This document shows, in pieces, positions 1 through 64,000 of a stretch of 64,000 nucleotides of DNA. Source of the stretch: Oceanobacillus manasiensis (GTDB lineage Bacteria > Bacillota > Bacilli > Bacillales > Amphibacillaceae); contig NZ_CCDL010000003.1 of the NCBI RefSeq assembly GCF_000724085.1, positions 124,001 through 188,000 on the forward strand, read 5' to 3'. Position 1 is the stretch's first letter. Each line of letters starts with the position of its first letter. A program made the translations under genes and the position numbers. The notes below the pieces were generated by a model, which searched no databases, had not been told where the DNA came from, and was given only the letters and a program-made list of their open reading frames with translations.

Positions 1-794
1 TTTTCATTAGGGTTCCTTATATTTACTGCCTCAAAGGACTCTAATGCATTTTCTAATGAAGTGGACTTTACAACTTGACTTGCTGCTGTTAACTCTTCCC
101 AATACACATTCATCTCATTTAAATCACAGATAGACTCATGACCAAGTAGGAACATTTCCGCATCATATTTTTGTATGTCTTTGATCATAGGCGATAACAG
201 TGATTGCTTGTAATGAAATAAAGAATTTATGGTTGTCCCATATGCACAATCACCTAAAAAAATAACTTTCTCATCAGGAATATAAATGATTGTAGCGTCA
301 TCAGTATGAGTACTTTTGATTCTTTCAAGTATGCAAACTTTATTACCTAAATTAATCGTTAATGTGTTTTCAAAGATTACATCTGGAGACTTCAACTGAA
401 AACTCTCCCTGTTTGGCATATCAGTTTGTAAAACCTTCATACATATAGGACTCATCTGATTAGCAGTCACATATTTTTGAAGTGAACGATCGTCATAGGA
501 CAAATGTTGCCATTCTTTTAGCATTTCGTTTGTTTGACTATTAACTATAACAGTTGCATCAAATTCATTCATCCCTAGGAAATGATCCCAATGTGCATGG
601 GTAATAACAACATATTTAACTGGTGGTACATCTAGGTTCTCGATTTCTAGTAAAAAGTCCTGAGCATGCTGAGGAGAATTACCAGCATCTATAACTAAAC
701 TATATCGGTCACCACATACCAATCCTAATGTTGGTCGTTCTCTATCATCTTCATTTGATGAATAATAAATCGTATCACTTAATCTATTTAACAT
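1..794 (-). CDS. MBL-fold metallo-hydrolase (C-terminus beyond window)
   Basis: Reading leftward from an ATG at 794, after an AGAGGAAAAT ribosome site, this frame stays open to the window edge, so about 264 residues are seen and the end is missing. The protein has the metallo-beta-lactamase zinc signature THAHWDH near residue 67, then a later GD (FLGDCAYG) and GH (FLLGHES), as expected for zinc ligands of the family. These enzymes hydrolyse diverse ester, thioester or amide substrates; the substrate cannot be read from the sequence. No signal peptide is visible, so a cytosolic enzyme is likely. Confidence 0.85.
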   Translation of the reverse strand, partial: MLNRLSDTIYYSSNEDDRERPTLGLVCGDRYSLVIDAGNSPQHAQDFLLEIENLDVPPVKYVVITHAHWDHFLGMNEFDATVIVNSQTNEMLKEWQHLSYDDRSLQKYVTANQMSPICMKVLQTDMPNRESFQLKSPDVIFENTLTINLGNKVCILERIKSTHTDDATIIYIPDEKVIFLGDCAYGTTINSLFHYKQSLLSPMIKDIQKYDAEMFLLGHESICDLNEMNVYWEELTAASQVVKSTSLENALESFEAVNIRNPNE

Positions 795-1022
795 GTTATT
801 TTCCTCTTTTCTGCTTATTTATTCTATGAAAAAGAAAATCTACATGTTTATTCTAAAGTTACTAAAATAATTTAAGATTTTCTCTGATTACTTTTTTACC
901 ATTGGACTAGTCCTCCTTGTCTTAGTTTAAGAAAAGTATAGCATAAACCAAACTATAGATTTGGAAATTTCTAAATATTGATTGTGTTTATTGTGGTATG
1001 GGTAGTTCGAAATTCAAGCACC

Positions 1023-1170
1023 CGTTTTTTAACCAATAGTTTTTTTATTCCAGGTAGGATTAATTGTCATCTTTGTTGAACTTATTGTAATAAGAGTGTT
1101 AGTAAAAGACGTTTTATAAATTGGAGGAGTTTATGATAAGAAAATTGCCGATTGTAATTGCAATTGCTGC
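1023..1170 (+). repeat. Leader and gene start, copy 1 of a degenerate duplication
   Basis: The leader and first codons of the P-loop gene at 1133 recur in diverged form at about 3143-3275. Both copies share TTTTGTTGAACTTATTGTAA, a GTGTTAGT block and the ribosome site TTGGAGGAGTTTAT, followed by ATAAGAAA. This copy keeps an ATG after the ribosome site and is therefore the functional one. Confidence 0.7.
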
Positions 1171-1675
1171 GGTTTCCGGTGGGGGGAAAACAGCGGTAAC
1201 TTCTGAATTAAAACGTAAGATACATAATTGTAAAGCCTTATTCTTTGATGACTACGATTTTAACGGACCAGATGATTTTGTTGAGTGGATTGATAATGGA
1301 AGTAATCCTGATGAATGGGACTTATTACCACTTATTAAAGATATCCAAAAGTTACTTAATGAACCTCTTGACTACATAATTTTAGATTTTCCATTCTCCT
1401 ATTTACATAGTAAAACTAGCAAATTCATTGATTATGCCGTGTTTATCGATACTCCATTAGATGTGGCAATGGCACGAAGACTTATTAGAGATTTTAAAAA
1501 CAGCCCTAATGAGAGTATATTGGAGGGTTTAAATAATTACCTTGTTAGTGGAAGAAGAGGCTATTCAAATATGTTAAAAACAGTAAAACCTAATTCTGAT
1601 CTCATTGTAGATGGGGAGTTACGTGTATCTGAGATTGTAAATATTATCACTGAGTCGTTAGTAAATATTGAATAA
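1133..1675 (+). CDS. P-loop NTPase, uridine/adenylate kinase-like
   Basis: A 180-residue soluble protein whose N-terminus carries a Walker A-type loop (AVSGGGKTAV, residues about 13-22) after a hydrophobic beta strand, then a DDYDF segment and a LDFPFSY strand resembling the Walker B region of nucleoside kinases. It is probably a small-molecule or nucleoside kinase-like ATPase, but the substrate is not readable. The ATG at 1133 is preferred over an in-frame TTG at 1121 because GGAGGAG lies 5 to 10 bases before it. It appears monocistronic. Confidence 0.7.
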   Translation: MIRKLPIVIAIAAVSGGGKTAVTSELKRKIHNCKALFFDDYDFNGPDDFVEWIDNGSNPDEWDLLPLIKDIQKLLNEPLDYIILDFPFSYLHSKTSKFIDYAVFIDTPLDVAMARRLIRDFKNSPNESILEGLNNYLVSGRRGYSNMLKTVKPNSDLIVDGELRVSEIVNIITESLVNIE

Positions 1676-1756
1676 CTTTTAAGGGGATTTTTACAGAAAC
1701 TAAGAAAATTTAAATGCTGATGGTAAAAGTTACTGCAATAAGAGAGGGAGTCTGAT

Positions 1757-2068
1757 ATGCAAAAGTGTGAGAAATGTTTTACGAAGTTTAAATGGAAACA
1801 AATTTACAAAGCTCACATGAAAAAGCAACCTATAACATGCAAAGAATGTGACACAGAACATGTTTTAGAAACTTCTTCAAAAACCGTATTGTTGATAATA
1901 GAAATTCCAATAATTATCTTCATTTTCATTTTAATTAATAAGTTATTATATACGTCGTTTGGTAATTATTCTTTTGCGCTTTTAATATTAATAGGCATCC
2001 CTTCGCTTTTATTTCCTTTCTTTGCACGATTAAAATCCAAATATCGTACAAATTATAAATCGGATTAA
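1757..2068 (+). CDS. CXXC-20-CXXC family membrane protein
   Basis: A 103-residue protein with CEKC near the start (residues 4-7) and CKEC about twenty residues on (residues 28-31), followed by two hydrophobic helices (residues about 44-64 and 70-90). This arrangement matches the small Bacillota family named for its CXXC-20-CXXC zinc-ribbon-like head (TIGR04104). The head probably binds zinc and faces the cytoplasm. Function is unknown. AGAGAGGGAG precedes the ATG. Confidence 0.75.
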   Translation: MQKCEKCFTKFKWKQIYKAHMKKQPITCKECDTEHVLETSSKTVLLIIEIPIIIFIFILINKLLYTSFGNYSFALLILIGIPSLLFPFFARLKSKYRTNYKSD

Positions 2069-2140
2069 TAGTTATTGAAGTAACGAGCAGTAGACAGCAG
2101 TAGAGTTTAAGACAAGACAGATGTTAGTGAGGATTATTAA

Positions 2141-2560
2141 ATGAAATATTTTTTGAAGTTAAATGTGGTTAGTATTCTATGGGCTTTTATGTTCTTTGTT
2201 GCTCTTGAACTTATGTTAAATGTATATAGAATTAGCAGATTAACAAATTGGGAAATTGGCACGGTAAATATTTTGATTGGTGTAGTGATTATTGTTGAAA
2301 TTATAGGTGGTACAATACTAGTTTATTTTTTAACGAAAAATTGGTTGGTTGGACGCAAGGCAAACTTTTGGACAGTAATCCTTTGGCTACCTTATTTTGT
2401 ACTTTTTGTTTACGTATTCGCATCTTTATTTCCAATAACTAATGGTGGAGACACCCTCAATCCTGCAACTGGTCTTTTAGCAATAGGAGGATTAATAGTG
2501 TATCCATTTTTTATACTCCTCCATGTTGGTTTGACAATTGATGATAGTGAAAATAAATAA
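2141..2560 (+). CDS. Hypothetical four-helix membrane protein
   Basis: A 139-residue very hydrophobic protein with four likely membrane helices (residues about 8-28, 45-67, 80-100 and 112-135). No recognisable family motif is seen. A weak GAGG ribosome site lies about 9 bases before the ATG. It sits among other short single membrane-protein genes, which suggests independent acquisitions rather than an operon. Confidence 0.6.
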   Translation: MKYFLKLNVVSILWAFMFFVALELMLNVYRISRLTNWEIGTVNILIGVVIIVEIIGGTILVYFLTKNWLVGRKANFWTVILWLPYFVLFVYVFASLFPITNGGDTLNPATGLLAIGGLIVYPFFILLHVGLTIDDSENK

Positions 2561-2627
2561 TTAGTATATCAAGCAATAACAAGGAATTAAAAAAGGTGTA
2601 ATTGTTTGTAAGTTATGGAGGATGATC

Positions 2628-3123
2628 ATGAAAAGATTTCTAGCAGCATTACTATCTACTATTTTGTTTGCAACAATATTTTCTTGGGTTTCCTATGTTC
2701 CTAGCAATAGATATTGAGAAGAAAGGAAGAGTTTTTGTGCACCTACTATTAAAGGGTTTGGTTAGAGGTGGAATTCCATTTATTTTATTGGTAATAATTT
2801 CGCTGTGGAATAAGTTACAAGGGTCAGTAGATACTTCAAATGCTTACTTTTTTAATGGTCTAATTGTTTTTTTCTTAGGTTTGACTAGTGTAATATACCA
2901 AATTGACCATTGGAGTTTTTTAAAACAAATTGCAGCTCATTATTTGGCAATGCTGATTACTGTATTTCCGACTCTGCTTCTTAGTGGCTCTTATCCTCTA
3001 AATTCGTTTGTAGATGTAGTAAAGGTATATCTACATTTTAACAAGGTAGGGATTATATTGTTTTTCTCAACGTATTTCATTTTTAAACTGATAAGGAATT
3101 TTAATAATGCCAGAGCAGAATGA
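2628..3123 (+). pseudogene. Frameshifted membrane protein
   Basis: An ATG at 2628 with GGAGGATGATC before it opens a good signal-anchor frame (MKRFLAALLSTILFATIFSW...) that stops after 29 codons at 2715-2717. A second frame through the same DNA carries on to 3123 with several more hydrophobic helices but has no ribosome site of its own. The two together read as one membrane protein of about 165 residues split by a single-base shift near 2690-2715. It could be a true pseudogene or a sequence error. Confidence 0.55.
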
Positions 3124-3142
3124 GCTTGTTTTTCTACTAACG

Positions 3143-3275
3143 GGTTTTTTAAAACAGGAAGGATTAAATATCAGTTTTGTTGAACTTATTGTAATAACAG
3201 TGTTAGTGAGAGACATTTTGTAATTGGAGGAGTTTATAATAAGAAAGTTTCCGTTTGCAATTGCTGCAATGAAGG
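3143..3275 (+). repeat. Decayed copy 2 of the 1023-1170 leader
   Basis: This stretch copies the leader, ribosome site and first codons of the gene at 1133 with scattered changes. The start ATG has become ATA at about 3237-3239, and the similarity stops after codons resembling RKFPFAIAA. The GyrI-like gene at 3286 begins just after, so it may use part of the borrowed leader as its promoter region. Confidence 0.65.
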
Positions 3276-3285
3276 TGGTCTTAAA

Positions 3286-3762
3286 ATGACAGATACATTT
3301 GTACAAAATAAAACTATTAAAGAATTCGGAGAGTTAAAGTTAGTAGGATTTCGGGTTTTATGTTCTGGTGACCAATATATAAACGAAATACCTAAAGCAT
3401 CACTGTGGCTAGAGGGTCGTATTAATGAAATTAAACACGTGGTTAATCCATTGTTACAATTTGGCGCCTTTGTTGTAGAAAATGAAACTGATGAAGAAGA
3501 TGGCTACTGGATTTGTGTTGAAGTAAAAGAGTACGAAGATGTTCCTTCTGATATGGTGACTCTAACAGTCCCGGCCCAAAAATATGCTGTTTCAAGATAT
3601 AAAGGTGCTAATTATAAAATAGTCGATGCTTATAATGATTTACACCGGTGGATTGAAGAGAATTATTATAAAAGGCTAAAGGAAAAATGGCATATAGAAA
3701 TATATTATAGTTGGCAAGACACTGACAATGTAGATGTGGAGTTATTAGATACTGTTGAGTAG
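3286..3762 (+). CDS. GyrI-like small-molecule-binding domain protein
   Basis: A 158-residue protein with the layout of the GyrI-like (bacterial transcription-activator effector-binding) fold: an N-terminal LVGFRV strand, a long helix, a GYWICVEV strand near the middle, and a closing VPAQKYAVSRYKG strand followed by a helix. There is no DNA-binding domain, so it is the stand-alone kind seen beside regulators or used as a hydrolase or sponge. The ribosome site GAAGGTGG precedes the ATG. Ligand unknown. Confidence 0.75.
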   Translation: MTDTFVQNKTIKEFGELKLVGFRVLCSGDQYINEIPKASLWLEGRINEIKHVVNPLLQFGAFVVENETDEEDGYWICVEVKEYEDVPSDMVTLTVPAQKYAVSRYKGANYKIVDAYNDLHRWIEENYYKRLKEKWHIEIYYSWQDTDNVDVELLDTVE

Positions 3763-3897
3763 AATCTAATCCCCATTCAGATGTCGAGTGTGAAATCTCA
3801 TTTCAAGTGTTCTGTGGAAGATCGATGTTTAACTTGTATTCCACAATTGGGTTATTTGCGGAATAAATAATACCTATACTTAAATGGGGTGCATAAA

Positions 3898-4323
3898 GTG
3901 AAGCGGCTAATTTGTAGTGTGGTTATATTTATTTGTTTAGTAGTTATAAACGGATGTAGTGGGTCGGATGGGAATGAGATATTTAAAATTTCCGATGGAG
4001 ATCCAGTTGTTTTGACCCACGATTTAGAAGGTGGTATGGAAGCAGAACTTAAAGGTGTTCTTGAATATGATAATGAAACGAAATGCTTGTATATTAAGAG
4101 CATTATAAAAGATGATCTAAATCCTATTAATGTACCCATTTGGCCAAAGGGTACGAGTGCATATACAGAAAATGATCGACATGGTGTTAAGGTTCCATAC
4201 CATGGTACTTTCCTTGAAGGAGATACTGTAGTTGGTGGTGGCGGTGGAGTTGAAGTTTCGAATTTAGAAAGTGACTGTCTGGAAAAAGGGATAACGTTTG
4301 CGGTTACAAGCATCAATAAATAA
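3898..4323 (+). CDS. Putative lipoprotein, DUF3221-like
   Basis: The GTG at 3898, 7 bases after GGGGT, is preferred over a GTG at 3889 that has no ribosome site. The product begins with basic residues, a hydrophobic helix and a lipobox ending VINGC, so it should be a membrane-anchored lipoprotein of about 141 residues. The mature part contains a short beta-rich region with WPKGTSAY and a glycine run (GGGGG). This resembles small Bacillota lipoproteins of the DUF3221 type, but that assignment is tentative. Confidence 0.6.
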   Translation: MKRLICSVVIFICLVVINGCSGSDGNEIFKISDGDPVVLTHDLEGGMEAELKGVLEYDNETKCLYIKSIIKDDLNPINVPIWPKGTSAYTENDRHGVKVPYHGTFLEGDTVVGGGGGVEVSNLESDCLEKGITFAVTSINK

Positions 4324-4485
4324 AAAGCAAAGTTTGATCGGGTGCAAGGTTCAATAATATTGCTTGTAAATATATGATTAAAGAAATAAGGAAGATTTAT
4401 TACATAACTAACAGTAAGACTGCCGTATTAACAACGGGTATTGAGAATAAACCGGATTACAAAATAAAAAGAGAGGGGAGTATCA

Positions 4486-4671
4486 ATGGATCCTTTACAA
4501 TGTAAAGCATGTGGAAGTGATCATTTTGTCCAAGGAAGAATGGGAAACGGAGCTACAAGTGTTAAGCCTATTGATAAGTTATCTGGCGGCTCGTTTATCA
4601 TGTTGACTTTTTGCAGTGAATGCGGAGAGGTTTCTTCAATTAAGGTGGAGAATCCGAGTAAATTTAAATGA
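4486..4671 (+). CDS. Small zinc-ribbon protein
   Basis: A 61-residue protein with two paired cysteine knuckles (CKACG at residues 6-10 and CSECG at about 44-48), the spacing expected of a zinc ribbon. The intervening loop is Gly/Ser rich. GAGAGGGGAG precedes the ATG. It is probably a nucleic-acid or protein-binding accessory domain; function unknown. Confidence 0.65.
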   Translation: MDPLQCKACGSDHFVQGRMGNGATSVKPIDKLSGGSFIMLTFCSECGEVSSIKVENPSKFK

Positions 4672-4762
4672 TCGAGAGATATATGATGTGAAATTATTAT
4701 TGCCTTAACCTAGGCAAATGGAGTTCTTGGGGCTGTAAACAATTAATAGAGGAGGATACGTA

Positions 4763-6109
4763 ATGAGTTTAGACCAGGTAAGGGAATTTGTGGAGAAAAA
4801 TAAAGAGGAATACTTAGAAACATTATTTACATTGTTACGCCAGAAAAGTATTAGCGCCCAAAATATTGGGATGGAAGAAACAAGTGCCATGCTACTTAAG
4901 ATGTTAGAAGATATCGGAATGGATAGTAGATTAATTGAGACGGATGGTCATCCTGTAGTTTATGGTGAAATGATGAAGGAAGATAATGATTTTACGTTAC
5001 TCATATACGGCCATTATGATGTTCAACCTGCTGACCCGATTGAGGAGTGGAATTCACCACCGTTTGAACCAACGATAAGAAACGGTAAGATTTATTGCCG
5101 CGGTGTTGGGGATAATAAAGGTCAGCTTATGGCGCAAATTTTGGCACTTAAAAGCTACCAGGAAGTTATAGGGGATCTTCCCGTAAATATTAAATTTGTA
5201 TTTGAAGGAGAAGAGGAAAGTGGGAGCCCGAATCTAGCTAAATTCGTATCCGAATATCGCGATTTATTAAAAGCGGATTTAGTGTATACATCAGATGGAC
5301 CAATGCATGAAAGCGGGGCGCCATTTGTTTTACTCGGAGTTAGAGGTATGCTCTATGTAGAACTAAATGCAAAGGGATCAGATTGGGATAATCATTCTGG
5401 TAACAAAGGAAATATTGCTCCAAATCCAGCTTGGCAGCTTGTTGATCTTCTAGGTACCATGAAGGATGATGATGGCAATATATTAATAGAAGGTTTTTAT
5501 GATGATCTACAAAAACCTACTGCAAACGAGGAAGAATTGATATCCACTCTACCTTATGATGCTGAACAAGTCGCAGATCAAATTGGATATAAAGGTTTTG
5601 ATATGACGCGTGAGGAATATTACCGAAAACTAACCCTTGAACCAACTTTAAATATCGCAGGCTTTCATAGTGGCTATGGTGGAGATGGTGCCAAGACAAT
5701 CATACCTTCTACTGCTAAGGTCAAAATGGATATGAGACTAGTAATTGATCAAGACCCAGATGATATTTTAGAAAAGTTTATTAAACATGTTAATAAACAT
5801 GCACCTGGAGTAGAAGTGGTGAGTCATGGATCGATGAAGCCATCTCGTACGTCTCCTGACCTGGAGGTTGTAAAGGTTGTTAAGGAGGCAGTTAAGGAAG
5901 CCTACCATCAAGAACCAGTCTTACAGCCTAGCCTAGGTGGTAGTTTGCCAGATTATGTATGGACCCAAATTCTAGGAGTACCTTCTGTTATCGTACCATA
6001 TGCAAATTCTGATGAAGCAAACCACTCGCCGAATGAGAATCTTGATGTGGAGAATTTTTATAAAGGGATTGTTTGTACTTGTTCTGTTATTCGTTCTTTA
6101 GGGGAGTAG
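4763..6109 (+). CDS. M20-family metallopeptidase (dipeptidase)
   Basis: A 448-residue di-zinc peptidase of the M20 family, similar in layout to carnosinase-type dipeptidases. Visible motifs in order are GHYDVQP (first zinc His and the catalytic Asp), GVGDNKGQ (bridging Asp), EGEEESGSPN (catalytic and zinc Glu), TSDGP (zinc Asp), a dimerisation insert in the middle, and NHSPNE near the C-terminus (last zinc His). All key residues are present, so it should be active in the cytosol on dipeptides or small peptides. GAGGAGG precedes the ATG. Confidence 0.92.
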   Translation: MSLDQVREFVEKNKEEYLETLFTLLRQKSISAQNIGMEETSAMLLKMLEDIGMDSRLIETDGHPVVYGEMMKEDNDFTLLIYGHYDVQPADPIEEWNSPPFEPTIRNGKIYCRGVGDNKGQLMAQILALKSYQEVIGDLPVNIKFVFEGEEESGSPNLAKFVSEYRDLLKADLVYTSDGPMHESGAPFVLLGVRGMLYVELNAKGSDWDNHSGNKGNIAPNPAWQLVDLLGTMKDDDGNILIEGFYDDLQKPTANEEELISTLPYDAEQVADQIGYKGFDMTREEYYRKLTLEPTLNIAGFHSGYGGDGAKTIIPSTAKVKMDMRLVIDQDPDDILEKFIKHVNKHAPGVEVVSHGSMKPSRTSPDLEVVKVVKEAVKEAYHQEPVLQPSLGGSLPDYVWTQILGVPSVIVPYANSDEANHSPNENLDVENFYKGIVCTCSVIRSLGE

Positions 6110-6206
6110 TTGGACAATAGGTACGAGTCAAAGGTGAATCTACGTAGATTGACTTCTAGTTATCTCGATTCTATTTATTTAATTCAAAGAGAAAGGAGGA
6201 ATACAT

Positions 6207-6566
6207 ATGAGATACCTAATATTGTTAACTCCATCAAAGAAGTGGAGAGATGGAGTTGTGTTACATAATCAACCGTTCATGCCTGAACACGCTGTTTATG
6301 TTCAAACTGAATATAATAAAGGGAATATAGTTTTAGCTGGACCATTTGGGGGTTCAGCTGGAGGAGCAATAGTTATCGATGCAGAAACGGAAGAAGAGGT
6401 TATTACATTTGCTGACAATGACCCTACTGTCAAAAATGGTATCTTCAGTTATGAAATAAAGCAATGGGATTATAAAATGAGCAAATGTGAAACTGAAAAT
6501 CCAAATTTTGACCAGGGTTATGTTGATTACAAGCATAAGATTCAAAAGGAATTAGGAATTATTTAG
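6207..6566 (+). CDS. YciI family protein
   Basis: A 119-residue protein with the YciI ferredoxin-like layout: an N-terminal beta strand, a helix containing HNQPFMPEHAVYV, the strand IVLAGPFGG and a later DDPT-like segment (here DNDPTVKNGIF) that holds the acidic active-site residue of the family. YciI proteins are small cytosolic proteins of mostly unknown enzymology. AAAGGAGG lies 8 bases before the ATG. Confidence 0.8.
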   Translation: MRYLILLTPSKKWRDGVVLHNQPFMPEHAVYVQTEYNKGNIVLAGPFGGSAGGAIVIDAETEEEVITFADNDPTVKNGIFSYEIKQWDYKMSKCETENPNFDQGYVDYKHKIQKELGII

Positions 6567-6628
6567 GATGTTTAAGTTAAAGTAATGGATGCTTTAGTGA
6601 AATAATAAAATCGAAATAGAGGGATTGA

Positions 6629-6964
6629 ATGGAGTTTGAATTTGTAAAAGTAGAAGTGCTGTTACCAGAAGAATATATAGTGGAGTTAAGAATTCAGCTA
6701 AATGATATTGGCGTTTTAACTGTGGGAGATTACGATAATGTTGTTTCATATTCGGTGGTAAAAGGATACTGGAGACCTTTAGAAGAAGCAAATCCTTTTA
6801 ATGGTAGCCCTTTTAATGGTAGTAAAGATGAAATTTCCTTCGGGACTGAATGTAAAATGGAATTCAAGTGTTTAATGAGTAACATTGCAGAAGTTAAAGG
6901 ACTAATTAAAAGGGTTCATCCTTATGAAGAACCTGTTATAAATGTTTTACCAATGTTAAGCTGA
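6629..6964 (+). CDS. Stand-alone NIF3/YqfO insert-type domain protein
   Basis: A 111-residue protein equivalent to the CutA/PII-like domain inserted in NIF3 (YqfO) proteins. It has the N-terminal strand KVEVLLPEEY, the helix and GVLTVGDYDNV turn, GYWRP in the middle, and the hallmark HPYEEPVI near the C-terminus. The two metal-binding NIF3 halves are absent, so it is the free-standing form. A 14-base unit (CCTTTTAATGGTAG) occurs twice in tandem at 6794 and 6809, adding five residues in frame. An AGAGGG ribosome site precedes the ATG. Confidence 0.75.
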   Translation: MEFEFVKVEVLLPEEYIVELRIQLNDIGVLTVGDYDNVVSYSVVKGYWRPLEEANPFNGSPFNGSKDEISFGTECKMEFKCLMSNIAEVKGLIKRVHPYEEPVINVLPMLS

Positions 6965-7128
6965 CGGATGTAATAATAAAGCATGCGATTATAAGTAGTA
7001 TTTGGTCTATTAACAAAATATTGCTAAAATTATTAGGATGTGCTGCATTCTCAATAACTAAACAGGTGACATAAGTGAGATAATTTGTGTTGGTGTCCTT
7101 AATGGTTAAAAACAATAATGTTGCACAG

Positions 7129-7158
7129 TGCCTCCAATCATATTGGGGGCATTTTTTT
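7129..7158 (+). terminator. Rho-independent terminator
   Basis: A 10-pair stem (TGCCTCCAAT with ATTGGGGGCA, one G-T pair), a 3-base loop and seven T bases. It ends transcription from the gene at 6629, yet it lies only 20 bases before the start codon of the next gene, so it could also act as an attenuator for that gene. Confidence 0.75.
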
Positions 7159-7177
7159 AAAAAGGAGAGTGAATAAA

Positions 7178-8212
7178 TTGTTACTACAAGATAATGACTC
7201 AAACTTGTTTGAAGATGTATATACTCATGTAAAACAAAGTGCCGAAATGTTGGGTTCCAGTGGCGCAGCTCTTTTTATCATTCATAACGATAAAGTTGTA
7301 ATAGAATCATATTTTGGCAAACAATCGAATGCTAAGCATGCTCGAGATGTTAAAGCAGACACTCAATTCCACATTGCATCTGTCAGAAAGTCTTATATCG
7401 GCTTTGCTGCTGCGTACGCTATACATAATGGCTACTTTTCCATTGATGATCCGATTCGATGTTTTGTAGAAGACTCCTATTTACCCGCATATGAAGGCGT
7501 AACCATTCGTCACTTATTAACCCACACACATGGACTTAGAATAGCTGATGGCAAACTAGTAAGTGAATACAAACCTGGAGAATCGTGGGCATATAGAGGC
7601 CCCAGTATTGAGTTGTTGTCAACGATTATCAAAAAAACAACGGGAAAGTCTGTTGCTGATATTGTAAAAGAGCATGTCATTGAGCCGGTCGGCTTTGAAT
7701 CGACAGAATGGGTTAAGATGAGTCAGCCTCATTCAAAAATTGCTGGCACTATTCGAGATGCAGACAACCATCTCTGGACTGAGACGGATGTAGTAGATGG
7801 TTCCGGGATGAATATGTATGTGTCTGCAAAAGAGCTTGCCATGTTGGGCTACCTTCATTTAACAGAAGGGAAATGGGGAGGAAAGCAAATTATTCCTAGA
7901 GAAATCATTCAAATGGCAACATCTATACAGACTCCTGACCCAAGCCTTCTTATTCACAAAAACGGATTTTTATGGTTTGTAAAAGACACAAACCATATCT
8001 TTAATCAAATAGGCGATACAGTTCCAAAAGGTTCCTATCAATTACTCGGTTACACAAATGTAGCGCTGCTCATTATCCCAGAGGAAAACGTAGTAGCAGT
8101 TAGAATGTTTAACCGTTATGGTTCAACGGAAGGATACGATTATCTCAAAGACATTCGGTCTTTTGGAGACACGGTTTATAAATGTTCAATAAAGGAAAGT
8201 AAAACGCAATAA
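7178..8212 (+). CDS. Serine hydrolase, beta-lactamase/esterase (class C) fold
   Basis: A 344-residue cytosolic member of the class C beta-lactamase/penicillin-binding family. The SxxK nucleophile motif is SVRK (in ASVRKSYIG), a helix HLLTHTHGL follows, and an aromatic motif WAYRGPS replaces the usual YSN. These enzymes act as esterases, amidases or D-peptidases; the substrate is not readable. No export signal is present. The TTG at 7178 is chosen because AAAGGAG is 10 bases upstream; the GTG at 7169 overlaps that site. Confidence 0.82.
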   Translation: MLLQDNDSNLFEDVYTHVKQSAEMLGSSGAALFIIHNDKVVIESYFGKQSNAKHARDVKADTQFHIASVRKSYIGFAAAYAIHNGYFSIDDPIRCFVEDSYLPAYEGVTIRHLLTHTHGLRIADGKLVSEYKPGESWAYRGPSIELLSTIIKKTTGKSVADIVKEHVIEPVGFESTEWVKMSQPHSKIAGTIRDADNHLWTETDVVDGSGMNMYVSAKELAMLGYLHLTEGKWGGKQIIPREIIQMATSIQTPDPSLLIHKNGFLWFVKDTNHIFNQIGDTVPKGSYQLLGYTNVALLIIPEENVVAVRMFNRYGSTEGYDYLKDIRSFGDTVYKCSIKESKTQ

Positions 8213-8458
8213 GTGATATGGGGCCGTAGGATATTTCGAATGTTTTTATTTTGGGAAATTGAATAGGTTTAACAAGTTGTTTCTGGTTGGTCGCTTTTTC
8301 ACAGGGAATATCTGGAGGAATTTATCCCTCTTTGGGTATTTATGTTAAAATAAATAAAGATTTCAAATATTAAATACTTGACAACGTAAAGCAGGCTTAT
8401 AGTTTTCTTTTATATTCAGTTTAGGTTAGGAGTTTGCCTATTTAGGGGGAAATAGCAG

Positions 8459-9323
8459 ATGTATCAAACCCAAAATATTGAAGTAGAAGATTTATCACGT
8501 GAATTTTTTCAAGAATGGAATCAAAATGGAAAATTTACTATCGAAAATCTTGAAAATTACTATTATAAATTTCCGGACGTATTTGAAGCTTATTTTAAAT
8601 CGCATTGTCAACGTACACCTGAAAGATTAAATGCTGCAATTGAAAGATACCCAGAGAAATATAAAGCAATGCAGCAAACAGCTAACCTATTGCCTGGAAT
8701 TCTACAGGAAGTATATGAGGATCTTTCAAAATTATTGGGGATCCAAATGAGTATAAAAGCTCGAATTCTTGTAGGAGGTTTTGGTTCAAACGCTTATGTA
8801 ACCTATGATGGTACAATGCACTTTGCCGTTGAAACCTTAACAGACGAAAGTAAATATTTAAAAGTATTAGTAGCACACGAAATGGTCCACACTTTTCATT
8901 ATGAATTGCTTAAAAGGGTAGGATTCGATTTCTCAAAATTCGCTTTAGATGGATATACATCCTTATATTTAGAGGGTGCCGCTACGTATCTCTCTGAAGT
9001 GATAAATCCTAGGTTACCTGAACGGGTGTATTTGTCATTTAATGAGTCAGGTGAAGAATGGATCACATTATATAAAAATAATTATAATGAAATAATGACA
9101 AGTTTTAAAAATGATTTATTAGAATGGTCAATGGAAGCAGAGAGAGTGGTTTCGCCTTAGAGGGGGAAAAAAATTTGGACTTAATCGACTTGGATATCTA
9201 GTAGGAAAAGATTTTGTGAAGTATTCAGTGAAAGAATTTGGTTTAAAAGAAAGCTTTACTTTTTGGGCTGAGAAGGATATTAAACCGATTATTAGGGATT
9301 GGGTAGTAGAAGTTTCTAGATAA
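8459..9323 (+). pseudogene. HExxH zinc metallopeptidase-like gene, frameshifted near its end
   Basis: The first 233 codons carry a zinc-protease motif HEMVHTFHYE (residues about 140-149) and the downstream acidic helix LEGAATYLSE typical of gluzincin-type peptidases such as DUF2268. The frame stops at 9158-9160, but another frame continues at once with WFRLRGGKKFGLNRLGYLVG and ends at 9323. Removing one base in the GAGAGAGTGG run at about 9140-9149 restores one protein of about 287 residues. The break is recent because both parts are otherwise intact. Either a true loss or a sequence error. Confidence 0.7.
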
Positions 9324-9515
9324 CGCCATAACCTTCAAGATGTTGATATTTTTATATCTCCACTTCTGTAAGCTAGATTCAGGTGTGAATTTACTGAAGA
9401 GTTAAGAAGAACTTTAATTTAGCTCATTTAAAAAAGTATAGAAGTAAAATAATTTATTTCTAAGTCAGAATTAACTAAGTCAGGCAATGAAAAATTATTT
9501 TAAGGGAGTTATTCG

Positions 9516-10355
9516 GTGAGTAGGATCGGTGAAATGGTTGAATTAGCAAAAATAGGTGAAAAGTTATTAGAAAATAAAGTTCCGGCAACTACTATAAGAA
9601 CTTTTTATTTGGAGGGGATTATAAGGAAAACTGTAAGTGTATTTAACACTATTGTGAGGTTGCTAGAATACCATGAAAAAGAAGGGTTTGTCACTGTAGA
9701 TGATGGAATGATTGCTAGTGGAGTAAGAAATCTAATTGATCTTTCAAGAACAACAAACTATTTAACTGAATATGGAATCAGTAAAGAGGAGAGAGAATTT
9801 AGGGAGTGGTGCTGGTCGCATCATAGAAACAAAACCGTACGTAATACTATAAATAAAATTAATCATTATAAACACGAAGATAATGTGAATTCTTGGAATG
9901 ATTTTTTAGCTGAAGAGACATACCGATCACTAAGTGAAAATATTTTTTACCAACAACTGAGCAAGGAAGAGAAAAAAGAAATTAATAAGGGAAGAAAATT
10001 TATTTTTCTAAATAGAATTGAAAGAAGAATCACTCCCTTAGCTCCATCTTTGGAACAAGGTATTTATGATATTTTATCAAACGAAATGCATTCTTTGCCT
10101 TTTGGTGTAAATCCTCATCTATCTTCAGGAGGGACATTTTCCAGTGTAGCCATTTTTAATTTATGTATATATACTTCTATTTTATACATGACTGTACTTC
10201 TTAAAGATTACATTCGGGTCAGAAAGTCTGTTGCAAAAGTAATTAGTCAAGCTGAACGGATAAATATAAAAAAGAGTCTATCAAAAGCTAAGGTTATTGA
10301 AGCGTGGGCAAAGAAGGAGATAGATCTTTATAATAAAGGGATTTTTTCGTTATAA
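9516..10355 (+). CDS. Hypothetical helical protein
   Basis: A 279-residue mostly helical protein starting at GTG with AAGGGAG upstream. It contains basic patches (RNKTVRNTINKINHYKH), a central region rich in Glu/Lys, and a hydrophobic segment at about residues 205-230 (AIFNLCIYTSILYMTVLL) that could be a membrane helix or a buried helix. The pattern recalls DUF5677-like proteins, but I cannot assign a family firmly. It borders the IS21 insertion and the defence island. Confidence 0.5.
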   Translation: MSRIGEMVELAKIGEKLLENKVPATTIRTFYLEGIIRKTVSVFNTIVRLLEYHEKEGFVTVDDGMIASGVRNLIDLSRTTNYLTEYGISKEEREFREWCWSHHRNKTVRNTINKINHYKHEDNVNSWNDFLAEETYRSLSENIFYQQLSKEEKKEINKGRKFIFLNRIERRITPLAPSLEQGIYDILSNEMHSLPFGVNPHLSSGGTFSSVAIFNLCIYTSILYMTVLLKDYIRVRKSVAKVISQAERINIKKSLSKAKVIEAWAKKEIDLYNKGIFSL

Positions 10356-10524
10356 TAATTTAATGCATTTAATTTAAGATAGTAGTCACACACGATAATT
10401 AATATAATAACTCTTATTATAGATAGTCCTTCATTATGATGAAAAATGGGTAGTGTGTTTTGCAATAGAAAAGTACATAATAATGCAATAAAAAATACAT
10501 AAGCTTGCCAGCCGGTACTTTCAA

Positions 10525-11244
10525 TTAATTTTGTCTTGATAATGCGTGGCTTACACGGTAGCTGTCTCCTGTAAAGGTAAGTACATGAGCGTGATGTATA
10601 ACGCGATCAACTAAAGCAGCTGTAAGCCTCGAGTCCACGAATATCCGATTCCACTGACTAAATTCCAAATTTGAAGTGATGATGATGCTTTTTTGCTCAT
10701 ACCAATCGGTGATCAGTTGAAATAGAAGCTCCGCTCCTTCTTTGCTGAATGGAATGTACTCCATTTCATCTAAGATGATAAGATCTACTTTTTTAAAACG
10801 ATTCCTAAACTGGTGAAGCTTTCCTTCTCTCCACATTCTTTCTAACGTATCAACTAGATCGGATACCCGATAGAACCGCACCTCATATCCTTTCTTGCAC
10901 GCCTCACGGCCTAACCCTGTCGCTAAATGAGTCTTTCCTGTACCTGGGGAACCGGAAAGAACGACATTCTCTTTCTTAGATATAAAGTGAAGTTCTTTCA
11001 ATTCAGTACGGTCGACCTGAGGGGGAAATCTTATCTGATCTCCCCATTGAAAGTCTGCAAGACTTTTGTGATTGGAGAATTTTGCTTTTTTTATAAGACG
11101 TTCAGCTTTTGCTTCCTCTCTCAATTCAAATTCTCTTTGGAATAATGTTTCCAAGTATTGCGTTTGATTTTCAAACGGGATTTTTTCATAAATATCGGCT
11201 ACATAGGCTAGGCGTAGACTTTTACACATCTCTTTTATATTCAT
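10525..11244 (-). CDS. istB: IS21 helper ATPase IstB
   Basis: A 239-residue AAA+ ATPase, the target-selection helper of IS21 transposition. Walker A is GSPGTGKTHLA (about residues 98-108), Walker B is LIILDEMEYI, and the sensor region TSNLEFSQWNRIF with an arginine-finger segment DRVIHHAHVL follows. The length matches the family. Its ATG overlaps the istA stop codon (ATGA), so the two are translationally coupled. Confidence 0.95.
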   Translation of the reverse strand: MNIKEMCKSLRLAYVADIYEKIPFENQTQYLETLFQREFELREEAKAERLIKKAKFSNHKSLADFQWGDQIRFPPQVDRTELKELHFISKKENVVLSGSPGTGKTHLATGLGREACKKGYEVRFYRVSDLVDTLERMWREGKLHQFRNRFKKVDLIILDEMEYIPFSKEGAELLFQLITDWYEQKSIIITSNLEFSQWNRIFVDSRLTAALVDRVIHHAHVLTFTGDSYRVSHALSRQN

Positions 11245-12686
11245 ACTCGTTGCTCCCCATCCTCTTGCGCAACTGGTTGTAGTAGGTCGTATTTAGACCA
11301 ATCAACGTCATACGGGTGAGAAGTAGAATCAAAGGTTCTTTCTGGTTGTTGTTGTAGAAGATCATAAAACTTGTCATTAACCTCTTCCATATCATACTGA
11401 ATTAATAAGTTGATTAACCAATGTAGACGCTCTTTCCTTAATGTAAGAGGCTCTATGCTTAGATAAGCTGCTATTCGGCCAGGCAAATATGGATTATATC
11501 TTGAGTAAGGAACCGATCTTGGTTTAGAAGCCCAGGCTCTCATAATGGAAAGCCAAGGTATATTTCGGTTTTTGTTCATATATGGCCGATAGTCTGAATG
11601 GAGAATCTCTCCGTAAGGAGATACCACTTTATATCTATCCCAATAGAGTATCAAATGAAGATAACTGAAATTATATCCTTTTGGAATATGTTCTTTCATA
11701 CTGTCTATAGTGATTTCTCCATACTTGTTAGCTGTTACTTTCGTTTCTTTGAAAATCGGATAATCTTCCTCCGGAAGAGCTAAGGCATGATTCAATTCTT
11801 CATCAAGTAGTTCTTGAATACGAACTTCCTTTGCGTAATGAATGCGTTGCCGATCCTGTGCCAGTTTTTCACTTAAAATAGTAGTTAGATCTTCATAGCT
11901 TTCTATGACTGGAGAAGGAGTTACAAAGTTATATCTTACATACCCTACTTTATTTTCAACGTGTCCTTTCTCATTGCCCTTACGTACATTACATGCTTGG
12001 ATTTCAAAACGGTAGAAATTAGCGAATTGAAGAAACTCATCTGTAAAAATGGCTTCGCCATCCTTATTCCTTGCTTTTATTACGGCGGCTTTCAAGTTAT
12101 CAATTCTAAGCTTTCGTGGTACGCCACCCAGTAGTTCAAAGCTTTTCTTTAACCCATATAAAAAGCATTCTTGGTTTTCCCCTGGAAGAGGGATGGTAAA
12201 AGCTGCATTACTATAAGGCAGGCTCATTATTAAACAGTGGACATCGATGAATTTTCCATCTTTCACAGCTTCTGTTATTCCAAAATCCACTTGAGCTTCA
12301 GCCGGAGGGTGATTTAGTCTTTCACTATTCTTATCTTTAACGTCATCTGAATTTCCTTTTCCCTCTTTCCATTCAGCTATGAAGTAGGAAACGGTCCTAT
12401 AGGAACCAGTAAACCCATGCGTTTGAAGTTCTTGAAAAATGGTCTTGTTTCTCCTTCTCAGTTTTGGCTTTAGTTTTTGATCTTCAATAAGCCAGTCCGT
12501 GACAATCTCTCCCCAATGTTCTTCATACATCATTCCTTTTCTCATTACTTGTTTCTCTTGGGGAACCTGGTCTTCGTCCGCATATTTCTTGGCGGTACGC
12601 CAATTCACTTGAGCCCTTTGGGCAATTTTATTTATAGATATGTCTTCATGATTTCTTAAAGTTTTGATATGATTAATCTTAGTCAT
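11241..12686 (-). CDS. istA: IS21 transposase IstA
   Basis: A DDE transposase of about 481 residues that cuts and joins the IS21 ends. It has an N-terminal helix-turn-helix (INKIAQRAQVNWRTAKKYADE), an integrase core beginning AEAQVDFGITEAVKDGKFID (first Asp), RIDNLKAAV (second Asp) and GHVENKVGYVR (catalytic Glu), and a C-terminal basic beta domain. The ATG at 12686 is preferred because AGAGGA lies about 9 bases before it; an upstream extension to 12761 runs into the element end. Confidence 0.93.
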   Translation of the reverse strand: MTKINHIKTLRNHEDISINKIAQRAQVNWRTAKKYADEDQVPQEKQVMRKGMMYEEHWGEIVTDWLIEDQKLKPKLRRRNKTIFQELQTHGFTGSYRTVSYFIAEWKEGKGNSDDVKDKNSERLNHPPAEAQVDFGITEAVKDGKFIDVHCLIMSLPYSNAAFTIPLPGENQECFLYGLKKSFELLGGVPRKLRIDNLKAAVIKARNKDGEAIFTDEFLQFANFYRFEIQACNVRKGNEKGHVENKVGYVRYNFVTPSPVIESYEDLTTILSEKLAQDRQRIHYAKEVRIQELLDEELNHALALPEEDYPIFKETKVTANKYGEITIDSMKEHIPKGYNFSYLHLILYWDRYKVVSPYGEILHSDYRPYMNKNRNIPWLSIMRAWASKPRSVPYSRYNPYLPGRIAAYLSIEPLTLRKERLHWLINLLIQYDMEEVNDKFYDLLQQQPERTFDSTSHPYDVDWSKYDLLQPVAQEDGEQRV

Positions 12687-12836
12687 TGCTAGCAATCCTC
12701 TCGACCTCCACTGTTTTGATTCGACACCAACTACAGTAGAGTTATTTTGGATGGCTGGCAAGGCTTTTTTTTATCTAAAAAAGAAGTGCAGAGTTATGTA
12801 CGTTTTGGTTGCACATCTCTGTACTTCTATTTTGCA

Positions 12837-13268
12837 CTACACAGGTAGCACGTTAGATAGGTTAGTTAACATTATACTACTATCTAAAATATTAATTTCA
12901 TATTTAGCGATTAAGAGAGGAGGGTTATTTTGTACCGCCTCTTTTAATTACTGTATCAAAAAGGGTAACAAATACGTCTAGTATATCGTTAAGCTTATCC
13001 GCTTTAGCTTCTAGAGTGGATTTGTAGATTGTTAAAGTAGCCTATTATAAGAAGTAAGTACTTAATTTGTGTTTCTGCAAATTGAGGGTAATTTGTTCAT
13101 TTATTTTGGGGTAATAATCTAATCCATTAAACCGGTCATTGTTACACGCTTATGTATGACTCCATTAATAAGTAATAAAAAGTTTTAATCATTATACTAT
13201 TCAAACGTAAAATGTTAAGATATGGATATAAAATATTAGGAAAATTCTATTATTTCGAGGTGAAATCT
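12837..13268. other. Intergenic region between IS21 and the Gabija-like pair
   Basis: About 430 bases of AT-rich DNA between the right end of IS21 and the OLD nuclease gene. I see no convincing gene: a 76-codon plus-strand frame starting inside the IS end has no ribosome site. The promoter for the nuclease and helicase genes probably lies in the last 150 bases, where TATACTATT-like boxes occur near 13192, but no clear pair can be fixed. Confidence 0.4.
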
Positions 13269-15413
13269 ATGTATATCTCCAAATTAACCATAAGAAACTT
13301 TCGTAATTTTAAAAACAGTATATTTCATTTTAACAAAGGCGTAAACACGATTATTGGGGAGAATGGAGCTGGTAAAACGAATACTTTTTATGCTATTCGC
13401 TTATTATTGGATAACAACTTGTCCATAAACGCTGCAAAGCTTTTAGAAAGTGATTTTAATAGAGAAGTTGAGCAGTGGAAGGGACAATGGATAATAATTA
13501 AGATTGAATTTGATGAATTGAATTCTAGTGAGGGCGCCAGTATGTTGGCTCATAAGCTAGAGGACATTGACGAATTTAGTAATAGTGGTTCTTACTGCTA
13601 TTACTATCGACCAAAGAAGAGAATAAGAAAGCAATTATACGAGTTATCGGAAAATCCGGGAAAAGATCAAGATATGTTAAACGGGATATTAGAAACAATC
13701 ACGATTGATGATTATGAGGTTGTATATTCTTTTAGAAGTAAAGCGGATTTCTCTAATGATGATATCTACAAAAGTTTTGTAGGTGATTTTGAAAATATAA
13801 TTTTTCCTAATCCAGAGGACGAGACGAATGATCAATTAGGAATTCAAACTTCTCAAATTTTTTTAATTCGAAATGAAATTGCTTGTACTTTTATTAAGGC
13901 ACTTAGAAATGTTTCTGCAGAGATGAAAAAAACAAGGCAGAGTCCTTTGTTAAATCTATTAAGAGGTGCTGCAAATGATATACAAGTTGAAAAATCTAAA
14001 GACCTAACTAGTAAAGTGAGTGATTTAAATGATTATATAAGTGGTCTAGGAGAAATAAAACAACTTGCGAATAGAGTCAGTACTATGTTAAATGACACCG
14101 TAGGTTATACATACGCACCGAAAGTTAGTATAAAATCAGAGCTTCCAGAAGAGATAACAAAACTATTAGGGTCATTGGCTTTATGGGTTGATGATGGAGA
14201 GGAATTACAACATCAAGGGAAATTAGAAGATTTAAGTCTTGGTGGTGCCAACTTAATATATATAACCCTTAAGTTGCTTGAATACGAATACAAGCAACCA
14301 ACTGAAGAAAAGGCTGCACATTTTTTATTAATTGAAGAACCAGAAGCGCATATACATACGCATGTTCAGAAAACAATCTTTGATAAGTATCAGTTTGAAA
14401 ATACACAAGTTATAACATCAACTCATTCAACACATATTTCATCAGCCAGCAAAATTAGTTCTGTTAATGTATTGTCCAAGGAAAGAAACAGTACATATGT
14501 ATGCAATCCGAGTAATGGTTTGACAGTTCAAGAATGTGTCCGTATAGAACGTTATCTTGATGCAATAAGAAGTACACTTTTGTTTGCGAAAGGGATTATA
14601 TTAGTTGAAGGAGATGCGGAAGCCATCTTAATACCAGCAATGTTTAAAGAAGTAACCGGACTATTGCTTGATGAAATTGGTGTTAGTGTTGTTAATGTGA
14701 GTAGCACCGTATTTACTCATGTTGCAAATTTATTCCATGAAGATAGGATAAGAAGAAAGTGTGCAATTATAACAGACCATGATAAATCCATTCTTCCCTT
14801 AGCAGAGGATTCTTCTAAAGATAAGGGAATAAATAAAAAATTCAGGAATTCCCAAACGAAAGGTCAAGAAAGAAAAGAAGCTCTGGATAAATATTGTAAG
14901 GATAATGATTTTATAGAGACTTTTTACGCAGAGCATACATTTGAAATTGACTTTATTTTGGAAGGCAATGAATGGGAAATTACAAATTGTTTAAGTCAGA
15001 TATATAAAAAGGAGGATTCAATTGAAGAATCAAAAAACAAGCTAACCTCAGATGATGATTCTGTTAAAGGTCTAGAAATACTAAGGTTGGCAGATAATGT
15101 TGTTGGAAAAGGATGGTTTGCTTTGTTAGTTGCAGAACATTTATCTATTAAAACTTATATTCCTAATTATATTTTAAATGCAATTTCCTTTGCTTCTAGT
15201 CACATGGGAATAAAACATTTAATTAAAATGGGGACATATCGCGTGAAAAAAGGTACGGAATTAAAGTACTCTGAATTGACTGCTATCCATAATGAGCTAG
15301 TAAAAATACCTGAAAATGAGATTACAGTTTCTTTACTAGTTGAACTGTTTGAAAAACATGCATCTAATGATCAATTTTTATCTTTTTACAAATTATTAAG
15401 TGAGGAGATGTGA
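13269..15413 (+). CDS. OLD-family ATP-dependent endonuclease, GajA-like
   Basis: A 714-residue protein of the overcoming-lysogenization-defect family. The ATPase half begins MYISKLTIRNFRNF and has Walker A IIGENGAGKTN, signature LSLGGANL, Walker B FLLIEEPEAHIH and the H-loop TSTHSTHISSA. The TOPRIM nuclease half has ILVEGDAEAILIPA and IITDHDKSI. Paired with the UvrD-like helicase 3 bases downstream, this is a class 2 OLD arrangement, as in Gabija (GajA/GajB) anti-phage systems; it is longer than the well-known 578-residue GajA. The ATG at 13269 has GAGGTG before it. Confidence 0.88.
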   Translation: MYISKLTIRNFRNFKNSIFHFNKGVNTIIGENGAGKTNTFYAIRLLLDNNLSINAAKLLESDFNREVEQWKGQWIIIKIEFDELNSSEGASMLAHKLEDIDEFSNSGSYCYYYRPKKRIRKQLYELSENPGKDQDMLNGILETITIDDYEVVYSFRSKADFSNDDIYKSFVGDFENIIFPNPEDETNDQLGIQTSQIFLIRNEIACTFIKALRNVSAEMKKTRQSPLLNLLRGAANDIQVEKSKDLTSKVSDLNDYISGLGEIKQLANRVSTMLNDTVGYTYAPKVSIKSELPEEITKLLGSLALWVDDGEELQHQGKLEDLSLGGANLIYITLKLLEYEYKQPTEEKAAHFLLIEEPEAHIHTHVQKTIFDKYQFENTQVITSTHSTHISSASKISSVNVLSKERNSTYVCNPSNGLTVQECVRIERYLDAIRSTLLFAKGIILVEGDAEAILIPAMFKEVTGLLLDEIGVSVVNVSSTVFTHVANLFHEDRIRRKCAIITDHDKSILPLAEDSSKDKGINKKFRNSQTKGQERKEALDKYCKDNDFIETFYAEHTFEIDFILEGNEWEITNCLSQIYKKEDSIEESKNKLTSDDDSVKGLEILRLADNVVGKGWFALLVAEHLSIKTYIPNYILNAISFASSHMGIKHLIKMGTYRVKKGTELKYSELTAIHNELVKIPENEITVSLLVELFEKHASNDQFLSFYKLLSEEM

Positions 15414-15416
15414 GGG

Positions 15417-17222
15417 GTGTTAGAGGGATTAAGTGATCAGCAAAAAAGAGCAGTTAAAGGTCAGGGTAATACTTTAGTAATCGCTTGCCCAGGCAGTGGG
15501 AAAACTAGGGTATTAACAAGAAAAATTGCTTATGAATTAGAAAAAATGAATACAAGGAAAAAATATGTAATTGCATTAACATATACTAATCGAGCTGCAG
15601 AAGAAGTTCAAAAACGAATAGATGAACTTGGTATTTCTACAGAACAATTATGGTCCGGAACTATTCATTCATTTTGTTATCAATGGATTTTGAAACCATA
15701 CGCGGGTTATATAAAGGATTTAAAAGACGGTTTCCAAGTTATTGATGAATTCATGACGATTAATTTGTTAAATCAATTAAAAGCCCAACATTCAATACCA
15801 CGTTATAAAAGTGTTAGAACCAATCTAAATAGGTACGGAAAGTATAGTAATAGCAAAGCTCCTATAAACAATTTGGCAAAAGAATTTCATAGTAAACTAC
15901 TTAAAGAAAAATTTATAGACTTTGATTTGTTATTATACTATTCATATATATTTATAAAAGAGAATTCCAAAGTTAGTAAACAACTATCAAGCTTATTTTC
16001 TTATATTTTTGTGGATGAGTTTCAAGATACGCAAGATTTACAATATGCTATCCTAGGCGAAATTATCAGAGCAAAGAATGGTATGAGCCAGCTGTTTCTT
16101 GTGGGAGATCCTGATCAGGCAATTTACAGTTCATTAGGGGGGATAGCTAAAAATAAGTATGAAATTGAAGAAGAAATAGGGAGTAGAGTTAACGAGCTAG
16201 AATTAAGTGGTAATTATCGGTCTACTCAAAGAATAGTGGATTTTTTTAGTAACTTTCAATCCACAGGGTTATACATTGACTCACTAGCTAGTTATGCGGA
16301 GGATCAAGGGGCAATTGTTTTAAATAAAACTATTAACGAGAATCAATTGTACCAAGAAATTGCTAAAATAGTTGACATGAATTTAAAAGAAGGAGTAAAA
16401 CCAAGTGAAATATGTATCATCGCACCTAGGTGGGTGTTTTTAACGTCCATTTCAAAGAAATTAAAGTCACTATTACCAAATGTTCCGTTTGAAGCTCCTG
16501 GGTTAACCCCATTACCACGTAACGCTGACAATTTCTTTTTTAAGTTATCAAGGCTGTTTTTATCTTCGCCGTCTCCAGATTTGTATATGAGTCGTTTAAG
16601 ATGGAGTAAACAAGTAATTGATAGTCTAAACTTATATACTGGTTCGGCGTTCTCAATTGAAAATGATGATTGTAGGAAGTTTTTAAAATTAGTAAACGGT
16701 ATTTATATAGATGAACAAGATGGTATCCTATATTTAGAAAAAGCATTTTCTTCATTATTTATAAAATTAGAAATTGATATCTATAATCATGAAAAACTAA
16801 TGAAGCAATGGAACTCATTTTTTAGTGGAATTCAGGAGAGATACATGCTTGAAGAGTTTGAGGGTATTCCAAATGATATTCATTATTTTAGAAGTATGAT
16901 GGAACCGTCCAAAGGGGTAGTAATTAATTCATGTCATGGTGTAAAAGGTGAGGAGTTTGAAACAGTAATTGCATTCGGCCTTTTATGGGGCTATGTTCCG
17001 CACTGGAACGAAATTATTGGTAAACCTTCACATGAGCAAATTTCAGCTTCTAACAGATTACTTTACGTAATTGGTTCTAGGGCAAAGAAAAATCTTTATT
17101 TAATTTCTGAACAAGGAAGATCAACCTTTAATAGAAATCCATACTTGATTAATCATCAACTTAATAATGTTGATTTTTGCTACGATAAGAAATCAATTAT
17201 GAGTGGGCACTCATATAACTAA
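15417..17222 (+). CDS. UvrD/Rep-like helicase, GajB-like
   Basis: A 601-residue SF1A DNA helicase. Visible motifs are the Q motif LSDQQKRAV, Walker A ACPGSGKT, motif Ia ALTYTNRAAEE, motif II FVDEFQDT, motif III VGDPDQAIY, motif IV NYRST, motif V HGVKGEEFE and motif VI NRLLYVIGSRAKKNL. The GTG start lies 3 bases after the nuclease stop, with AGGAG inside the end of that gene, so the two are coupled. In Gabija the helicase senses phage DNA intermediates and relieves nuclease inhibition; here that role is inferred from the pairing. Confidence 0.88.
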   Translation: MLEGLSDQQKRAVKGQGNTLVIACPGSGKTRVLTRKIAYELEKMNTRKKYVIALTYTNRAAEEVQKRIDELGISTEQLWSGTIHSFCYQWILKPYAGYIKDLKDGFQVIDEFMTINLLNQLKAQHSIPRYKSVRTNLNRYGKYSNSKAPINNLAKEFHSKLLKEKFIDFDLLLYYSYIFIKENSKVSKQLSSLFSYIFVDEFQDTQDLQYAILGEIIRAKNGMSQLFLVGDPDQAIYSSLGGIAKNKYEIEEEIGSRVNELELSGNYRSTQRIVDFFSNFQSTGLYIDSLASYAEDQGAIVLNKTINENQLYQEIAKIVDMNLKEGVKPSEICIIAPRWVFLTSISKKLKSLLPNVPFEAPGLTPLPRNADNFFFKLSRLFLSSPSPDLYMSRLRWSKQVIDSLNLYTGSAFSIENDDCRKFLKLVNGIYIDEQDGILYLEKAFSSLFIKLEIDIYNHEKLMKQWNSFFSGIQERYMLEEFEGIPNDIHYFRSMMEPSKGVVINSCHGVKGEEFETVIAFGLLWGYVPHWNEIIGKPSHEQISASNRLLYVIGSRAKKNLYLISEQGRSTFNRNPYLINHQLNNVDFCYDKKSIMSGHSYN

Positions 17223-17284
17223 AATTACATGCTTTCTTAATGGGAGGTATCTTTCTGGTATGTCAACACTAAACTGGACCAAAT

Positions 17285-18130
17285 TTATAGTGGCTGTTGT
17301 TTGAATACCATCGGTGTTACATAGTCTAACGTTCCGTGAATTCGAATGTTATTAAACCAATGCACATAATCATCCAGTTCAATAGCGAGCTGTTCAAGAG
17401 AATAGAAATGGGCACTGTTAGCGAATTCTGTTTTGAATACCTTAAACATCGCCTCAGCCACGGCATTATCATAAGGGCACCCTTTCATGCTCAGCGATCT
17501 TTGGATGCCAAATGTTTCAAGTGCTTCCGAAATAAGCTTATTATCAAACTCTTTCCCACGATCTGTATGGAACATTTGAACGTCGTTCAAGTTACCTTTG
17601 ATGCTCGATAAAGCTTGATAGACAAGCTCTGCATTTTTATTAGCACCCGCACTACGGCCAATGATTTCACGGTTAAAAAGATCCACAAATAAGCATACGT
17701 AATGCCATCTTGTTCCAACGCGGACATACGTTAAATCACTCACGATGACAGCCAACGGCTTGTCTTGTTCATATTGACGTTGTAATTCGTTTTTTATCAA
17801 CGCTTCATTACTTGATGTTTTATGCGGTTTGTACTGGGCTACGGTATAGTTTGATACAAGCCCAAGTTCATTCATTAGACGGCCAATTCGACGCCGTGAT
17901 ACGTGTTTAGGCTGTGATAATCTACTTAATTCTTTCTTTATTTTGCGCGTGCCATAATTGTTTCGGCTTTCTTTAAAAATTCGGGAGATCTCTTGAGAAA
18001 TCTCTTTATCTTCCATTTTAAGCACACGTCGGCCGTGTGAATTGGCATGATAGTAATACGTACTTTTAGGAATCTGGAGGACGTCACACATTGCTAATAT
18101 CGAATAAATGTGAGCGTTATTTCGAATCAC
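17285..18130 (-). CDS. IS3-family transposase, OrfB (DDE integrase)
   Basis: A 281-residue rve-type integrase. It has the N-terminal IS3 region (STYYYHA, SRIFKESRNNYGTRKIKKEL), then the DDE core: VIVSDLTYVRVGTRWHYVCL (first Asp), MFHTDRGKEFDN (second Asp) and NAVAEAMFKVFKTEF (catalytic Glu), ending with the WFNNIRIHGTLDYVTP tail. All catalytic residues are present. It begins at GTG just after orfA in an overlapping frame, so a fused OrfAB could form by -1 frameshifting at the CGAAAATAG end of orfA. Confidence 0.92.
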   Translation of the reverse strand: MIRNNAHIYSILAMCDVLQIPKSTYYYHANSHGRRVLKMEDKEISQEISRIFKESRNNYGTRKIKKELSRLSQPKHVSRRRIGRLMNELGLVSNYTVAQYKPHKTSSNEALIKNELQRQYEQDKPLAVIVSDLTYVRVGTRWHYVCLFVDLFNREIIGRSAGANKNAELVYQALSSIKGNLNDVQMFHTDRGKEFDNKLISEALETFGIQRSLSMKGCPYDNAVAEAMFKVFKTEFANSAHFYSLEQLAIELDDYVHWFNNIRIHGTLDYVTPMVFKQQPL

Positions 18131-18132
18131 AT

Positions 18133-18423
18133 CTATTTTCGTCCCATGATCAGCGCTGCTTGCTTTAAAATATCATTTTCCATCATGAGACGTTGATTTT
18201 CCTTACGTAACCGAGCTAGTTCATTCTCTTCTTCAGAACGATTATCTTTGGCGGCAAATGAACCTGTTTCTTGATGATTTTTAATCCAGCGATCTAACGC
18301 AGTAGGCGTGATATCATACTCTCTCGCAATATCTGCACGCGGTTTACCATTTTCATAAAGCTTCACTAATTGCAGTTTAAATTCGGGTGTAAAAGTTCGA
18401 CGTTGACGTGTCATCGTAGTCAC
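18133..18423 (-). CDS. IS3-family transposase, OrfA (HTH/leucine zipper)
   Basis: A 96-residue protein with the helix-turn-helix of IS3 OrfA (RRTFTPEFKLQLVKLYENG, IAREYDITPTALDRWIK) and a C-terminal leucine-zipper region (ELARLRKENQRLMMENDILKQA). It binds the element ends and partners OrfB. A short gap separates the two genes on the minus strand. Confidence 0.92.
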   Translation of the reverse strand: MTTMTRQRRTFTPEFKLQLVKLYENGKPRADIAREYDITPTALDRWIKNHQETGSFAAKDNRSEEENELARLRKENQRLMMENDILKQAALIMGRK

Positions 18424-18483
18424 GCTCCCTTAAGTTATAGTCTAAGTTTACAGGCCCTCATTTTATCTGTCCAACTTAGTGTA

Positions 18484-18537
18484 GCCTATCCACCTTGTGA
18501 AAGTGGGAAGAAGTACAAAAAATGCTGTGATACTTAA
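18484..18537 (+). pseudogene. Orphan SEC-C zinc-motif tail
   Basis: Immediately to the right of the IS3 end, one frame encodes AYPPCESGKKYKKCCDT and a stop. This matches the C-terminal SEC-C zinc-binding motif (PCPCGSGKKYKKCC) found at the end of many SecA-linked and nuclease or helicase proteins. There is no upstream part of such a gene on the other side of the IS apart from 38 bases, so the gene body has been lost. Confidence 0.75.
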
Positions 18538-18686
18538 AGTGGTGAAGGTAATCATATATAGGACCATGTTAAATTAAGATACTAAAAAATATGTCTGATC
18601 TTTAGAAATTTATAAGATAGTTGTTTAATGACTCTCAATTAATTTATCTTTTATCGTTGAAAAGTTGTTTTGCTTTGAATATAAAA

Positions 18687-18730
18687 ACACCTCTTGTTTA
18701 TAGTTAACCTATAACAAGAGGTGTTTTTTA
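18687..18730 (+). terminator. Rho-independent terminator
   Basis: A long near-perfect hairpin (AACACCTCTTGTTTATAG pairing with CTATAACAAGAGGTGTT around a TTAAC loop) followed by a T run. It closes off transcription from the SEC-C/Gabija side before the RNA units that follow. Its T run merges into the TATAAT box of the first RNA unit. Confidence 0.85.
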
Positions 18731-18739
18731 TAATATTAA

Positions 18740-18800
18740 GAGAGCTAACATCCAATGGGGGAATCACCGAAGTGACCCATTTCAAAGGAGAGAAGCGCTC
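18740..18800 (+). ncRNA. 61-nt structured RNA, copy 1 (upstream of HEPN gene)
   Basis: This 61-base unit aligns without gaps to the one at 18912-18972. It folds into a closing stem GAGAGCT/AGCGCTC with one mismatch, a second stem (TCC.. with ..GGA), then GGG/CCC and an apical TCAC-CGAA-GTGA hairpin. The core GGGGGAATCACCGAAGTGA is identical in both copies, while stem bases differ in compensating ways. A TATAAT box ends 5 bases before the 5' base and ATTTTCT follows the 3' base. This suggests a short independently made RNA. Confidence 0.72.
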
Positions 18801-18813
18801 ATTTTCTCAAGTT

Positions 18814-18839
18814 GTTTATGTTATTAACATAACATAAAC
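18814..18839. promoter_or_regulatory. 11-bp inverted repeat between the two RNA units
   Basis: GTTTATGTTAT and its exact reverse complement ATAACATAAAC are separated by four bases (TAAC). No T run follows, so it is more likely an operator or a spacer hairpin than a terminator. It lies 14 bases after copy 1 of the structured RNA. Confidence 0.5.
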
Positions 18840-18878
18840 ATATATCTCTGTCAAACGCAAATATGAGTAAACATTAAT

Positions 18879-18906
18879 TCAAATCAATAAGGATTTAATC
18901 TATAAT
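18879..18906 (+). promoter_or_regulatory. Sigma-A-type promoter of RNA copy 2
   Basis: TTCAAA at 18879 and a perfect TATAAT at 18901 are separated by 16 bases. The expected start, about 6-8 bases after the -10 box, falls on the first base of the 61-nt RNA unit at 18912. Copy 1 has the same arrangement (TATAAT at about 18729, unit at 18740), although its -35 box is weaker. Confidence 0.65.
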
Positions 18907-18911
18907 AAAAA

Positions 18912-18972
18912 GAGCACTGGCATCTTCTGGGGGAATCACCGAAGTGATCCATTTCAGAAGAGAGAAGTACTC
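18912..18972 (+). ncRNA. 61-nt structured RNA, copy 2 (upstream of HEPN gene)
   Basis: Second 61-base unit. The closing stem GAGCACT/AGTACTC has its mismatch at the same position as copy 1, the middle stem CTTCTG/CAGAAG is perfect, and the apical TCAC-CGAA-GTGA hairpin with its GGGGGAA 5' side is unchanged. Relative to copy 1, pair 5-57 changed from G-C to A-T and pair 14-48 from C-G to T-A, which is covariation. TTTTCTGTTCTT follows the stem, so it can end itself like an intrinsic terminator. The HEPN gene starts 17 or 68 bases later. Confidence 0.75.
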
Positions 18973-19040
18973 TTTTCTGTTCTTATATTATGCCAATGGG
19001 TTCTGAATTATTTATATGGATAAAGAAAGGATTGTTTAAA

Positions 19041-20810
19041 TTGTCCGAAGCTTTCAATGCCAAGAAATATTTTATAAACGGATTTAAATATTACATAAAG
19101 AATGACAATAAGTCATTGTCGAAAATATTTATGCCTAGTATCAGAGAGTTACTCATTGATTATATCGAAATCCATGAGGATATAAATACAAACCTTCAAT
19201 TGGATAAACTAAGTAATGCTAGAAATGAACATCTGGAAGCCATGGTTTATTACATTAAAAGTAATATTTTATATGAGGACAGTCCCTACAGCAAGGAGTT
19301 AGGTTTACTTGTACATCAATTAGAAAATAAAAAAGAAAATTTTTTATTTTATTCTCAAGTATTCACTTTGTGTAATTCACTCATTAAAAAAATAGATAGG
19401 GCTAATATCTATTCTCAAATAGTTGAGCAAGTAAAGAAATATACTAGATTTAGTCAAGTAGAGAAAGCAATTCACTTCATTATAAATGAATTATTATATG
19501 ACGGCTATTCTTTGAAATATTTAAACTCCTGGTATAATAGCAACCTCGGTAGAATGAATATTGACGAGCCTAATATAAATAATGTGTTAAATATGTTTGC
19601 GCAATTAAAGCAAGAGGATAAAAAATTTGTTTACTACATTAATGTGTTAGAGAACAAGTATTTCGTAGAAAATAAGTTGAATATTGATTTCAATCTTACA
19701 TTATCTAAAGTAGATGAGAAAGGTCTAAAATCAGTTGAGAATAAGACCTTTTTACAAAATGCTAAAGGATACAACATTTGTAACATTGAAATTCAGACAA
19801 AGGATTATTATAAAGGACTTGATAACATATTAAATTCAATCAATTCTTATTTTCAAATGATTAATTATGTTTCTTTATCAGATATGAAGTTGTTTATGGA
19901 TAGAATTATTTGTGCCAAACCAGATGGAACATTTGAAAATATCAGGATAAAAGAAGATCAGATATCTCATGACGCAGAGATATTGTTTGATAATACTGAG
20001 AATCGAGAGATACAAGATGTTAAGGATTTTATACGTTACAGAGAGAAGGTATTCACTGAGAATATAAATTCGCAAGAAGTTTTCAATATTCAAAGGGCAT
20101 TAAACATAATTAAAAGCCAAATAACTCAATCACAAGAAAATAAAATAATCAATTTATGGGCGGTACTAGAATACATGCTTACATTTAAAGAATCTGGGGG
20201 AAGTATAATTTCCAAAGTAAAAGATATAGTTCCTAAAGTGGTAAGTTTATATTTCCTTAAAGACAAAATAAATGTATTTTGGAGTCACATTTACGATCAA
20301 AGAAATAGAGATATCCCTATCGTTAACGAATTTCTTCAATGCAAAAAAAAGGATGATAATTATCAATACGATTTAAATAAGCTAATACAGTTCATCTCAC
20401 AAAAAGGTAAATCACTCATTTCAGAATTAGAATTCAGTGCAATACTCTCGAAAGAGATTGCTGAGATAGGTTTATATCTTGAGAAACCTAAAGAGTTAGC
20501 AAAACAAATAGAACTTAGGAATAAAGAAATCAATTATGATTTAGTTCGGATATATAGAGCGAGAAATATGTTAATTCACTCAGGACGAGAAACCAAGACA
20601 GATTTAAATTGCAAGGCATTAAGATTATATAAATACAACAACAATTTAATAGGTTTAGTTATTTATTATATGTGTGAGAATCCACACTATAGAATAACAG
20701 AAATCTTAAATTCTATTGACTATACATATGATAATTATCTGGACGAATTAAAAAAAAGTTCAATCAGTAAAAATGAGATTGTAAAGCCCAAATATCTCTT
20801 TATTAGTTAA
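19041..20810 (+). CDS. HEPN-domain (ApeA-like) protein, putative RNase toxin/effector
   Basis: A protein of about 589 residues from a TTG at 19041 that has AGAAAGG ten bases upstream; an in-frame ATG at 18990 lacks a ribosome site but is possible. The C-terminal third looks like an ApeA-type HEPN domain: helix KIINLWAVLEYMLTF near residues 368-382 and the RNase motif R-N-M-L-I-H (Arg 508, His 513) in YRARNMLIHSG. The N-terminal 350 residues are helical, Lys/Asn rich and unrecognised. HEPN RNases cleave RNA in toxin-antitoxin and abortive-infection systems. The two RNA units just upstream make RNA-controlled activity the leading idea. Confidence 0.65.
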   Translation: MSEAFNAKKYFINGFKYYIKNDNKSLSKIFMPSIRELLIDYIEIHEDINTNLQLDKLSNARNEHLEAMVYYIKSNILYEDSPYSKELGLLVHQLENKKENFLFYSQVFTLCNSLIKKIDRANIYSQIVEQVKKYTRFSQVEKAIHFIINELLYDGYSLKYLNSWYNSNLGRMNIDEPNINNVLNMFAQLKQEDKKFVYYINVLENKYFVENKLNIDFNLTLSKVDEKGLKSVENKTFLQNAKGYNICNIEIQTKDYYKGLDNILNSINSYFQMINYVSLSDMKLFMDRIICAKPDGTFENIRIKEDQISHDAEILFDNTENREIQDVKDFIRYREKVFTENINSQEVFNIQRALNIIKSQITQSQENKIINLWAVLEYMLTFKESGGSIISKVKDIVPKVVSLYFLKDKINVFWSHIYDQRNRDIPIVNEFLQCKKKDDNYQYDLNKLIQFISQKGKSLISELEFSAILSKEIAEIGLYLEKPKELAKQIELRNKEINYDLVRIYRARNMLIHSGRETKTDLNCKALRLYKYNNNLIGLVIYYMCENPHYRITEILNSIDYTYDNYLDELKKSSISKNEIVKPKYLFIS

Positions 20811-21181
20811 ATTTAATGAATCTGTTTGCAGCTAAAGCTACAATTATTGCTGTGTTCCCTTTTGAACGAGAACAGTAGGGCCCTACGTTAGATGATTGAG
20901 GGTGAAATGTATTTTATTAAAGAACAATATTCACAATAAAAGTTAGTTAGGTGAATTCCAATACTCTTATTTATTGTCTACTAACAGTACTCAACACACG
21001 TCGAGTGCGTGGCGTTGATAGAGTTAAAATAGCTTGGTATCAATAGGTTTAGCAGACTTTAGGTGAAAATTGAAGTGTGTTTTATGTTCCCTCGGACTTA
21101 TGTTCGGGGGATTTTTTGACCCCCGGGGGCCTACTTTTACGCAGAAAGAGTGGTGGAATTTTACAGAGAGGGTTAAGCAAT
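20811..21181. other. Intergenic region with no assignable gene
   Basis: About 370 bases between the HEPN gene and a restriction-subunit fragment. It contains CCCCCGGGGGCC and other GC-rich stretches at 21120-21130 unlike its AT-rich surroundings, and frames broken by stops. I see no intact gene; it is probably debris from lost defence genes. Confidence 0.4.
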
Positions 21182-21493
21182 ATGACGGAAGGTATGCTCG
21201 AAACAATCCGAAAAGCTATTCCTAATTCTGCTTGGGTTGGTTATACCGGTACACCAAAATTCCCTGAAACACGAGAAATCTTTGGTGAACATCTACATGC
21301 ATATACCATTAAAGAAGCTATTGCGGATAAAAACGTCTTAGGGTTTAACGTTGAATTCAAGGAAACGATCGAACCTCCCGTAGATCCTACTGAAGATGAT
21401 ATCGATGATAATGTTCGTGGTAGTGTTTATGACTATAGTCCAGATCAGGATGTTCCTTTAATCAACTTAGAATCTGGTCCTGATGAAGGTTAA
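21182..21493 (+). pseudogene. Fragment of type I restriction enzyme R subunit (HsdR)
   Basis: About 100 codons match the helicase part of HsdR: MLETIRKAIPNSAWVGYTGTP (motif III region of the SF2 motor) followed by REIFGEHLHAYTIKEAIADK and VLGFNVEFKETIEPP. The N-terminal nuclease, the DEAH motif and everything after are missing, and no HsdM or HsdS genes are nearby. It is the relic of a type I restriction-modification system. Confidence 0.8.
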
Positions 21494-21640
21494 TTTTCGC
21501 TTTCTCGTTTTCATTTCCTCCACCCACTTATAAACTTCTTCAAAATCTCTTTCCAAATAATCATACACAGTTGTTCGCGATAGATTACATTTTCTAGCTA
21601 TAGCAGCAATTTTAAAACCATGCTTCTTCAATTGATGCAC
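21494..21640 (-). pseudogene. Transposase helix-turn-helix fragment
   Basis: Read on the minus strand, this piece encodes HQLKKHGFKIAAIARKCNLS and RTTVYDYLERDFEEV, the helix-turn-helix pattern found in IS21- and ISL3-type transposases. It has no catalytic domain and directly abuts the HsdR fragment, so an insertion sequence probably destroyed that gene and then decayed. Confidence 0.6.
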
Positions 21641-21816
21641 TTATACAATCACTTCTAATTAAGACACCTTCCCAGCCCTCCAACATGTAGTTTACTAATT
21701 AAGTCTAACTGATGGGCGTTGATTTGAGTAGAAAGTGTTCAGTTCTAACGAGCAAAAACAGTTCAATTTAGTTTAGCAGTTACAAATTTTTATAAAGGTA
21801 TGAGTAATATTTAAAA

Positions 21817-21850
21817 ACGTTTATAAACTATTATATACATTTACAAACTA
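21817..21850. promoter_or_regulatory. Two direct 14-bp repeats, each partly palindromic
   Basis: ACGTTTATAAACTA at 21817 and ACATTTACAAACTA at 21837 are spaced exactly 20 bases apart, two helical turns. The first contains the perfect palindrome GTTTATAAAC. They lie about 50 bases before the recombinase-like gene, so they could be binding sites for that protein or for a regulator. Confidence 0.5.
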
Positions 21851-21896
21851 AATGGATATGATTAACATACAACATGCCTAATGGAGCGGATTAATT

Positions 21897-22529
21897 ATGA
21901 GTAATAAGACTTTTGCATATCTAAGTGTATCTAGCAGTGATCAAAATGAAGCTAGACAGCTGAAAGAAATTCAGAAATTGGGAATAAATGAATGTGACAT
22001 TTTCATGGATAAACAAAGCGGTAAGGATTTTAACAGACCGCAATATCAAGCTCTAAAACAATGCTTGCGAGAAGGTGATTTACTATATATAAAATCTATA
22101 GACAGATTTGGTAGTAGCTCTAAGGAAATTAAGAAAGAATGGGAAGAAATTACTCAAGATATTAAGGCAGAAATAAAAGTCTTAGATATGCCATTGCTAG
22201 ATACTACAAAATATAAAGACCAATTAGGTACGTTTGTTAGTGAGTTGGTACTGCAAGTATTGTCATTTGTTGCTGAGCGGGAGCGAGAAAATATTAGAAA
22301 ACGACAAGCAGAAGGTATAGCAGATGCAAAAGCAAGTGGAAGGCATTTAGGAAGACCCAAACTAGAGTTAGATACACTGAGCAAGAAACAAAGAATGGAC
22401 TTGGAAAAAAACTATCAAGCGTGGAGGGACAAAATAATTACAGGAGTTCAATTTGCTACTATATTACAATTAAAAAAGAACTCTTTTTATAAAATAATTA
22501 AAAAATATGAAAAAAGTAAACATGAATAA
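21897..22529 (+). CDS. Serine recombinase/resolvase family protein, catalytically altered
   Basis: A 210-residue resolvase/invertase-family protein. It keeps the nucleophile region YLSVSSSDQN (Ser 12), SIDRFG (Arg 70) and the long E-helix region ELVLQVLSFVAERERENIRKRQAEG followed by GRPKLELD and a helix-turn-helix tail. Two arginines that activate the nucleophile are replaced: YxRVS is YLSVS (Ser 10) and DRxGR is DRFGS (Ser 73). It may therefore bind DNA without efficient strand exchange. Its stop lies 22 bases before the sce7726-like gene, suggesting one transcript. Confidence 0.85.
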   Translation: MSNKTFAYLSVSSSDQNEARQLKEIQKLGINECDIFMDKQSGKDFNRPQYQALKQCLREGDLLYIKSIDRFGSSSKEIKKEWEEITQDIKAEIKVLDMPLLDTTKYKDQLGTFVSELVLQVLSFVAERERENIRKRQAEGIADAKASGRHLGRPKLELDTLSKKQRMDLEKNYQAWRDKIITGVQFATILQLKKNSFYKIIKKYEKSKHE

Positions 22530-22551
22530 CATAAAAGAAAAGAGTGGTTAG

Positions 22552-23355
22552 ATGGAAAATGCAAAATTTAATGATTGGTTTAATAAAAAAACAATTACAA
22601 AGCTAATTGAAAAAGATATCGATGAGAAAGTATCGAAACAATTAGTTAATTCCAAAAGCTTATATAAAGAAATGGCATTTTCTTATAGGAATGAGTTCTT
22701 CTATAAAAATACTCTTTTCAACAAGTGTGTTTTAGGGAGGTATAGTTTAAATACAACAGTTGCATTAAGTGAATTTGAGATCGACAATTCAAAGGCAGAT
22801 TTTGCAATAATTAATAAGAAAAAGTCTTTTGTTGTAGAGATTAAAACCGACTTAGACACATTAGACAAATTGATATATCAAATTGAAGATTATTATAAAG
22901 TCTTTTCTTTAGTGTATGTACTAACTTCGGAGAACTACTATTATCAAGTGTACCGCTTAGTTAAAAATACAAGTGTAGGAATTATGGTATTAACCAAGAG
23001 GAACACTATTAGTATTAGAAAGTTTGCAAAAGATGACGTCAGCAAATTGAAACATGAAAATCTTTTCAGGCTTTTAAGGAAGGAAGAGTATGAGGACTTA
23101 ATTGAAAATCAATTCAAAGAAGTTCCAGAGGTAAAACCTATCTTCAGATATTCGGCATACTTAGACGTGTATAAACAATTAGAATTAGAAAAATCCCAAA
23201 AACTAGTATTTAAGGAGATTTTAAGAAGGATAAACAGATTTGATGTAGAATATTTAAAGAGAGTGCCTTTGGAATTAAGATGGCTAGTTTACCAATCACA
23301 TTTAAATCGTGAAAAATTTGAAAGGCTCTTAAATAATTTACAAGGGGGCATTTAA
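22552..23355 (+). CDS. sce7726 family protein (PD-(D/E)xK nuclease-like)
   Basis: A 267-residue protein of the family annotated as sce7726. The middle carries a nuclease-like core: KADFAIINKKKSFVVEIKTDLDTLDKLIYQIEDYYKVF, whose Asp, Glu-x-Lys and following Gln helix fit a PD-(D/E)xK active site. The N-terminus is a helical head and the C-terminus a Lys/Arg-rich helical tail. Its gene ends exactly at the base before the ATG of the sce7725-like gene, as is usual for this pair. Function is unproved; the location in a defence island supports a defence role. Confidence 0.78.
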   Translation: MENAKFNDWFNKKTITKLIEKDIDEKVSKQLVNSKSLYKEMAFSYRNEFFYKNTLFNKCVLGRYSLNTTVALSEFEIDNSKADFAIINKKKSFVVEIKTDLDTLDKLIYQIEDYYKVFSLVYVLTSENYYYQVYRLVKNTSVGIMVLTKRNTISIRKFAKDDVSKLKHENLFRLLRKEEYEDLIENQFKEVPEVKPIFRYSAYLDVYKQLELEKSQKLVFKEILRRINRFDVEYLKRVPLELRWLVYQSHLNREKFERLLNNLQGGI

Positions 23356-24300
23356 ATGTATTTTCCGTTTTTACGAGGTAAACAGCACGAGTTATTTGCA
23401 CTAAGAGATTTGAAAGATTCTAATGTTTTGTCAGGAGAAGTATTACCAGTTATCGAGCCAGTTAAATATTCTACACAGTTGGTGAGTACAGTAAGGGGAT
23501 TACTTGATGATAACCGAAAATTGATTATGATAATGAATCCCAGTGTAGGAACATTTGTGGACGATTTAAATGACAATGAAGAACTAATGGAAGAAATTTT
23601 AGAACTTATGGGAGAACAGAATGCGACTATTGGTTATTACTTGAACTCGAATGCAGCTATAGAAGAATTGCCCCAACTTGTTAACAGATGTGAAAGAACT
23701 CTGCGGGAAACAGCGGTTTTTCACAGTGATTTAAGACATTTAGATACTTATGATGTAATGTTTGCTGAAAATGAAGCAAGGTATAATTTTGTTGCTGACA
23801 TAAAGCCCCTCAAGAGAAGATTTGCAAATAATAATGGAGTCATCTTAAGAGATTCTTTTATAAAACGTACACCTAACGCTGAATATCTGAATCATCAAGT
23901 TGAGTGGTTTTCTTCAGACCATTTAGATTTTGAACAAGAAGGATTCTTAGGTTTTTCTGATTATTCTATTGTAGGTGAAGAATATACTGAAAGCGGATTC
24001 GGTGCTAAAGCTGTTGCTTTTCATATTCTTTATCCCGATGAAGCGAAGAATTTATGGGTGAGGCATTTTGTATCGGATTCAAATGAAAATCGGGCTGACC
24101 AAGCGGGTAAATTCGGTGAAGCTCTTTATAAATTCATAGATTGGTATAACCAAAATGAAACAGCATTAATTGATACAGAAGGAATAAATGAATTATTAGA
24201 GTGTTATAAAAATGGTAACTATCCTGGTCTAGGAATGCTAAAGCGTTATTCAATTAAACACCATTTAGAACTTGTTGGTAATATGTTGGTGAAGGTTTAA
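23356..24300 (+). CDS. sce7725 family / beta-family protein
   Basis: A 314-residue protein that starts MYFPFLRGKQHELFALRDL, the signature opening of sce7725/beta-family proteins, with VLPVIEPV soon after. The alternation of strands and helices fits a TIM-barrel-like fold. A ribosome site AAGGGGG lies inside the end of the preceding gene, so translation is coupled. The pair with the sce7726-like nuclease is a conserved two-gene unit without known function. A terminator follows directly. Confidence 0.78.
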   Translation: MYFPFLRGKQHELFALRDLKDSNVLSGEVLPVIEPVKYSTQLVSTVRGLLDDNRKLIMIMNPSVGTFVDDLNDNEELMEEILELMGEQNATIGYYLNSNAAIEELPQLVNRCERTLRETAVFHSDLRHLDTYDVMFAENEARYNFVADIKPLKRRFANNNGVILRDSFIKRTPNAEYLNHQVEWFSSDHLDFEQEGFLGFSDYSIVGEEYTESGFGAKAVAFHILYPDEAKNLWVRHFVSDSNENRADQAGKFGEALYKFIDWYNQNETALIDTEGINELLECYKNGNYPGLGMLKRYSIKHHLELVGNMLVKV

Positions 24301-24309
24301 AATGTATAA

Positions 24310-24347
24310 AATGAGACCTATCTCTTAATGAGTTAGGTCTTATTTTG
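24310..24347 (+). terminator. Rho-independent terminator after the sce7725-like gene
   Basis: AATGAGACCTA pairs with TAGGTCTTATT (one G-T pair) around a 13-base loop, and TTTTGTT continues the tail. It ends the recombinase/sce7726/sce7725 unit. Confidence 0.8.
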
Positions 24348-24432
24348 TTATTCCTTTACGTCAATTTTAGAGGTGTGGAATTGTGCTTCTTATTAGTTTA
24401 CTGATTTCATCCGAACCACTCGCCACGCTGGA

Positions 24433-24733
24433 GTGAGACAAGAAGATGTTAGCAAAACAAAGTCCTACAAGTTTTATCTTTTTTGGATAACCTCCCCACC
24501 GATAGTACTGCATTTATTTGGTAAACCTGTTGCGTTAATCACCCTTTATGGAATTCTAGGTGCACTATTTATGCTTTTTTTACTATAACACTTATCTATC
24601 TCTTATATCTAGGCAAATTGACAATCCGTTTAGAAGTGACAAACTTTCGAAAATTGTCCTTTCGCTTAGTGAATTATTATTTACCGTCCTAACATGTATC
24701 AAACTGTACAATATAATTGGCGGATTCTTTTAG
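24433..24733 (+). pseudogene. Decayed C-terminus of an Nramp-type Mn/Fe transporter
   Basis: One frame reads SYKFYLFWITSPPIVLHLFG followed by KPVALITLYGILGALFMLFL, the penultimate helices of Nramp divalent-metal transporters (GKPV-L--YG-LGA-FMPFL). Other frames then give TLIYLLY and NPFRSDKLSKIVLSLSELLF, the expected next segments. At least two frameshifts and several stops break it, and the first nine helices are gone. It lies close to the manganese-oxidase cluster. Confidence 0.7.
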
Positions 24734-24759
24734 GGCATTACAAACAATCGAGAGGAATA

Positions 24760-24805
24760 GTAAAGGATTGGAGACTACAATGACTCCAATCCTTTTACGT
24801 TAAAA
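24760..24805. terminator. Inverted repeat, possible bidirectional terminator
   Basis: GTAAAGGATTGGAG pairs with CTCCAATCCTTTTAC around an 10-base loop. The tails on either side are only moderately T rich, so efficiency is uncertain. Confidence 0.55.
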
Positions 24806-24819
24806 AAGTATTCTAATGA

Positions 24820-24847
24820 ACAAGAAAGCCCTCCATTTCATACTTTA
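24820..24847 (+). promoter_or_regulatory. Sigma-K/sigma-E-like promoter of the coat-like gene
   Basis: CATACTTTA at 24839 matches the mother-cell -10 consensus CATANNNTA exactly, and an AC dinucleotide lies 17 bases upstream, as for sigma-K. The expected start (about 24854) is just before the AAGGAGG ribosome site at 24861. Confidence 0.6.
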
Positions 24848-24873
24848 CAGTAAGTGTGAAAAGGAGGTTGAGT

Positions 24874-25296
24874 ATGAAAATTAGACAAGGTGCAACCCCA
24901 CTCCGTGTCTATGAACAAAAAGGAATAATCTCTAGGATTGGAATGGATTATGTAGATTTGCAGCAAAGTGATAATACAACGATTAGAGTGTTAACAAAAT
25001 GGATTACGAATATTAAGTGGGTAGATCCACATTGTAGAAACAAGTGCCTAGACAATGTAGACCTTGAGAAAACATGCGATAACAAAAAACATCAACGACG
25101 TTGCTCGGATTGTCATCGGCAACATCAAAATTGCCATTGTCGCCTCAAAAAAGACAACATCAAGGACCCAGTCATCCCATATTGCGATGGGCGAATTTAT
25201 CTACGCTTAGCAGGATTAACCAATGACCTCCCTTACAAACTATTCCGCCACAAAGGATGTAAAGTAGTGTTAGAACTATCAAGCGAATCTAGTTGA
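24874..25296 (+). CDS. Putative spore-coat/outer-layer protein with Cys/His-rich middle
   Basis: A 140-residue protein from the ATG at 24874 that follows AAGGAGG; an upstream extension is unlikely. The N-terminal part (VYEQKGIISRIGMDYVDLQQ, then VLTKWITNIKWVD) resembles the beta-barrel LSM-like fold of DUF2642 spore-coat proteins. The middle is full of Cys and His (HCRNKC, CDNKKHQRRCSDCHRQHQNC) and may bind metal or cross-link. The sigma-K-like promoter supports late mother-cell expression. Confidence 0.6.
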   Translation: MKIRQGATPLRVYEQKGIISRIGMDYVDLQQSDNTTIRVLTKWITNIKWVDPHCRNKCLDNVDLEKTCDNKKHQRRCSDCHRQHQNCHCRLKKDNIKDPVIPYCDGRIYLRLAGLTNDLPYKLFRHKGCKVVLELSSESS

Positions 25297-25314
25297 GCAT
25301 GAACAGTTAAAGAA

Positions 25315-25365
25315 AAAACCGGAACATGATGGTCTCTCCACTAATCATATTCCGGTTATTATGTT
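25315..25365. terminator. Rho-independent terminator
   Basis: AACCGGAACATGAT pairs with ATCATATTCCGGTT (one mismatch) around a short loop, with A-rich sequence before and T-rich sequence after. It ends the preceding gene. Confidence 0.75.
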
Positions 25366-25395
25366 GTTAATAGGTGAGAGCTTATATAAAGTGGA

Positions 25396-25503
25396 GGAAA
25401 TACATGAAGACTCCAGCGGGATTAAAAGGCATAGGTGAGACCCCACAGTGCTGTAAAGCACGAGGAGGCTCACCAGCCGCCCGCGGAAAGCGAATGTATT
25501 TCC
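25396..25503. repeat. Bacillaceae intergenic structured repeat
   Basis: A 108-base element closed by GGAAATACAT (25396) and ATGTATTTCC (25494). Inside are GACTCC, GCGGG with CCCGC, GGTGAG with CTCACC, and a small AGTGC/GCAC hairpin. I recognise the GACTCC-GCGGG-GGTGAGACCCC-GAGGAGGCTCACC-CCCGCGGAAAGCG pattern as a common intergenic repeat of Bacillus-related genomes. It is single in this window and lies between two convergent genes. Confidence 0.65.
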
Positions 25504-25543
25504 GGAACGGTAATTATAAATCTTACTAGGCCTTCGTAGTATT

Positions 25544-26401
25544 TCACTCCTCCAACTCAATCACACAAACCACATCATAATCAATCCCGTACTTTTCCCC
25601 ATACTTACTAATCGACATGAAATTTTCCTTCACCATCTCTAACGTTCCATCCAATTCATATTTATCAATATCCGTTTTTACATAACAGTAATACCCTACA
25701 TAACTTTCCAAGAACATACTCAAATTCAAGCCAAAAAATAGATTGACTAAAAAAGGGCTCCTCGTAACAGTTTCCCCGAAATGAAACGTTAGTTTACGTC
25801 TTAAACAAGGATTAATTGTAAGTAGTTCTTGTTCAAGCTGCTGAGTAGTAGCTTCTTCTTTCTTATCGTACTGAATAGATAGAACCCTTGTAGTAGGGAT
25901 AATGGAAATGTTTCCAGTATTCGCATTTTCGATAATAATAAAATCTAACCCCGCATCAATAAAACACCCTGATATCTCTTCCTTCTTCCCTTTACAGTTA
26001 AAATGTACGGTTACAAAGAGCTTACGTAACGTGCGAAGGCTTTGTTGGAGTGCTCTTTCATTCGGTTCATCGGCCTCCTCACCAGCCTCATCATCATCTC
26101 CACCCACAGCAAGTGCGAGAAGAAGTTCATTCGCCCTTTCAATGCACTCCCTAATCTCCTCAAATTCTTTAGGAGGGAAGGCAGTATTGGCTGATGGGAA
26201 TTTCTTTTGTGGAAGCCGTTCTGGGCAGTCTTTTGGCAAACAAAAATCATCCTCCGCATTTGCAGGAACGACTTCTGGACAGTTAAAGGCTCTTTTTCCT
26301 TGGATGAATTCGGATTCTAAGCACTCTATATCATCCCAAACTTTATGATCGTTCAAATTTTTAGCAGTAGGATAAACCTTATTATAAGTTGGAATTGTCA
26401 C
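25544..26401 (-). CDS. Putative spore outer-layer protein (DUF2642-like domain)
   Basis: A protein of about 285 residues starting at GTG 26401 (or TTG 26404) after AAAGGGGG. The N-terminal 75 residues are Cys/Pro rich (FNCPEVVP, DDFCLPKDCPE), then a helix and an acidic linker GGDDDEAGEEADEPNE. The middle has GCFIDAGLDFIIIENANTGN and IIPTTRVLSIQY, the beta-barrel pattern of coat proteins related to DUF2642. The C-terminal part is beta rich. It is transcribed away from the mnx-type operon from a sigma-K-like promoter. Confidence 0.55.
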   Translation of the reverse strand: MTIPTYNKVYPTAKNLNDHKVWDDIECLESEFIQGKRAFNCPEVVPANAEDDFCLPKDCPERLPQKKFPSANTAFPPKEFEEIRECIERANELLLALAVGGDDDEAGEEADEPNERALQQSLRTLRKLFVTVHFNCKGKKEEISGCFIDAGLDFIIIENANTGNISIIPTTRVLSIQYDKKEEATTQQLEQELLTINPCLRRKLTFHFGETVTRSPFLVNLFFGLNLSMFLESYVGYYCYVKTDIDKYELDGTLEMVKENFMSISKYGEKYGIDYDVVCVIELEE

Positions 26402-26429
26402 CAACCCCCTTTACTTCTGTGCATACACC

Positions 26430-26456
26430 TAGTGTATGGGTATTAGTTGATTTTGT
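26430..26456 (-). promoter_or_regulatory. Sigma-K-like promoter (minus strand)
   Basis: On the minus strand CATACACTA (26438 to 26430) is a perfect CATANNNTA -10 box, with AC at 26456-26455, 16 bases upstream. It would drive the putative coat gene at 26401. Confidence 0.6.
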
Positions 26457-26539
26457 TGTTGGGCAAATGACTAAATTAGTTCATTGTAAAGATTTGATTG
26501 CTGGTAATAGTCCAAGCACCTAAATACATAGCAATTATA

Positions 26540-26640
26540 AAGTGAGACTTCAATCAGTGGGAGTTTCGTTCTTCACACTGATTGTTAGTGGAACAAATCG
26601 GCGTGTTAGCGTTCGTTTACTCCCATCACGGTTTCACTTC
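26540..26640. repeat. Structured intergenic element before the mnx-type operon
   Basis: AAGTGAGAC near 26540 can pair with GTTTCACTT near 26630, and AATCAGTG with CACTGATT inside it around a 14-base loop. It may be an intergenic repeat or a leader RNA. A weak sigma-K-like -10 (CATGTTTTA at 26640) overlaps the right edge. Confidence 0.45.
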
Positions 26641-26696
26641 ATGTTTTAAACGGCCGGTTATTCCGGGTTAAATGGGAAGTTTGGGGGAGAAGACCA

Positions 26697-27116
26697 GTGA
26701 TAATGGGGAATTTAGGGTTTGTGTTGTATGGAAACCTCGTTCTTATCATCTTATTTTATTTATACCTTTATAAAATCCGGAAGCTTATTGGCTTTCAACT
26801 AGGGATGAATATCTCCATGCTAGTAGGGGGATTTGGTGCCATTGCCACAGGAGTCCTACTCATTTATCAATTTCCATTAAAATTTGTCATCGTTACCATG
26901 ATCACCGTCGTAATAGGGATGTTTATAGGGGCCATTTTTGGTGCGTTATTTGACTACCAAACGCTTTTAACAGGATATATAAATGGTTTAATGATGGGGA
27001 TGATGGCACCAATGGTGGGAGCAGCGGCCAATAACAGTATTTTTTTTCTCGTGTTTATTGAAGTCGTTTTCCTGATTTCTCTGCTACTCGTTTTCCTTTC
27101 CGCTAAAAATACATAA
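26697..27116 (+). CDS. Small four-helix membrane protein of the mnx-type operon
   Basis: A 139-residue protein starting at GTG 7 bases after GGGGGAG. Four membrane helices are visible, with two glycine-rich ones (VGGFGAIATGVLLI and FIGAIFGALFDYQTLLTG, then GMMAPMVGAAA). It is paralogous in layout to the next gene. Both probably correspond to the small membrane proteins at the start of mnx operons; role unknown. Confidence 0.6.
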   Translation: MIMGNLGFVLYGNLVLIILFYLYLYKIRKLIGFQLGMNISMLVGGFGAIATGVLLIYQFPLKFVIVTMITVVIGMFIGAIFGALFDYQTLLTGYINGLMMGMMAPMVGAAANNSIFFLVFIEVVFLISLLLVFLSAKNT

Positions 27117-27132
27117 GAGAGGAGACGCGTAG

Positions 27133-27603
27133 TTGAATATAACCCAATTTCTTATCATCCTGTTTATTGCGAACGGTATGCTCGGTCTTTCCTTTTATTT
27201 CGTCATGTATAAAAAAAGGAAATTATTTACGGACCGTTTTGGAATGGTAATGGCAATGGTCGGTAGTGGCATTCTCTCCTTCAATCTTGCTATGATGCTT
27301 TTTTTTATGTTTCCTTTCAATCTAAGTACACTCGCCATCATTTCTACATTGGTAGGTGGCAGTATAGGAATCATGTATGGAGCACTCGTACGATTCCAGT
27401 CGTTATTGGGGGGATTCTCTCAAGGGACCCTTGGTGCCATCATGGGGACCATGTTTGGGGCTGTAGTGGAAAACCCAGCATTATGCGGGTTACCTGCTTC
27501 CTATTTTACCGATGTAGAGAAAACGATGATTCTATTTAGTTTGTTTGGCACGGGATTGGTTATGACCACATTTGGTCTGTTATTTTATTCTTTGCGAGTA
27601 TGA
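27133..27603 (+). CDS. Second small membrane protein of the mnx-type operon
   Basis: A 156-residue four-helix membrane protein with the same arrangement as the preceding gene: SFYFVMYKKRKLF, MVGSGILSFNLAMML, GGSIGIMYGALVRFQSLLGG, GAIMGTMFGAVVENP. It starts at TTG with GAGGAGA before it, 16 bases after the previous stop. The pair probably arose by duplication and may form a hetero-oligomer. Confidence 0.6.
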   Translation: MNITQFLIILFIANGMLGLSFYFVMYKKRKLFTDRFGMVMAMVGSGILSFNLAMMLFFMFPFNLSTLAIISTLVGGSIGIMYGALVRFQSLLGGFSQGTLGAIMGTMFGAVVENPALCGLPASYFTDVEKTMILFSLFGTGLVMTTFGLLFYSLRV

Positions 27604-27634
27604 ATGATCGAGGTATTGAAAGGAGGAGAACGGA

Positions 27635-28444
27635 CTGGAAACCAAACAAGATAAGGACCAATTAAAAAGAAGAATCCACTTAAATGATTATACGGAGTCT
27701 TTACTTGAACAAAGAAAACAGGAAGCAAGAAAGAAAGATGTGATTAATGAACGGAATCAACGGAGGGGGGAGGGACTTACCTCACCAACTACCATTACAA
27801 CGACAGAAGAGACACGCTTACTAATGGAATATATGGACCGAGCGAACATCTTACATATATCACAGCATAATAAAAAACGAGGGAAGCTGTTAACGCTTCG
27901 GAAGTTCTTTAAATCCAAACGGAATCAACAGGTGGAAGTTTATTTTACGATTGGTACGGAATCCCATTACAAGGAGGGGAAAGTAAGCACGGTTGGGCGA
28001 GATTTTGTCATGATCACCAATTTAAAAGAGCGCGTGTGGATTCCTTATTCGGTTATTGAATCAGCTAATATTGTGTACGGTATTCCTACCTATTCTAATA
28101 CCCATCAGCATTATCTCTATGACAATAATCTGCGTACCAAGCTCTTACGTAACTTCGGAGATACCGTTGCAAAGCGTGATAATTTGAAACAACAATTCTT
28201 TGAAGAAACCTTACAGACGAATTTAAATACATGGAAAGACACGTGGGTGCATGTTTGGTTTGATGAAGATGCTAAAAAGCTTGGTAAGATAATTGGCTCC
28301 GATGAGAAATTAACTATTACGTTGATGGGGAGAAAGGAAGAAATCGAATTTAGCGAGATAAGATATATGGAAACCATTCGCTTATTAAGCTTGGTAACAT
28401 ATGGTTTTAAGCATTATAACAAAAATAGAAGAACGGCAACTTAA
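27635..28444 (+). CDS. MnxD-position protein, probable CTG start
   Basis: The frame is open from just after a stop near 27619, and a perfect AGGAGG (27621-27626) lies 8 bases before a CTG at 27635. No ATG, GTG or TTG occurs until GTG 27740, which has no ribosome site. With CTG the protein is 269 residues: a basic, coiled-coil-like N-terminus (KDQLKRRIHLNDYTESLLEQ), then two repeats of a small beta domain (VEVYFTIGTESHYKEGKVST and WVHVWFDEDAKKLGKIIGSD) like the DUF2642/coat type. It precedes the MnxE- and MnxF-like genes. Confidence 0.6.
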   Translation: METKQDKDQLKRRIHLNDYTESLLEQRKQEARKKDVINERNQRRGEGLTSPTTITTTEETRLLMEYMDRANILHISQHNKKRGKLLTLRKFFKSKRNQQVEVYFTIGTESHYKEGKVSTVGRDFVMITNLKERVWIPYSVIESANIVYGIPTYSNTHQHYLYDNNLRTKLLRNFGDTVAKRDNLKQQFFEETLQTNLNTWKDTWVHVWFDEDAKKLGKIIGSDEKLTITLMGRKEEIEFSEIRYMETIRLLSLVTYGFKHYNKNRRTAT

Positions 28445-28459
28445 AGGAGGGGGAGTTTC

Positions 28460-28780
28460 ATGGTAAAGGAAAAGAAACCAGCTATCGATAATGAAGAAAT
28501 AGAAGATCGTTTTTTTAGAGAACTATTAGCCCTTAAGGGAGAAAGTATACTCCTAGTAACAGAATCGGATCAGCTGAATTTATTTGGTCAAACCTTTCGT
28601 CCAGTGTTTTGTGGCGAGATAATGGATGTTCAACAAGGTCAGCTTACACTTTTTCCAGTAAATATCAAAATGGTAAACGCCCCATTTTTTAACTTTCCCA
28701 CACCACTAAGTATTCCATTAGAAAAAATTGCGCATTTTACACCAGACTTTGATTGTAATGAAAGAATTCCACTAACGTAA
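28460..28780 (+). CDS. mnxE: MnxE-like subunit of the Mn oxidase complex
   Basis: A 106-residue protein directly before the MnxF-like gene, with AAAGGAGGGGGAG before its ATG. It has a beta-rich fold (ESILLVTESDQLNLFGQTF, FCGEIMDVQQGQLTLFPV). In Bacillus sp. SG-1/PL-12 small MnxE and MnxF proteins form a hexamer that binds copper and holds MnxG. Size, order and position match that arrangement; identity is inferred from context. Confidence 0.65.
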   Translation: MVKEKKPAIDNEEIEDRFFRELLALKGESILLVTESDQLNLFGQTFRPVFCGEIMDVQQGQLTLFPVNIKMVNAPFFNFPTPLSIPLEKIAHFTPDFDCNERIPLT

Positions 28781-28799
28781 TAAGGGGGGGTGAATAGAT

Positions 28800-29108
28800 A
28801 TGAGTCAAGAAAAAGCTAATACAGAATGGGAGTACCCTACCGTCAATGTACTCCATGATCAAGCGCTTGTAGAGGAGTTTATTGAAGGAATTGGTAAAAA
28901 CATATTCATTATGACGCCATCCTTTCCCTATATTTTTATTGGAAAACTGGTGGAGGTTATTGAGGACCAGGCTGTAGTTGATGTGAAAGTCACAACCATT
29001 TCTGAACTAGAAAATCGGCAGTGGTATGTCCACATCCACCAGATCGAAGTTTTCTATATCCAACAAAAAGGGCAACCAAGAATCCCTGAATTAAGGGATG
29101 ATTACTAA
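28800..29108 (+). CDS. mnxF: MnxF-like subunit of the Mn oxidase complex
   Basis: A 102-residue protein with a beta-rich core (NIFIMTPSFPYIFIGKLVEV, DQAVVDVKVTTIS) and a WYVHIHQIEVFYIQ strand holding two His residues that could bind copper. It starts at ATG after AAGGGGGG and ends 19 bases before the MnxG-like gene. It is similar in layout to the preceding subunit, so the two probably derive from one ancestor. Confidence 0.65.
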   Translation: MSQEKANTEWEYPTVNVLHDQALVEEFIEGIGKNIFIMTPSFPYIFIGKLVEVIEDQAVVDVKVTTISELENRQWYVHIHQIEVFYIQQKGQPRIPELRDDY

Positions 29109-29127
29109 GTCACCGAGGGGGGAAGAT

Positions 29128-32100
29128 ATGAAGCGCCATTATCATGTTGTTGCAATATCGATTCGAATTGTGCTAAATAATTTTGGTGATTACAACCGTG
29201 ATGGGATGATGTATGTCTTAAAGGAAAACGAACAGAAAGTGAAGGAATTAGTAAGAAAAAATCCTTTCAGCCCTGTCAGCTTGGTGGAACCCCTTTGCAT
29301 CAGAGCGAATGTAGGGGATGAGGTGGAGGTTTTATTTGAAAACCAAATCCATTATGCAACAGGGATGCATTTTCAAGAAGCAGATTATAATGTTCTAAAT
29401 TCCGATGGTGCCAATGTTGGCTTAAACCCAAGTTCTCTGGCTGAAACAGGCGAGAAGATTCTTTATACACTAAAGGTCAATCACGAAGGTGTTTATATGT
29501 TTTCCGATTTAGGTGATCCAGATAGTAGTGATGAGGGAACCAATATTAATGGGATGTTTGGGTGCTTATTTGTTGAACCACGTGGCTCATGGTGGACCGA
29601 TCCTGTGACAGGTGGACCTTTAAACAGTGGGGTTTATGCTGATGTACATCACCCTTTTTTGCCGTCCTACCGAGAATATGCCTTTATTTTTCACGATGAA
29701 ATGCCCACCAAGGATGTCACAGGGAATCGACCGTTAAATCCTGAGACGAATCAAGAGCGGGAATCGACCCATGCTATAAATTATCGCTATGAACCTATGG
29801 AAAACCGGGCTCGCTTATTAGAGGAAGGGGTAGTTTGCCCTGATTGTGAAGGGGAGGAGGTCCACCATGATTCATGGGTGTTTGGTGATCCTGCCACGCC
29901 AATTTTGCGGGGGTATCGCGGGGACCCTGTGAAATTTAGGCTTGTAAATGCCGGTGTTAAAGAGACCCATGCCTTTCATTACCATGTTCACCAATGGTCG
30001 AAAGATCCAAAAAATACGGAGTCAGAAATTTTGGATGCACAAGCGGTGAGTCCACAATCCTGGTACACTGTTCAACCACATTACGGATTAGGCTCTCTTC
30101 AAGGGGCATTTGGAGATGCCATCCTTCACTGTCATCTTTATCCCCATTTCGGTGTAGGGATGTGGGGATTAAACCGCATTTTTGATACGCTCCAGGATGG
30201 CAGTCAATGTTATCCAAATGGTGAACCGATCGCGCAATTACAGCCACTGCCAGACCGTCCATGCCCGCCTATGCCAACAAAAGAAAAACCAGGTTTCCCT
30301 AACTTTATTCCAGGAAAGCTTGGCTGTAAAGCACCGCGTCCACCGCTTGGAATTGTTGGCGGACGTGACATGACAAAGCTGGAAAAGAATGCAGCGATAC
30401 CAAACCCAAGGCCTGGTTCCGTATTTGCAGACGCCTGTGCTATAGCTGAGAACCCAGTAGTGCAGGAGTTTAATGTTTCCCTTATTCAACTGCCTATTGT
30501 ATACAATAGGCAAGGTTGGAATGATCCAATTGGGAGAATCTATGTCTTAGATGAGGATAGGGAAGATGTTTTAAGCGGGAAGAAGGAACCGGAACCATTA
30601 GTCCTTCACATGACAGCCAACAGCTGTGTGCGGATTAACTTTACGAATTGTCTTCCTGAAGTGGCGGCTGGGAATGCGTTCCAGCTTGTGACAAGAGCGT
30701 ATGAAGCATCATTCCATGTTCACTTTGTGAAATTTGATGTGCTTGCCTCAGATGGGTCAAATGTAGGCTGGAACTATGATTCTAGTGTTTTATCAGGGGA
30801 AACGATACGATACGAATACTTCGCTGATGTGGAGTTAAAAGCATGGTTTTTTCACGATCATTTGTTTCCGGGTTTTCATCAGCAGCATGGTGTCTTTGGG
30901 ACAGGGGTTGTGCATCCTAGGTTCAGCTCATTTTTGGATTCTAAGACAGGGGAAGAAGTGGATCATGGCGTACAAATTACTGCTGTTCACCCGCTTATTC
31001 CTGATTACCGGGATATGGTCCTGATGGTGCATGATTTTGCCTTGCTTTTTGATAAGGATGGTTGTCCACTCCAACCACCGGAATTTCCTAGTTCCCAGGA
31101 TGACCCAGGTTTATTTGGGGTCAACTATAAAAACGAACCGCTCCAATTCCGTTTAGGTAAAGACAAAGACCCAGCCTATTCTTTTAGCTCGTTTGTTCAT
31201 GGAGATCCGATCACCCCTATTCTACATAGCTATGAGGGAGATCCTATTCGGATTAGGCTATTACAGGGGGCCCAAGAAGAATCACACAGTTTTAACGTAC
31301 ATGGATTACGCTGGAAAGCAGAATATCCCGATTCTGAAACGAAGCTTAGAGACCAGCAGCACATTAGTATATCTGAATCCTTTACATTACAAATGGATGT
31401 GCCAAGAGCAGGAGATTATCTGTGGACATTTGAAACGGAAGAAGATTTATGGAACGGCTTATGGGGGTTAATACGGGCATTTGATGAAGAAGTGGATTTT
31501 CTTATTCCATTGCCAGACCGCCAATGTCCGCCCAAACGCACGAAGGCCCTTCCGGAACCGACGGGAAAAGCTCCAGCAAAGGCTGAGGTCGTTACATCGC
31601 CAGGACCTGTAAATGCTCCAGTAAAATCCTTTAATATCGTCGCTTTTCATACACCAATTATTTATAGTAACTGGGGTGAACGGGATCCTTTTGGAATTGT
31701 ATTTGCCCTTGAAGAGGATGTAGAAGAAATATTAAATGGTAAAAATCCCGAGCCGCTTATTATTCGAGCCAACCAAGGTGATGTAGTGGAAATAAATCTG
31801 ACGTCTCGACTGGAGCGTGGTGAATTTCCGTATCCAGACGGCATTTGGAAATACCCACCTGTAAAAGAGCAGGCGTTTTATCCACCATCTCTCCGAATAT
31901 CGTTACATGCTCAGCTTCTTGATTATGATGTGAAAACATCGGCGGGAGAAACAGTTGGCTTCAATCCTGATCAAACAGTAGCACCTGGTGATGTCGTCAC
32001 CTATAAATGGTATGTAGACAATCCAGTTGGAGCTTGTGGGTTATGGGATATGGCGGATATTCGAAATCATCGCTCCCTTGGTACGTATGGTGCCTTTATA

Positions 32101-32790
32101 GCGGAGCCGAAAGGAACGGTCTATTTAGATCCTTTTTCGGGAGAAGAAGTGGAAACAGGTGCTAATGTTGTGTTAAGAAATCCTTTTTTATTAGACACAA
32201 GGGAGTTTGTTCTTGTTATGTATGATGGGGCACGATTGGTCGATCGAAAAGGAAACCTAATTATTGACCCGGTAGACGGCATTTTAGGTGGTGTAGATCC
32301 AGAAGATAGTGATGATTTAGTAGACACGTATGATAATGGTTCCAGAGGATTTAATTATCGTACAGAACGATTAATCAACAGGTTGCTAAAGTATCCCGAG
32401 CTTAAGGATTTATTCAGTTCAAAGGTGTTTGGCGATCCTTCAACCCCATTGTTTGAAGCGTATCCAGGTGATCCGATAACAATAAGGTTAGTAAATCCAT
32501 CCGAACGCCGACGATCCCATACCTTCCATATCCATGGACACTATTGGAATAATGATGATAAAGATATTTCTTCCGAGGTAAGATCCATAGAAGGTGAGAT
32601 TGTGACGGGTCATACAGTAGATTTACCATTGCACTATGGTGCTGGTAGTTTGTATAACTATCCAGGGGATTACATGTATCGCTCTGGTAATATTCGCTGG
32701 GATATTGAACAAGGAATGTGGGGAATTATTCGGGTTCATGCTTCCAAGGAAAAACATCTTCTGGAATTAAAAAATAATAATGAAGACTGA
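29128..32790 (+). CDS. mnxG: MnxG-like manganese-oxidising multicopper oxidase
   Basis: A 1220-residue multicopper oxidase, the size of MnxG. Several cupredoxin domains are visible. Copper ligands include FHYHVHQW (about 282), HCHLYPHFGVGMW (from residue 334, the type 1/3 signature HCHxxxHxxxxM), SFHVHFVKFD (about 530), FFHDHLFPGFHQQHG (from about 575) and HTFHIHGHYW near 1130. MnxG oxidises Mn(II) to Mn(IV) oxide on the spore surface with O2. The ATG at 29128 has GAGGGGGGA before it. No signal peptide is seen, as expected for spore deposition. Confidence 0.85.
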   Translation: MKRHYHVVAISIRIVLNNFGDYNRDGMMYVLKENEQKVKELVRKNPFSPVSLVEPLCIRANVGDEVEVLFENQIHYATGMHFQEADYNVLNSDGANVGLNPSSLAETGEKILYTLKVNHEGVYMFSDLGDPDSSDEGTNINGMFGCLFVEPRGSWWTDPVTGGPLNSGVYADVHHPFLPSYREYAFIFHDEMPTKDVTGNRPLNPETNQERESTHAINYRYEPMENRARLLEEGVVCPDCEGEEVHHDSWVFGDPATPILRGYRGDPVKFRLVNAGVKETHAFHYHVHQWSKDPKNTESEILDAQAVSPQSWYTVQPHYGLGSLQGAFGDAILHCHLYPHFGVGMWGLNRIFDTLQDGSQCYPNGEPIAQLQPLPDRPCPPMPTKEKPGFPNFIPGKLGCKAPRPPLGIVGGRDMTKLEKNAAIPNPRPGSVFADACAIAENPVVQEFNVSLIQLPIVYNRQGWNDPIGRIYVLDEDREDVLSGKKEPEPLVLHMTANSCVRINFTNCLPEVAAGNAFQLVTRAYEASFHVHFVKFDVLASDGSNVGWNYDSSVLSGETIRYEYFADVELKAWFFHDHLFPGFHQQHGVFGTGVVHPRFSSFLDSKTGEEVDHGVQITAVHPLIPDYRDMVLMVHDFALLFDKDGCPLQPPEFPSSQDDPGLFGVNYKNEPLQFRLGKDKDPAYSFSSFVHGDPITPILHSYEGDPIRIRLLQGAQEESHSFNVHGLRWKAEYPDSETKLRDQQHISISESFTLQMDVPRAGDYLWTFETEEDLWNGLWGLIRAFDEEVDFLIPLPDRQCPPKRTKALPEPTGKAPAKAEVVTSPGPVNAPVKSFNIVAFHTPIIYSNWGERDPFGIVFALEEDVEEILNGKNPEPLIIRANQGDVVEINLTSRLERGEFPYPDGIWKYPPVKEQAFYPPSLRISLHAQLLDYDVKTSAGETVGFNPDQTVAPGDVVTYKWYVDNPVGACGLWDMADIRNHRSLGTYGAFIAEPKGTVYLDPFSGEEVETGANVVLRNPFLLDTREFVLVMYDGARLVDRKGNLIIDPVDGILGGVDPEDSDDLVDTYDNGSRGFNYRTERLINRLLKYPELKDLFSSKVFGDPSTPLFEAYPGDPITIRLVNPSERRRSHTFHIHGHYWNNDDKDISSEVRSIEGEIVTGHTVDLPLHYGAGSLYNYPGDYMYRSGNIRWDIEQGMWGIIRVHASKEKHLLELKNNNED

Positions 32791-32826
32791 CTTATCCCAC
32801 AGCTATCTGCTGGGAGGTGATGAAAG

Positions 32827-33420
32827 ATGAAGAAAACAGGTAAGCTACTTGTGGTTTGTTTGGTTATAGCTGGGTTTTTCCTCGTTTACTGGTTATGGCC
32901 AAATAACGATGGGTTGCCTATTCTTGATGAAGTGAATGCCTTTCAGTTAGACGACGTCCATGGAGAGCCATTTGAATCAACGAATGGAAAGGCCAAATTG
33001 GTAGCCTTTTTCTTTACGGATTGCCCAGATATTTGCCCATTAACAATGGTCGATTTAAAAGAATTACAGACTATGTTGAAGGAAGAGAATTTATTTGGCG
33101 ATAAAGTGGAGCTTGTCAGTATTTCGCTTGATCCAGATAATGATACCCCTGAAGTAATCACCGACTATGCAGCAAATTTTCAAGCCGACACGAAAGGATG
33201 GAAGTGGCTAAGGGGCACCCCGGAAAACACAAAGCAAATTGCTAAAGAATTTCAAATGCAATATGAGATAGAGGATGATACGGTGTTATATCATTCTACC
33301 ACCATGTATTTACTAGATGAAAAAAGCAACATACGCGCCCTTTATGACATGGCATTCTCTGATAAGCCTGTGAAGAAAGAAGATATATTAGAGGATATCG
33401 TCTTGTTGACAGAAGAATAA
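32827..33420 (+). CDS. SCO1/SenC-type copper chaperone
   Basis: A 197-residue membrane-anchored thioredoxin-fold protein. After an N-terminal helix (residues about 5-24) comes the copper motif CPDICPLTM (CxxxC, near residue 65), DPDNDTPE and a His (LYHSTTMYL) near residue 155, the three ligands of SCO proteins. It lies 36 bases after the mnxG-like gene with GGAGGTG before the ATG. It most likely loads copper into the multicopper oxidase; mnx operons carry a SCO-like MnxC. Confidence 0.85.
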   Translation: MKKTGKLLVVCLVIAGFFLVYWLWPNNDGLPILDEVNAFQLDDVHGEPFESTNGKAKLVAFFFTDCPDICPLTMVDLKELQTMLKEENLFGDKVELVSISLDPDNDTPEVITDYAANFQADTKGWKWLRGTPENTKQIAKEFQMQYEIEDDTVLYHSTTMYLLDEKSNIRALYDMAFSDKPVKKEDILEDIVLLTEE

Positions 33421-33530
33421 AATTTTGGAGGCTAATTGGCTAGGAATTAGGCTATTTGTATTTCTAATTGTCTAATGATTGCTGGAGGTTATTTAGTAGA
33501 CAAAAAGAAGAGCTTCTTGTTATTTAAGTC

Positions 33531-33617
33531 AACTTAACAGAAGGTCCAGCATATATCACAATTGAAGATCCCGATGGTAATCCAATCTTAATTGACCAAC
33601 ACCGTTATGATCATTAA
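33531..33617 (+). pseudogene. Scrap of a VOC-family gene tail
   Basis: The last 28 codons of a glyoxalase/VOC gene: [20 protein letters not shown] then DQHRYDH and stop. They are nearly identical in sense to the end of the intact gene at 38144 ([20 protein letters not shown]). The rest of the gene is absent, and a terminator follows at once. Confidence 0.8.
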
Positions 33618-33623
33618 AAAAAG

Positions 33624-33660
33624 TAGGGAAAAGACGCTAATTTAGTGTCTTTTCCCTATT
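33624..33660. terminator. Bidirectional terminator
   Basis: TAGGGAAAAGACGCT pairs with AGTGTCTTTTCCCTA (a G-T pair and a mismatch), with A-rich and T-rich sides. It serves the SRPBCC gene on the minus strand and the VOC scrap on the plus strand. Confidence 0.75.
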
Positions 33661-33695
33661 ATGTAATGCCTCAATAGCAACCATCTTCCATTCCA

Positions 33696-34154
33696 TCACG
33701 ACTCAAGATTCATTGCTTCCCGATTCACCCTTTCTAGAAAGTCTTGAACAACTTGCTCGTTTCCTTTCTTGTTTGCAAGCTTCATCATTGCTCTACCAAC
33801 AAAATTGACACCTTTGTTATGTCCGGAATAAATGAATTTCGTCTGGTTGTCATCGATTTTTTCTAGGGTAAAGTTAAGATTAATTTCAAAGGCCTTCCCA
33901 ATAATAAAACTAATTTTTTTATGTTTTTTCATTGGTGTAACTTCATATGCTAATGTTTCCACGATGTATGTTTCGACTCTTTTTCCTTCACGATAACTTT
34001 GTTGATGCTTTGCGCCTACTTCTGTCTCTGTCTTTTCTACTAACGTGTGTTCTTCGACCTTTGGCATGATTTTTTTTATGTTTTTGTCTGAAAACAGACT
34101 CCAAATCGTTTCAATATCCCTGTCAATAATCGTTTCTTCTTTCCATTCAATCAT
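33696..34154 (-). CDS. SRPBCC (START-like) family protein
   Basis: A 152-residue helix-grip protein: N-terminal strand IEWKEETIIDRDIETIWSLF with helix, a long beta sheet (VETYIVETLAYEVTPM, INLNFTLEKIDDNQTKFIY) and a long C-terminal helix. Such proteins bind hydrophobic ligands. It overlaps the end of the MerR gene by 8 bases, so the regulator and the binding protein are co-transcribed and may share a ligand. Confidence 0.8.
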   Translation of the reverse strand: MIEWKEETIIDRDIETIWSLFSDKNIKKIMPKVEEHTLVEKTETEVGAKHQQSYREGKRVETYIVETLAYEVTPMKKHKKISFIIGKAFEINLNFTLEKIDDNQTKFIYSGHNKGVNFVGRAMMKLANKKGNEQVVQDFLERVNREAMNLES

Positions 34155-34497
34155 CGTTTACATCTTCCTTTCCAGATTTTAAAAATTCATCAATCTCCTC
34201 TGTTTGTTGGCGAAGATCTTCCATTTGCAGTTGAATTTTCTCTTTCTTTTGCAATAGTAAGTCCTCTAAATGAGAGAAAGATTCATCCTCCATGACAGAA
34301 ATCATCTCCTGAATTGTAAATCCAAACCTTCTAAGTTTTCCTAAAAGAATTGCTAAGAAATAGCTGCCGTCATCGTAGTATCGGTAATTATTGTGTGGGG
34401 CAATATATGCTGGCTCTAGAATTTTTACCTCTGCGTAGTAGCGGAGGGTTTCTTTACTTAAACCGGTAATTTCTGCGAATTCACTTATTTTATACAT
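34147..34497 (-). CDS. MerR-family transcriptional regulator
   Basis: A 116-residue regulator with the MerR winged-helix head (YKISEFAEITGLSKETLRYYAEVKILEPAY, NNYRYYDDGSYF) and a long dimerisation coil (LLLQKKEKIQLQMEDLRQQTEEIDEF) but almost no ligand domain. The ATG at 34497 is preferred because AGAGGAA lies 10 bases away; a GTG at 34506 overlaps that site. It probably controls its own operon with the SRPBCC gene. Confidence 0.85.
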   Translation of the reverse strand: MYKISEFAEITGLSKETLRYYAEVKILEPAYIAPHNNYRYYDDGSYFLAILLGKLRRFGFTIQEMISVMEDESFSHLEDLLLQKKEKIQLQMEDLRQQTEEIDEFLKSGKEDVNDD

Positions 34498-34638
34498 GGG
34501 TCTCACTTTCCTCTCACTACAAGTTTAAAACGTGGGGTGCACAACATAGTCAAGGTTTGAGATATCATAAAATAGGAAGGAAAATAGTCTTTTTTGTTTA
34601 AGTACTTATTATAACACCTAACCTAGGAGGCTCTTAAT

Positions 34639-34827
34639 ATGTATGAACACAAATTTGTCAAAGTTGATTTATCTAGCTTCAAACTAGAACCCAAAGAAGA
34701 CTATCATTCCATTATCCACGAACACGAAAAGGAAGGATGGGAATTAGTCCAAATTTTCGCTCCAGGTACAAAAGGATATGGCACAGCTTCCTTCTTTGAA
34801 ATAATATTAAAACGCAAGAAGGACTAA
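34639..34827 (+). CDS. DUF4177 small protein
   Basis: A 62-residue protein with the DUF4177 pattern (YEHKFVKVDL, HEKEGWELVQIF, FEIILKRKK). It is a compact alpha/beta domain of unknown role. CTAGGAGG lies 9 bases before the ATG. Confidence 0.8.
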   Translation: MYEHKFVKVDLSSFKLEPKEDYHSIIHEHEKEGWELVQIFAPGTKGYGTASFFEIILKRKKD

Positions 34828-35019
34828 AACATGTTTTTAGTAGGGGTGTATATTTTTACAATTTGCAGTAATTTGCTTCTATGATTAGCAGATCCTTAAC
34901 AGATGGGCAAACCTCAATTATGATAAATTTTTTCGAAAGTGTTTTTCGTTGGTACACATGTTTTTTACTAAATAGCCCACAATATATGAAAAGGATATAT
35001 TGATTGGAGAATTTTTGTT

Positions 35020-36024
35020 ATGAATACGGGTATCTCAAATTTAACTTCAGCAGAAATGGGAAAACTTTGGGCGACATATACTGGGAATACAATGGCAAAA
35101 TGTGTGCTTCGCTTTTACTTAAACCATGTAGAAGATAAGGAAGTTAAAAAGGTATTAGAATATGCTTTCGGCTTAGCTGAAATGTTTGTGAAAAAGATAG
35201 AAGGCTTCTTTAAAAAAGAAGGTTTTCCTGTACCAGTAGGTTTTTCGGATGAAGACGTAAACTTAAAGGCACCGAGACTTTTTATTGATGAATTCTACCT
35301 GTATTATTTACAGTATACCGGAAAAGCCGGGATGAGCATTTATACTGCTGCGATCGCTATCGTAACCAATAAGGACATAAGAGATTTCTTTGTTGAAAGT
35401 CTAAATGATACGGTTAAATTGATTAGGAAAACAAATGATATTTTGCAATCAAAAGGGAAGCTCATGAACGCGCCTAAAGTACCAAATCCGAAAGAAGTTG
35501 AGTTTCTCCATAACCAAAGCTTTTTAAATGGTTATGTTGGAGATATAAGACCACTTCATGGACTAGAAGTTGCACATTTATTTGACAATATTAACAATGA
35601 CGTCACAAGTAAAGCGCTTATAATTGGATTTAGCCAAGGTGCGCAAGATAAACGTGTAAAGAAGTATCTAGAACGTGGGAAAAATATTAATAAAAAACAT
35701 GTTGAATTATTATCAAAGAAACTTCATGATGATTACTTACCTTCACCTACTTATCTAGACCACATGGTAACGTCGTCTACCATACCTCCATTTTCTGATA
35801 AACTAATGGTCGCTCATAAAATAGATATGTTTTCGATGAAGATAAGAGAATATGCTAATGGGTTATCACTAAATGGAAGAAAAGATATTGGAATGCTATA
35901 TGCAAAATGTTTAATGGATGTTTCGTTATATGTAGAGGATGGAGCAAATCTGATGATCGACAATAGTTGGATGGAGCAACCTCCAATTACGGTAAATAGA
36001 AATAAACTGAACTCAAAAGATTAA
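35020..36024 (+). CDS. DUF3231 family protein
   Basis: A 334-residue protein of the DUF3231 family, abundant in spore-forming bacilli. It has two related ferritin-like helical halves (residues about 5-165 and 175-330), each starting with a short motif: LTSAEMGKLWATYTGNTMAK and EVAHLFDNINNDVTS. Role unproved; a spore or stress function is usually suggested. GATTGGAGA precedes the ATG and a strong terminator follows. Confidence 0.85.
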   Translation: MNTGISNLTSAEMGKLWATYTGNTMAKCVLRFYLNHVEDKEVKKVLEYAFGLAEMFVKKIEGFFKKEGFPVPVGFSDEDVNLKAPRLFIDEFYLYYLQYTGKAGMSIYTAAIAIVTNKDIRDFFVESLNDTVKLIRKTNDILQSKGKLMNAPKVPNPKEVEFLHNQSFLNGYVGDIRPLHGLEVAHLFDNINNDVTSKALIIGFSQGAQDKRVKKYLERGKNINKKHVELLSKKLHDDYLPSPTYLDHMVTSSTIPPFSDKLMVAHKIDMFSMKIREYANGLSLNGRKDIGMLYAKCLMDVSLYVEDGANLMIDNSWMEQPPITVNRNKLNSKD

Positions 36025-36057
36025 ACTTGCGAAATCTTAATAGCGCATTACTTAAGA

Positions 36058-36094
36058 CCTTTAATATACAGAAAATGTATGTTAAAGGCCTTTT
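36058..36094 (+). terminator. Rho-independent terminator
   Basis: CCTTTAATATACA pairs with TGTATGTTAAAGG around GAAAA, then CCTTTT. It ends the DUF3231 gene. Confidence 0.8.
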
Positions 36095-36504
36095 GATTAT
36101 GGTGTTTATGCAAGCAAAGCTAACATTATATACTTAAGAAAACAGTTATTTTAATTATATAGTAACCCTAATAATCATACTGTCAAAGCCAACATCTATT
36201 AAATGCTAAATGTCGACAGAAAGAAGAGTTTTTTAATTTTAATAAAAAATAAGGTTTAAATGTTTGAAAATTTACAATATAATAGCAGTACCGACTTGTA
36301 GTTATGTTAACTGAAAATTCTTCCTCAGCTTTATGGCTAACAGATTTCCACTTTTATTCAACTCAGAACATCTTACCAACTGTGAGAACTTCCAAGTTTT
36401 TAATAATCTATTATACACGTAACCTTAACAATCAAGGGACGGCTGTTTAGGTAATCAGACTGTATGTTATTCCCGCAAGATAAATGATGTTGGAGGAGGA
36501 TAAT
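36095..36504. other. Intergenic region, no gene seen
   Basis: About 400 AT-rich bases between the DUF3231 terminator and the ABC transporter. No open frame with a ribosome site is seen; the promoter of the ABC genes must lie here. Confidence 0.4.
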
Positions 36505-37278
36505 ATGAGCACTATTCCAAATGAAGAAGTGTTACCGAGTGAACCATCCTTGATTGTTGAAAATATAACCAAAAAGTATGCGGATAATATTGTATTAGAC
36601 CAGTTATCTCTAACCATTAATCAAGGTGAGATCCATGGCATTTTAGGGAGGAATGGTATTGGTAAAACAACCTTAATTGAATGTATGGTTGGGCTTAGGG
36701 CATTCAATGAAGGCGCGATTAAATTTGGTGAACTTGATATTTCACAAGATAGAGAAGAGATCATCAAACAGGTAGGGATTCAGCCGCAAGAAGCTAATTT
36801 GTTTCCAAGGTTGTCTGTTCACGAAACAATGCAATTGTTTGCTAGCTTTTATGGGGAGCCACTAGCTTATAACGATATAATAAATGATTTAGATTTAGAG
36901 AGTATAAAGAATAAGCGTATCAAAAGTTTATCTACAGGGCAGAAACAACGTTTATTAGTGGCGCTTTCTTTAATTGGTAATCCTTCTTTCATTATTTTAG
37001 ATGAACCAACAACAGGGATAGATCCGCAAATAAGACAATTAATTTGGAAAGTGTTGCGAAAAGTTAAAACAGAGAATTATTCCATATTATTATCGACCCA
37101 TAGTATGGAAGAAGCAGAGAAAATTTGTGACCGTATTTCTATTCTACATAATAGAAAGATAGTTGCTACAGGAACACCGAAGGAAATTATCAATACATAC
37201 AGAAAAACGCTGAACGATACATTAGAGGATGTATTTCTAATCTTAACCGGCTCGTCATTACGAGGGGAGATTGATTAA
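36505..37278 (+). CDS. ABC transporter ATP-binding protein (ABC-2 exporter)
   Basis: A 257-residue ATPase with Walker A GRNGIGKTTL, Q-loop, signature SLSTGQKQRL, Walker B FIILDEPTTGID and the switch His in STHSMEEAEKI. The ATG at 36505 follows GGAGGAGG by 6 bases. It powers the adjacent ABC-2 permease. The signature variant and the C-terminal TYRKTLNDTLEDVFLILTG tail are typical of drug or polymer exporters. Confidence 0.92.
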   Translation: MSTIPNEEVLPSEPSLIVENITKKYADNIVLDQLSLTINQGEIHGILGRNGIGKTTLIECMVGLRAFNEGAIKFGELDISQDREEIIKQVGIQPQEANLFPRLSVHETMQLFASFYGEPLAYNDIINDLDLESIKNKRIKSLSTGQKQRLLVALSLIGNPSFIILDEPTTGIDPQIRQLIWKVLRKVKTENYSILLSTHSMEEAEKICDRISILHNRKIVATGTPKEIINTYRKTLNDTLEDVFLILTGSSLRGEID

Positions 37279-37279
37279 T

Positions 37280-38035
37280 ATGGTGGTAGATAAAGTAGCT
37301 TTAAAATACTTAGTTTCAAGTGGTATGAAGGGGATTTACAGGGATCCAAAAATTTTCTTTTTCTCTTTATTATTTCCCTTTTTCTTTTTAGCTATGTTTG
37401 GTGGGATGAGTATTGTAATTGAGCCATCTGAAGAGTTAGGACTATCATTTATCGAGTACTTATTTCCGGGTATTTTGATTTTTGCCCTTTTGTCTATTGG
37501 CTTTATGGGTACTTCTGTGCCGTTAATTGAGATGAGGCAAAAAGGGATATTGAAAACGCTAAACACTACACCTCTTAATGAGTTTACATTTATTCTCTCG
37601 CAAATTTTAGTTCGGTTAATTTTAGGGTTTATGCAAATTTTGATTTTTACTATTCTAGGATTTTTCATGGGTTTTATTAGTTTAGGAAATGTTCTGCCGT
37701 TCATTTTGATTGGGTTAATAGGATTGTTGATGATCTTAACGCTTGGGTTTTTGTTTGGAGGAATATTTAATAATACCGAAGTAGCTTCAGGTGTATTAAG
37801 TTTTGGAATGGTTCCACTTGCCATGCTTAGTGGAGCAATGCTCCCATTGCATATCCTACCAGATGTGTTTGATACCATTTCTTATTTCATTCCATTCACA
37901 TATCTAGCTGAGCTTTTTCATGAAGTCTTGTTTGATCTAGATGTAAAATTACCGATGTTTGGAAATATCATTGTCTTACTAGTCCTTAGCGCAGCGTTTT
38001 TCCTTTTGACTAAATTCACTTTTCGTTGGACTTAG
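37280..38035 (+). CDS. ABC-2 type transporter permease
   Basis: A 251-residue permease with six membrane helices and a short cytoplasmic lead-in (MKGIYRDPKIFFFSLLFPFF). The conserved ABC-2 stretch (GTSVPLIEMRQKGILKTLNT) follows the second helix. The ATG at 37280 is chosen because GAGGGGAG is 11 bases upstream; the gene lies one base after the ATPase stop, so the two are coupled. Confidence 0.88.
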   Translation: MVVDKVALKYLVSSGMKGIYRDPKIFFFSLLFPFFFLAMFGGMSIVIEPSEELGLSFIEYLFPGILIFALLSIGFMGTSVPLIEMRQKGILKTLNTTPLNEFTFILSQILVRLILGFMQILIFTILGFFMGFISLGNVLPFILIGLIGLLMILTLGFLFGGIFNNTEVASGVLSFGMVPLAMLSGAMLPLHILPDVFDTISYFIPFTYLAELFHEVLFDLDVKLPMFGNIIVLLVLSAAFFLLTKFTFRWT

Positions 38036-38143
38036 TATAAGAAGCAATCAGATGTACCAAGAAGTAACTCGCCAGCTATGCCTTTTGAGTTACCTTTTAC
38101 AATACATTCTATAAACAAATACGAAAATAAAGGGAGAGACACG

Positions 38144-38515
38144 ATGAAATTAGGAGCGTTTTCTGTAAGTTTAAATGTTAAGGACATTCATCTATCAAAA
38201 GCATTTTACGAAAAACTGGGATTTAGCACACTAGGCGGGGATATTAATCAAAATTGGCTTATCATGAAGAACGAACATACAGTAATTGGTCTCTTCCAAG
38301 GAATGTTTGAGAAAAACGCTCTTACATTTAACCCAGGTTGGAACAGCAATGCTGAAAATCTAGATGATTTTACGGATGTACGCGAACTACAAAAGAAGTT
38401 GAAGGAAGAGGGTATCGAATTAACTCAAGAAGCTGATGGATCAACAGAAGGACCTGCATATATTGCAATAGAAGATCCGGACGGTAATCCAATCTTAATC
38501 GATCAACACCGTTAA
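38144..38515 (+). CDS. VOC (glyoxalase-like) family protein
   Basis: A 123-residue vicinal-oxygen-chelate fold protein with two paired beta-alpha-beta-beta-beta units. N-terminal [20 protein letters not shown] and C-terminal [15 protein letters not shown] are the family hallmarks. Substrate unknown. The ATG has AGGGAGAG before it. A scrap of a close relative of this gene end is found at 33531. Confidence 0.88.
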
Positions 38516-38546
38516 ATTGTAATGCCATAATGAATAAGTGAGAAGT

Positions 38547-38580
38547 AGAGACAAGGCGCTAAAAAGTGCCTTTTTTCTCT
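38547..38580 (+). terminator. Rho-independent terminator
   Basis: AGGCGCT pairs with AGTGCCT (one G-T pair) around AAAA, flanked by AGAGACA and TTTTTTCTCT that extend the stem. It ends the VOC gene. Confidence 0.8.
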
Positions 38581-38888
38581 ATCAAGGGAGCGGTTTTCCA
38601 GGGGATGCATGTTGAAGACATCCCCTTTAAAGAACTTCCGAAAGAAGATTCCCTCTTCAAGCGCATTCTCTATGTATAACCACTTTATATTCATTGTGAA
38701 CTATCTTAGGTTGGGACCAGAACAAACGATGCCAAAGATGAATTTGTGTCTTTAGGTGTATACATCACAGTCGTAATGTAGTAAATTAGCAATAGTGAGA
38801 AAATTTTACAAGTTTATACATATGGGACTCTGTTATCGACAATACATACATACAAAACTTCAGTAAATCCCTTTTTAGACAAAAAATT

Positions 38889-39060
38889 GAACTATAGTTC
38901 GTTGTCAGATTTCGCCACGAGCTATGATTTTAACATTCTTTTTACATAAGAATGTTCGATAAGTAGAACCACACCATAGTTCGGGGCGAAAGCCGTACGT
39001 CTAAAAGCAGGCACTAGCGCTTTTGTTACGGGACAAGCATGTAAAACTTACGTGCGGTGC
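38889..39060 (+). other. Strongly structured leader before the second ABC operon, type unknown
   Basis: Within 170 bases there are many complementary runs: GAACTAT (38889) with ATAGTTC (38976), TTTCGCC (38910) with GGCGAAA (38985), AACATTCTT/AAGAATGTT (38932/38948), AAAAGC/GCTTTT (39003/39019) and GCCGTACGT/ACGTGCGGT (38992/39050). GGC-GAAA-GCC at 38985 is a GNRA hairpin. The first two pairings would cross, giving a pseudoknot. I do not recognise the class; it may be a riboswitch-like leader or a mobile-element relic. Confidence 0.5.
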
Positions 39061-39096
39061 AACGGAGAATATCTCTGCATAAAAAGGGGTAATGAA

Positions 39097-40305
39097 ATGA
39101 TTCGTTCGTTATTTAAACATGAATTTATGCTTATGTTAAAAAGCAGGAAAAACAATATTTTTATTGGTTTCCTATTTATTTTACTGCTTGCTTACTGCTT
39201 TATTATTCAGCCCAACCAGGAAACCGCGGACTCTTTTAATCCCAATCTTCAGGAGCAGGAACTGGAACTGATGGCCGCACAACAGGAAGCTAGAATGGCC
39301 AGAGGCTCGACAGGTTTTGGTAATTTTACCGGAAATTCGATCTATGCGACAACAGAGTATAACTACCGTTTACATAACAAGATGAAACACGCTTATGAAG
39401 ATGGTGACTTTACAAGGTTTTTACATCTGCTGACATATTCCCATGAATCAGGTTTCAGTAGCTTTTTTGACGATATGGCAGCTGAATATGCCATGTCTCC
39501 TTTTCCAGTGAAAGACATGATGCACTTGTATCAGCAAACACTGTTTAGTTATGAGGCGCATTTAGAACAGGATGAACCAATAACCTACCCTATGATTGAA
39601 CAAAAAACCACTGTACAAACGATGCAAAATGCGCTTTTGAGTCCAGTCACTTATCTTATTTTATTTGCAGTCATTTATTTCAGCAGTGACATCATTACAG
39701 TGAATCGTGGTTACAAAACATTGCTACAGGGGCTTCCCATGCCTTGGTATAGGCAGTTGAACGTAAAATCATTCACCTCTTTTACGTACACTTTAGCTGT
39801 CTTGTTCATATTAATGCTTGCAGGAATGGGCATTATAACGGCCTTAAACGGGTTTGGTTTTTCTAACATTTCCGTGCCTGTTGTTAAAACCAACGGAAAT
39901 ATGATGAGGGAAGACTATGCGTTTATTGCTTTCGGTGATTTTCTCCTGAAAACCTCTAGTCTGATGGTTGTTCTTATTTACCTTTTCACTCGATTAAGTA
40001 CGGTACTTAGCCTACTATTCAAAAATCAGTGGATTGTCCTGTTTATCGGAACGATCGTATTATTTTCCCAGCAATTCTACTATTCCAGAATCAAGAAAAG
40101 TCTATTCGGAATGGATGTCAGCAACTTTCCGCAAACCTATTTTGAATTTGGCAATGTCGTAAAAGGAGAAAAAATCTTTCTTCTTAATCTCGATACCATC
40201 ACTTATGCAAAAGGGATTACAGTATTATTAATTACAGTTGTTCTAATAGAAATCACTTTATTTTTTGTATCAAAGCTAATCAAAAAACGCAGGTTTTACG
40301 CTTAG
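39097..40305 (+). CDS. ABC exporter permease 1 with large external domain
   Basis: A 402-residue membrane protein. The first helix (NIFIGFLFILLLAYCFII) is followed by an outside domain of about 150 residues with SFNPNLQEQELELMAAQQEA, then five or six helices. AAGGGG lies 7 bases before the ATG at 39097. It is paired with the similar permease downstream and the ATPase at 41505, an arrangement used by self-immunity or drug exporters; substrate unknown. Confidence 0.7.
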   Translation: MIRSLFKHEFMLMLKSRKNNIFIGFLFILLLAYCFIIQPNQETADSFNPNLQEQELELMAAQQEARMARGSTGFGNFTGNSIYATTEYNYRLHNKMKHAYEDGDFTRFLHLLTYSHESGFSSFFDDMAAEYAMSPFPVKDMMHLYQQTLFSYEAHLEQDEPITYPMIEQKTTVQTMQNALLSPVTYLILFAVIYFSSDIITVNRGYKTLLQGLPMPWYRQLNVKSFTSFTYTLAVLFILMLAGMGIITALNGFGFSNISVPVVKTNGNMMREDYAFIAFGDFLLKTSSLMVVLIYLFTRLSTVLSLLFKNQWIVLFIGTIVLFSQQFYYSRIKKSLFGMDVSNFPQTYFEFGNVVKGEKIFLLNLDTITYAKGITVLLITVVLIEITLFFVSKLIKKRRFYA

Positions 40306-40339
40306 CCCGCCAATACTTAAGCCAAGGAAGGAAATATCT

Positions 40340-41512
40340 ATGTTCTGGAAGTATTTTCTTTTTGAAACAAAATTAATGGTCCGTAATCGTAAAAATTTAT
40401 TTTTGGGTGCAATTCTCGCACTCTTTTTTCCGATTTTCTTTTTTTATTACAGTGACACGGAAGTAGAAACAATTGAAAGTGAAAAAAGAAGTGAGAAGGA
40501 GATGATTAATGCTACATTTGATTCGTTTCCATTGTCGCAGGAAGAAACACCAGAAGGGGCAGAAATTCATGAAATTTACCTGGAGCAATCTTCTTTAGTA
40601 AATTATCAGCTCTACTATTTAGCCTTCGTTGGGTTGGATGAGACGAATGAAGAATATATCGAAAACGGACTCAAGTTAAATGAATTACGTTTGCGTGTCC
40701 ATGAATTGGACAACCAGGGAATCCCTTCACAATATATTATTCCGAAAGAAGAAGTTTTACAAAGCAATGCATTTTTGCAACATGCGTTGGAAAATCAAAT
40801 CCAGCTTGAGCCGGATCCTTTTGTCGCAACAGATTATCTCATGCATGCATTAGGTATACTCAGCGGATTGTTTTTTCTATTATTTATGATAATCAGCGGA
40901 AGTGAAATACTTTTGTATGAAAAAAAGCATCAGACAGTCATGAAAGGCTTTCCACTCTCAATTATGAATAAAATACACGCAAAAGTAATGATTCACTTTT
41001 TGTATATGATGGTCTTTTTGACAGCCGGGATTATAGCAGGAGGTTATATTGCTGCTCGGGAGGCGGGTTTTGGGAATTTATCCTACCCCGTGATGATTTT
41101 TATGAACAATGACTATGTAGCGATACCTGCATTCCAATATTATATATATATTCTGCTGGCAATTGCTCTTATTGTCATCTTACTTTATTATACAGCTGCA
41201 CTCTTTAATACCCTTTTTAAAAATTCGTATGCCACTGTAATGATAGCACTTATTATCTTTTACATCCCCGACCTGTTCTTGATGATCGGATGGAATACGG
41301 CTTGGTTGCACCCGATTAAAATTATTGATATTTCCGGGGTTCTCTCAGGTGATGTAGCTGTCCAATTTGGGAACGGACAAATAGATTATGGCTATGCGAT
41401 GATTTGGCTCGCTGTTTTCGTGGTGATGATCTCAGGTGCTCTGAAACTGATACAGTGGCGTTCATATAAAGGAAGCAATCGAAATATGACGGAGGAGAAG
41501 CGATATGCTTAA
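40340..41512 (+). CDS. ABC exporter permease 2 with large external domain
   Basis: A 390-residue permease with the same architecture as permease 1: one helix at about residues 18-36 (FLGAILALFFPIFFFYY), an external domain rich in Glu (EVETIESEKRSEKEM), then six helices. GGAAGGAAA precedes the ATG. It overlaps the ATPase gene by 8 bases. Confidence 0.72.
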   Translation: MFWKYFLFETKLMVRNRKNLFLGAILALFFPIFFFYYSDTEVETIESEKRSEKEMINATFDSFPLSQEETPEGAEIHEIYLEQSSLVNYQLYYLAFVGLDETNEEYIENGLKLNELRLRVHELDNQGIPSQYIIPKEEVLQSNAFLQHALENQIQLEPDPFVATDYLMHALGILSGLFFLLFMIISGSEILLYEKKHQTVMKGFPLSIMNKIHAKVMIHFLYMMVFLTAGIIAGGYIAAREAGFGNLSYPVMIFMNNDYVAIPAFQYYIYILLAIALIVILLYYTAALFNTLFKNSYATVMIALIIFYIPDLFLMIGWNTAWLHPIKIIDISGVLSGDVAVQFGNGQIDYGYAMIWLAVFVVMISGALKLIQWRSYKGSNRNMTEEKRYA

Positions 41513-42395
41513 ATTAAAAGATGTTTCAGTAGCTTATAAGGATAAAAAAGTGCTTGATAAGCTCTCATTGACGGCTGATAAAGGGGAAGTTATCGGTTTA
41601 GTCGCCCCGAATGGGACAGGGAAGACCACCTTGTTTAATGTCATCGCCAATTTTTTAAAACCAAATAGCGGGACGGTAAGCTTTAAGGAAAAACATACAT
41701 ACAGATCGGAAAAAGAAGAAATACGTATCCATAAACAGCTGGCAACATTCCCTGATCAAAGTGATTTATTTGAAGAATTATCGGGGCTTGATCATATGAA
41801 ATTGTATGCAACTATGTGGCAGAAGACGACAAAGCATCTCCCTTCCATCGTAGAATCATTACATATGACTGATTATGTAAAAAAGAAGGTGCGAACATAC
41901 TCACTGGGTATGCGGCAACGACTGTGTTTTGCCATGATGGAAGCTGCTGACACACCGATGATGCTTATGGATGAAGTCATGAATGGCTTAGACTTGTCCA
42001 ATGTGGCATTAATATCACAACGTTTAGATGACATGAAAAAGAAGGATAAATTGATTTTTGTAGCTTCTCATTTATTGGAGAACCTTGATTTATATGCAGA
42101 TCGGGTGCTGTTTTTAAAAGACGGCAAGATTATTCACGAACAGCATTTTCATGGAGACAGTGAGGCATTTATTAAAATCTCACTGGAAGAAGAGCAGTAT
42201 CAGCTTGTGAAAAAAACATACGCTTTGCCGGATGATCATCACTATATTGCGAATCATTTATTATGTATCCCCATTAAAGATATGCTTATGGAGCGTCAGG
42301 CAGAATGGTTAGATCGGCTTCTTCCGTTTAACCGTGAAATTACAATTGGCCCACTTGGAACCATAGAATTTTATGAAAAATATTTTCATAGTTAG
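41505..42395 (+). CDS. ABC transporter ATP-binding protein
   Basis: A 296-residue ATPase with Walker A APNGTGKTTL, Q-loop TFPDQSDLFEELSG, signature YSLGMRQRL, Walker B MMLMDEVMNGLD and the switch His ASHLLENLDL. The Glu of Walker B is present but the D-loop is NGLD. A C-terminal extension of about 80 residues follows. The gene overlaps permease 2 and is followed by the lipoprotein gene within the same operon. Confidence 0.9.
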   Translation: MLKLKDVSVAYKDKKVLDKLSLTADKGEVIGLVAPNGTGKTTLFNVIANFLKPNSGTVSFKEKHTYRSEKEEIRIHKQLATFPDQSDLFEELSGLDHMKLYATMWQKTTKHLPSIVESLHMTDYVKKKVRTYSLGMRQRLCFAMMEAADTPMMLMDEVMNGLDLSNVALISQRLDDMKKKDKLIFVASHLLENLDLYADRVLFLKDGKIIHEQHFHGDSEAFIKISLEEEQYQLVKKTYALPDDHHYIANHLLCIPIKDMLMERQAEWLDRLLPFNREITIGPLGTIEFYEKYFHS

Positions 42396-42438
42396 ATTAA
42401 TTAATAGCACACGGGAAAGTGGAGGAGGTTTGACATTA

Positions 42439-43146
42439 GTGCGAGGTTTATCGGTAATCATTATTCTTTTCAGTAGCTTGCTACTTTTATCCAGCTGCAC
42501 ATCTCCTGTTTTCCAGGCCGCACCCTCTGAAAAAGCAAAGAGCTACCAGGAAAACCATGAGATTATAGGAGAAGAAAAAGAAGAAATGCTAGAAGAAATG
42601 AATATAAGTGAAACGATATTTGATATAAGCGAGAAGGACAGGACAGATCAGGGAATAGAAGAAGACTATTATTTTGATGTAACGAATGAAGAGGAATTCA
42701 CGGTACCAACGGGAAGGTACTGGTTTTCCGGCGATGTTTCTGGAAACATTTTTATCTACGATGAAGAGGGCCATCTTCTGATCCATGAAATCATCGGCTA
42801 TCCTGGAGTGCGAGGTTTTTATGCAGATGTGGATGAATCTCATACTATAAGAATTGATGGACTGGAGAGTGCAGCTGCTTTCGTAGGGGTGGAAATGGAG
42901 CCTTCCAATGAACTGTCTGCCGGAATCTGGCACGTCGGAACCGATATCGAACCTGGCAGCTATACGATAAATCCTGTAGGCGGTTTAGGACACGTTTTTA
43001 TCCTTAGTCCGAATGGAGAAGCAGAAATTTTAGAAATGATTGGCAGTCAATCCGTTTCAACAGAAAGTAAAATTGAATTGAGAGAAGGACAAGTGGTAAG
43101 AATTACGGGGATTTCTTCTGTGGAAGTGGAACGGGTAGAAAATTGA
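42439..43146 (+). CDS. Operon-linked lipoprotein with two repeat domains
   Basis: A GTG at 42439 lies about 11 bases after GGAGGAGG. The product is a lipoprotein of about 235 residues with a lipobox LLSSC. The mature part holds two related beta-rich domains (GRYWFSGDVSGNIFIYDEEG and GSYTINPVGGLGHVFILSPN), each with a distal (HTIRIDGLES / VVRITGISS) strand. It is in one operon with the ABC exporter, so it may capture the substrate outside the cell, as immunity lipoproteins do. Confidence 0.65.
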   Translation: MRGLSVIIILFSSLLLLSSCTSPVFQAAPSEKAKSYQENHEIIGEEKEEMLEEMNISETIFDISEKDRTDQGIEEDYYFDVTNEEEFTVPTGRYWFSGDVSGNIFIYDEEGHLLIHEIIGYPGVRGFYADVDESHTIRIDGLESAAAFVGVEMEPSNELSAGIWHVGTDIEPGSYTINPVGGLGHVFILSPNGEAEILEMIGSQSVSTESKIELREGQVVRITGISSVEVERVEN

Positions 43147-43338
43147 CATTTAGTATATATCTGAAATTAAATTTAACAACAACTAATCAAGAGTTACCAA
43201 CAATTCACAACATAATCAATAATGTATGCAGGACTTCGAGAAGGAGAAAAGGTCTTTTATGTTGAATTTATAATTATAACAAAATTGTTCATTGAAGAAT
43301 GAGTAGCTTTTGCTATCAATATAAAAGGGGGGTGTAAT

Positions 43339-43791
43339 TTGAGTATCAATTTTCAAGTAAATAGATCCATCCAAGTGAACAAACAAACAGCTTACAGTGG
43401 CTTGATTGACCTTGAGTCTGCCCAACAATGGATGCAAGGATTAGTTGGAATAGAACGGTTAGATAACGGGCCTATACGTGTGGGAAGTGAATGGAAAGAA
43501 ACGAGAAAGATGTATGGTACAAAGGCAACCGAACATTTTGAGGTTGTCGAACTACATGAGCCAGATAAAATTGTACTTCGTTGTGATGGAACGAAAGGAT
43601 CCACAGGTAAAGGCGAATTTTTGTTTACATACATGATTGAATCGTCAGGCGATTATTCTGACATTACGTTGTATGGGGAAATTACGGGGCTCACTGGCGT
43701 GGCAAAATTTTTCGGTAAGATGATGGCAGGAACGTTTAAAAAGGCTTGCGCTAAAGACTTAGACGCGTTAAAGAGCTATTTGGAGATGTAG
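43339..43791 (+). CDS. SRPBCC family protein
   Basis: A 150-residue helix-grip protein: strand FQVNRSIQVNKQTAYSGL, then EWKETRKMYGTKATEHFEVV and a long C-terminal helix (FFGKMMAGTFKKACAKDLDALKSYLEM). The TTG start follows AAAGGGGGGTG. A scrap of a relative of its last codons is found at 46556. Confidence 0.8.
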   Translation: MSINFQVNRSIQVNKQTAYSGLIDLESAQQWMQGLVGIERLDNGPIRVGSEWKETRKMYGTKATEHFEVVELHEPDKIVLRCDGTKGSTGKGEFLFTYMIESSGDYSDITLYGEITGLTGVAKFFGKMMAGTFKKACAKDLDALKSYLEM

Positions 43792-43939
43792 CGAAGAGCC
43801 GGTTTCTTAGTAAATCTTAAATCTAAAAAAGACGAAATTCGTGAATCCTTTCCATAATGTAATAAGAGTTCTAGATATAGTAAAACTCTTACTAGATTAC
43901 GGAGAGAACAATAAAACGATTCATAATAAGGAGGATATT

Positions 43940-44335
43940 ATGGGTAGATTAGTACATTTCGAGATTCATGTAGATGACATGGAGAGGGCAAAGAAGTTTT
44001 ATGGCGAGGTATTTGGTTGGACATTTGAAGACTGGAGTGAATATGCTGGCATGCCTTATGTTGGTGCTGTAACAGGGGAGGACAATGTGCTTGGTATTAA
44101 TGGAGCTTTAATGCAACGCCAAGGACCACCTCCAGAATCGCATCAAGCGTTGAATGGATTTGCTTGTACAATGAACGTAGAGAATTATGACTCAACTGAA
44201 TCAAAGATTTTAGAGCATGGAGGGCGGGTAGCATTGCCCAAATATGCACTTCCAGGAATGGCTTGGCAAGGGTATTATATTGATACAGAAGGAAACACAT
44301 TTGGTATTCATCAACCAGATGAGAATGCGAAATAA
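43940..44335 (+). CDS. VOC (glyoxalase-like) family protein
   Basis: A 131-residue VOC protein with the paired FEIHVDDMERAKKFYGEVFG and GYYIDTEGNTFGIHQPD motifs. The ATG at 43940 follows AAGGAGG by 4 bases; the frame extends upstream but has no ribosome site. Ligand unknown. Confidence 0.85.
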   Translation: MGRLVHFEIHVDDMERAKKFYGEVFGWTFEDWSEYAGMPYVGAVTGEDNVLGINGALMQRQGPPPESHQALNGFACTMNVENYDSTESKILEHGGRVALPKYALPGMAWQGYYIDTEGNTFGIHQPDENAK

Positions 44336-44347
44336 GTGAGTTGAATG

Positions 44348-44394
44348 AAAAAGTCATGGCTTACCTTGTGAAAAATAGCCATGACTTTTTTATC
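44348..44394 (+). terminator. Rho-independent terminator
   Basis: AAAAAGTCATGGCT pairs with AGCCATGACTTTTT around a 15-base loop, followed by a T run. Bidirectional in effect for the YibE/F genes on the minus strand. Confidence 0.85.
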
Positions 44395-44425
44395 TTTTTT
44401 ATTGAACCAGCCATATCTAGACGAA

Positions 44426-45217
44426 TTAATCTTCTGTACTGGTCTGTGAATCTTTATCATCATTTTTCATTTTTAATAAATAAAAGGTGTTAACCCACGA
44501 TGTAATTGGAAAGGTTAATGCTACACCAATTCCGGCACAAAGTATGGTTACCATTTCCGCACTAAATACTTTTGAGTTTACAATCTCTCCAACAGAATAG
44601 GATAGGTCGTTAAACCATATGAGCAACCCTAAATAACCTCCAAAGAATGCAAAAAATAACGTATTCGCACTTGTTCCAAATATATCTCTTCCAATTGCCA
44701 TTCCATAATTGAATAATTCTTTTTTAGTAATCGTTGGATGATGGTGAAATACTTCTCGCATGGGTGATGAAATAGAGATCGCGATATCCGTAATAGCGCC
44801 TATTGCACTCATAATAATGACAGAAGTAGCTATTTTCACAAAGTCAACACCAATGTATACGGTATAAATGCTAAGTTCATCTGATTCTTCTTCACCAAAA
44901 CCTTGTATCATGGTTACCTTTGTTGTAACCACAATAAACAATATAAGAATAGTTACCGTTATGATGGTAGAAATGAAAGCAGCTTTCGTTTTAACGTTAA
45001 CCTTGTTTATATAAAATAGATTTATACAACTTATTACGACGCATGAAATTAATGTCAATATGATTGGATTCCCACTAGGATCCAACATGAAAAGAATGGT
45101 GAGAAAGAGTACACCAAAATTTAAAAATAAAGCAATAAAAGAACGTGCTCCTTTCTTCCCTCCAATAAGAATCATGAGAAGAAATAAAATAGCAGCTAAA
45201 CATACTAATGTATTCAT
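44426..45217 (-). CDS. YibE/F family membrane protein (short)
   Basis: A 263-residue protein with about seven membrane helices and the YibE/F hallmark loop (AIGAITDIAISISSPMREVFHHHP, then AIGRDIFGTSANTLFFAFFGGYL). It overlaps the longer YibE/F gene by four bases (ATGA). The two form a conserved pair in Bacillota whose transport role is unproved. Confidence 0.85.
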   Translation of the reverse strand: MNTLVCLAAILFLLMILIGGKKGARSFIALFLNFGVLFLTILFMLDPSGNPIILTLISCVVISCINLFYINKVNVKTKAAFISTIITVTILILFIVVTTKVTMIQGFGEEESDELSIYTVYIGVDFVKIATSVIIMSAIGAITDIAISISSPMREVFHHHPTITKKELFNYGMAIGRDIFGTSANTLFFAFFGGYLGLLIWFNDLSYSVGEIVNSKVFSAEMVTILCAGIGVALTFPITSWVNTFYLLKMKNDDKDSQTSTED

Positions 45218-46335
45218 GGTTTAGACCTCTTTTTATTAATAAAATAAATCGTAGTATATAGACCGATCGGAATAGTTAGAACGATACCAATACCTCCAGA
45301 TAAGGCACGTGCTAATTCTAAAGATAGATTCATAGAAAAAGTGAATGATAAGTTCGATCCATTTCTTAAATATAAAAGCATCATGGGAATAGAGCCACTT
45401 ATATAAGCAAAAAATAAAATATTAGTCATGGTCCCCATTATATCTCTTCCGATATCTAACCCTGACTTTTTAAGTGCTTTTATGGATATGTTGTTATCCT
45501 TTTCATACAGTCCAAAAAGAGAAGAAGATATCGTAATGGCTACATCCATAACAGCGCCTAGTGCTCCAATTAGTAATCCAGCCATAAAGATTAATTGCGG
45601 AGGACGTGTTAGAAACTGCATTTCTTCATAACGGAGCCCCTGCTCGGAAGTGAACAGCATGACAAGATAAGTAATTAATAATGAAAGAAATGTTCCCAAC
45701 AGCGTTGCAAGGATGGCTGCATATGATTTTTCATTAAACCCATTAACAAGTAATAAAGAGATGATAGTAAATAATATGATACTGATTCCACAGATCACTA
45801 ATAAACTGATATTGGCTGTATTCACGTAAACCTCTATAGCAATGGCTAATATAATGGCACTAATTACTAAACTGATTAGAGCGTAGAATCCTTGTCGCTT
45901 TCCAACTATAAGTAATGTAAAGATAAATAACCATGTGATGATTAAAAGATACTTATCCCGTTTTATATCCTTGATGGAGCCGGTTAATTCTGAATTAGAA
46001 TCTGGATTGGCGTCTAGTTTAACAAATAATTCCTTTCCAGCTTTATATTCATTGTCTATAGCAGCTGAATCTGAATATTTATTTGTTAGTTGAATAAGTT
46101 GTCCTTTTTCTTCGCCGTTTTTAATTTCCGCAGTAATCGATTGAGTATATATTTGATCCTCATTTTGATGCATATCTGATATTTCCGTAATATCTTCTAG
46201 ATTCGTTTCTACTACTTTTACAATCGTACGATCATAGAAAGAATAATTGTTATGCACAAAAAGTAGTGATCCTATAAAACAAACAGCTAATATGCTATAT
46301 ATAATAATATTTTTCTTAGTAAATAGTTGCTTCAA
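45214..46335 (-). CDS. YibE/F family membrane protein (long)
   Basis: A protein of about 373 residues with an N-terminal anchor, an external beta domain of about 110 residues (FYDRTIVKVVETNLEDITEI to ANPDSNSELTGSIKD) and eight helices carrying GALGAVMDVAITISSSLFGL and DIGRDIMGTMTNILFFAYIS. A TTG at 46335 with GGGGGAA before it is preferred; the frame extends to 46431 without a ribosome site. Paired with the short YibE/F gene. Confidence 0.82.
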   Translation of the reverse strand: MKQLFTKKNIIIYSILAVCFIGSLLFVHNNYSFYDRTIVKVVETNLEDITEISDMHQNEDQIYTQSITAEIKNGEEKGQLIQLTNKYSDSAAIDNEYKAGKELFVKLDANPDSNSELTGSIKDIKRDKYLLIITWLFIFTLLIVGKRQGFYALISLVISAIILAIAIEVYVNTANISLLVICGISIILFTIISLLLVNGFNEKSYAAILATLLGTFLSLLITYLVMLFTSEQGLRYEEMQFLTRPPQLIFMAGLLIGALGAVMDVAITISSSLFGLYEKDNNISIKALKKSGLDIGRDIMGTMTNILFFAYISGSIPMMLLYLRNGSNLSFTFSMNLSLELARALSGGIGIVLTIPIGLYTTIYFINKKRSKP

Positions 46336-46555
46336 TATTTTTCCCCCATCGTGTCTTATAATCAGTAAAGCTTTAATAAGTAATGTAGCAAATAATATGT
46401 ATATTATTTCATAGAATCGTTTACGAATCAAAAAAAGTTGCGTTAACTAAAAAAATAATGTCAACTGCAACATGCCTTGTTTTTCTATCTAGCTCAGCAG
46501 ATTAAATACTAACGGAAATTATAAAACTCGTTTAGTTAATAATGGGTAGTAATGA

Positions 46556-46612
46556 ACGTTTAAAAAGGCTAGCGCTCAAGATTTAGACGCATTAAAAAGC
46601 ATGGCTATTTAG
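46556..46612 (+). pseudogene. Scrap of an SRPBCC gene tail
   Basis: Eighteen codons reading TFKKASAQDLDALKSMAI and stop. They match TFKKACAKDLDALKS at the end of the intact SRPBCC gene at 43339. The codon upstream is a stop, and the last codons form the left arm of the terminator that follows. Confidence 0.75.
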
Positions 46613-46641
46613 TTATAGAGTAGAAATAGCCATGCTTTTTT
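46598..46641 (+). terminator. Rho-independent terminator joined to a gene scrap
   Basis: AGCATGGCTATTT pairs perfectly with AAATAGCCATGCT, followed by TTTTTT. It is fused to the end of the SRPBCC scrap. Confidence 0.85.
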
Positions 46642-46740
46642 CAAATTGTATAATCAAGGTGTATTAATTATATAACTCCTACTTTCTCTGAATCGCCCTC
46701 ATTAAGTAGTTTAATAACTTTTATAATAACACTTGTTAAT

Positions 46741-47169
46741 TTATTCCCAGTCAAAATGAGTAGAATCTATATAATATACTATATGATTTTCTCCGACGAC
46801 TTCATAGTTTTGACCTTTCACTTGAATATCCCTTTCACTAATATAAATAGGATACTGGTTACCTTGGTCTGTTTTAATCTCAATAAAGTACCGTCTAACT
46901 GTAGAACCATCTTGTTCTTTTAGCTTGGTATACGAAGTTCTTTCCAACATATAATCATAAAATGCTCCACTTAAATGAGCTTCTTTTGAGTGATACGAAG
47001 AACCAGGATCTCGGTCGATAATAACCACTTGCTCTATAGATTCATCACTAGCGAGCAAGCCATTTGTAACCTCTCCAAAGGTCAGAGTGGTAAAATGTTC
47101 CCACAACATTAATGATATACCGATAACTAAAATAAATCCTAATATTACAGTTGCGATTTTGTTTAGCAT
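46741..47169 (-). CDS. Hypothetical membrane-anchored protein
   Basis: A 142-residue protein with one N-terminal membrane helix (TVILGFILVIGISLMLW) and an outside or inside domain of about 115 residues containing VVIIDRDPGSSYHSKEAHLS and YYIDSTHFDWE. No family is recognised. GAAAGGAGC precedes the ATG. Confidence 0.6.
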   Translation of the reverse strand: MLNKIATVILGFILVIGISLMLWEHFTTLTFGEVTNGLLASDESIEQVVIIDRDPGSSYHSKEAHLSGAFYDYMLERTSYTKLKEQDGSTVRRYFIEIKTDQGNQYPIYISERDIQVKGQNYEVVGENHIVYYIDSTHFDWE

Positions 47170-47257
47170 ATTGGCTCCTTTCTATTGGGATTTTACGAGA
47201 AAATAGAAAAAGGCAACAATATGCTGCCCTTTAACATATGGTTTGTACTATCACGAT

Positions 47258-47635
47258 TTAGCCACAAGCAGCAGCGAGCACTTTTTGAATATCATAAATG
47301 CTGTCATCTTTCTTGAAGTTTTTTGCAACAAGCGGCTCTACGTTCCCGGATATCCATATCTTGAGTTCGGCATCAAGATCGAAGGTTCCGGCCGTTTCAA
47401 TACTAAAATGCGATATGCTTTTATACAGAATAGAATGGAATTCAGTTTTTTTACCAGTTATCCCTTGCTTATCAACTAAAATCAAGCGCTTATCCGTGAA
47501 AATAAATAAATCCCTTAATATCTTAAATGCGACATTTACTTCCTCACCATCTACTAATAATTTGCCAAATTCCTTCGTTATTTCACTTTTGTCTACATTT
47601 GAAGCATTTCCCATTAGTCCGTCAAGAAAGCCCAT
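47258..47635 (-). CDS. Bacterial PH-domain protein (DUF1696/bPH_1)
   Basis: A 125-residue protein matching the bacterial pleckstrin-homology domain family: N-terminal MGFLDGLMGNASNV, then FKILRDLFIFTDKRLILVDK and YKSISHFSIETAGTFDLDA, and a C-terminal helix. GGAGGGT precedes the ATG. Such proteins form ring-like oligomers; function unknown. Confidence 0.85.
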   Translation of the reverse strand: MGFLDGLMGNASNVDKSEITKEFGKLLVDGEEVNVAFKILRDLFIFTDKRLILVDKQGITGKKTEFHSILYKSISHFSIETAGTFDLDAELKIWISGNVEPLVAKNFKKDDSIYDIQKVLAAACG

Positions 47636-47906
47636 TATATACCCTCCAAAATTTAATAATAAATGATTAAAAAGTAAATTTAACTACAATAATATGTATG
47701 TTAAAAGCCTTCCTTATATTATAGCAATAATGGAACAATTCTGCATTTATTTCCAGAACAATTAATTTGGCAAAATAGCAAGTTAGTCTCATTTAGAATA
47801 ACTAAATGATAACGCTTTCATAAAGCGAATATGTCCATTATGTTAAATATATGCTTGTTTCTTGCATATCCCTTGCAATAATGAGCAATATATTATAGTC
47901 TATGTT

Positions 47907-47921
47907 TTATAAGAATAATTA
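47907..47921. promoter_or_regulatory. PerR-box-like site upstream of ahpC
   Basis: TTATAAGAATAATTA matches 11 of 14 fixed positions of the PerR consensus TTATAATNATTATAA. It lies about 40 bases before ahpC, where peroxide-responsive repression of ahpCF is usual in bacilli. A further TTATTAATAAT stretch follows directly. Confidence 0.5.
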
Positions 47922-47959
47922 TTATTAATAATCACATTTACCTATAGGAGGAATTTAAC

Positions 47960-48523
47960 ATGTCTTTAATCGGATCAGAAGTAAAACCATTCAACGCAAA
48001 AGCGTATTTTAACGGTGACTTTGTAGATGTAACAGAAGAAAACTTCAAAGGTCAATGGAGCGTAGTATGCTTCTACCCAGCAGACTTCTCTTTTGTTTGC
48101 CCAACTGAGCTTGAAGATTTACAAAACGAATATGCAACTCTTAAAGAACTTGGAGTAGAAGTATACTCTGTATCAACTGATACGCACTTTGTTCATAAAG
48201 GTTGGCATGACACTTCAGAAAAAATCGGTAAAATTACGTACACAATGATTGGTGACCCATCCCAAACGATTTCTCGTAATTTCGAAGTACTAAACGAAGA
48301 ATCAGGTCTTGCAGATCGTGGTACTTTCATCATCGATCCAGACGGTGTTATTCAAACAGTAGAAATTAATGCAGACGGCATTGGCCGTGATGCAAGTGTG
48401 CTTGTTGACAAAATCAAAGCAGCACAATATGTACGTAAAAACCCTGGTGAAGTTTGCCCTGCTAAATGGGAAGAAGGCTCTGAAACACTTACACCAAGCC
48501 TAGACCTAGTAGGTAAAATTTAA
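47960..48523 (+). CDS. ahpC: Alkyl hydroperoxide reductase subunit C
   Basis: A 187-residue typical 2-Cys peroxiredoxin. The peroxidatic Cys 47 is in DFSFVCPTE and the resolving Cys is in [11 protein letters not shown] near residue 166; the catalytic Thr/Arg context is present. It reduces H2O2 and organic peroxides and is recycled by AhpF, the next gene. TAGGAGG precedes the ATG. Confidence 0.98.
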
Positions 48524-48537
48524 GGAGTGCGATAAGC

Positions 48538-50109
48538 ATGCTTGAATCAAACATTAAAGCACAACTAGACCAATACCTGCAATTACTTGAAAGTGATATT
48601 GTACTGAAAGTAGATACAGGTGACGATGATGTATCTAAAGAGATGCAGGAGCTTGTTGATGAAATAGCTTCTATGTCATCGAAGATCACAGTCGAAAAAG
48701 CAAGCTTAAAGAGAACACCTAGTTTTAGTGTGAATCGTGTTGGTGAAGACACTGGTGTAACCTTTGCTGGCGTTCCGCTTGGACATGAGTTCACATCATT
48801 AGTACTCGCTTTACTACAAGTTAGCGGAAGAGCTCCCAAAGTAGATCAAAGTGTCATTGACCAAGTGAAAAATGTTAAAGGTGAGTATCACTTTGAAACG
48901 TATGTAAGTCTTACATGTCATAACTGCCCAGACGTTGTACAAGCACTAAATATGATGAGTGTTCTTAATCCTGGTATTACCCACACCATGATTGACGGAG
49001 CTGCCTTCAAAGAAGAAGTAGACAGCAAAAATATCATGGCTGTACCAACTGTAACCTTAAATGGGGAAGAGTTTGGTAGTGGTCGTATGACAGCTGAAGA
49101 GATGCTTGCCAAATTAGGTAGCGGACCAGATGCAGACGAACTATCTAAAAAAGATCCATACGACGTGCTTGTTGTCGGTGGAGGCCCGGCTGGTGCTAGT
49201 GCTGCCATCTATGCTGCTCGTAAAGGCATCCGCACAGGGATTGTTGCAGAACGCTTTGGTGGACAGGTACTAGACACAATGAGCATTGAAAACTTCATTA
49301 GTGTGAAAAGTACTGAAGGACCGAAGCTTGTTGCAAGCCTAGAAGAACATGTTAAAGATTATGGGATAGATGTTTTAAACTTACAACGTGTACGTCATGT
49401 TGAGAAGAAAGATATGTTTGAAGTAGAGCTAGATAATGGCGCTATTCTAAAAAGCAGAACAGTTATTGCTTCTACTGGTGCAAGCTGGCGTAAGCTTGGT
49501 GTACCTGGAGAAGAAGAGTTTGCTAATAAAGGTGTAGCATACTGTGCACACTGTGATGGCCCATTATTTGAAGGAAAAGACGTTGCTGTAGTTGGTGGAG
49601 GAAACTCTGGAGTCGAGGCTGCTATTGACCTAGCAGGTATCGTAAACCATGTAACCGTTCTTGAGTTCTCTGACACCTTAAAGGCTGATGAGGTACTTCA
49701 AAATAGTCTAGCTAAATTACCAAACGTAACGGTCGTTAAAAATGCTCAAACAACTGAAATCACTGGTTCCGACAATGTGAATGGCATCAAGTATCTTGAT
49801 CGAGAAACAAATGAAGAAAAACAGATCGATTTACAAGGTGTGTTTGTCCAAATCGGCCTAGTACCAAATACAGGTTGGCTTGACAATACAGTTGAAAAGA
49901 ACCGCATTGGTGAGGTCATTGTCGACAAGCATGGTGCTACAACCGTTTCAGGATTGTTTGCAGCAGGTGACTGTACAGATAGTATATATAACCAAATTAT
50001 TATCTCAATGGGATCTGGAGCAACTGCAGCACTAGGCGCTTTTGATTATCTAATCAGAAACCCTATTGATGCAGGTTCCGTTGAAGACGAGCTTGTTAAT
50101 CAAAATTAA
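48538..50109 (+). CDS. ahpF: Alkyl hydroperoxide reductase subunit F
   Basis: A 523-residue flavoprotein disulfide reductase. The N-terminal double thioredoxin-fold carries TCHNCPDVV (Cys about 127 and 130), then FAD motif [12 protein letters not shown] near 216, the redox pair CAHCDGP near 336-339, NAD(P)H motif [12 protein letters not shown] and [10 protein letters not shown]. It passes electrons from NADH to AhpC. The gene lies 14 bases after ahpC with AAGGAG. Confidence 0.97.
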
Positions 50110-50125
50110 AGATTGAATTTAATAA

Positions 50126-50162
50126 CCCTAGATAAAGGCTGTGCCTTTGTCTAGGGATTTTT
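50126..50162 (+). terminator. Rho-independent terminator of ahpCF
   Basis: CCCTAGATAAAGGC pairs with GCCTTTGTCTAGGG (one mismatch), followed by ATTTTTG. Confidence 0.85.
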
Positions 50163-50200
50163 GTGTTTATTAAGGGGGGGTTGGTTATTGTGGGTGGGGG

Positions 50201-50389
50201 AATCAACCAATATGGCCGAGGAATCAACCAAGAGTGCGATACAATCAACCAACATGGCTAGAGAATCAACCAAGAGTGCGATATAATCAACCAACATAGC
50301 CAGAGAATCAACCAAGAGTGCGGTACAATCAACCAACATAGCCAGAGAATCAATCAAGATCGCTACACAATCAACCAAAATTGAACATC
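50201..50389. repeat. 21-bp tandem minisatellite, nine units
   Basis: AATCAACCAA recurs every 21 bases from 50201 to about 50369, nine copies, in a higher 42-bp order of two alternating units (AATCAACCAAGAGTGCGATAC and AATCAACCAACATGGCTAGAG). It is non-coding on the plus strand; the minus strand reads as a 75-codon frame of heptads (LAMLVDS, TALLVDS) that is a by-product of the 21-base period. The array lies between ahpF and the coiled-coil gene. Confidence 0.85.
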
Positions 50390-50520
50390 AAGCAGTTATT
50401 TAACATCACATATAGAATAGTGAAATGGACGACATGTTTGATGATTCATTTCCTGACCACTACGAAACTTTTTAACCACTTTTTCGTATGCATTAATAGA
50501 TAAATAGAGGGGGAGTTATC

Positions 50521-51459
50521 ATGGCAGACCGATTAAATAGTGAACTTATACAGGTGAAAGCAGATCTTAGAAGAAAAAATAAATGGCAAAAACAAGTAAA
50601 GGATTATGAAACAGAGCTTGCTGAAATAGAAGGAATAATTAAGAATCTAACAAAGCGGCTTAGAGAAGAAGAAAAGGATGTAGAAAAGTTAGAAGGGTTT
50701 AGTATTTCGAGCCTTTTTCAGACGCTAAAAGGAAACAAAGAAGAGCAAATTGAAAAAGAAAAACAAGAAGTAGTCGCAGTTCAGTTAGAGTTACAAGAAG
50801 CCCAGAAAACAAAAAAAGAATTAGATCAGGCATTAACAGATCTACAACACCAACTAGAGAAAATAGGAAATGTAGACGCTAAGTATCAACAACTGATCAC
50901 CGAAAAAGAACAATACATCAAACAAAGTAATAATTCCACTGCAGCTACCTTGTATGAATTAGTGGAACAAGAAGGTGATGTAAAAGCGTACATCGTTGAA
51001 CTTAATGAGGCTATTAGGGCAGGTTCCTATGTGGCGGAAGATTTAGAAAGTGCAAGTGCTTCATTGGATAGTGCTGCAAATTGGGGTGCCTTTGATATGT
51101 TTGGTGGAGGAGCTATATCAGGAATAGCAAAACATGGCCATATAGACGATGCAACAGCAGCTATTCATAAGGCGCAAACAAGCATGCGGCGTTTCCAAAA
51201 AGAATTGCTAGATGTACAGGAAGAATTAGATGTCCAAATTGATATCTCTGGTATGCTCAAATTTGCTGACTTTTTCTTGGATGGATTCTTTGTCGATTTT
51301 ATGGTTCAGAACAAAATAAATGAAGCCAGAGATCAAGTGAGTTATAAACAGGATGAGGTCGAAAGAATTTTAAGAGGCTTGAATAAAGAAGTAGAAGCTA
51401 ATCAGGAAAAAATAGTTCAGATTGGTCAAGAAAGACAGCGTGTCATTGAAGATTATTAG
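50521..51459 (+). CDS. Coiled-coil cytosolic protein
   Basis: A 312-residue protein with long Lys/Glu/Gln coiled-coil segments at about residues 10-140 (KDYETELAEIEGIIKNLTKR, EKIGNVDAKYQQLITEKEQY) and at the C-terminus (EARDQVSYKQDEVERILRGL). Between them is a helical core with NWGAFDMFGGGAISGIAKHG. No family is recognised. GAGGGGGAG precedes the ATG. Confidence 0.65.
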   Translation: MADRLNSELIQVKADLRRKNKWQKQVKDYETELAEIEGIIKNLTKRLREEEKDVEKLEGFSISSLFQTLKGNKEEQIEKEKQEVVAVQLELQEAQKTKKELDQALTDLQHQLEKIGNVDAKYQQLITEKEQYIKQSNNSTAATLYELVEQEGDVKAYIVELNEAIRAGSYVAEDLESASASLDSAANWGAFDMFGGGAISGIAKHGHIDDATAAIHKAQTSMRRFQKELLDVQEELDVQIDISGMLKFADFFLDGFFVDFMVQNKINEARDQVSYKQDEVERILRGLNKEVEANQEKIVQIGQERQRVIEDY

Positions 51460-51600
51460 TAGAAAACTTTATAAGTTGCCTTTCTATACTGTTAAGGTTA
51501 TAGAGGGCATATGTTAACGTAGCTGGCCATTTCCGTTATAATAGAACTATTACTATATGGACATACAAAGGTTTGTCGGTTGAAAAGGGGATGCACCATT

Positions 51601-53532
51601 GTGGAAAACCAGTTTTTAGATTTACTTGCACAACGATATGATAGCGAAGAGAAAGTCGTAACAGAAATTATAAATCTTGAAGCCATCCTCGACCTACCAA
51701 AGGGTACAGAGCACTTTGTAAGTGATCTACATGGGGAATACCAAGCGTTTCAACATGTATTGCGAAATGGTTCAGGTAAGGTGAAAGAGAAAATAACAGA
51801 TCGCTTTGCAAATGAATTATCAGAAGAAGAAATCATGGAATTTGCGACATTGGTTTATTATCCTGAAGAAAAATTGCAATTGATTAAAAGTAATTTTGAT
51901 AATAAGCAAGATCTAAATGCATGGTATATCAAAAAGATTGAGCATTTTATACAACTCGTTTCCTATGCTTCCTCAAAATATACACGTTCAAAATTGCGTA
52001 AAGCATTGCCAAAGCAATTTGTTTACATTATAGAAGAATTGCTATATAAAACAGACGAATTTACGAATAAGAAACATTATTATAGAAAAATAGTGGAACA
52101 AATCATTTCTCTAAACCAAGCAGATGAGCTGATTATAGGGCTTGCTTATACCACACAGCAGTTGGTTGTCGACCATTTGCACGTAGTAGGGGATATTTAT
52201 GATCGTGGACCTGAGCCAGATAAAATTATGGATACACTTATCAACTATCATTCTGTCGATATTCAATGGGGGAACCATGATGTCCTTTGGTTAGGGGCTT
52301 TTGCCGGATCAAAAGTTTGTCTAGCGAATATTCTCCGTATTTGTGCGCGTTACGATAACCTGGATATCATTGAGGACGCGTACGGGATTAATTTAAGACC
52401 GCTTCTTAATCTAGCAGAAAGATACTATGGGGATAATCCTGCTTTTAGACCTAAACGACAATCTAATAAACAAATAACCGATCAAGAACAATTACAAATC
52501 ACAAAAATTCACCAAGCTATCGCCATGATCCAATTTAAGTTAGAAAGCCCGATTATTAAGCGCCAGCCTAACTTCAATATGGAAAAGCGGCTCTTACTAG
52601 AAAAGATTGATTATGAGAAAAACGAAATAACGCTACGTGGCAAAAAATATTCTTTAGTCAATACTTGCTTTGCAACAGTAAATCCCGACCAGCCTGATCA
52701 ATTATTAGAGGAAGAGCAACAAGTAATTGATAGACTGTTATTCTCTGTCCAGCATTCAGAAAAGCTGGCTAGGCATATGCGTTTCCTTATGAAGAAGGGC
52801 AGTCTTTACCTAAGATATAACGGTAACTTATTAATACATGGCTGTATCCCTATTGATGAACAAGGAAAGATGGAAGAAATGAAGATCGAAAACAAAGCCT
52901 ATGCTGGCCGAGAACTGCTTGATAAGTTTGAACAATTTCTACGTCATTCTTTCGCACATCCTGAAGAAACGGACGACCTTGCTACAGATATGGTCTGGTA
53001 TTTATGGACAGGTGAGCACTCCTCCCTGTTTGGAAAAAGAGAAATGACGACTTTTGAGAGGTATTTCATAGCAGATAAGGCTACCCATAAAGAAGTGAAA
53101 AATCCTTATTATTATATGCGCGAAAATGAAGAAACCAGTCGTAAAATCTTAGAAGAATTTGATCTTGAACCTGATCATGGTCATATCATTAATGGGCATA
53201 CCCCTATCAAAGAGATTGAAGGGGAAAATCCAATTAAGGCAAACGGCAAAATTGTTGTAATTGACGGGGGCTTTTCCAAAGCATATCAACCAACAACAGG
53301 GATTGCAGGCTATACACTGCTATTCAACTCCTATGGAATGCAGCTCGTTGCCCACAAACATTTTAATTCCAAGCAAGAAGTATTGCACAATGGAAATGAT
53401 GTCTTATCCGTTAAGAGGTTGGTAGATAAAGAACTGCAGCGAAAGAAAGTACGTGAAACAAATGTGGGTGAGGGACTATTACAGGAGATTTCGATGTTGA
53501 AGCGTTTGTTGAAGTATCGGTATATGAAGTGA
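51601..53532 (+). CDS. fbp: Fructose-1,6-bisphosphatase class III
   Basis: A 643-residue class III FBPase, the gluconeogenic phosphatase of Bacillota. It belongs to the metallophosphoesterase superfamily: SDLHGE near residue 45, [22 protein letters not shown], and INGHTPIK near the C-terminus hold the metal ligands. It converts fructose-1,6-bisphosphate to fructose-6-phosphate. The GTG at 51601 follows AAAAGGGG by about 10 bases; the TTG at 51580 would overlap that site. Confidence 0.95.
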
Positions 53533-53806
53533 TATAACAATATGAAATTATTGTTGTTGAAATAGCAAGAAAAGTGGCTGTGGAGTACGAGTGACAGTAA
53601 AAGTAAAGGCAATTATTACAACAATTACAGCCGTATAAAGAGCGGTCGACCAAATGTTAGTACTTTAAAATATTAGTAGCCGATGCCTTGGGGTCGGTTA
53701 CTTTATTTGTTTAAATAAAGATCGTTAGTTTAAGTTTTCATAAAGATAAGCTATTGACGGTGATCGTTTTTTCTGTGATAGCTAGTATACAAGGAGATAT
53801 CATTCA
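53533..53806. other. Intergenic region, no gene seen
   Basis: About 270 bases downstream of fbp. Minus-strand frames here are low-complexity translations of ATT/TTG-rich DNA with no ribosome site. A weak hairpin near 53680-53702 (CCGATGCC..GGTCGG) could end transcription of fbp. Confidence 0.35.
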
Positions 53807-54130
53807 TTAATCTTCAACCTCAATCAAAAAGATTTTGTCCTTAAAGCCTCCTCTTTTCACAGCTTTTTCTTTCCGCAACTTTTCTACTTCTTCTATAGAG
53901 GCGCCATGAATACTAGCAAGAGCGTGCATTAATTCTAAGACATCCGCAAGCTCTTCAATTGCCTCGTTGTCTGTTGTCGCGTCTTGATATTCTGTAACCT
54001 CCTCGTTTAGCTTTAATTTTAACTTTTTTATGTATCGGTCTTCTGAGAGAATTTTGGTTTTTAGATCTTTCCCACTGTTTTTGATGATCTCTGGAATTTT
54101 GTCACGGACTAGTTTGTTGTATGTTGGCAC
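53807..54130 (-). CDS. MazG-like nucleotide pyrophosphohydrolase
   Basis: A 107-residue all-helical protein with YNKLVRDKIPEII, KLNEEVTEYQDA (metal-binding ExxE) and EELADVLELMHAL (ExxD). This is the MazG/phosphoribosyl-ATP pyrophosphatase-like layout. It should hydrolyse a nucleoside triphosphate or a house-cleaning substrate. GGGGGAGTAC precedes the ATG. Confidence 0.85.
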   Translation of the reverse strand: MPTYNKLVRDKIPEIIKNSGKDLKTKILSEDRYIKKLKLKLNEEVTEYQDATTDNEAIEELADVLELMHALASIHGASIEEVEKLRKEKAVKRGGFKDKIFLIEVED

Positions 54131-54361
54131 AGTACTCCCCCTCGTTTTGTTTATTTACTTAATATTCTATAGAAAAAGGAAAGAGGGGGCAAATGGGTTA
54201 GGTTCGTTTTCAAAAAAATAAGTGGAATTGTTCCACATACGATAAAAATAAAAGGTTAGCGTCCAATCCTGTTATTATCTGCACCTCATTAGGAATGGTA
54301 TTTCATGATATTGTTAGGTAAAATTATACACAAATGAAATATGGAGCTAGGAGACCAAAAC

Positions 54362-55066
54362 ATGAAAAAAATAATGATTGTGGAAGATGACATGAAAATT
54401 GCAGAGTACTTATCTTCTTATATAAAAAAATACGAATATGATGTGACAATTGCCACCAACTTTACAAATATTATGGGAACATTTCGAGAAGTACAGCCTG
54501 ACCTTTTATTACTGGATATCAATCTTCCTAGTTATGATGGGTATTATTGGTGCAGGCAAATTCGAAAAGAGTCTATTTGCCCGGTTATCTTTATTTCGGC
54601 GCGGACGGGGGAGATGGACCAAGTTATGGCGATTGAAAATGGCGGAGATGACTTTATTACGAAGCCATTCCACCCGGATGTTGTGATGGCTAAAATTAGA
54701 AGTCAGCTCAGGCGCGCATATGGCGAATATGCGACTAAGAATGAAGAGAGAGTGTTGACTCAAGCGGGGTTAAGTTTATATCCTGAACGGTTAGAATTAC
54801 GCTATAAAAATGAAGTAGCGCAATTAACTAAAAAAGAAACAGATATCACAGAAAGTTTACTTGATCGTTATCCTCGAATTGCTGGTAGGCAGGATCTGCT
54901 AGCAAAGCTCTGGGATGACGAGGCTTTTGTAGAAGAAAATACACTGAATGTAAACATTACGCGTGTTCGGAAAAAGTTTCAAGAGATCGGAATTGAAGAC
55001 GCGGTGGAAACCGTCAGAGGAGCAGGATATCGCCTACGGGTTACATGGAAAGAGGAGGAAGCATGA
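54362..55066 (+). CDS. BceR-type response regulator (OmpR family)
   Basis: A 234-residue OmpR-type regulator. The receiver has EDDMK (acidic pocket), phosphoacceptor Asp in LLLLDINLPSYDG, Thr/Ser ISART and Lys FITKPF; the C-terminal winged helix has EENTLNVNITRVRKKF and VETVRGAGYRLRV. It fits the Bce-like group of peptide-antibiotic sensors. The ATG at 54362 follows TAGGAG; the stop overlaps the kinase start. Confidence 0.92.
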   Translation: MKKIMIVEDDMKIAEYLSSYIKKYEYDVTIATNFTNIMGTFREVQPDLLLLDINLPSYDGYYWCRQIRKESICPVIFISARTGEMDQVMAIENGGDDFITKPFHPDVVMAKIRSQLRRAYGEYATKNEERVLTQAGLSLYPERLELRYKNEVAQLTKKETDITESLLDRYPRIAGRQDLLAKLWDDEAFVEENTLNVNITRVRKKFQEIGIEDAVETVRGAGYRLRVTWKEEEA

Positions 55067-56064
55067 ATTTATTTCTTCGCGAACATGTACTACTTATCGT
55101 TATGCAACTTAGCCAATGTGTCATGATCTCCGTATTATTTTGGCTAGATGGCTATCGAGGGAAGGGTGTCATTACCTATGCAATTCTTTTGTCTATCGTG
55201 TTACTAACAGCCTTTCTTATTTACCGATACATTAGTAGAAAAAACTTTTATCAAAGGTTACAGAATCCGATGGCGAAGTTGGATGAGTCTCTTGAAATTA
55301 CGGAACAAACTCCCATTTCAGAAGCCTTGGATCAATTGCTGCTTGCGCAATTTCGGTTATACCAGGAAGAGCTTCAACAGGCAGAAGAATTACAGGATGA
55401 GCATCTTCTGTTTATGGATCGTTGGGTACACCAAATGAAGACCCCACTTTCTGTTATTGAATTAACGGCACGAACACTGGATGAACCGGAATCCTCAAGT
55501 ATCCGTGAAGAAACAGAGCGAATGCGAAATGGTCTGAACACCGTTCTTTATATGGCCAGACTTCGTACGATTACAGAGGACTTTCAAGTTAATCCGGTTA
55601 CCCTATCCAAGCTAATTCGTGAGGTGAATCAAGAAAATAAGCTGTTTTATATTCGTCATGAAGTATTTCCGCAATTAAAAGAAGAGAAACCTGACATAAC
55701 CGTAGAATCTGATGAGAAATGGCTTTTCTTTTTGTTAACCCAACTCATACATAATGCGGTGAAATATTCTACAGGCAAAGCAAAACACATTGTTCTAAGC
55801 ATTTTTGAGCACGAAGGAAATGCTGTCCTCGAAATAGAAGACTTTGGGATCGGCATCCCTGATTCGGACCAGAAGCGGGTTTTTAATAAGTTTTATACAG
55901 GAGAAAATGGTCGAGATTACCGCGAATCAACAGGAATGGGGCTTTACTTGGTAAAAGAGGTTGCTGAAAGGTTAGAGCATCGTATTGAAATGGACTCAAC
56001 AGTTGGGGAAGGGACCGCCATCCGTATCATTTTCTCTAAAACACAAAACCTTACAACGATGTAA
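55063..56064 (+). CDS. BceS-type intramembrane-sensing histidine kinase
   Basis: A 333-residue kinase with two N-terminal helices (residues about 9-28 and 35-55) and almost no external loop, typical of intramembrane-sensing kinases. The H-box is FMDRWVHQMKTPLSVIEL, the N-box LIHNAVKYS, the G-boxes DFGIGIPDSD and TGMGLYLVKE. It senses through the BceAB transporter. The ATG at 55063 lies in AGAGGAGGAAGC and overlaps the regulator stop. Confidence 0.92.
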   Translation: MNLFLREHVLLIVMQLSQCVMISVLFWLDGYRGKGVITYAILLSIVLLTAFLIYRYISRKNFYQRLQNPMAKLDESLEITEQTPISEALDQLLLAQFRLYQEELQQAEELQDEHLLFMDRWVHQMKTPLSVIELTARTLDEPESSSIREETERMRNGLNTVLYMARLRTITEDFQVNPVTLSKLIREVNQENKLFYIRHEVFPQLKEEKPDITVESDEKWLFFLLTQLIHNAVKYSTGKAKHIVLSIFEHEGNAVLEIEDFGIGIPDSDQKRVFNKFYTGENGRDYRESTGMGLYLVKEVAERLEHRIEMDSTVGEGTAIRIIFSKTQNLTTM

Positions 56065-56146
56065 TACTCGTGAAAGCATAATCGATAGTTTAAAGTACGG
56101 CGCTTAGACTATACTTTTGCTAGAAGCTAGAAAAAGGAGAATGATT

Positions 56147-56911
56147 ATGCTTAGACTTTCAAAAGTGAGTAAGATATATGAAGGCAAAGTTGCTTATCGT
56201 GCCCTAACGGATATCAACTTAGAAATTGAAAAGGGTGAATTTGTTTCTATTATGGGGCCATCTGGAAGCGGGAAAACGACCCTTCTTAATATCATTTCCA
56301 CAAACGACATGCCAACTACGGGAGAAGTAGAAATAGAAGGGGAAAACCCACATAAACTGAAAAAAAATGCTCTGGCAAAGTTCCGCCGTAATGAATTGGG
56401 TTTTATTTTTCAAGATTTTAACCTATTGCATACATTAACGGTAGAAGAGAATATTGTTTTGCCACTAACATTGGATGGGACCCGGGTTAAAGAAATGAAA
56501 GAGAAGGCTCGTGACATTGCGGAGAGCCTTGGCATTTCAGCAATTATGAAGAAGCGCACATATGAAATATCTGGTGGCCAGGCACAAAGGGTAGCTATTG
56601 CTAGGGCCATGATTCATAAGCCTAAATTACTGTTAGCAGATGAGCCTACTGGTAACCTAGATTCAAAAGCATCTAAAGATGTCATGAAAATGCTTGAAGA
56701 AATTAATGATAAGGAAAAAACAAGTCTGTTAATGGTGACACATGATCCACAGGCAGCTAGCTATTCAGATCGGGTTATCTTCATTCGGGATGGGAAGCTC
56801 CATTCTGAAATACATCGTGGGGAGAACAGACAAGCATTTTTCCAGAAGATCATTGACATGCTTTCCTTGATGGGAGGGGACGGCAATGACTTTTCGTCAG
56901 TTCGCGTTTAA
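56147..56911 (+). CDS. BceA-type ABC transporter ATPase
   Basis: A 254-residue ATPase with Walker A GPSGSGKTTL, Q-loop FIFQDFNLLHTL, signature ISGGQAQRVAIARA, Walker B LLLADEPTGNLD and switch His VTHDPQA. It belongs to the LolD/MacB-like class used by Bce-type flippases. The ATG at 56147 is 8 bases after AAGGAG. It overlaps the permease gene by 26 bases. Confidence 0.95.
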   Translation: MLRLSKVSKIYEGKVAYRALTDINLEIEKGEFVSIMGPSGSGKTTLLNIISTNDMPTTGEVEIEGENPHKLKKNALAKFRRNELGFIFQDFNLLHTLTVEENIVLPLTLDGTRVKEMKEKARDIAESLGISAIMKKRTYEISGGQAQRVAIARAMIHKPKLLLADEPTGNLDSKASKDVMKMLEEINDKEKTSLLMVTHDPQAASYSDRVIFIRDGKLHSEIHRGENRQAFFQKIIDMLSLMGGDGNDFSSVRV

Positions 56912-58781
56912 TAACGTCTTACGAAACAAACGTCTGTATATTGCCTACTTCCTTAGCAGCATGTTCACAGTGATGGTATTCTTTACCTTTGCCATCTTTG
57001 CATTTCATCCAGCGTTTTCCAATGGTTCGGTCAATCAAAATGCGCTATTAGGAATGGCAGCTGCGGGTGGAATTATTTATGTATTTTCTTTCTTTTTTGT
57101 CTTATATTCAATGAGTTCCTTTCTGCAGTCGAGGAAAAAAGAGTTTGGTCTCTTAATCATGTTAGGGGCGACCAATAAGCAAATACGTCTCATGGTGTTT
57201 TTAGAAAACATCTTAATCGGCTTCTTTGCAACAGTTGGCGGGATTCTGGCAGGGTTATTGTTTGCAAAAGCCATTCTCCTCGTTGCTGAGAATGTCTTAA
57301 TTATTAGTGAGTCTCTTCCGTTCTACTTTCCAACACTGGCGACTGTCGTAACGTTTGGCAGTTTTATGCTGTTGTTTTTCTTCATATCTGTTTTTGTATC
57401 GTTTATTCTTCGTACAAATAAATTAACGGACTTAGTGAAAGGGGATAAGCAGTCCAAAGGGGAGCCGAAAGCTTCGATTTTCTTATCTGTTCTTGCAGCA
57501 CTGCTCCTTCTCATCGGGTACGGAACAGCTATTTATGTAGAGGGCGTAGGTGTGGTATATGCGATGATTCCGGTAATTATCGTAGTAACACTTGGTACGT
57601 ATCTTCTATTCACGCAACTGAGCGTGTTTTTCATCCGCCGGTTTAAAAACAATACATCTATCTTTTGGCGGAAAACCAATATGCTATTATTCTCGGACTT
57701 ATCGTTTCGCATGAAAGATAATGCTAGAACGTTTTTCATGGTAGCCATTATTTCTACAGTTGCATTTAGCGCAATTGGTTCATTATATGGTTTTCAATCC
57801 TACCTAACTAAAGGTGTAAAAGAGATGAATCCATTTACTGTCACGTATAGTCCATGGCGGGATGATAGTAAGGAAATTATTGAGAATGATATAAATAAAA
57901 TTAATGCCATATTGGAAGAAGAAAATGTCGAGGCAAAAATGGAAGACATGGAATTGACCTATTATGAAATGCTTGACCAGGATCGTCAAGTACTTATAAC
58001 CAAGGCTTCTGACTATAATCGTTTTGCCGCTTTAATAGGCGAAGAAACGCTCAATCTAGAGAAAGATAAGGCAATTGTAGTGGAGCAAAGTGATGCCATG
58101 CTTACACAGGGAACCAAAGCCAGCGAGGTCTTAATGGCATCAAATGTCCCATTAAAAAGCGGGGAAGAGATTAAACCAAGTCATGTCATCAAATCTGATG
58201 TATTAGGTGAACTTAATGGCTATTATGTGGTAAATGACGATATCTACAATCAGCTTGGAACCGTTGTAAGAAGTGATCATAGTGCTGCATGGAAGGCAGA
58301 GGACGGGCAAACGGAACAAGTAATTGAAGCGGGACGGAAATTGGATGAACGATTAGATCACAAAGCGTTTTCCGTGGAATATCAACTTTATGAAATCAAT
58401 AAAGCGTTTGGGCCAATCTTATTTATCGGCTTATTTATTGGGATTGTATTCTTCGTTTCTGCTGGAAGTTTTCTTTACTTCCGCTTATTTACAGATCTGG
58501 ACGAAGAGAAGCGCAAGTTCCGATCCATTGCAAAAATTGGTTTAACAGAAACGGAGTTAAAAAAGGTAGTAAACAGACAAATTGCTCTCTTATTTTTCTC
58601 GCCGATTGTAGTGGCATTAGTTCATGGCATTGTTGCACTTACAGCTTTATCTCATTTTTTTGATTACAATCTTACAGTAGAATCTTCACTCGTGTTAGGA
58701 AGTTTCGCTCTTATACAGATTGTTTACTTCTTAATTGTACGCTTCTTTTATGTGAAGCAAGTTAAAAGAATGGTGTTTTAG
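56886..58781 (+). CDS. BceB-type ABC transporter permease (FtsX-like)
   Basis: A 631-residue permease with ten membrane helices: four before and two after a large external domain (residues about 310-510, KGVKEMNPFTVTYSPWRDDS and on), then the FtsX-like ends. This layout is typical of BceB. Together with the ATPase, the kinase and the regulator it forms a four-gene module for sensing and removing peptide antibiotics such as bacitracin or lipid II binders. Confidence 0.93.
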   Translation: MTFRQFAFNNVLRNKRLYIAYFLSSMFTVMVFFTFAIFAFHPAFSNGSVNQNALLGMAAAGGIIYVFSFFFVLYSMSSFLQSRKKEFGLLIMLGATNKQIRLMVFLENILIGFFATVGGILAGLLFAKAILLVAENVLIISESLPFYFPTLATVVTFGSFMLLFFFISVFVSFILRTNKLTDLVKGDKQSKGEPKASIFLSVLAALLLLIGYGTAIYVEGVGVVYAMIPVIIVVTLGTYLLFTQLSVFFIRRFKNNTSIFWRKTNMLLFSDLSFRMKDNARTFFMVAIISTVAFSAIGSLYGFQSYLTKGVKEMNPFTVTYSPWRDDSKEIIENDINKINAILEEENVEAKMEDMELTYYEMLDQDRQVLITKASDYNRFAALIGEETLNLEKDKAIVVEQSDAMLTQGTKASEVLMASNVPLKSGEEIKPSHVIKSDVLGELNGYYVVNDDIYNQLGTVVRSDHSAAWKAEDGQTEQVIEAGRKLDERLDHKAFSVEYQLYEINKAFGPILFIGLFIGIVFFVSAGSFLYFRLFTDLDEEKRKFRSIAKIGLTETELKKVVNRQIALLFFSPIVVALVHGIVALTALSHFFDYNLTVESSLVLGSFALIQIVYFLIVRFFYVKQVKRMVF

Positions 58782-58818
58782 ACCAACAGTGGAGATATGC
58801 TTGATTTTTATCTAAAAC

Positions 58819-58853
58819 GGGCGTTAATCGAAGGAGGATTAACGCTCTTTTTG
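58819..58853 (+). terminator. Rho-independent terminator
   Basis: GCGTTAATC pairs with GATTAACGC around GAAGGAG, followed by TCTTTTT. It ends the bceRSAB-type operon. A partial copy of the left arm and loop (GGAGCGTTAATCGAAAGAGATT) occurs near 59386. Confidence 0.8.
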
Positions 58854-58896
58854 TTGAATAATTTAAGTAGACGTGCTAAAAAAAGGGGGATTTTAC

Positions 58897-59367
58897 ATGA
58901 TAAAAGGACTGTATGAGGCACATTTACCAGTTAGCAACTTAAAACAATCGATTGAATACTATAAGGGACTTGGTTTAGAATTCTCTCATAGCCACGAGGA
59001 TAGACTTGCATTCTTTTGGATTGAAAAAGACAAGAGTTGGTTGGGGCTTTGGGAAACAGATAAAGTAGAGCTCGATTATCACCCATCCATACGACACATA
59101 GCTTTTCAAGTAACGTTAGAAGGTCTTAAGAATTCAGTTTCCTGGCTACATGAAAGGGGATATGAACCAAGAGAAGCATTTGGGTTCAAACCAATAGAGC
59201 CCTTTGTTATGGCACATAGCGGTATGGCTCATGCCAAAATTCATTTTAACGATCCAGATGGAAATAGCTTAGAATTTATATGTAACCTTTCAAACCCTAA
59301 AAACATTACAAAGCGTATGTATTTAAGTGAGTGGGAAGAATTGCATAAGGCACCCAAAACCTTGTAA
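58897..59367 (+). CDS. VOC (glyoxalase-like) family protein
   Basis: A 156-residue VOC protein with YEAHLPVSNLKQSIEYYKGL, HIAFQVTLEGL and AKIHFNDPDGNSLEFIC, the metal-ligand positions of the family. GGGGGATTTTAC precedes the ATG at 58897. It resembles fosfomycin- or bleomycin-resistance-like VOC enzymes but the substrate is unknown. Confidence 0.85.
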   Translation: MIKGLYEAHLPVSNLKQSIEYYKGLGLEFSHSHEDRLAFFWIEKDKSWLGLWETDKVELDYHPSIRHIAFQVTLEGLKNSVSWLHERGYEPREAFGFKPIEPFVMAHSGMAHAKIHFNDPDGNSLEFICNLSNPKNITKRMYLSEWEELHKAPKTL

Positions 59368-59455
59368 ATATAATTTGACTGACCGGAGCGTTAATCGAAA
59401 GAGATTAGTTAACAAGAGTTAGTGAAAATTCTTTGGAAGGAGAGTGAACGATAAT

Positions 59456-60286
59456 ATGCCTCATAGTATTGGTCTTTCTGGAAGTGTCATAATGTCAGAT
59501 CCTGAAAAGTTCCCATTATTATTTAGTAAGAAAGATATTAGTCATATAGAGATTGGTGAGTTTCCAAACGAAGCGTCATTCAACGATTTTTTAGAATTGG
59601 TTAAAAAGAAAAATGTAACCTTTGGTCTGCACTCTCCTTTGTATAGAAATAAAAGTAAATATGATTTGTTGGAAAAAGTTCAATACGAACCTGAACAGGC
59701 TTGGGAACAGTTTGAAAAGGAAGTTAACTATATGTCCCAGTTAGGGGCAGAGTATATTCTAGTGCACTTCCCTTATTTCAAAGAAGAACAAGATATAGAT
59801 ACAAATGCCATCATTGAAAGGGGACTAAAAAGATTACATTTTCTACAAGAGAAATACTCTATTAACATTGTTTGCGAGCCGAAACTAGGTTTGAACAGAT
59901 CTGCGTTTGGAATTAGAGCGCTTGATAATTTTCCAATTGAAATTTGGGACAAATACGGAATAAAACTTTGTATAGATATTGGGGATTACTTATTAGCAAC
60001 AGGTGATAGGGCAAGGGATTATATAGAAAAGTGGAAAAGGCATATTAAAGTAGTTCATTTACATAATGTAGAGTTTCATAATAATAAATACATATGGGTA
60101 CCAGTTCACCCATCCCACGAAATAGACAAGTCACATTTTAAAGTAGAGCCTTTATTGTCTTTGCTATCAGCAAGTTCAGAAGTGTTTTTTGTCTTTGAAC
60201 ATACGCCACATACAAACCCGACAGAGACATTTGTAGATGAGGGAATTAGTTGGGTGAAGGAAATAATAGAAAATAAGGTGTTTTGA
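59456..60286 (+). CDS. Sugar phosphate isomerase/epimerase-like TIM barrel
   Basis: A 276-residue barrel of the AP-endonuclease-2-like (xylose isomerase-like) superfamily. Motifs include FGLHSPLY, ILVHFPYF, IVCEPKLGLN (metal Glu), LCIDIGDYLL (metal Asp), VVHLHNVEFH (metal His) and FFVFEHTPH (last Glu). The ATG at 59456 is 13 bases from GGAAGGAG; a GTG at 59444 overlaps that site. Substrate unknown. Confidence 0.78.
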   Translation: MPHSIGLSGSVIMSDPEKFPLLFSKKDISHIEIGEFPNEASFNDFLELVKKKNVTFGLHSPLYRNKSKYDLLEKVQYEPEQAWEQFEKEVNYMSQLGAEYILVHFPYFKEEQDIDTNAIIERGLKRLHFLQEKYSINIVCEPKLGLNRSAFGIRALDNFPIEIWDKYGIKLCIDIGDYLLATGDRARDYIEKWKRHIKVVHLHNVEFHNNKYIWVPVHPSHEIDKSHFKVEPLLSLLSASSEVFFVFEHTPHTNPTETFVDEGISWVKEIIENKVF

Positions 60287-60394
60287 CTTTTGTCTTAGTA
60301 AGGGATTATCGGACAATGAAACATTAACAATCCAAGGCAAATAGTAGAACAGAACTTTCTATTAAAGAAGATAGAGGTGAGTCCATTTCGTGAT

Positions 60395-60813
60395 ATGAAT
60401 TTGAAGGAGAAATTAGCGACGGTTTTTTGGGGTGTCAATTTTTATTATTTTTTGGTTGGCTTTGTAGTTGGGGTTTAATTTTTGGAATTGCGGGGGTCTT
60501 CAATCTACTTGGTGTGGAATACGATACGGTTTGGTCACTATTATTATTTGTTTTCGCTTTCTATTCCCTTGGGATTATTGTTGAATTATTTTCCAAGGCT
60601 ATCTTCAAGCTGACAACACTATATATAATAGGGAGATTTAAAGTAACAATTACTCGAGTTTGTATTGAATTCGCATCCAATTGGCTAGTCCTTTATATAG
60701 TGGATGAGTTCATGAGTAGTATTACACTTTCAATTAAAACAGAGATTATCGTTGCATTGTTGATTGCAATATTAGAAATTGTTTTTGAAGATGCTACTAC
60801 GGATAAGGATTAG
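60395..60813 (+). pseudogene. YrvL-family membrane protein, frameshifted
   Basis: The ATG at 60395 opens MNLKEKLATVFWGVNFYYFL, the usual N-terminus of YrvL-type proteins, but the frame ends at TAA near 60478. A second frame then carries the remainder: LIFGIAGVFNLLGVEYD, three helices and VFEDATTDKD. Adding one G to the GGGG run at about 60470 would join them as one protein of about 140 residues. YrvL is an anti-sigma-like regulator in B. subtilis. A short homopolymer makes either a real mutation or a sequence error plausible. Confidence 0.65.
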
Positions 60814-60862
60814 CTACTCTTTGGTGAGAGACTAACAATAATCCTATCTGAGATTACAGTAG

Positions 60863-60900
60863 AAAACGACCTTTTCCATAAATAGGGAATGGTCGTTTTT
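60863..60900. terminator. Rho-independent terminator
   Basis: AAAACGACCTTTTCC pairs with GGGAATGGTCGTTTT around a 7-base loop, followed by TTAT. Bidirectional. Confidence 0.8.
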
Positions 60901-61055
60901 ATCGGTTTTGGACAAGAAGACTCCATCCCCAAGCCTAGCTAGGGTGGAGATGAATTGTCTGGTTTTCCTGTATTAACTATAATGCAAACGTATGTACGTA
61001 CAGTTGTTTTCTGATATAATAGATGTAATATACCTGTTAGAAAGTTGTGAAAAAA

Positions 61056-62207
61056 ATGTCTATTCACAAAGCCTATAAGTTCCGAATCTATCCAAATGCA
61101 TCACAAGAAGTCTTCATTGCGAAGACGATTGGTTGCTCCCGTTTTGTGTTCAATCATTTCCTGAATCAATGGAATGAAACTTACACTAAGACGGGGAAAG
61201 GCTTGACATATAAGGCTTGTTCCGCCAAGCTGACACAACTTAAAAAGCAACTGGTATGGCTCCAGGAAGTGGATAGCATAGCCATGCAGTCATCGCTTAA
61301 ACACTTGGCTGATTCTTATAACCGCTTTTTTAAAAAACAGAATAAAGCGCCACGCTTTAAGTCCAAAAAAAACCCTTTACAATCTTACACAACAAAGTGT
61401 ACCAATCATAATATTGCGGTTGTGGGGAACAAACTCAAATTACCAAAGCTAGGTCTTGTCAGATTTGCCAAGAGCCGTGAAGTGGAGGGACGTATCCTGA
61501 GCGCTACGATAAGGCGCAATCCGAGTGGGAAGTATTTTGTCTCTATTTTGGCTGAAACGGAGGTACAACCGTTAGACAAAACAGATTCTGCTGTTGGAAT
61601 TGACGTCGGACTCAAAGATTTTGCTGTTCTTTCGGATGAAACAGTATATAAGAATCCAAAACATTTTCGTACATTAGCGTCCCGATTGGCAAAAGAACAG
61701 CGTATTCTTTCCAGGCGTAAAGAACGGGCGATAAAGCAAAAACGAGCCTTACAGGACGCCAAGAACTATCAAAAACAAAAACGAAAAGTGGCACGTCTCC
61801 ATGAGCGTATCAGCAATGCACGGCATGATTACCTGCATAAAATTTCTACTGCTATTGTTAAAAGTCACGACATTATTGGTATCGAAGACTTGCAGGTTTC
61901 CAACATGCTGAAGAATCATAAATTAGCAAAAGCCATCAGCGAAGCGAGCTGGTCACAGTTTCGACAGATGTTGGAATACAAAGCTGCCTGGTATGGGAAA
62001 CACGTGATAATCGTTGCCAGGAATTTTCCATCTAGTCAGCTTTGCTCCACTCCAGATTGTGGCTATCAAAACAAAGCCGTTAAAAATCTCGGGTTGCGCC
62101 AATGGATTTGTCCCCATTGCGACGCACATCATGACCGGGATAAAAACGCAAGCTTGAACCTTAAAAATGAAGCGTTACGACTTCTAACTGTGGGGGCGCA
62201 GGGATAG
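61056..62207 (+). CDS. tnpB: RNA-guided nuclease TnpB (OrfB)
   Basis: A 383-residue TnpB. N-terminal [14 protein letters not shown], the RuvC core [14 protein letters not shown] (first Asp), [12 protein letters not shown] (Glu) and [10 protein letters not shown] (last Asp), and the zinc ribbon CSTPDCGY ... CPHCDAHH are all intact, so it should be active. TnpB uses omega-RNA to cut DNA next to a TAM. The ATG at 61056 is preferred; a GTG at 61047 is in frame. Confidence 0.95.
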
Positions 62208-62284
62208 CCTAATAACATAACTTTCGGTTACGAAGGTGTTCTTAGGAATCCCCCACTTCAAGCGTCCGTTAAGTGGGGGTCATT
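62208..62284 (+). ncRNA. Predicted omega-RNA 3' end / element right end
   Basis: The 77 bases after tnpB contain TTTCGGTTACGAA (a small hairpin) and the CCCCCACTT/AAGTGGGGG stem. In IS605 elements this part forms the end of the omega-RNA that binds TnpB, followed by guide sequence from the flanking DNA. Its boundary with the methyltransferase gene is at about 62280. Confidence 0.6.
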
Positions 62285-62875
62285 CAAACTGCATGAGATA
62301 AACATGGAGGCATCTTGATTCATAAAAATGCGTTCTCCATGATGAAATGTCTTAATTTGAGTTGATTTAAAGCCAACTTCTGTTAAGCATTTTTTCAGCT
62401 CTGCGTGAGAAAAACCGTTGTGAACTTTTGGATGATTGATTTTTTCATTTTTATCAAAATCGACAATAATAAGTTTGCCGCCATTATTTAATATGTTGTA
62501 CAACTGTTTTAGGATTTTTTCTGTGTCTGGAACGTGCAGCAGGACAAGGGACATTAATACAATATCTGCTTTAAGTGCAGGAGTTTCTTGAGTGAAGTCT
62601 GAGTAAATTGCTTTTGCGTTGTTAATACCCCTGTTGTTAATTTTCGCTTGCGCAACGTCGGTCATTTGTTTAGATGCATCCACCAACAAAACAGAATCCA
62701 CTAAATCTGCTAATTCTAAACTAACGAGACCAGTACCGCTACCATAATCTAAAAGTGATTTTGATTTACTATTTTGTAATACAGGTTTTATTTCCTTCAC
62801 AATTACGTTCGCTAATTCTTTTCTATCTTCAGTATCATATCTTTTTGCCATTTGTTCAAAAACATTTTCTTCCAT
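62258..62875 (-). CDS. Class I SAM-dependent methyltransferase, tail altered by TnpB element
   Basis: A 205-residue Rossmann-fold methyltransferase: SLLDYGSGTGLVSLELADLV (motif I), VLLVDASKQM, DIVLMSLVLLHVPD and LIIVDFDKNEK are present. The last residues, NDPHLTDA and the stop, are encoded by the right-end hairpin of the TnpB element, so the native C-terminus has been replaced. GTAGGAGT precedes the ATG. Substrate unknown. Confidence 0.82.
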   Translation of the reverse strand: MEENVFEQMAKRYDTEDRKELANVIVKEIKPVLQNSKSKSLLDYGSGTGLVSLELADLVDSVLLVDASKQMTDVAQAKINNRGINNAKAIYSDFTQETPALKADIVLMSLVLLHVPDTEKILKQLYNILNNGGKLIIVDFDKNEKINHPKVHNGFSHAELKKCLTEVGFKSTQIKTFHHGERIFMNQDASMFISCSLNDPHLTDA

Positions 62876-62913
62876 GGTTAACTACTCCTACTATTTTAAG
62901 ATAAGGAGAGGAT

Positions 62914-63813
62914 TTAAAATTCCTCTTCTGTTAAGTCCATATTTATCCCTGTTGCAATTTTACTACCATCTGCGGCTGCAAAAATTAATTGTGATGGATT
63001 TACATAGGAGGCATCTCCTGCAGCATATAAGCCTTTTACGGAAGTGCGACCAAATTCATCGGTTTTTAAAGTGCCCGATTCTTCCGTATTACAGCCTAAG
63101 TTCTCAACAAGCTGCAAATTTGGAATCAATTTTTTCGACATGACAAAGCCGCCACTACGTTCTATTTCCGTGCCATCCTCAAAGCGAACTTTTTCCAGCT
63201 GTCCATTTACGCCCTCAAAAGAAGCGAGAGGTTGTTCCATTATCTTAATTCCTTTTGATACTAGTTTTTCTGTTTCTTCATCATTAAGTAATGCATGGCC
63301 ATTTGTACAAACAACTAAGTCCTTACTCCAGTTGTAAATCATTTTTACATAATGAAAGACGTGAGAGGATTCAGATACGATAACTAATGGTTGATCTCGA
63401 TGTTCCCAACCATCGCAGTATGGGCAAACAAACAGGCTCTTGCCATAAAAGGAATAGAAACCTTCAATTTCTGGGAAAATCTCATTAACGCCGGTAGCTA
63501 AGACAAGTTTCTTTGCCTGATAGTAATGACCTAATGATTCTTCTACTACAAAACCCAGTTCAGTCTTCTCTATGGTTACAACCTCTGCTTGTAATTGATC
63601 AATAGAAGGGTAGCTTGATAATTCTTCTGCAGCAACTGAACGAAATTCTGATGGACTGACTCCATCTCTTGTAATGAAGCCATGTGAAGCGTGGGTTACT
63701 GCATTTCTCGGTTTATTACTATCAATTAAAGCCACGCTACGTCTTGCTCTTCCAAGTACCAATGCTGCGTTCAACCCAGCGGGCCCTCCACCAATAATGA
63801 TGCAATCATACAT
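62914..63813 (-). CDS. Thioredoxin-reductase-like FAD/NAD(P) oxidoreductase
   Basis: A 299-residue flavoprotein with FAD motif IIGGGPAGLNAALVLGRA, the redox pair CPYCDGWE (Cys-Pro-Tyr-Cys instead of CATC), and the C-terminal VKGLYAAGDASYVNPSQ. It is one of the short thioredoxin-reductase-like proteins common in Bacillota; the partner is unknown. AAAGGAGATGG precedes the ATG. The methyltransferase gene follows 38 bases later on the same strand. Confidence 0.9.
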   Translation of the reverse strand: MYDCIIIGGGPAGLNAALVLGRARRSVALIDSNKPRNAVTHASHGFITRDGVSPSEFRSVAAEELSSYPSIDQLQAEVVTIEKTELGFVVEESLGHYYQAKKLVLATGVNEIFPEIEGFYSFYGKSLFVCPYCDGWEHRDQPLVIVSESSHVFHYVKMIYNWSKDLVVCTNGHALLNDEETEKLVSKGIKIMEQPLASFEGVNGQLEKVRFEDGTEIERSGGFVMSKKLIPNLQLVENLGCNTEESGTLKTDEFGRTSVKGLYAAGDASYVNPSQLIFAAADGSKIATGINMDLTEEEF

Positions 63814-63835
63814 TATAGTTCCATCTCCTTTATGT

Positions 63836-63970
63836 GGATATTATAGACTTTTTATATCTATGATAAGTGTGAAAAGATTTGTTTTAATATAACGAAGGTT
63901 CACCTCCTTAAAGGTTATTATAGATTCTTTATGTCTGTGATTCATTTAAAAATTTGTTTACCATAACACT
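63836..63970. repeat. Imperfect tandem repeat in the leader of the flavoprotein gene
   Basis: GGATATTATAGACTTTTTAT at 63836 and GGTTATTATAGATTCTTTAT at about 63915 begin two stretches of about 60 bases that agree at most positions (each contains ATTTGTTT and ends ATAAC). Between them is AAGGAGGTGAACC on the minus strand, which resembles a ribosome site with no gene. A leader duplication is likely. Confidence 0.55.
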
Positions 63971-64000
63971 TACAGAAAAGGTTATGATAAACGCTGTTCT

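Follow-up and report, generated by a model that had tools for sequence, protein, structure and literature searches.

A sce7726-sce7725 gene pair of Oceanobacillus manasiensis: a probable branch of the cII-beta module without its RES gene, behind an unrelated serine recombinase

Introduction

When a small serine recombinase is followed almost without a gap by two genes from families that have names and no assigned function, do the three genes form one unit, or has the recombinase simply come to lie there? The two families are sce7726 and sce7725, and the locus lies in a 64,000-nucleotide stretch of the genome of Oceanobacillus manasiensis (contig NZ_CCDL010000003.1, positions 124,001 to 188,000), which we call the window. 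The original prediction, made from the letters of this DNA, saw a defence or DNA-processing cassette of three genes, with the resolvase-like protein as its DNA-binding regulator or partner. As far as the sce pair is concerned, a defence-type reading has held up; the three-gene unit has not. The explanation that we favour, and that we hold to be moderately probable, is that sce7726 and sce7725 are a branch of the cII-beta module and usually stand in an operon with a RES gene, and that the window copy is an effector-less one behind an unrelated recombinase.

The three genes and their upstream region

The features of the locus are collected in Table 1. The coordinates confirm that the three genes are consecutive, with 22 bp between the recombinase and sce7726 and 0 bp between sce7726 and sce7725, and that one terminator closes the row, a hairpin that a simple terminator scan does not pick up. 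All three products belong clearly to their families: the recombinase scores 79.4 bits with PF00239 (cut-off 23), sce7726 150.6 bits with NF033832 (curated cut-off 70), and sce7725 330.9 bits with NF033831 (curated cut-off 60).

Table 1. Features of the locus and its neighbours, in window coordinates
Feature	Position	Strand	Remarks
Gabija gajA (13212-15413) and gajB (15417-17222)	13212-17222	+	GajA 2.5e-282, GajB 2.7e-231; neighbour only
HsdR fragment (type I restriction, SWI2/SNF2 part)	21180-21493	+	degraded restriction system; neighbour only
Two 20-bp direct repeats, TTAAAAACGTTTATAAACTA / TTATATACATTTACAAACTA	21811-21850	+	probable resolvase operator or res-subsite remnant
Promoter-like TATACA-17-TATGAT	21834-21862	+	consensus match only; overlaps second repeat
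Serine recombinase gene	21897-22529	+	210 aa; small, resolvase/invertase family, PF00239
sce7726 gene	22552-23355	+	267 aa; NF033832
sce7725 gene	23356-24300	+	314 aa; NF033831
Intrinsic terminator hairpin with T-rich tail	about 24306-24352	+	-22.7 kcal/mol, z -7.7

The direct repeats at 20-bp spacing that had been noticed before the genes are also real. The two units (21811-21830 and 21831-21850) are 80% identical, and they exceed what is expected by chance, since dinucleotide shuffles of the 200 bp before the genes rarely reach such matches: a 12/14 match at spacing 20 occurs in 2 of 1000 shuffles and, with any spacing from 12 to 40 allowed, a 16/20 self-match in 2 of 300. To which gene do the repeats belong? 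The closest recombinase found (locus L124, 71% identical to the window protein) is a free-standing one: the 19 kb around it contain no sce genes. Its upstream region aligns to that of the window without gaps across both repeats, with the 20-bp spacing kept, and the counterpart of the promoter-like site reads TTGACC-17-TATAAT. Judging by this alignment, the repeats are the recombinase's own, and not operators of a three-gene unit as had been proposed. As just 22 bp separate the recombinase from sce7726, the sce pair is probably transcribed from the recombinase's promoter.

A recombinase that is probably no longer active

The window protein resembles other small serine recombinases (PF00239) in having a full-length catalytic domain with the nucleophile S10 (Ser at residue 12), R45, D67, and R68, and also in its upstream repeats overlapping a promoter-like site. 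It differs from the active ones in having a serine in place of both R8 (residue 10) and R71 (residue 73), two arginines present in every relative that covers both sites. In resolvase-DNA structures, the scissile phosphate is contacted by R8 and R68, and a contact by R71 has been proposed (PMC4499144). Because two of these three arginines are lost and only R68 is kept, catalysis is very unlikely and we predict a catalytically dead protein; the earlier suggestion that it does not act as a recombinase is probably right.

The protein may still bind DNA. The catalytic domain is identical to that of the L124 protein at 80/110 positions and the C-terminal region at 32/59, so that the DNA-binding part is the less conserved one, and this comparison by domain does not speak for selection acting on DNA binding alone. 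The same genome has a paralogue of the resolvase (45% identical), and no transposon is seen around the window recombinase.

The recombinase and the sce pair in other genomes

We scanned named genomes for sce loci and analyzed 80 of them, the best 80 of 313, in which two or three genomes repeat those from other searches; the sequence upstream of the pair exceeds 500 bp in 76 of the 80. In none of these best 80 of 313 does a co-directional serine recombinase lie directly upstream of the pair. In one locus a divergent recombinase lies 281 bp upstream, and in three the distance is about 1.6-2 kb, again with divergent orientation. Outside the 80, only two related genomes of one genus (L028 and L029) have a co-directional upstream resolvase, across a 330-bp gap; that resolvase is of a different subtype with its catalytic arginines intact, and both retain RES. 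Partnership between the recombinase and the sce pair is therefore not conserved, and its position before the window pair is most likely that of a chance neighbour.

The sce pair as remote homologues of P4 cII and beta

In sce7726, the residues D83, E96, and K98 of the D..ExK motif are invariant in 30 homologues, which bears out the nuclease-like core of the original prediction. The predicted model (pLDDT 91.6) agrees, with PD-(D/E)XK enzymes as its best matches (3dnx Z 9.8, PaqCI 8.4, XisH 7.5), and from model and conservation together we assign sce7726 a predicted PD-(D/E)XK nuclease fold. The fold and the motif are common to restriction-type nucleases such as PaqCI, the XisH family, and EcoT38I, but the structural similarity is middling (Z 6.4-9.8) and sce7726 has no methyltransferase partner. 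The PADLOC model 'cll' matches the window protein at 4.5e-12. We take 'cll' to be the cII of P4 gop-beta-cII, and comparing the sce7726 profile directly with P4 cII gives an hhalign probability of 94.8 (E 5.5e-8), which makes sce7726 a remote homologue of cII.

The predicted model of sce7725 (pLDDT 89.9) resembles a TIM barrel and has many structural matches near Z 10; a shared TIM barrel is uninformative on function. The relationship to beta is a remote one, seen from profile to profile: against a profile of seven beta proteins, sce7725 aligns over its full length with probability 94.7 and E 6e-8 over 307 columns. The comparison of single sequences is weak, the Pfam Beta_protein model gives 24.7 bits (below its cut-off of 27), and a Foldseek comparison of the model with viral models has no named P4 beta among the matches listed. 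PDB sequence searches with the sce7726 profile and with the sce7725 profile gave no match. In Bacilli, genes of the Beta_protein family have as neighbour a gene with matches to P4 cII as well as to sce7726. Given this arrangement and the profile matches to cII and to beta, we read sce7726/sce7725 and cII/beta as remote homologues, two branches of one pair. The link between the two pairs is new here.

The gop-beta-cII locus of satellite P4 is a validated anti-phage toxin-antitoxin-like locus, which protects E. coli against lambda and P1, and in which gop acts as a toxin when beta is absent (Rousset et al. 2022, PMC9122126). The sce loci are like it in the side-by-side homologous pair and in their accessory distribution. 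The third gene is the toxin in P4 and may be one in the sce loci. They differ in that P4 cII is convergent to beta and the toxin is gop, whereas all genes of the sce loci are co-directional and RES takes the place of gop. The gop protein has 133 aa and no Pfam match, and neither the window nor the related loci have a gop-like ORF; unlike the P4 locus, the window locus has no effector at all.

The RES gene of the usual operon

In all of the best 80 of 313 named loci, sce7726 precedes and adjoins sce7725 (median gap 2 bp), and in 76 of these 80 a RES-domain gene follows directly downstream of sce7725 (median gap -1 bp). A C-terminal RES domain was confirmed by Pfam in 5/5 of the third-gene products tested, their N-terminus is cysteine-rich, and plasmid copies are annotated as RES family NAD+ phosphorylase. 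RES enzymes phosphorolyse NAD+ with a toxic product (PMC9503650), and architectures combining a Zn-ribbon, HEPN/RES-NTD1, and RES have been described (PMC3710099). The typical sce operon thus has its RES NAD+ phosphorylase effector in common with the NAD+-degrading toxin-antitoxin modules of the RES-Xre type. Unlike them, it has no Xre antitoxin, its RES protein follows sce7726-sce7725, and that protein has an N-terminal Cys-rich (Zn-ribbon-like) and HEPN/RES-NTD-type part; the window lacks RES.

The distribution is patchy, with sce7725 in 4 of 159 genomes at the level of the family, 10 of 399 at that of the class, and 9 of 398 at that of the phylum (about 2-3%). Plasmids and a Salmonella region with an integrative element also have the order sce7726-sce7725-RES, as do 12 of 13 IMG/VR loci; ten of these loci are near-identical copies of a single virus. 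Because of the P4 beta/cII homology, the RES linkage, this patchy distribution, and the location behind Gabija, the sce pair very likely forms a cassette of the defence or toxin-antitoxin type. From the homology and the RES linkage, the usual operon would probably be an abortive-infection system with RES as its effector. A name search of the literature leads to papers in which sce7725 and sce7726 are listed as families, and to no experiment linking sce7725, sce7726, or RES to phage defence; a literature search on RES and anti-phage activity has no title or abstract linking these genes.

It was also of interest whether sce loci neighbour known defence systems. A PADLOC tally (E<=1e-10) is not above its controls, with 23 families among 150 sce neighbours and 39 among 145 control genes, which come from random stretches of genomes with sce loci and of related genomes. 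The tally does not discriminate, because the models match ordinary helicases, methyltransferases, and ATPases, and we dropped it as evidence for defence islands.

Some loci depart from the usual order. In a Lachnospiraceae MAG (L078, 8941-10909), a macro-domain (ADP-ribose) gene overlapping sce7725 replaces RES and is followed by an ADP-ribosylglycohydrolase-like gene, which gives another ADP-ribose-linked third gene. Three genomes from one family of the class (L031, L032, L033) and an E. faecium plasmid (L176) have a divergent pair and no RES gene, with a protein of about 223 aa, missed by the sce7726 profile, preceding sce7725.

A branch without RES

The window has neither a RES gene nor a remnant of one, directly downstream of sce7725 or anywhere else, and none is found in the whole genome. 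The nearest relative of the pair, 48% identical, comes from another family, in Jeotgalibacillus (L044), where the pair has a type I restriction system on one side and a tyrosine integrase on the other. That locus lacks RES and the upstream recombinase too, and its genome has one RES gene elsewhere. The two group together without RES in a clade of their own (support 1.0), which lies within RES-bearing loci (0.993), and because of this nesting the simplest reading of the tree is that RES was lost before they split. In each of the two sce7725 proteins, 8 near-invariant positions are changed, the most of any clade, four of them in common (E18D, A216G, P217A, K297R); the RES-bearing L113 and L114 have 6 and 5 such changes. 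That the changed positions reflect a lost contact with RES is suggestive, and not proof.

Two other loci can be noted. An IMG/VR contig with terminase-like genes (L159, 7146-8939) has sce7726-sce7725 without RES, a further effector-less case, and in a genome of the window's family (G031, locus L026) the pair has decayed to a fragment of sce7725 that is interrupted by a stop.

Weighing the explanations

How would such a module work? The RES protein (Zn-ribbon/RES NAD+-phosphorylase) would be, in most genomes, a toxin that stops the cell; sce7725, as the beta-like TIM barrel, would most likely hold it off, and sce7726 would most likely sense or cut invading DNA and so trigger its release. In the window, an unrelated small serine recombinase would have brought its own promoter and 20-bp-spaced binding repeats and, being non-catalytic, would at most autorepress the shared transcript. 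The toxin and antitoxin roles, the triggering, the repression, and any defence that the pair may still provide without RES are what we infer. The window copy is most likely a branch without an effector, transcribed from a resolvase promoter that it inherited.

The single three-gene cassette, with the recombinase as its dedicated DNA-binding regulator or partner, now appears improbable. The short gaps and the one terminator do imply co-transcription of the three genes, there is no room for a separate sce7726 promoter, the repeats overlap the promoter-like site, and a catalytic domain so well kept in spite of the loss of R8 and R71 is what one expects of a pseudo-enzyme kept for binding. But a co-directional upstream recombinase is absent from all of the best 80 of 313 named loci, the closest relative of the pair does without one, and the repeats also stand before a free-standing recombinase in another genome, so that the recombinase looks like an unrelated neighbour nearly everywhere. 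A related proposal, in which the branch is self-sufficient, sce7726 is itself the effector, and the dead recombinase has been co-opted as a repressor that is released when its sites are disturbed, for instance by phage DNA, strikes us as a long shot.

One point against our preferred explanation is that the RES-less state could be plain decay. A decaying remnant, with RES lost, the resolvase dead, and the pair functionless, we regard as possible if somewhat unlikely, and it is compatible with the family-level part of that explanation. The missing RES gene, the HsdR fragment and insertion sequences nearby, and the many changed sce7725 positions in the window and L044 all fit it. Yet both sce genes are full-length and the nuclease triad is intact, the RES-less state is common to a relative only 48% identical, so that the pair has probably been maintained with no RES gene linked to it, and the RES-bearing L113/L114 clade also has up to 6 such changes. 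Could the pair instead be an orphan antitoxin, which protects the cell against the RES toxins of incoming plasmids and phages? RES-linked loci are indeed found on plasmids and in viral contigs, but sce7725 is changed where RES-bearing loci are conserved, which rather suggests that RES binding is lost, and we hold this idea to be quite doubtful. For the family as a whole, the link between cII/beta and RES gives a testable hypothesis, that of a widespread abortive-infection system with an NAD+-destroying effector. As a branch that has lost this effector, the window copy provides a natural experiment.

Genomic neighbourhood

The Gabija system upstream of the sce row is complete, and directly behind it lies an IS3-type transposase pair (17285-18423). 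In the same defence-rich stretch, a 606-aa protein (18990-20810) has no match in Pfam, NCBIfam, PHROGs, or PADLOC, and near its C-terminus an RxxxxH motif (RNMLIH) as in HEPN RNases. The HsdR fragment was considered as a relic of the type I system of L044, and no similarity between them was found. Further upstream, at 10525-12761, lies an IS21-type element with istA/istB-like genes. It occurs a second time in this genome, 99.9% identical (L025, 9912-12305), within a few kb of the paralogue of the window resolvase.
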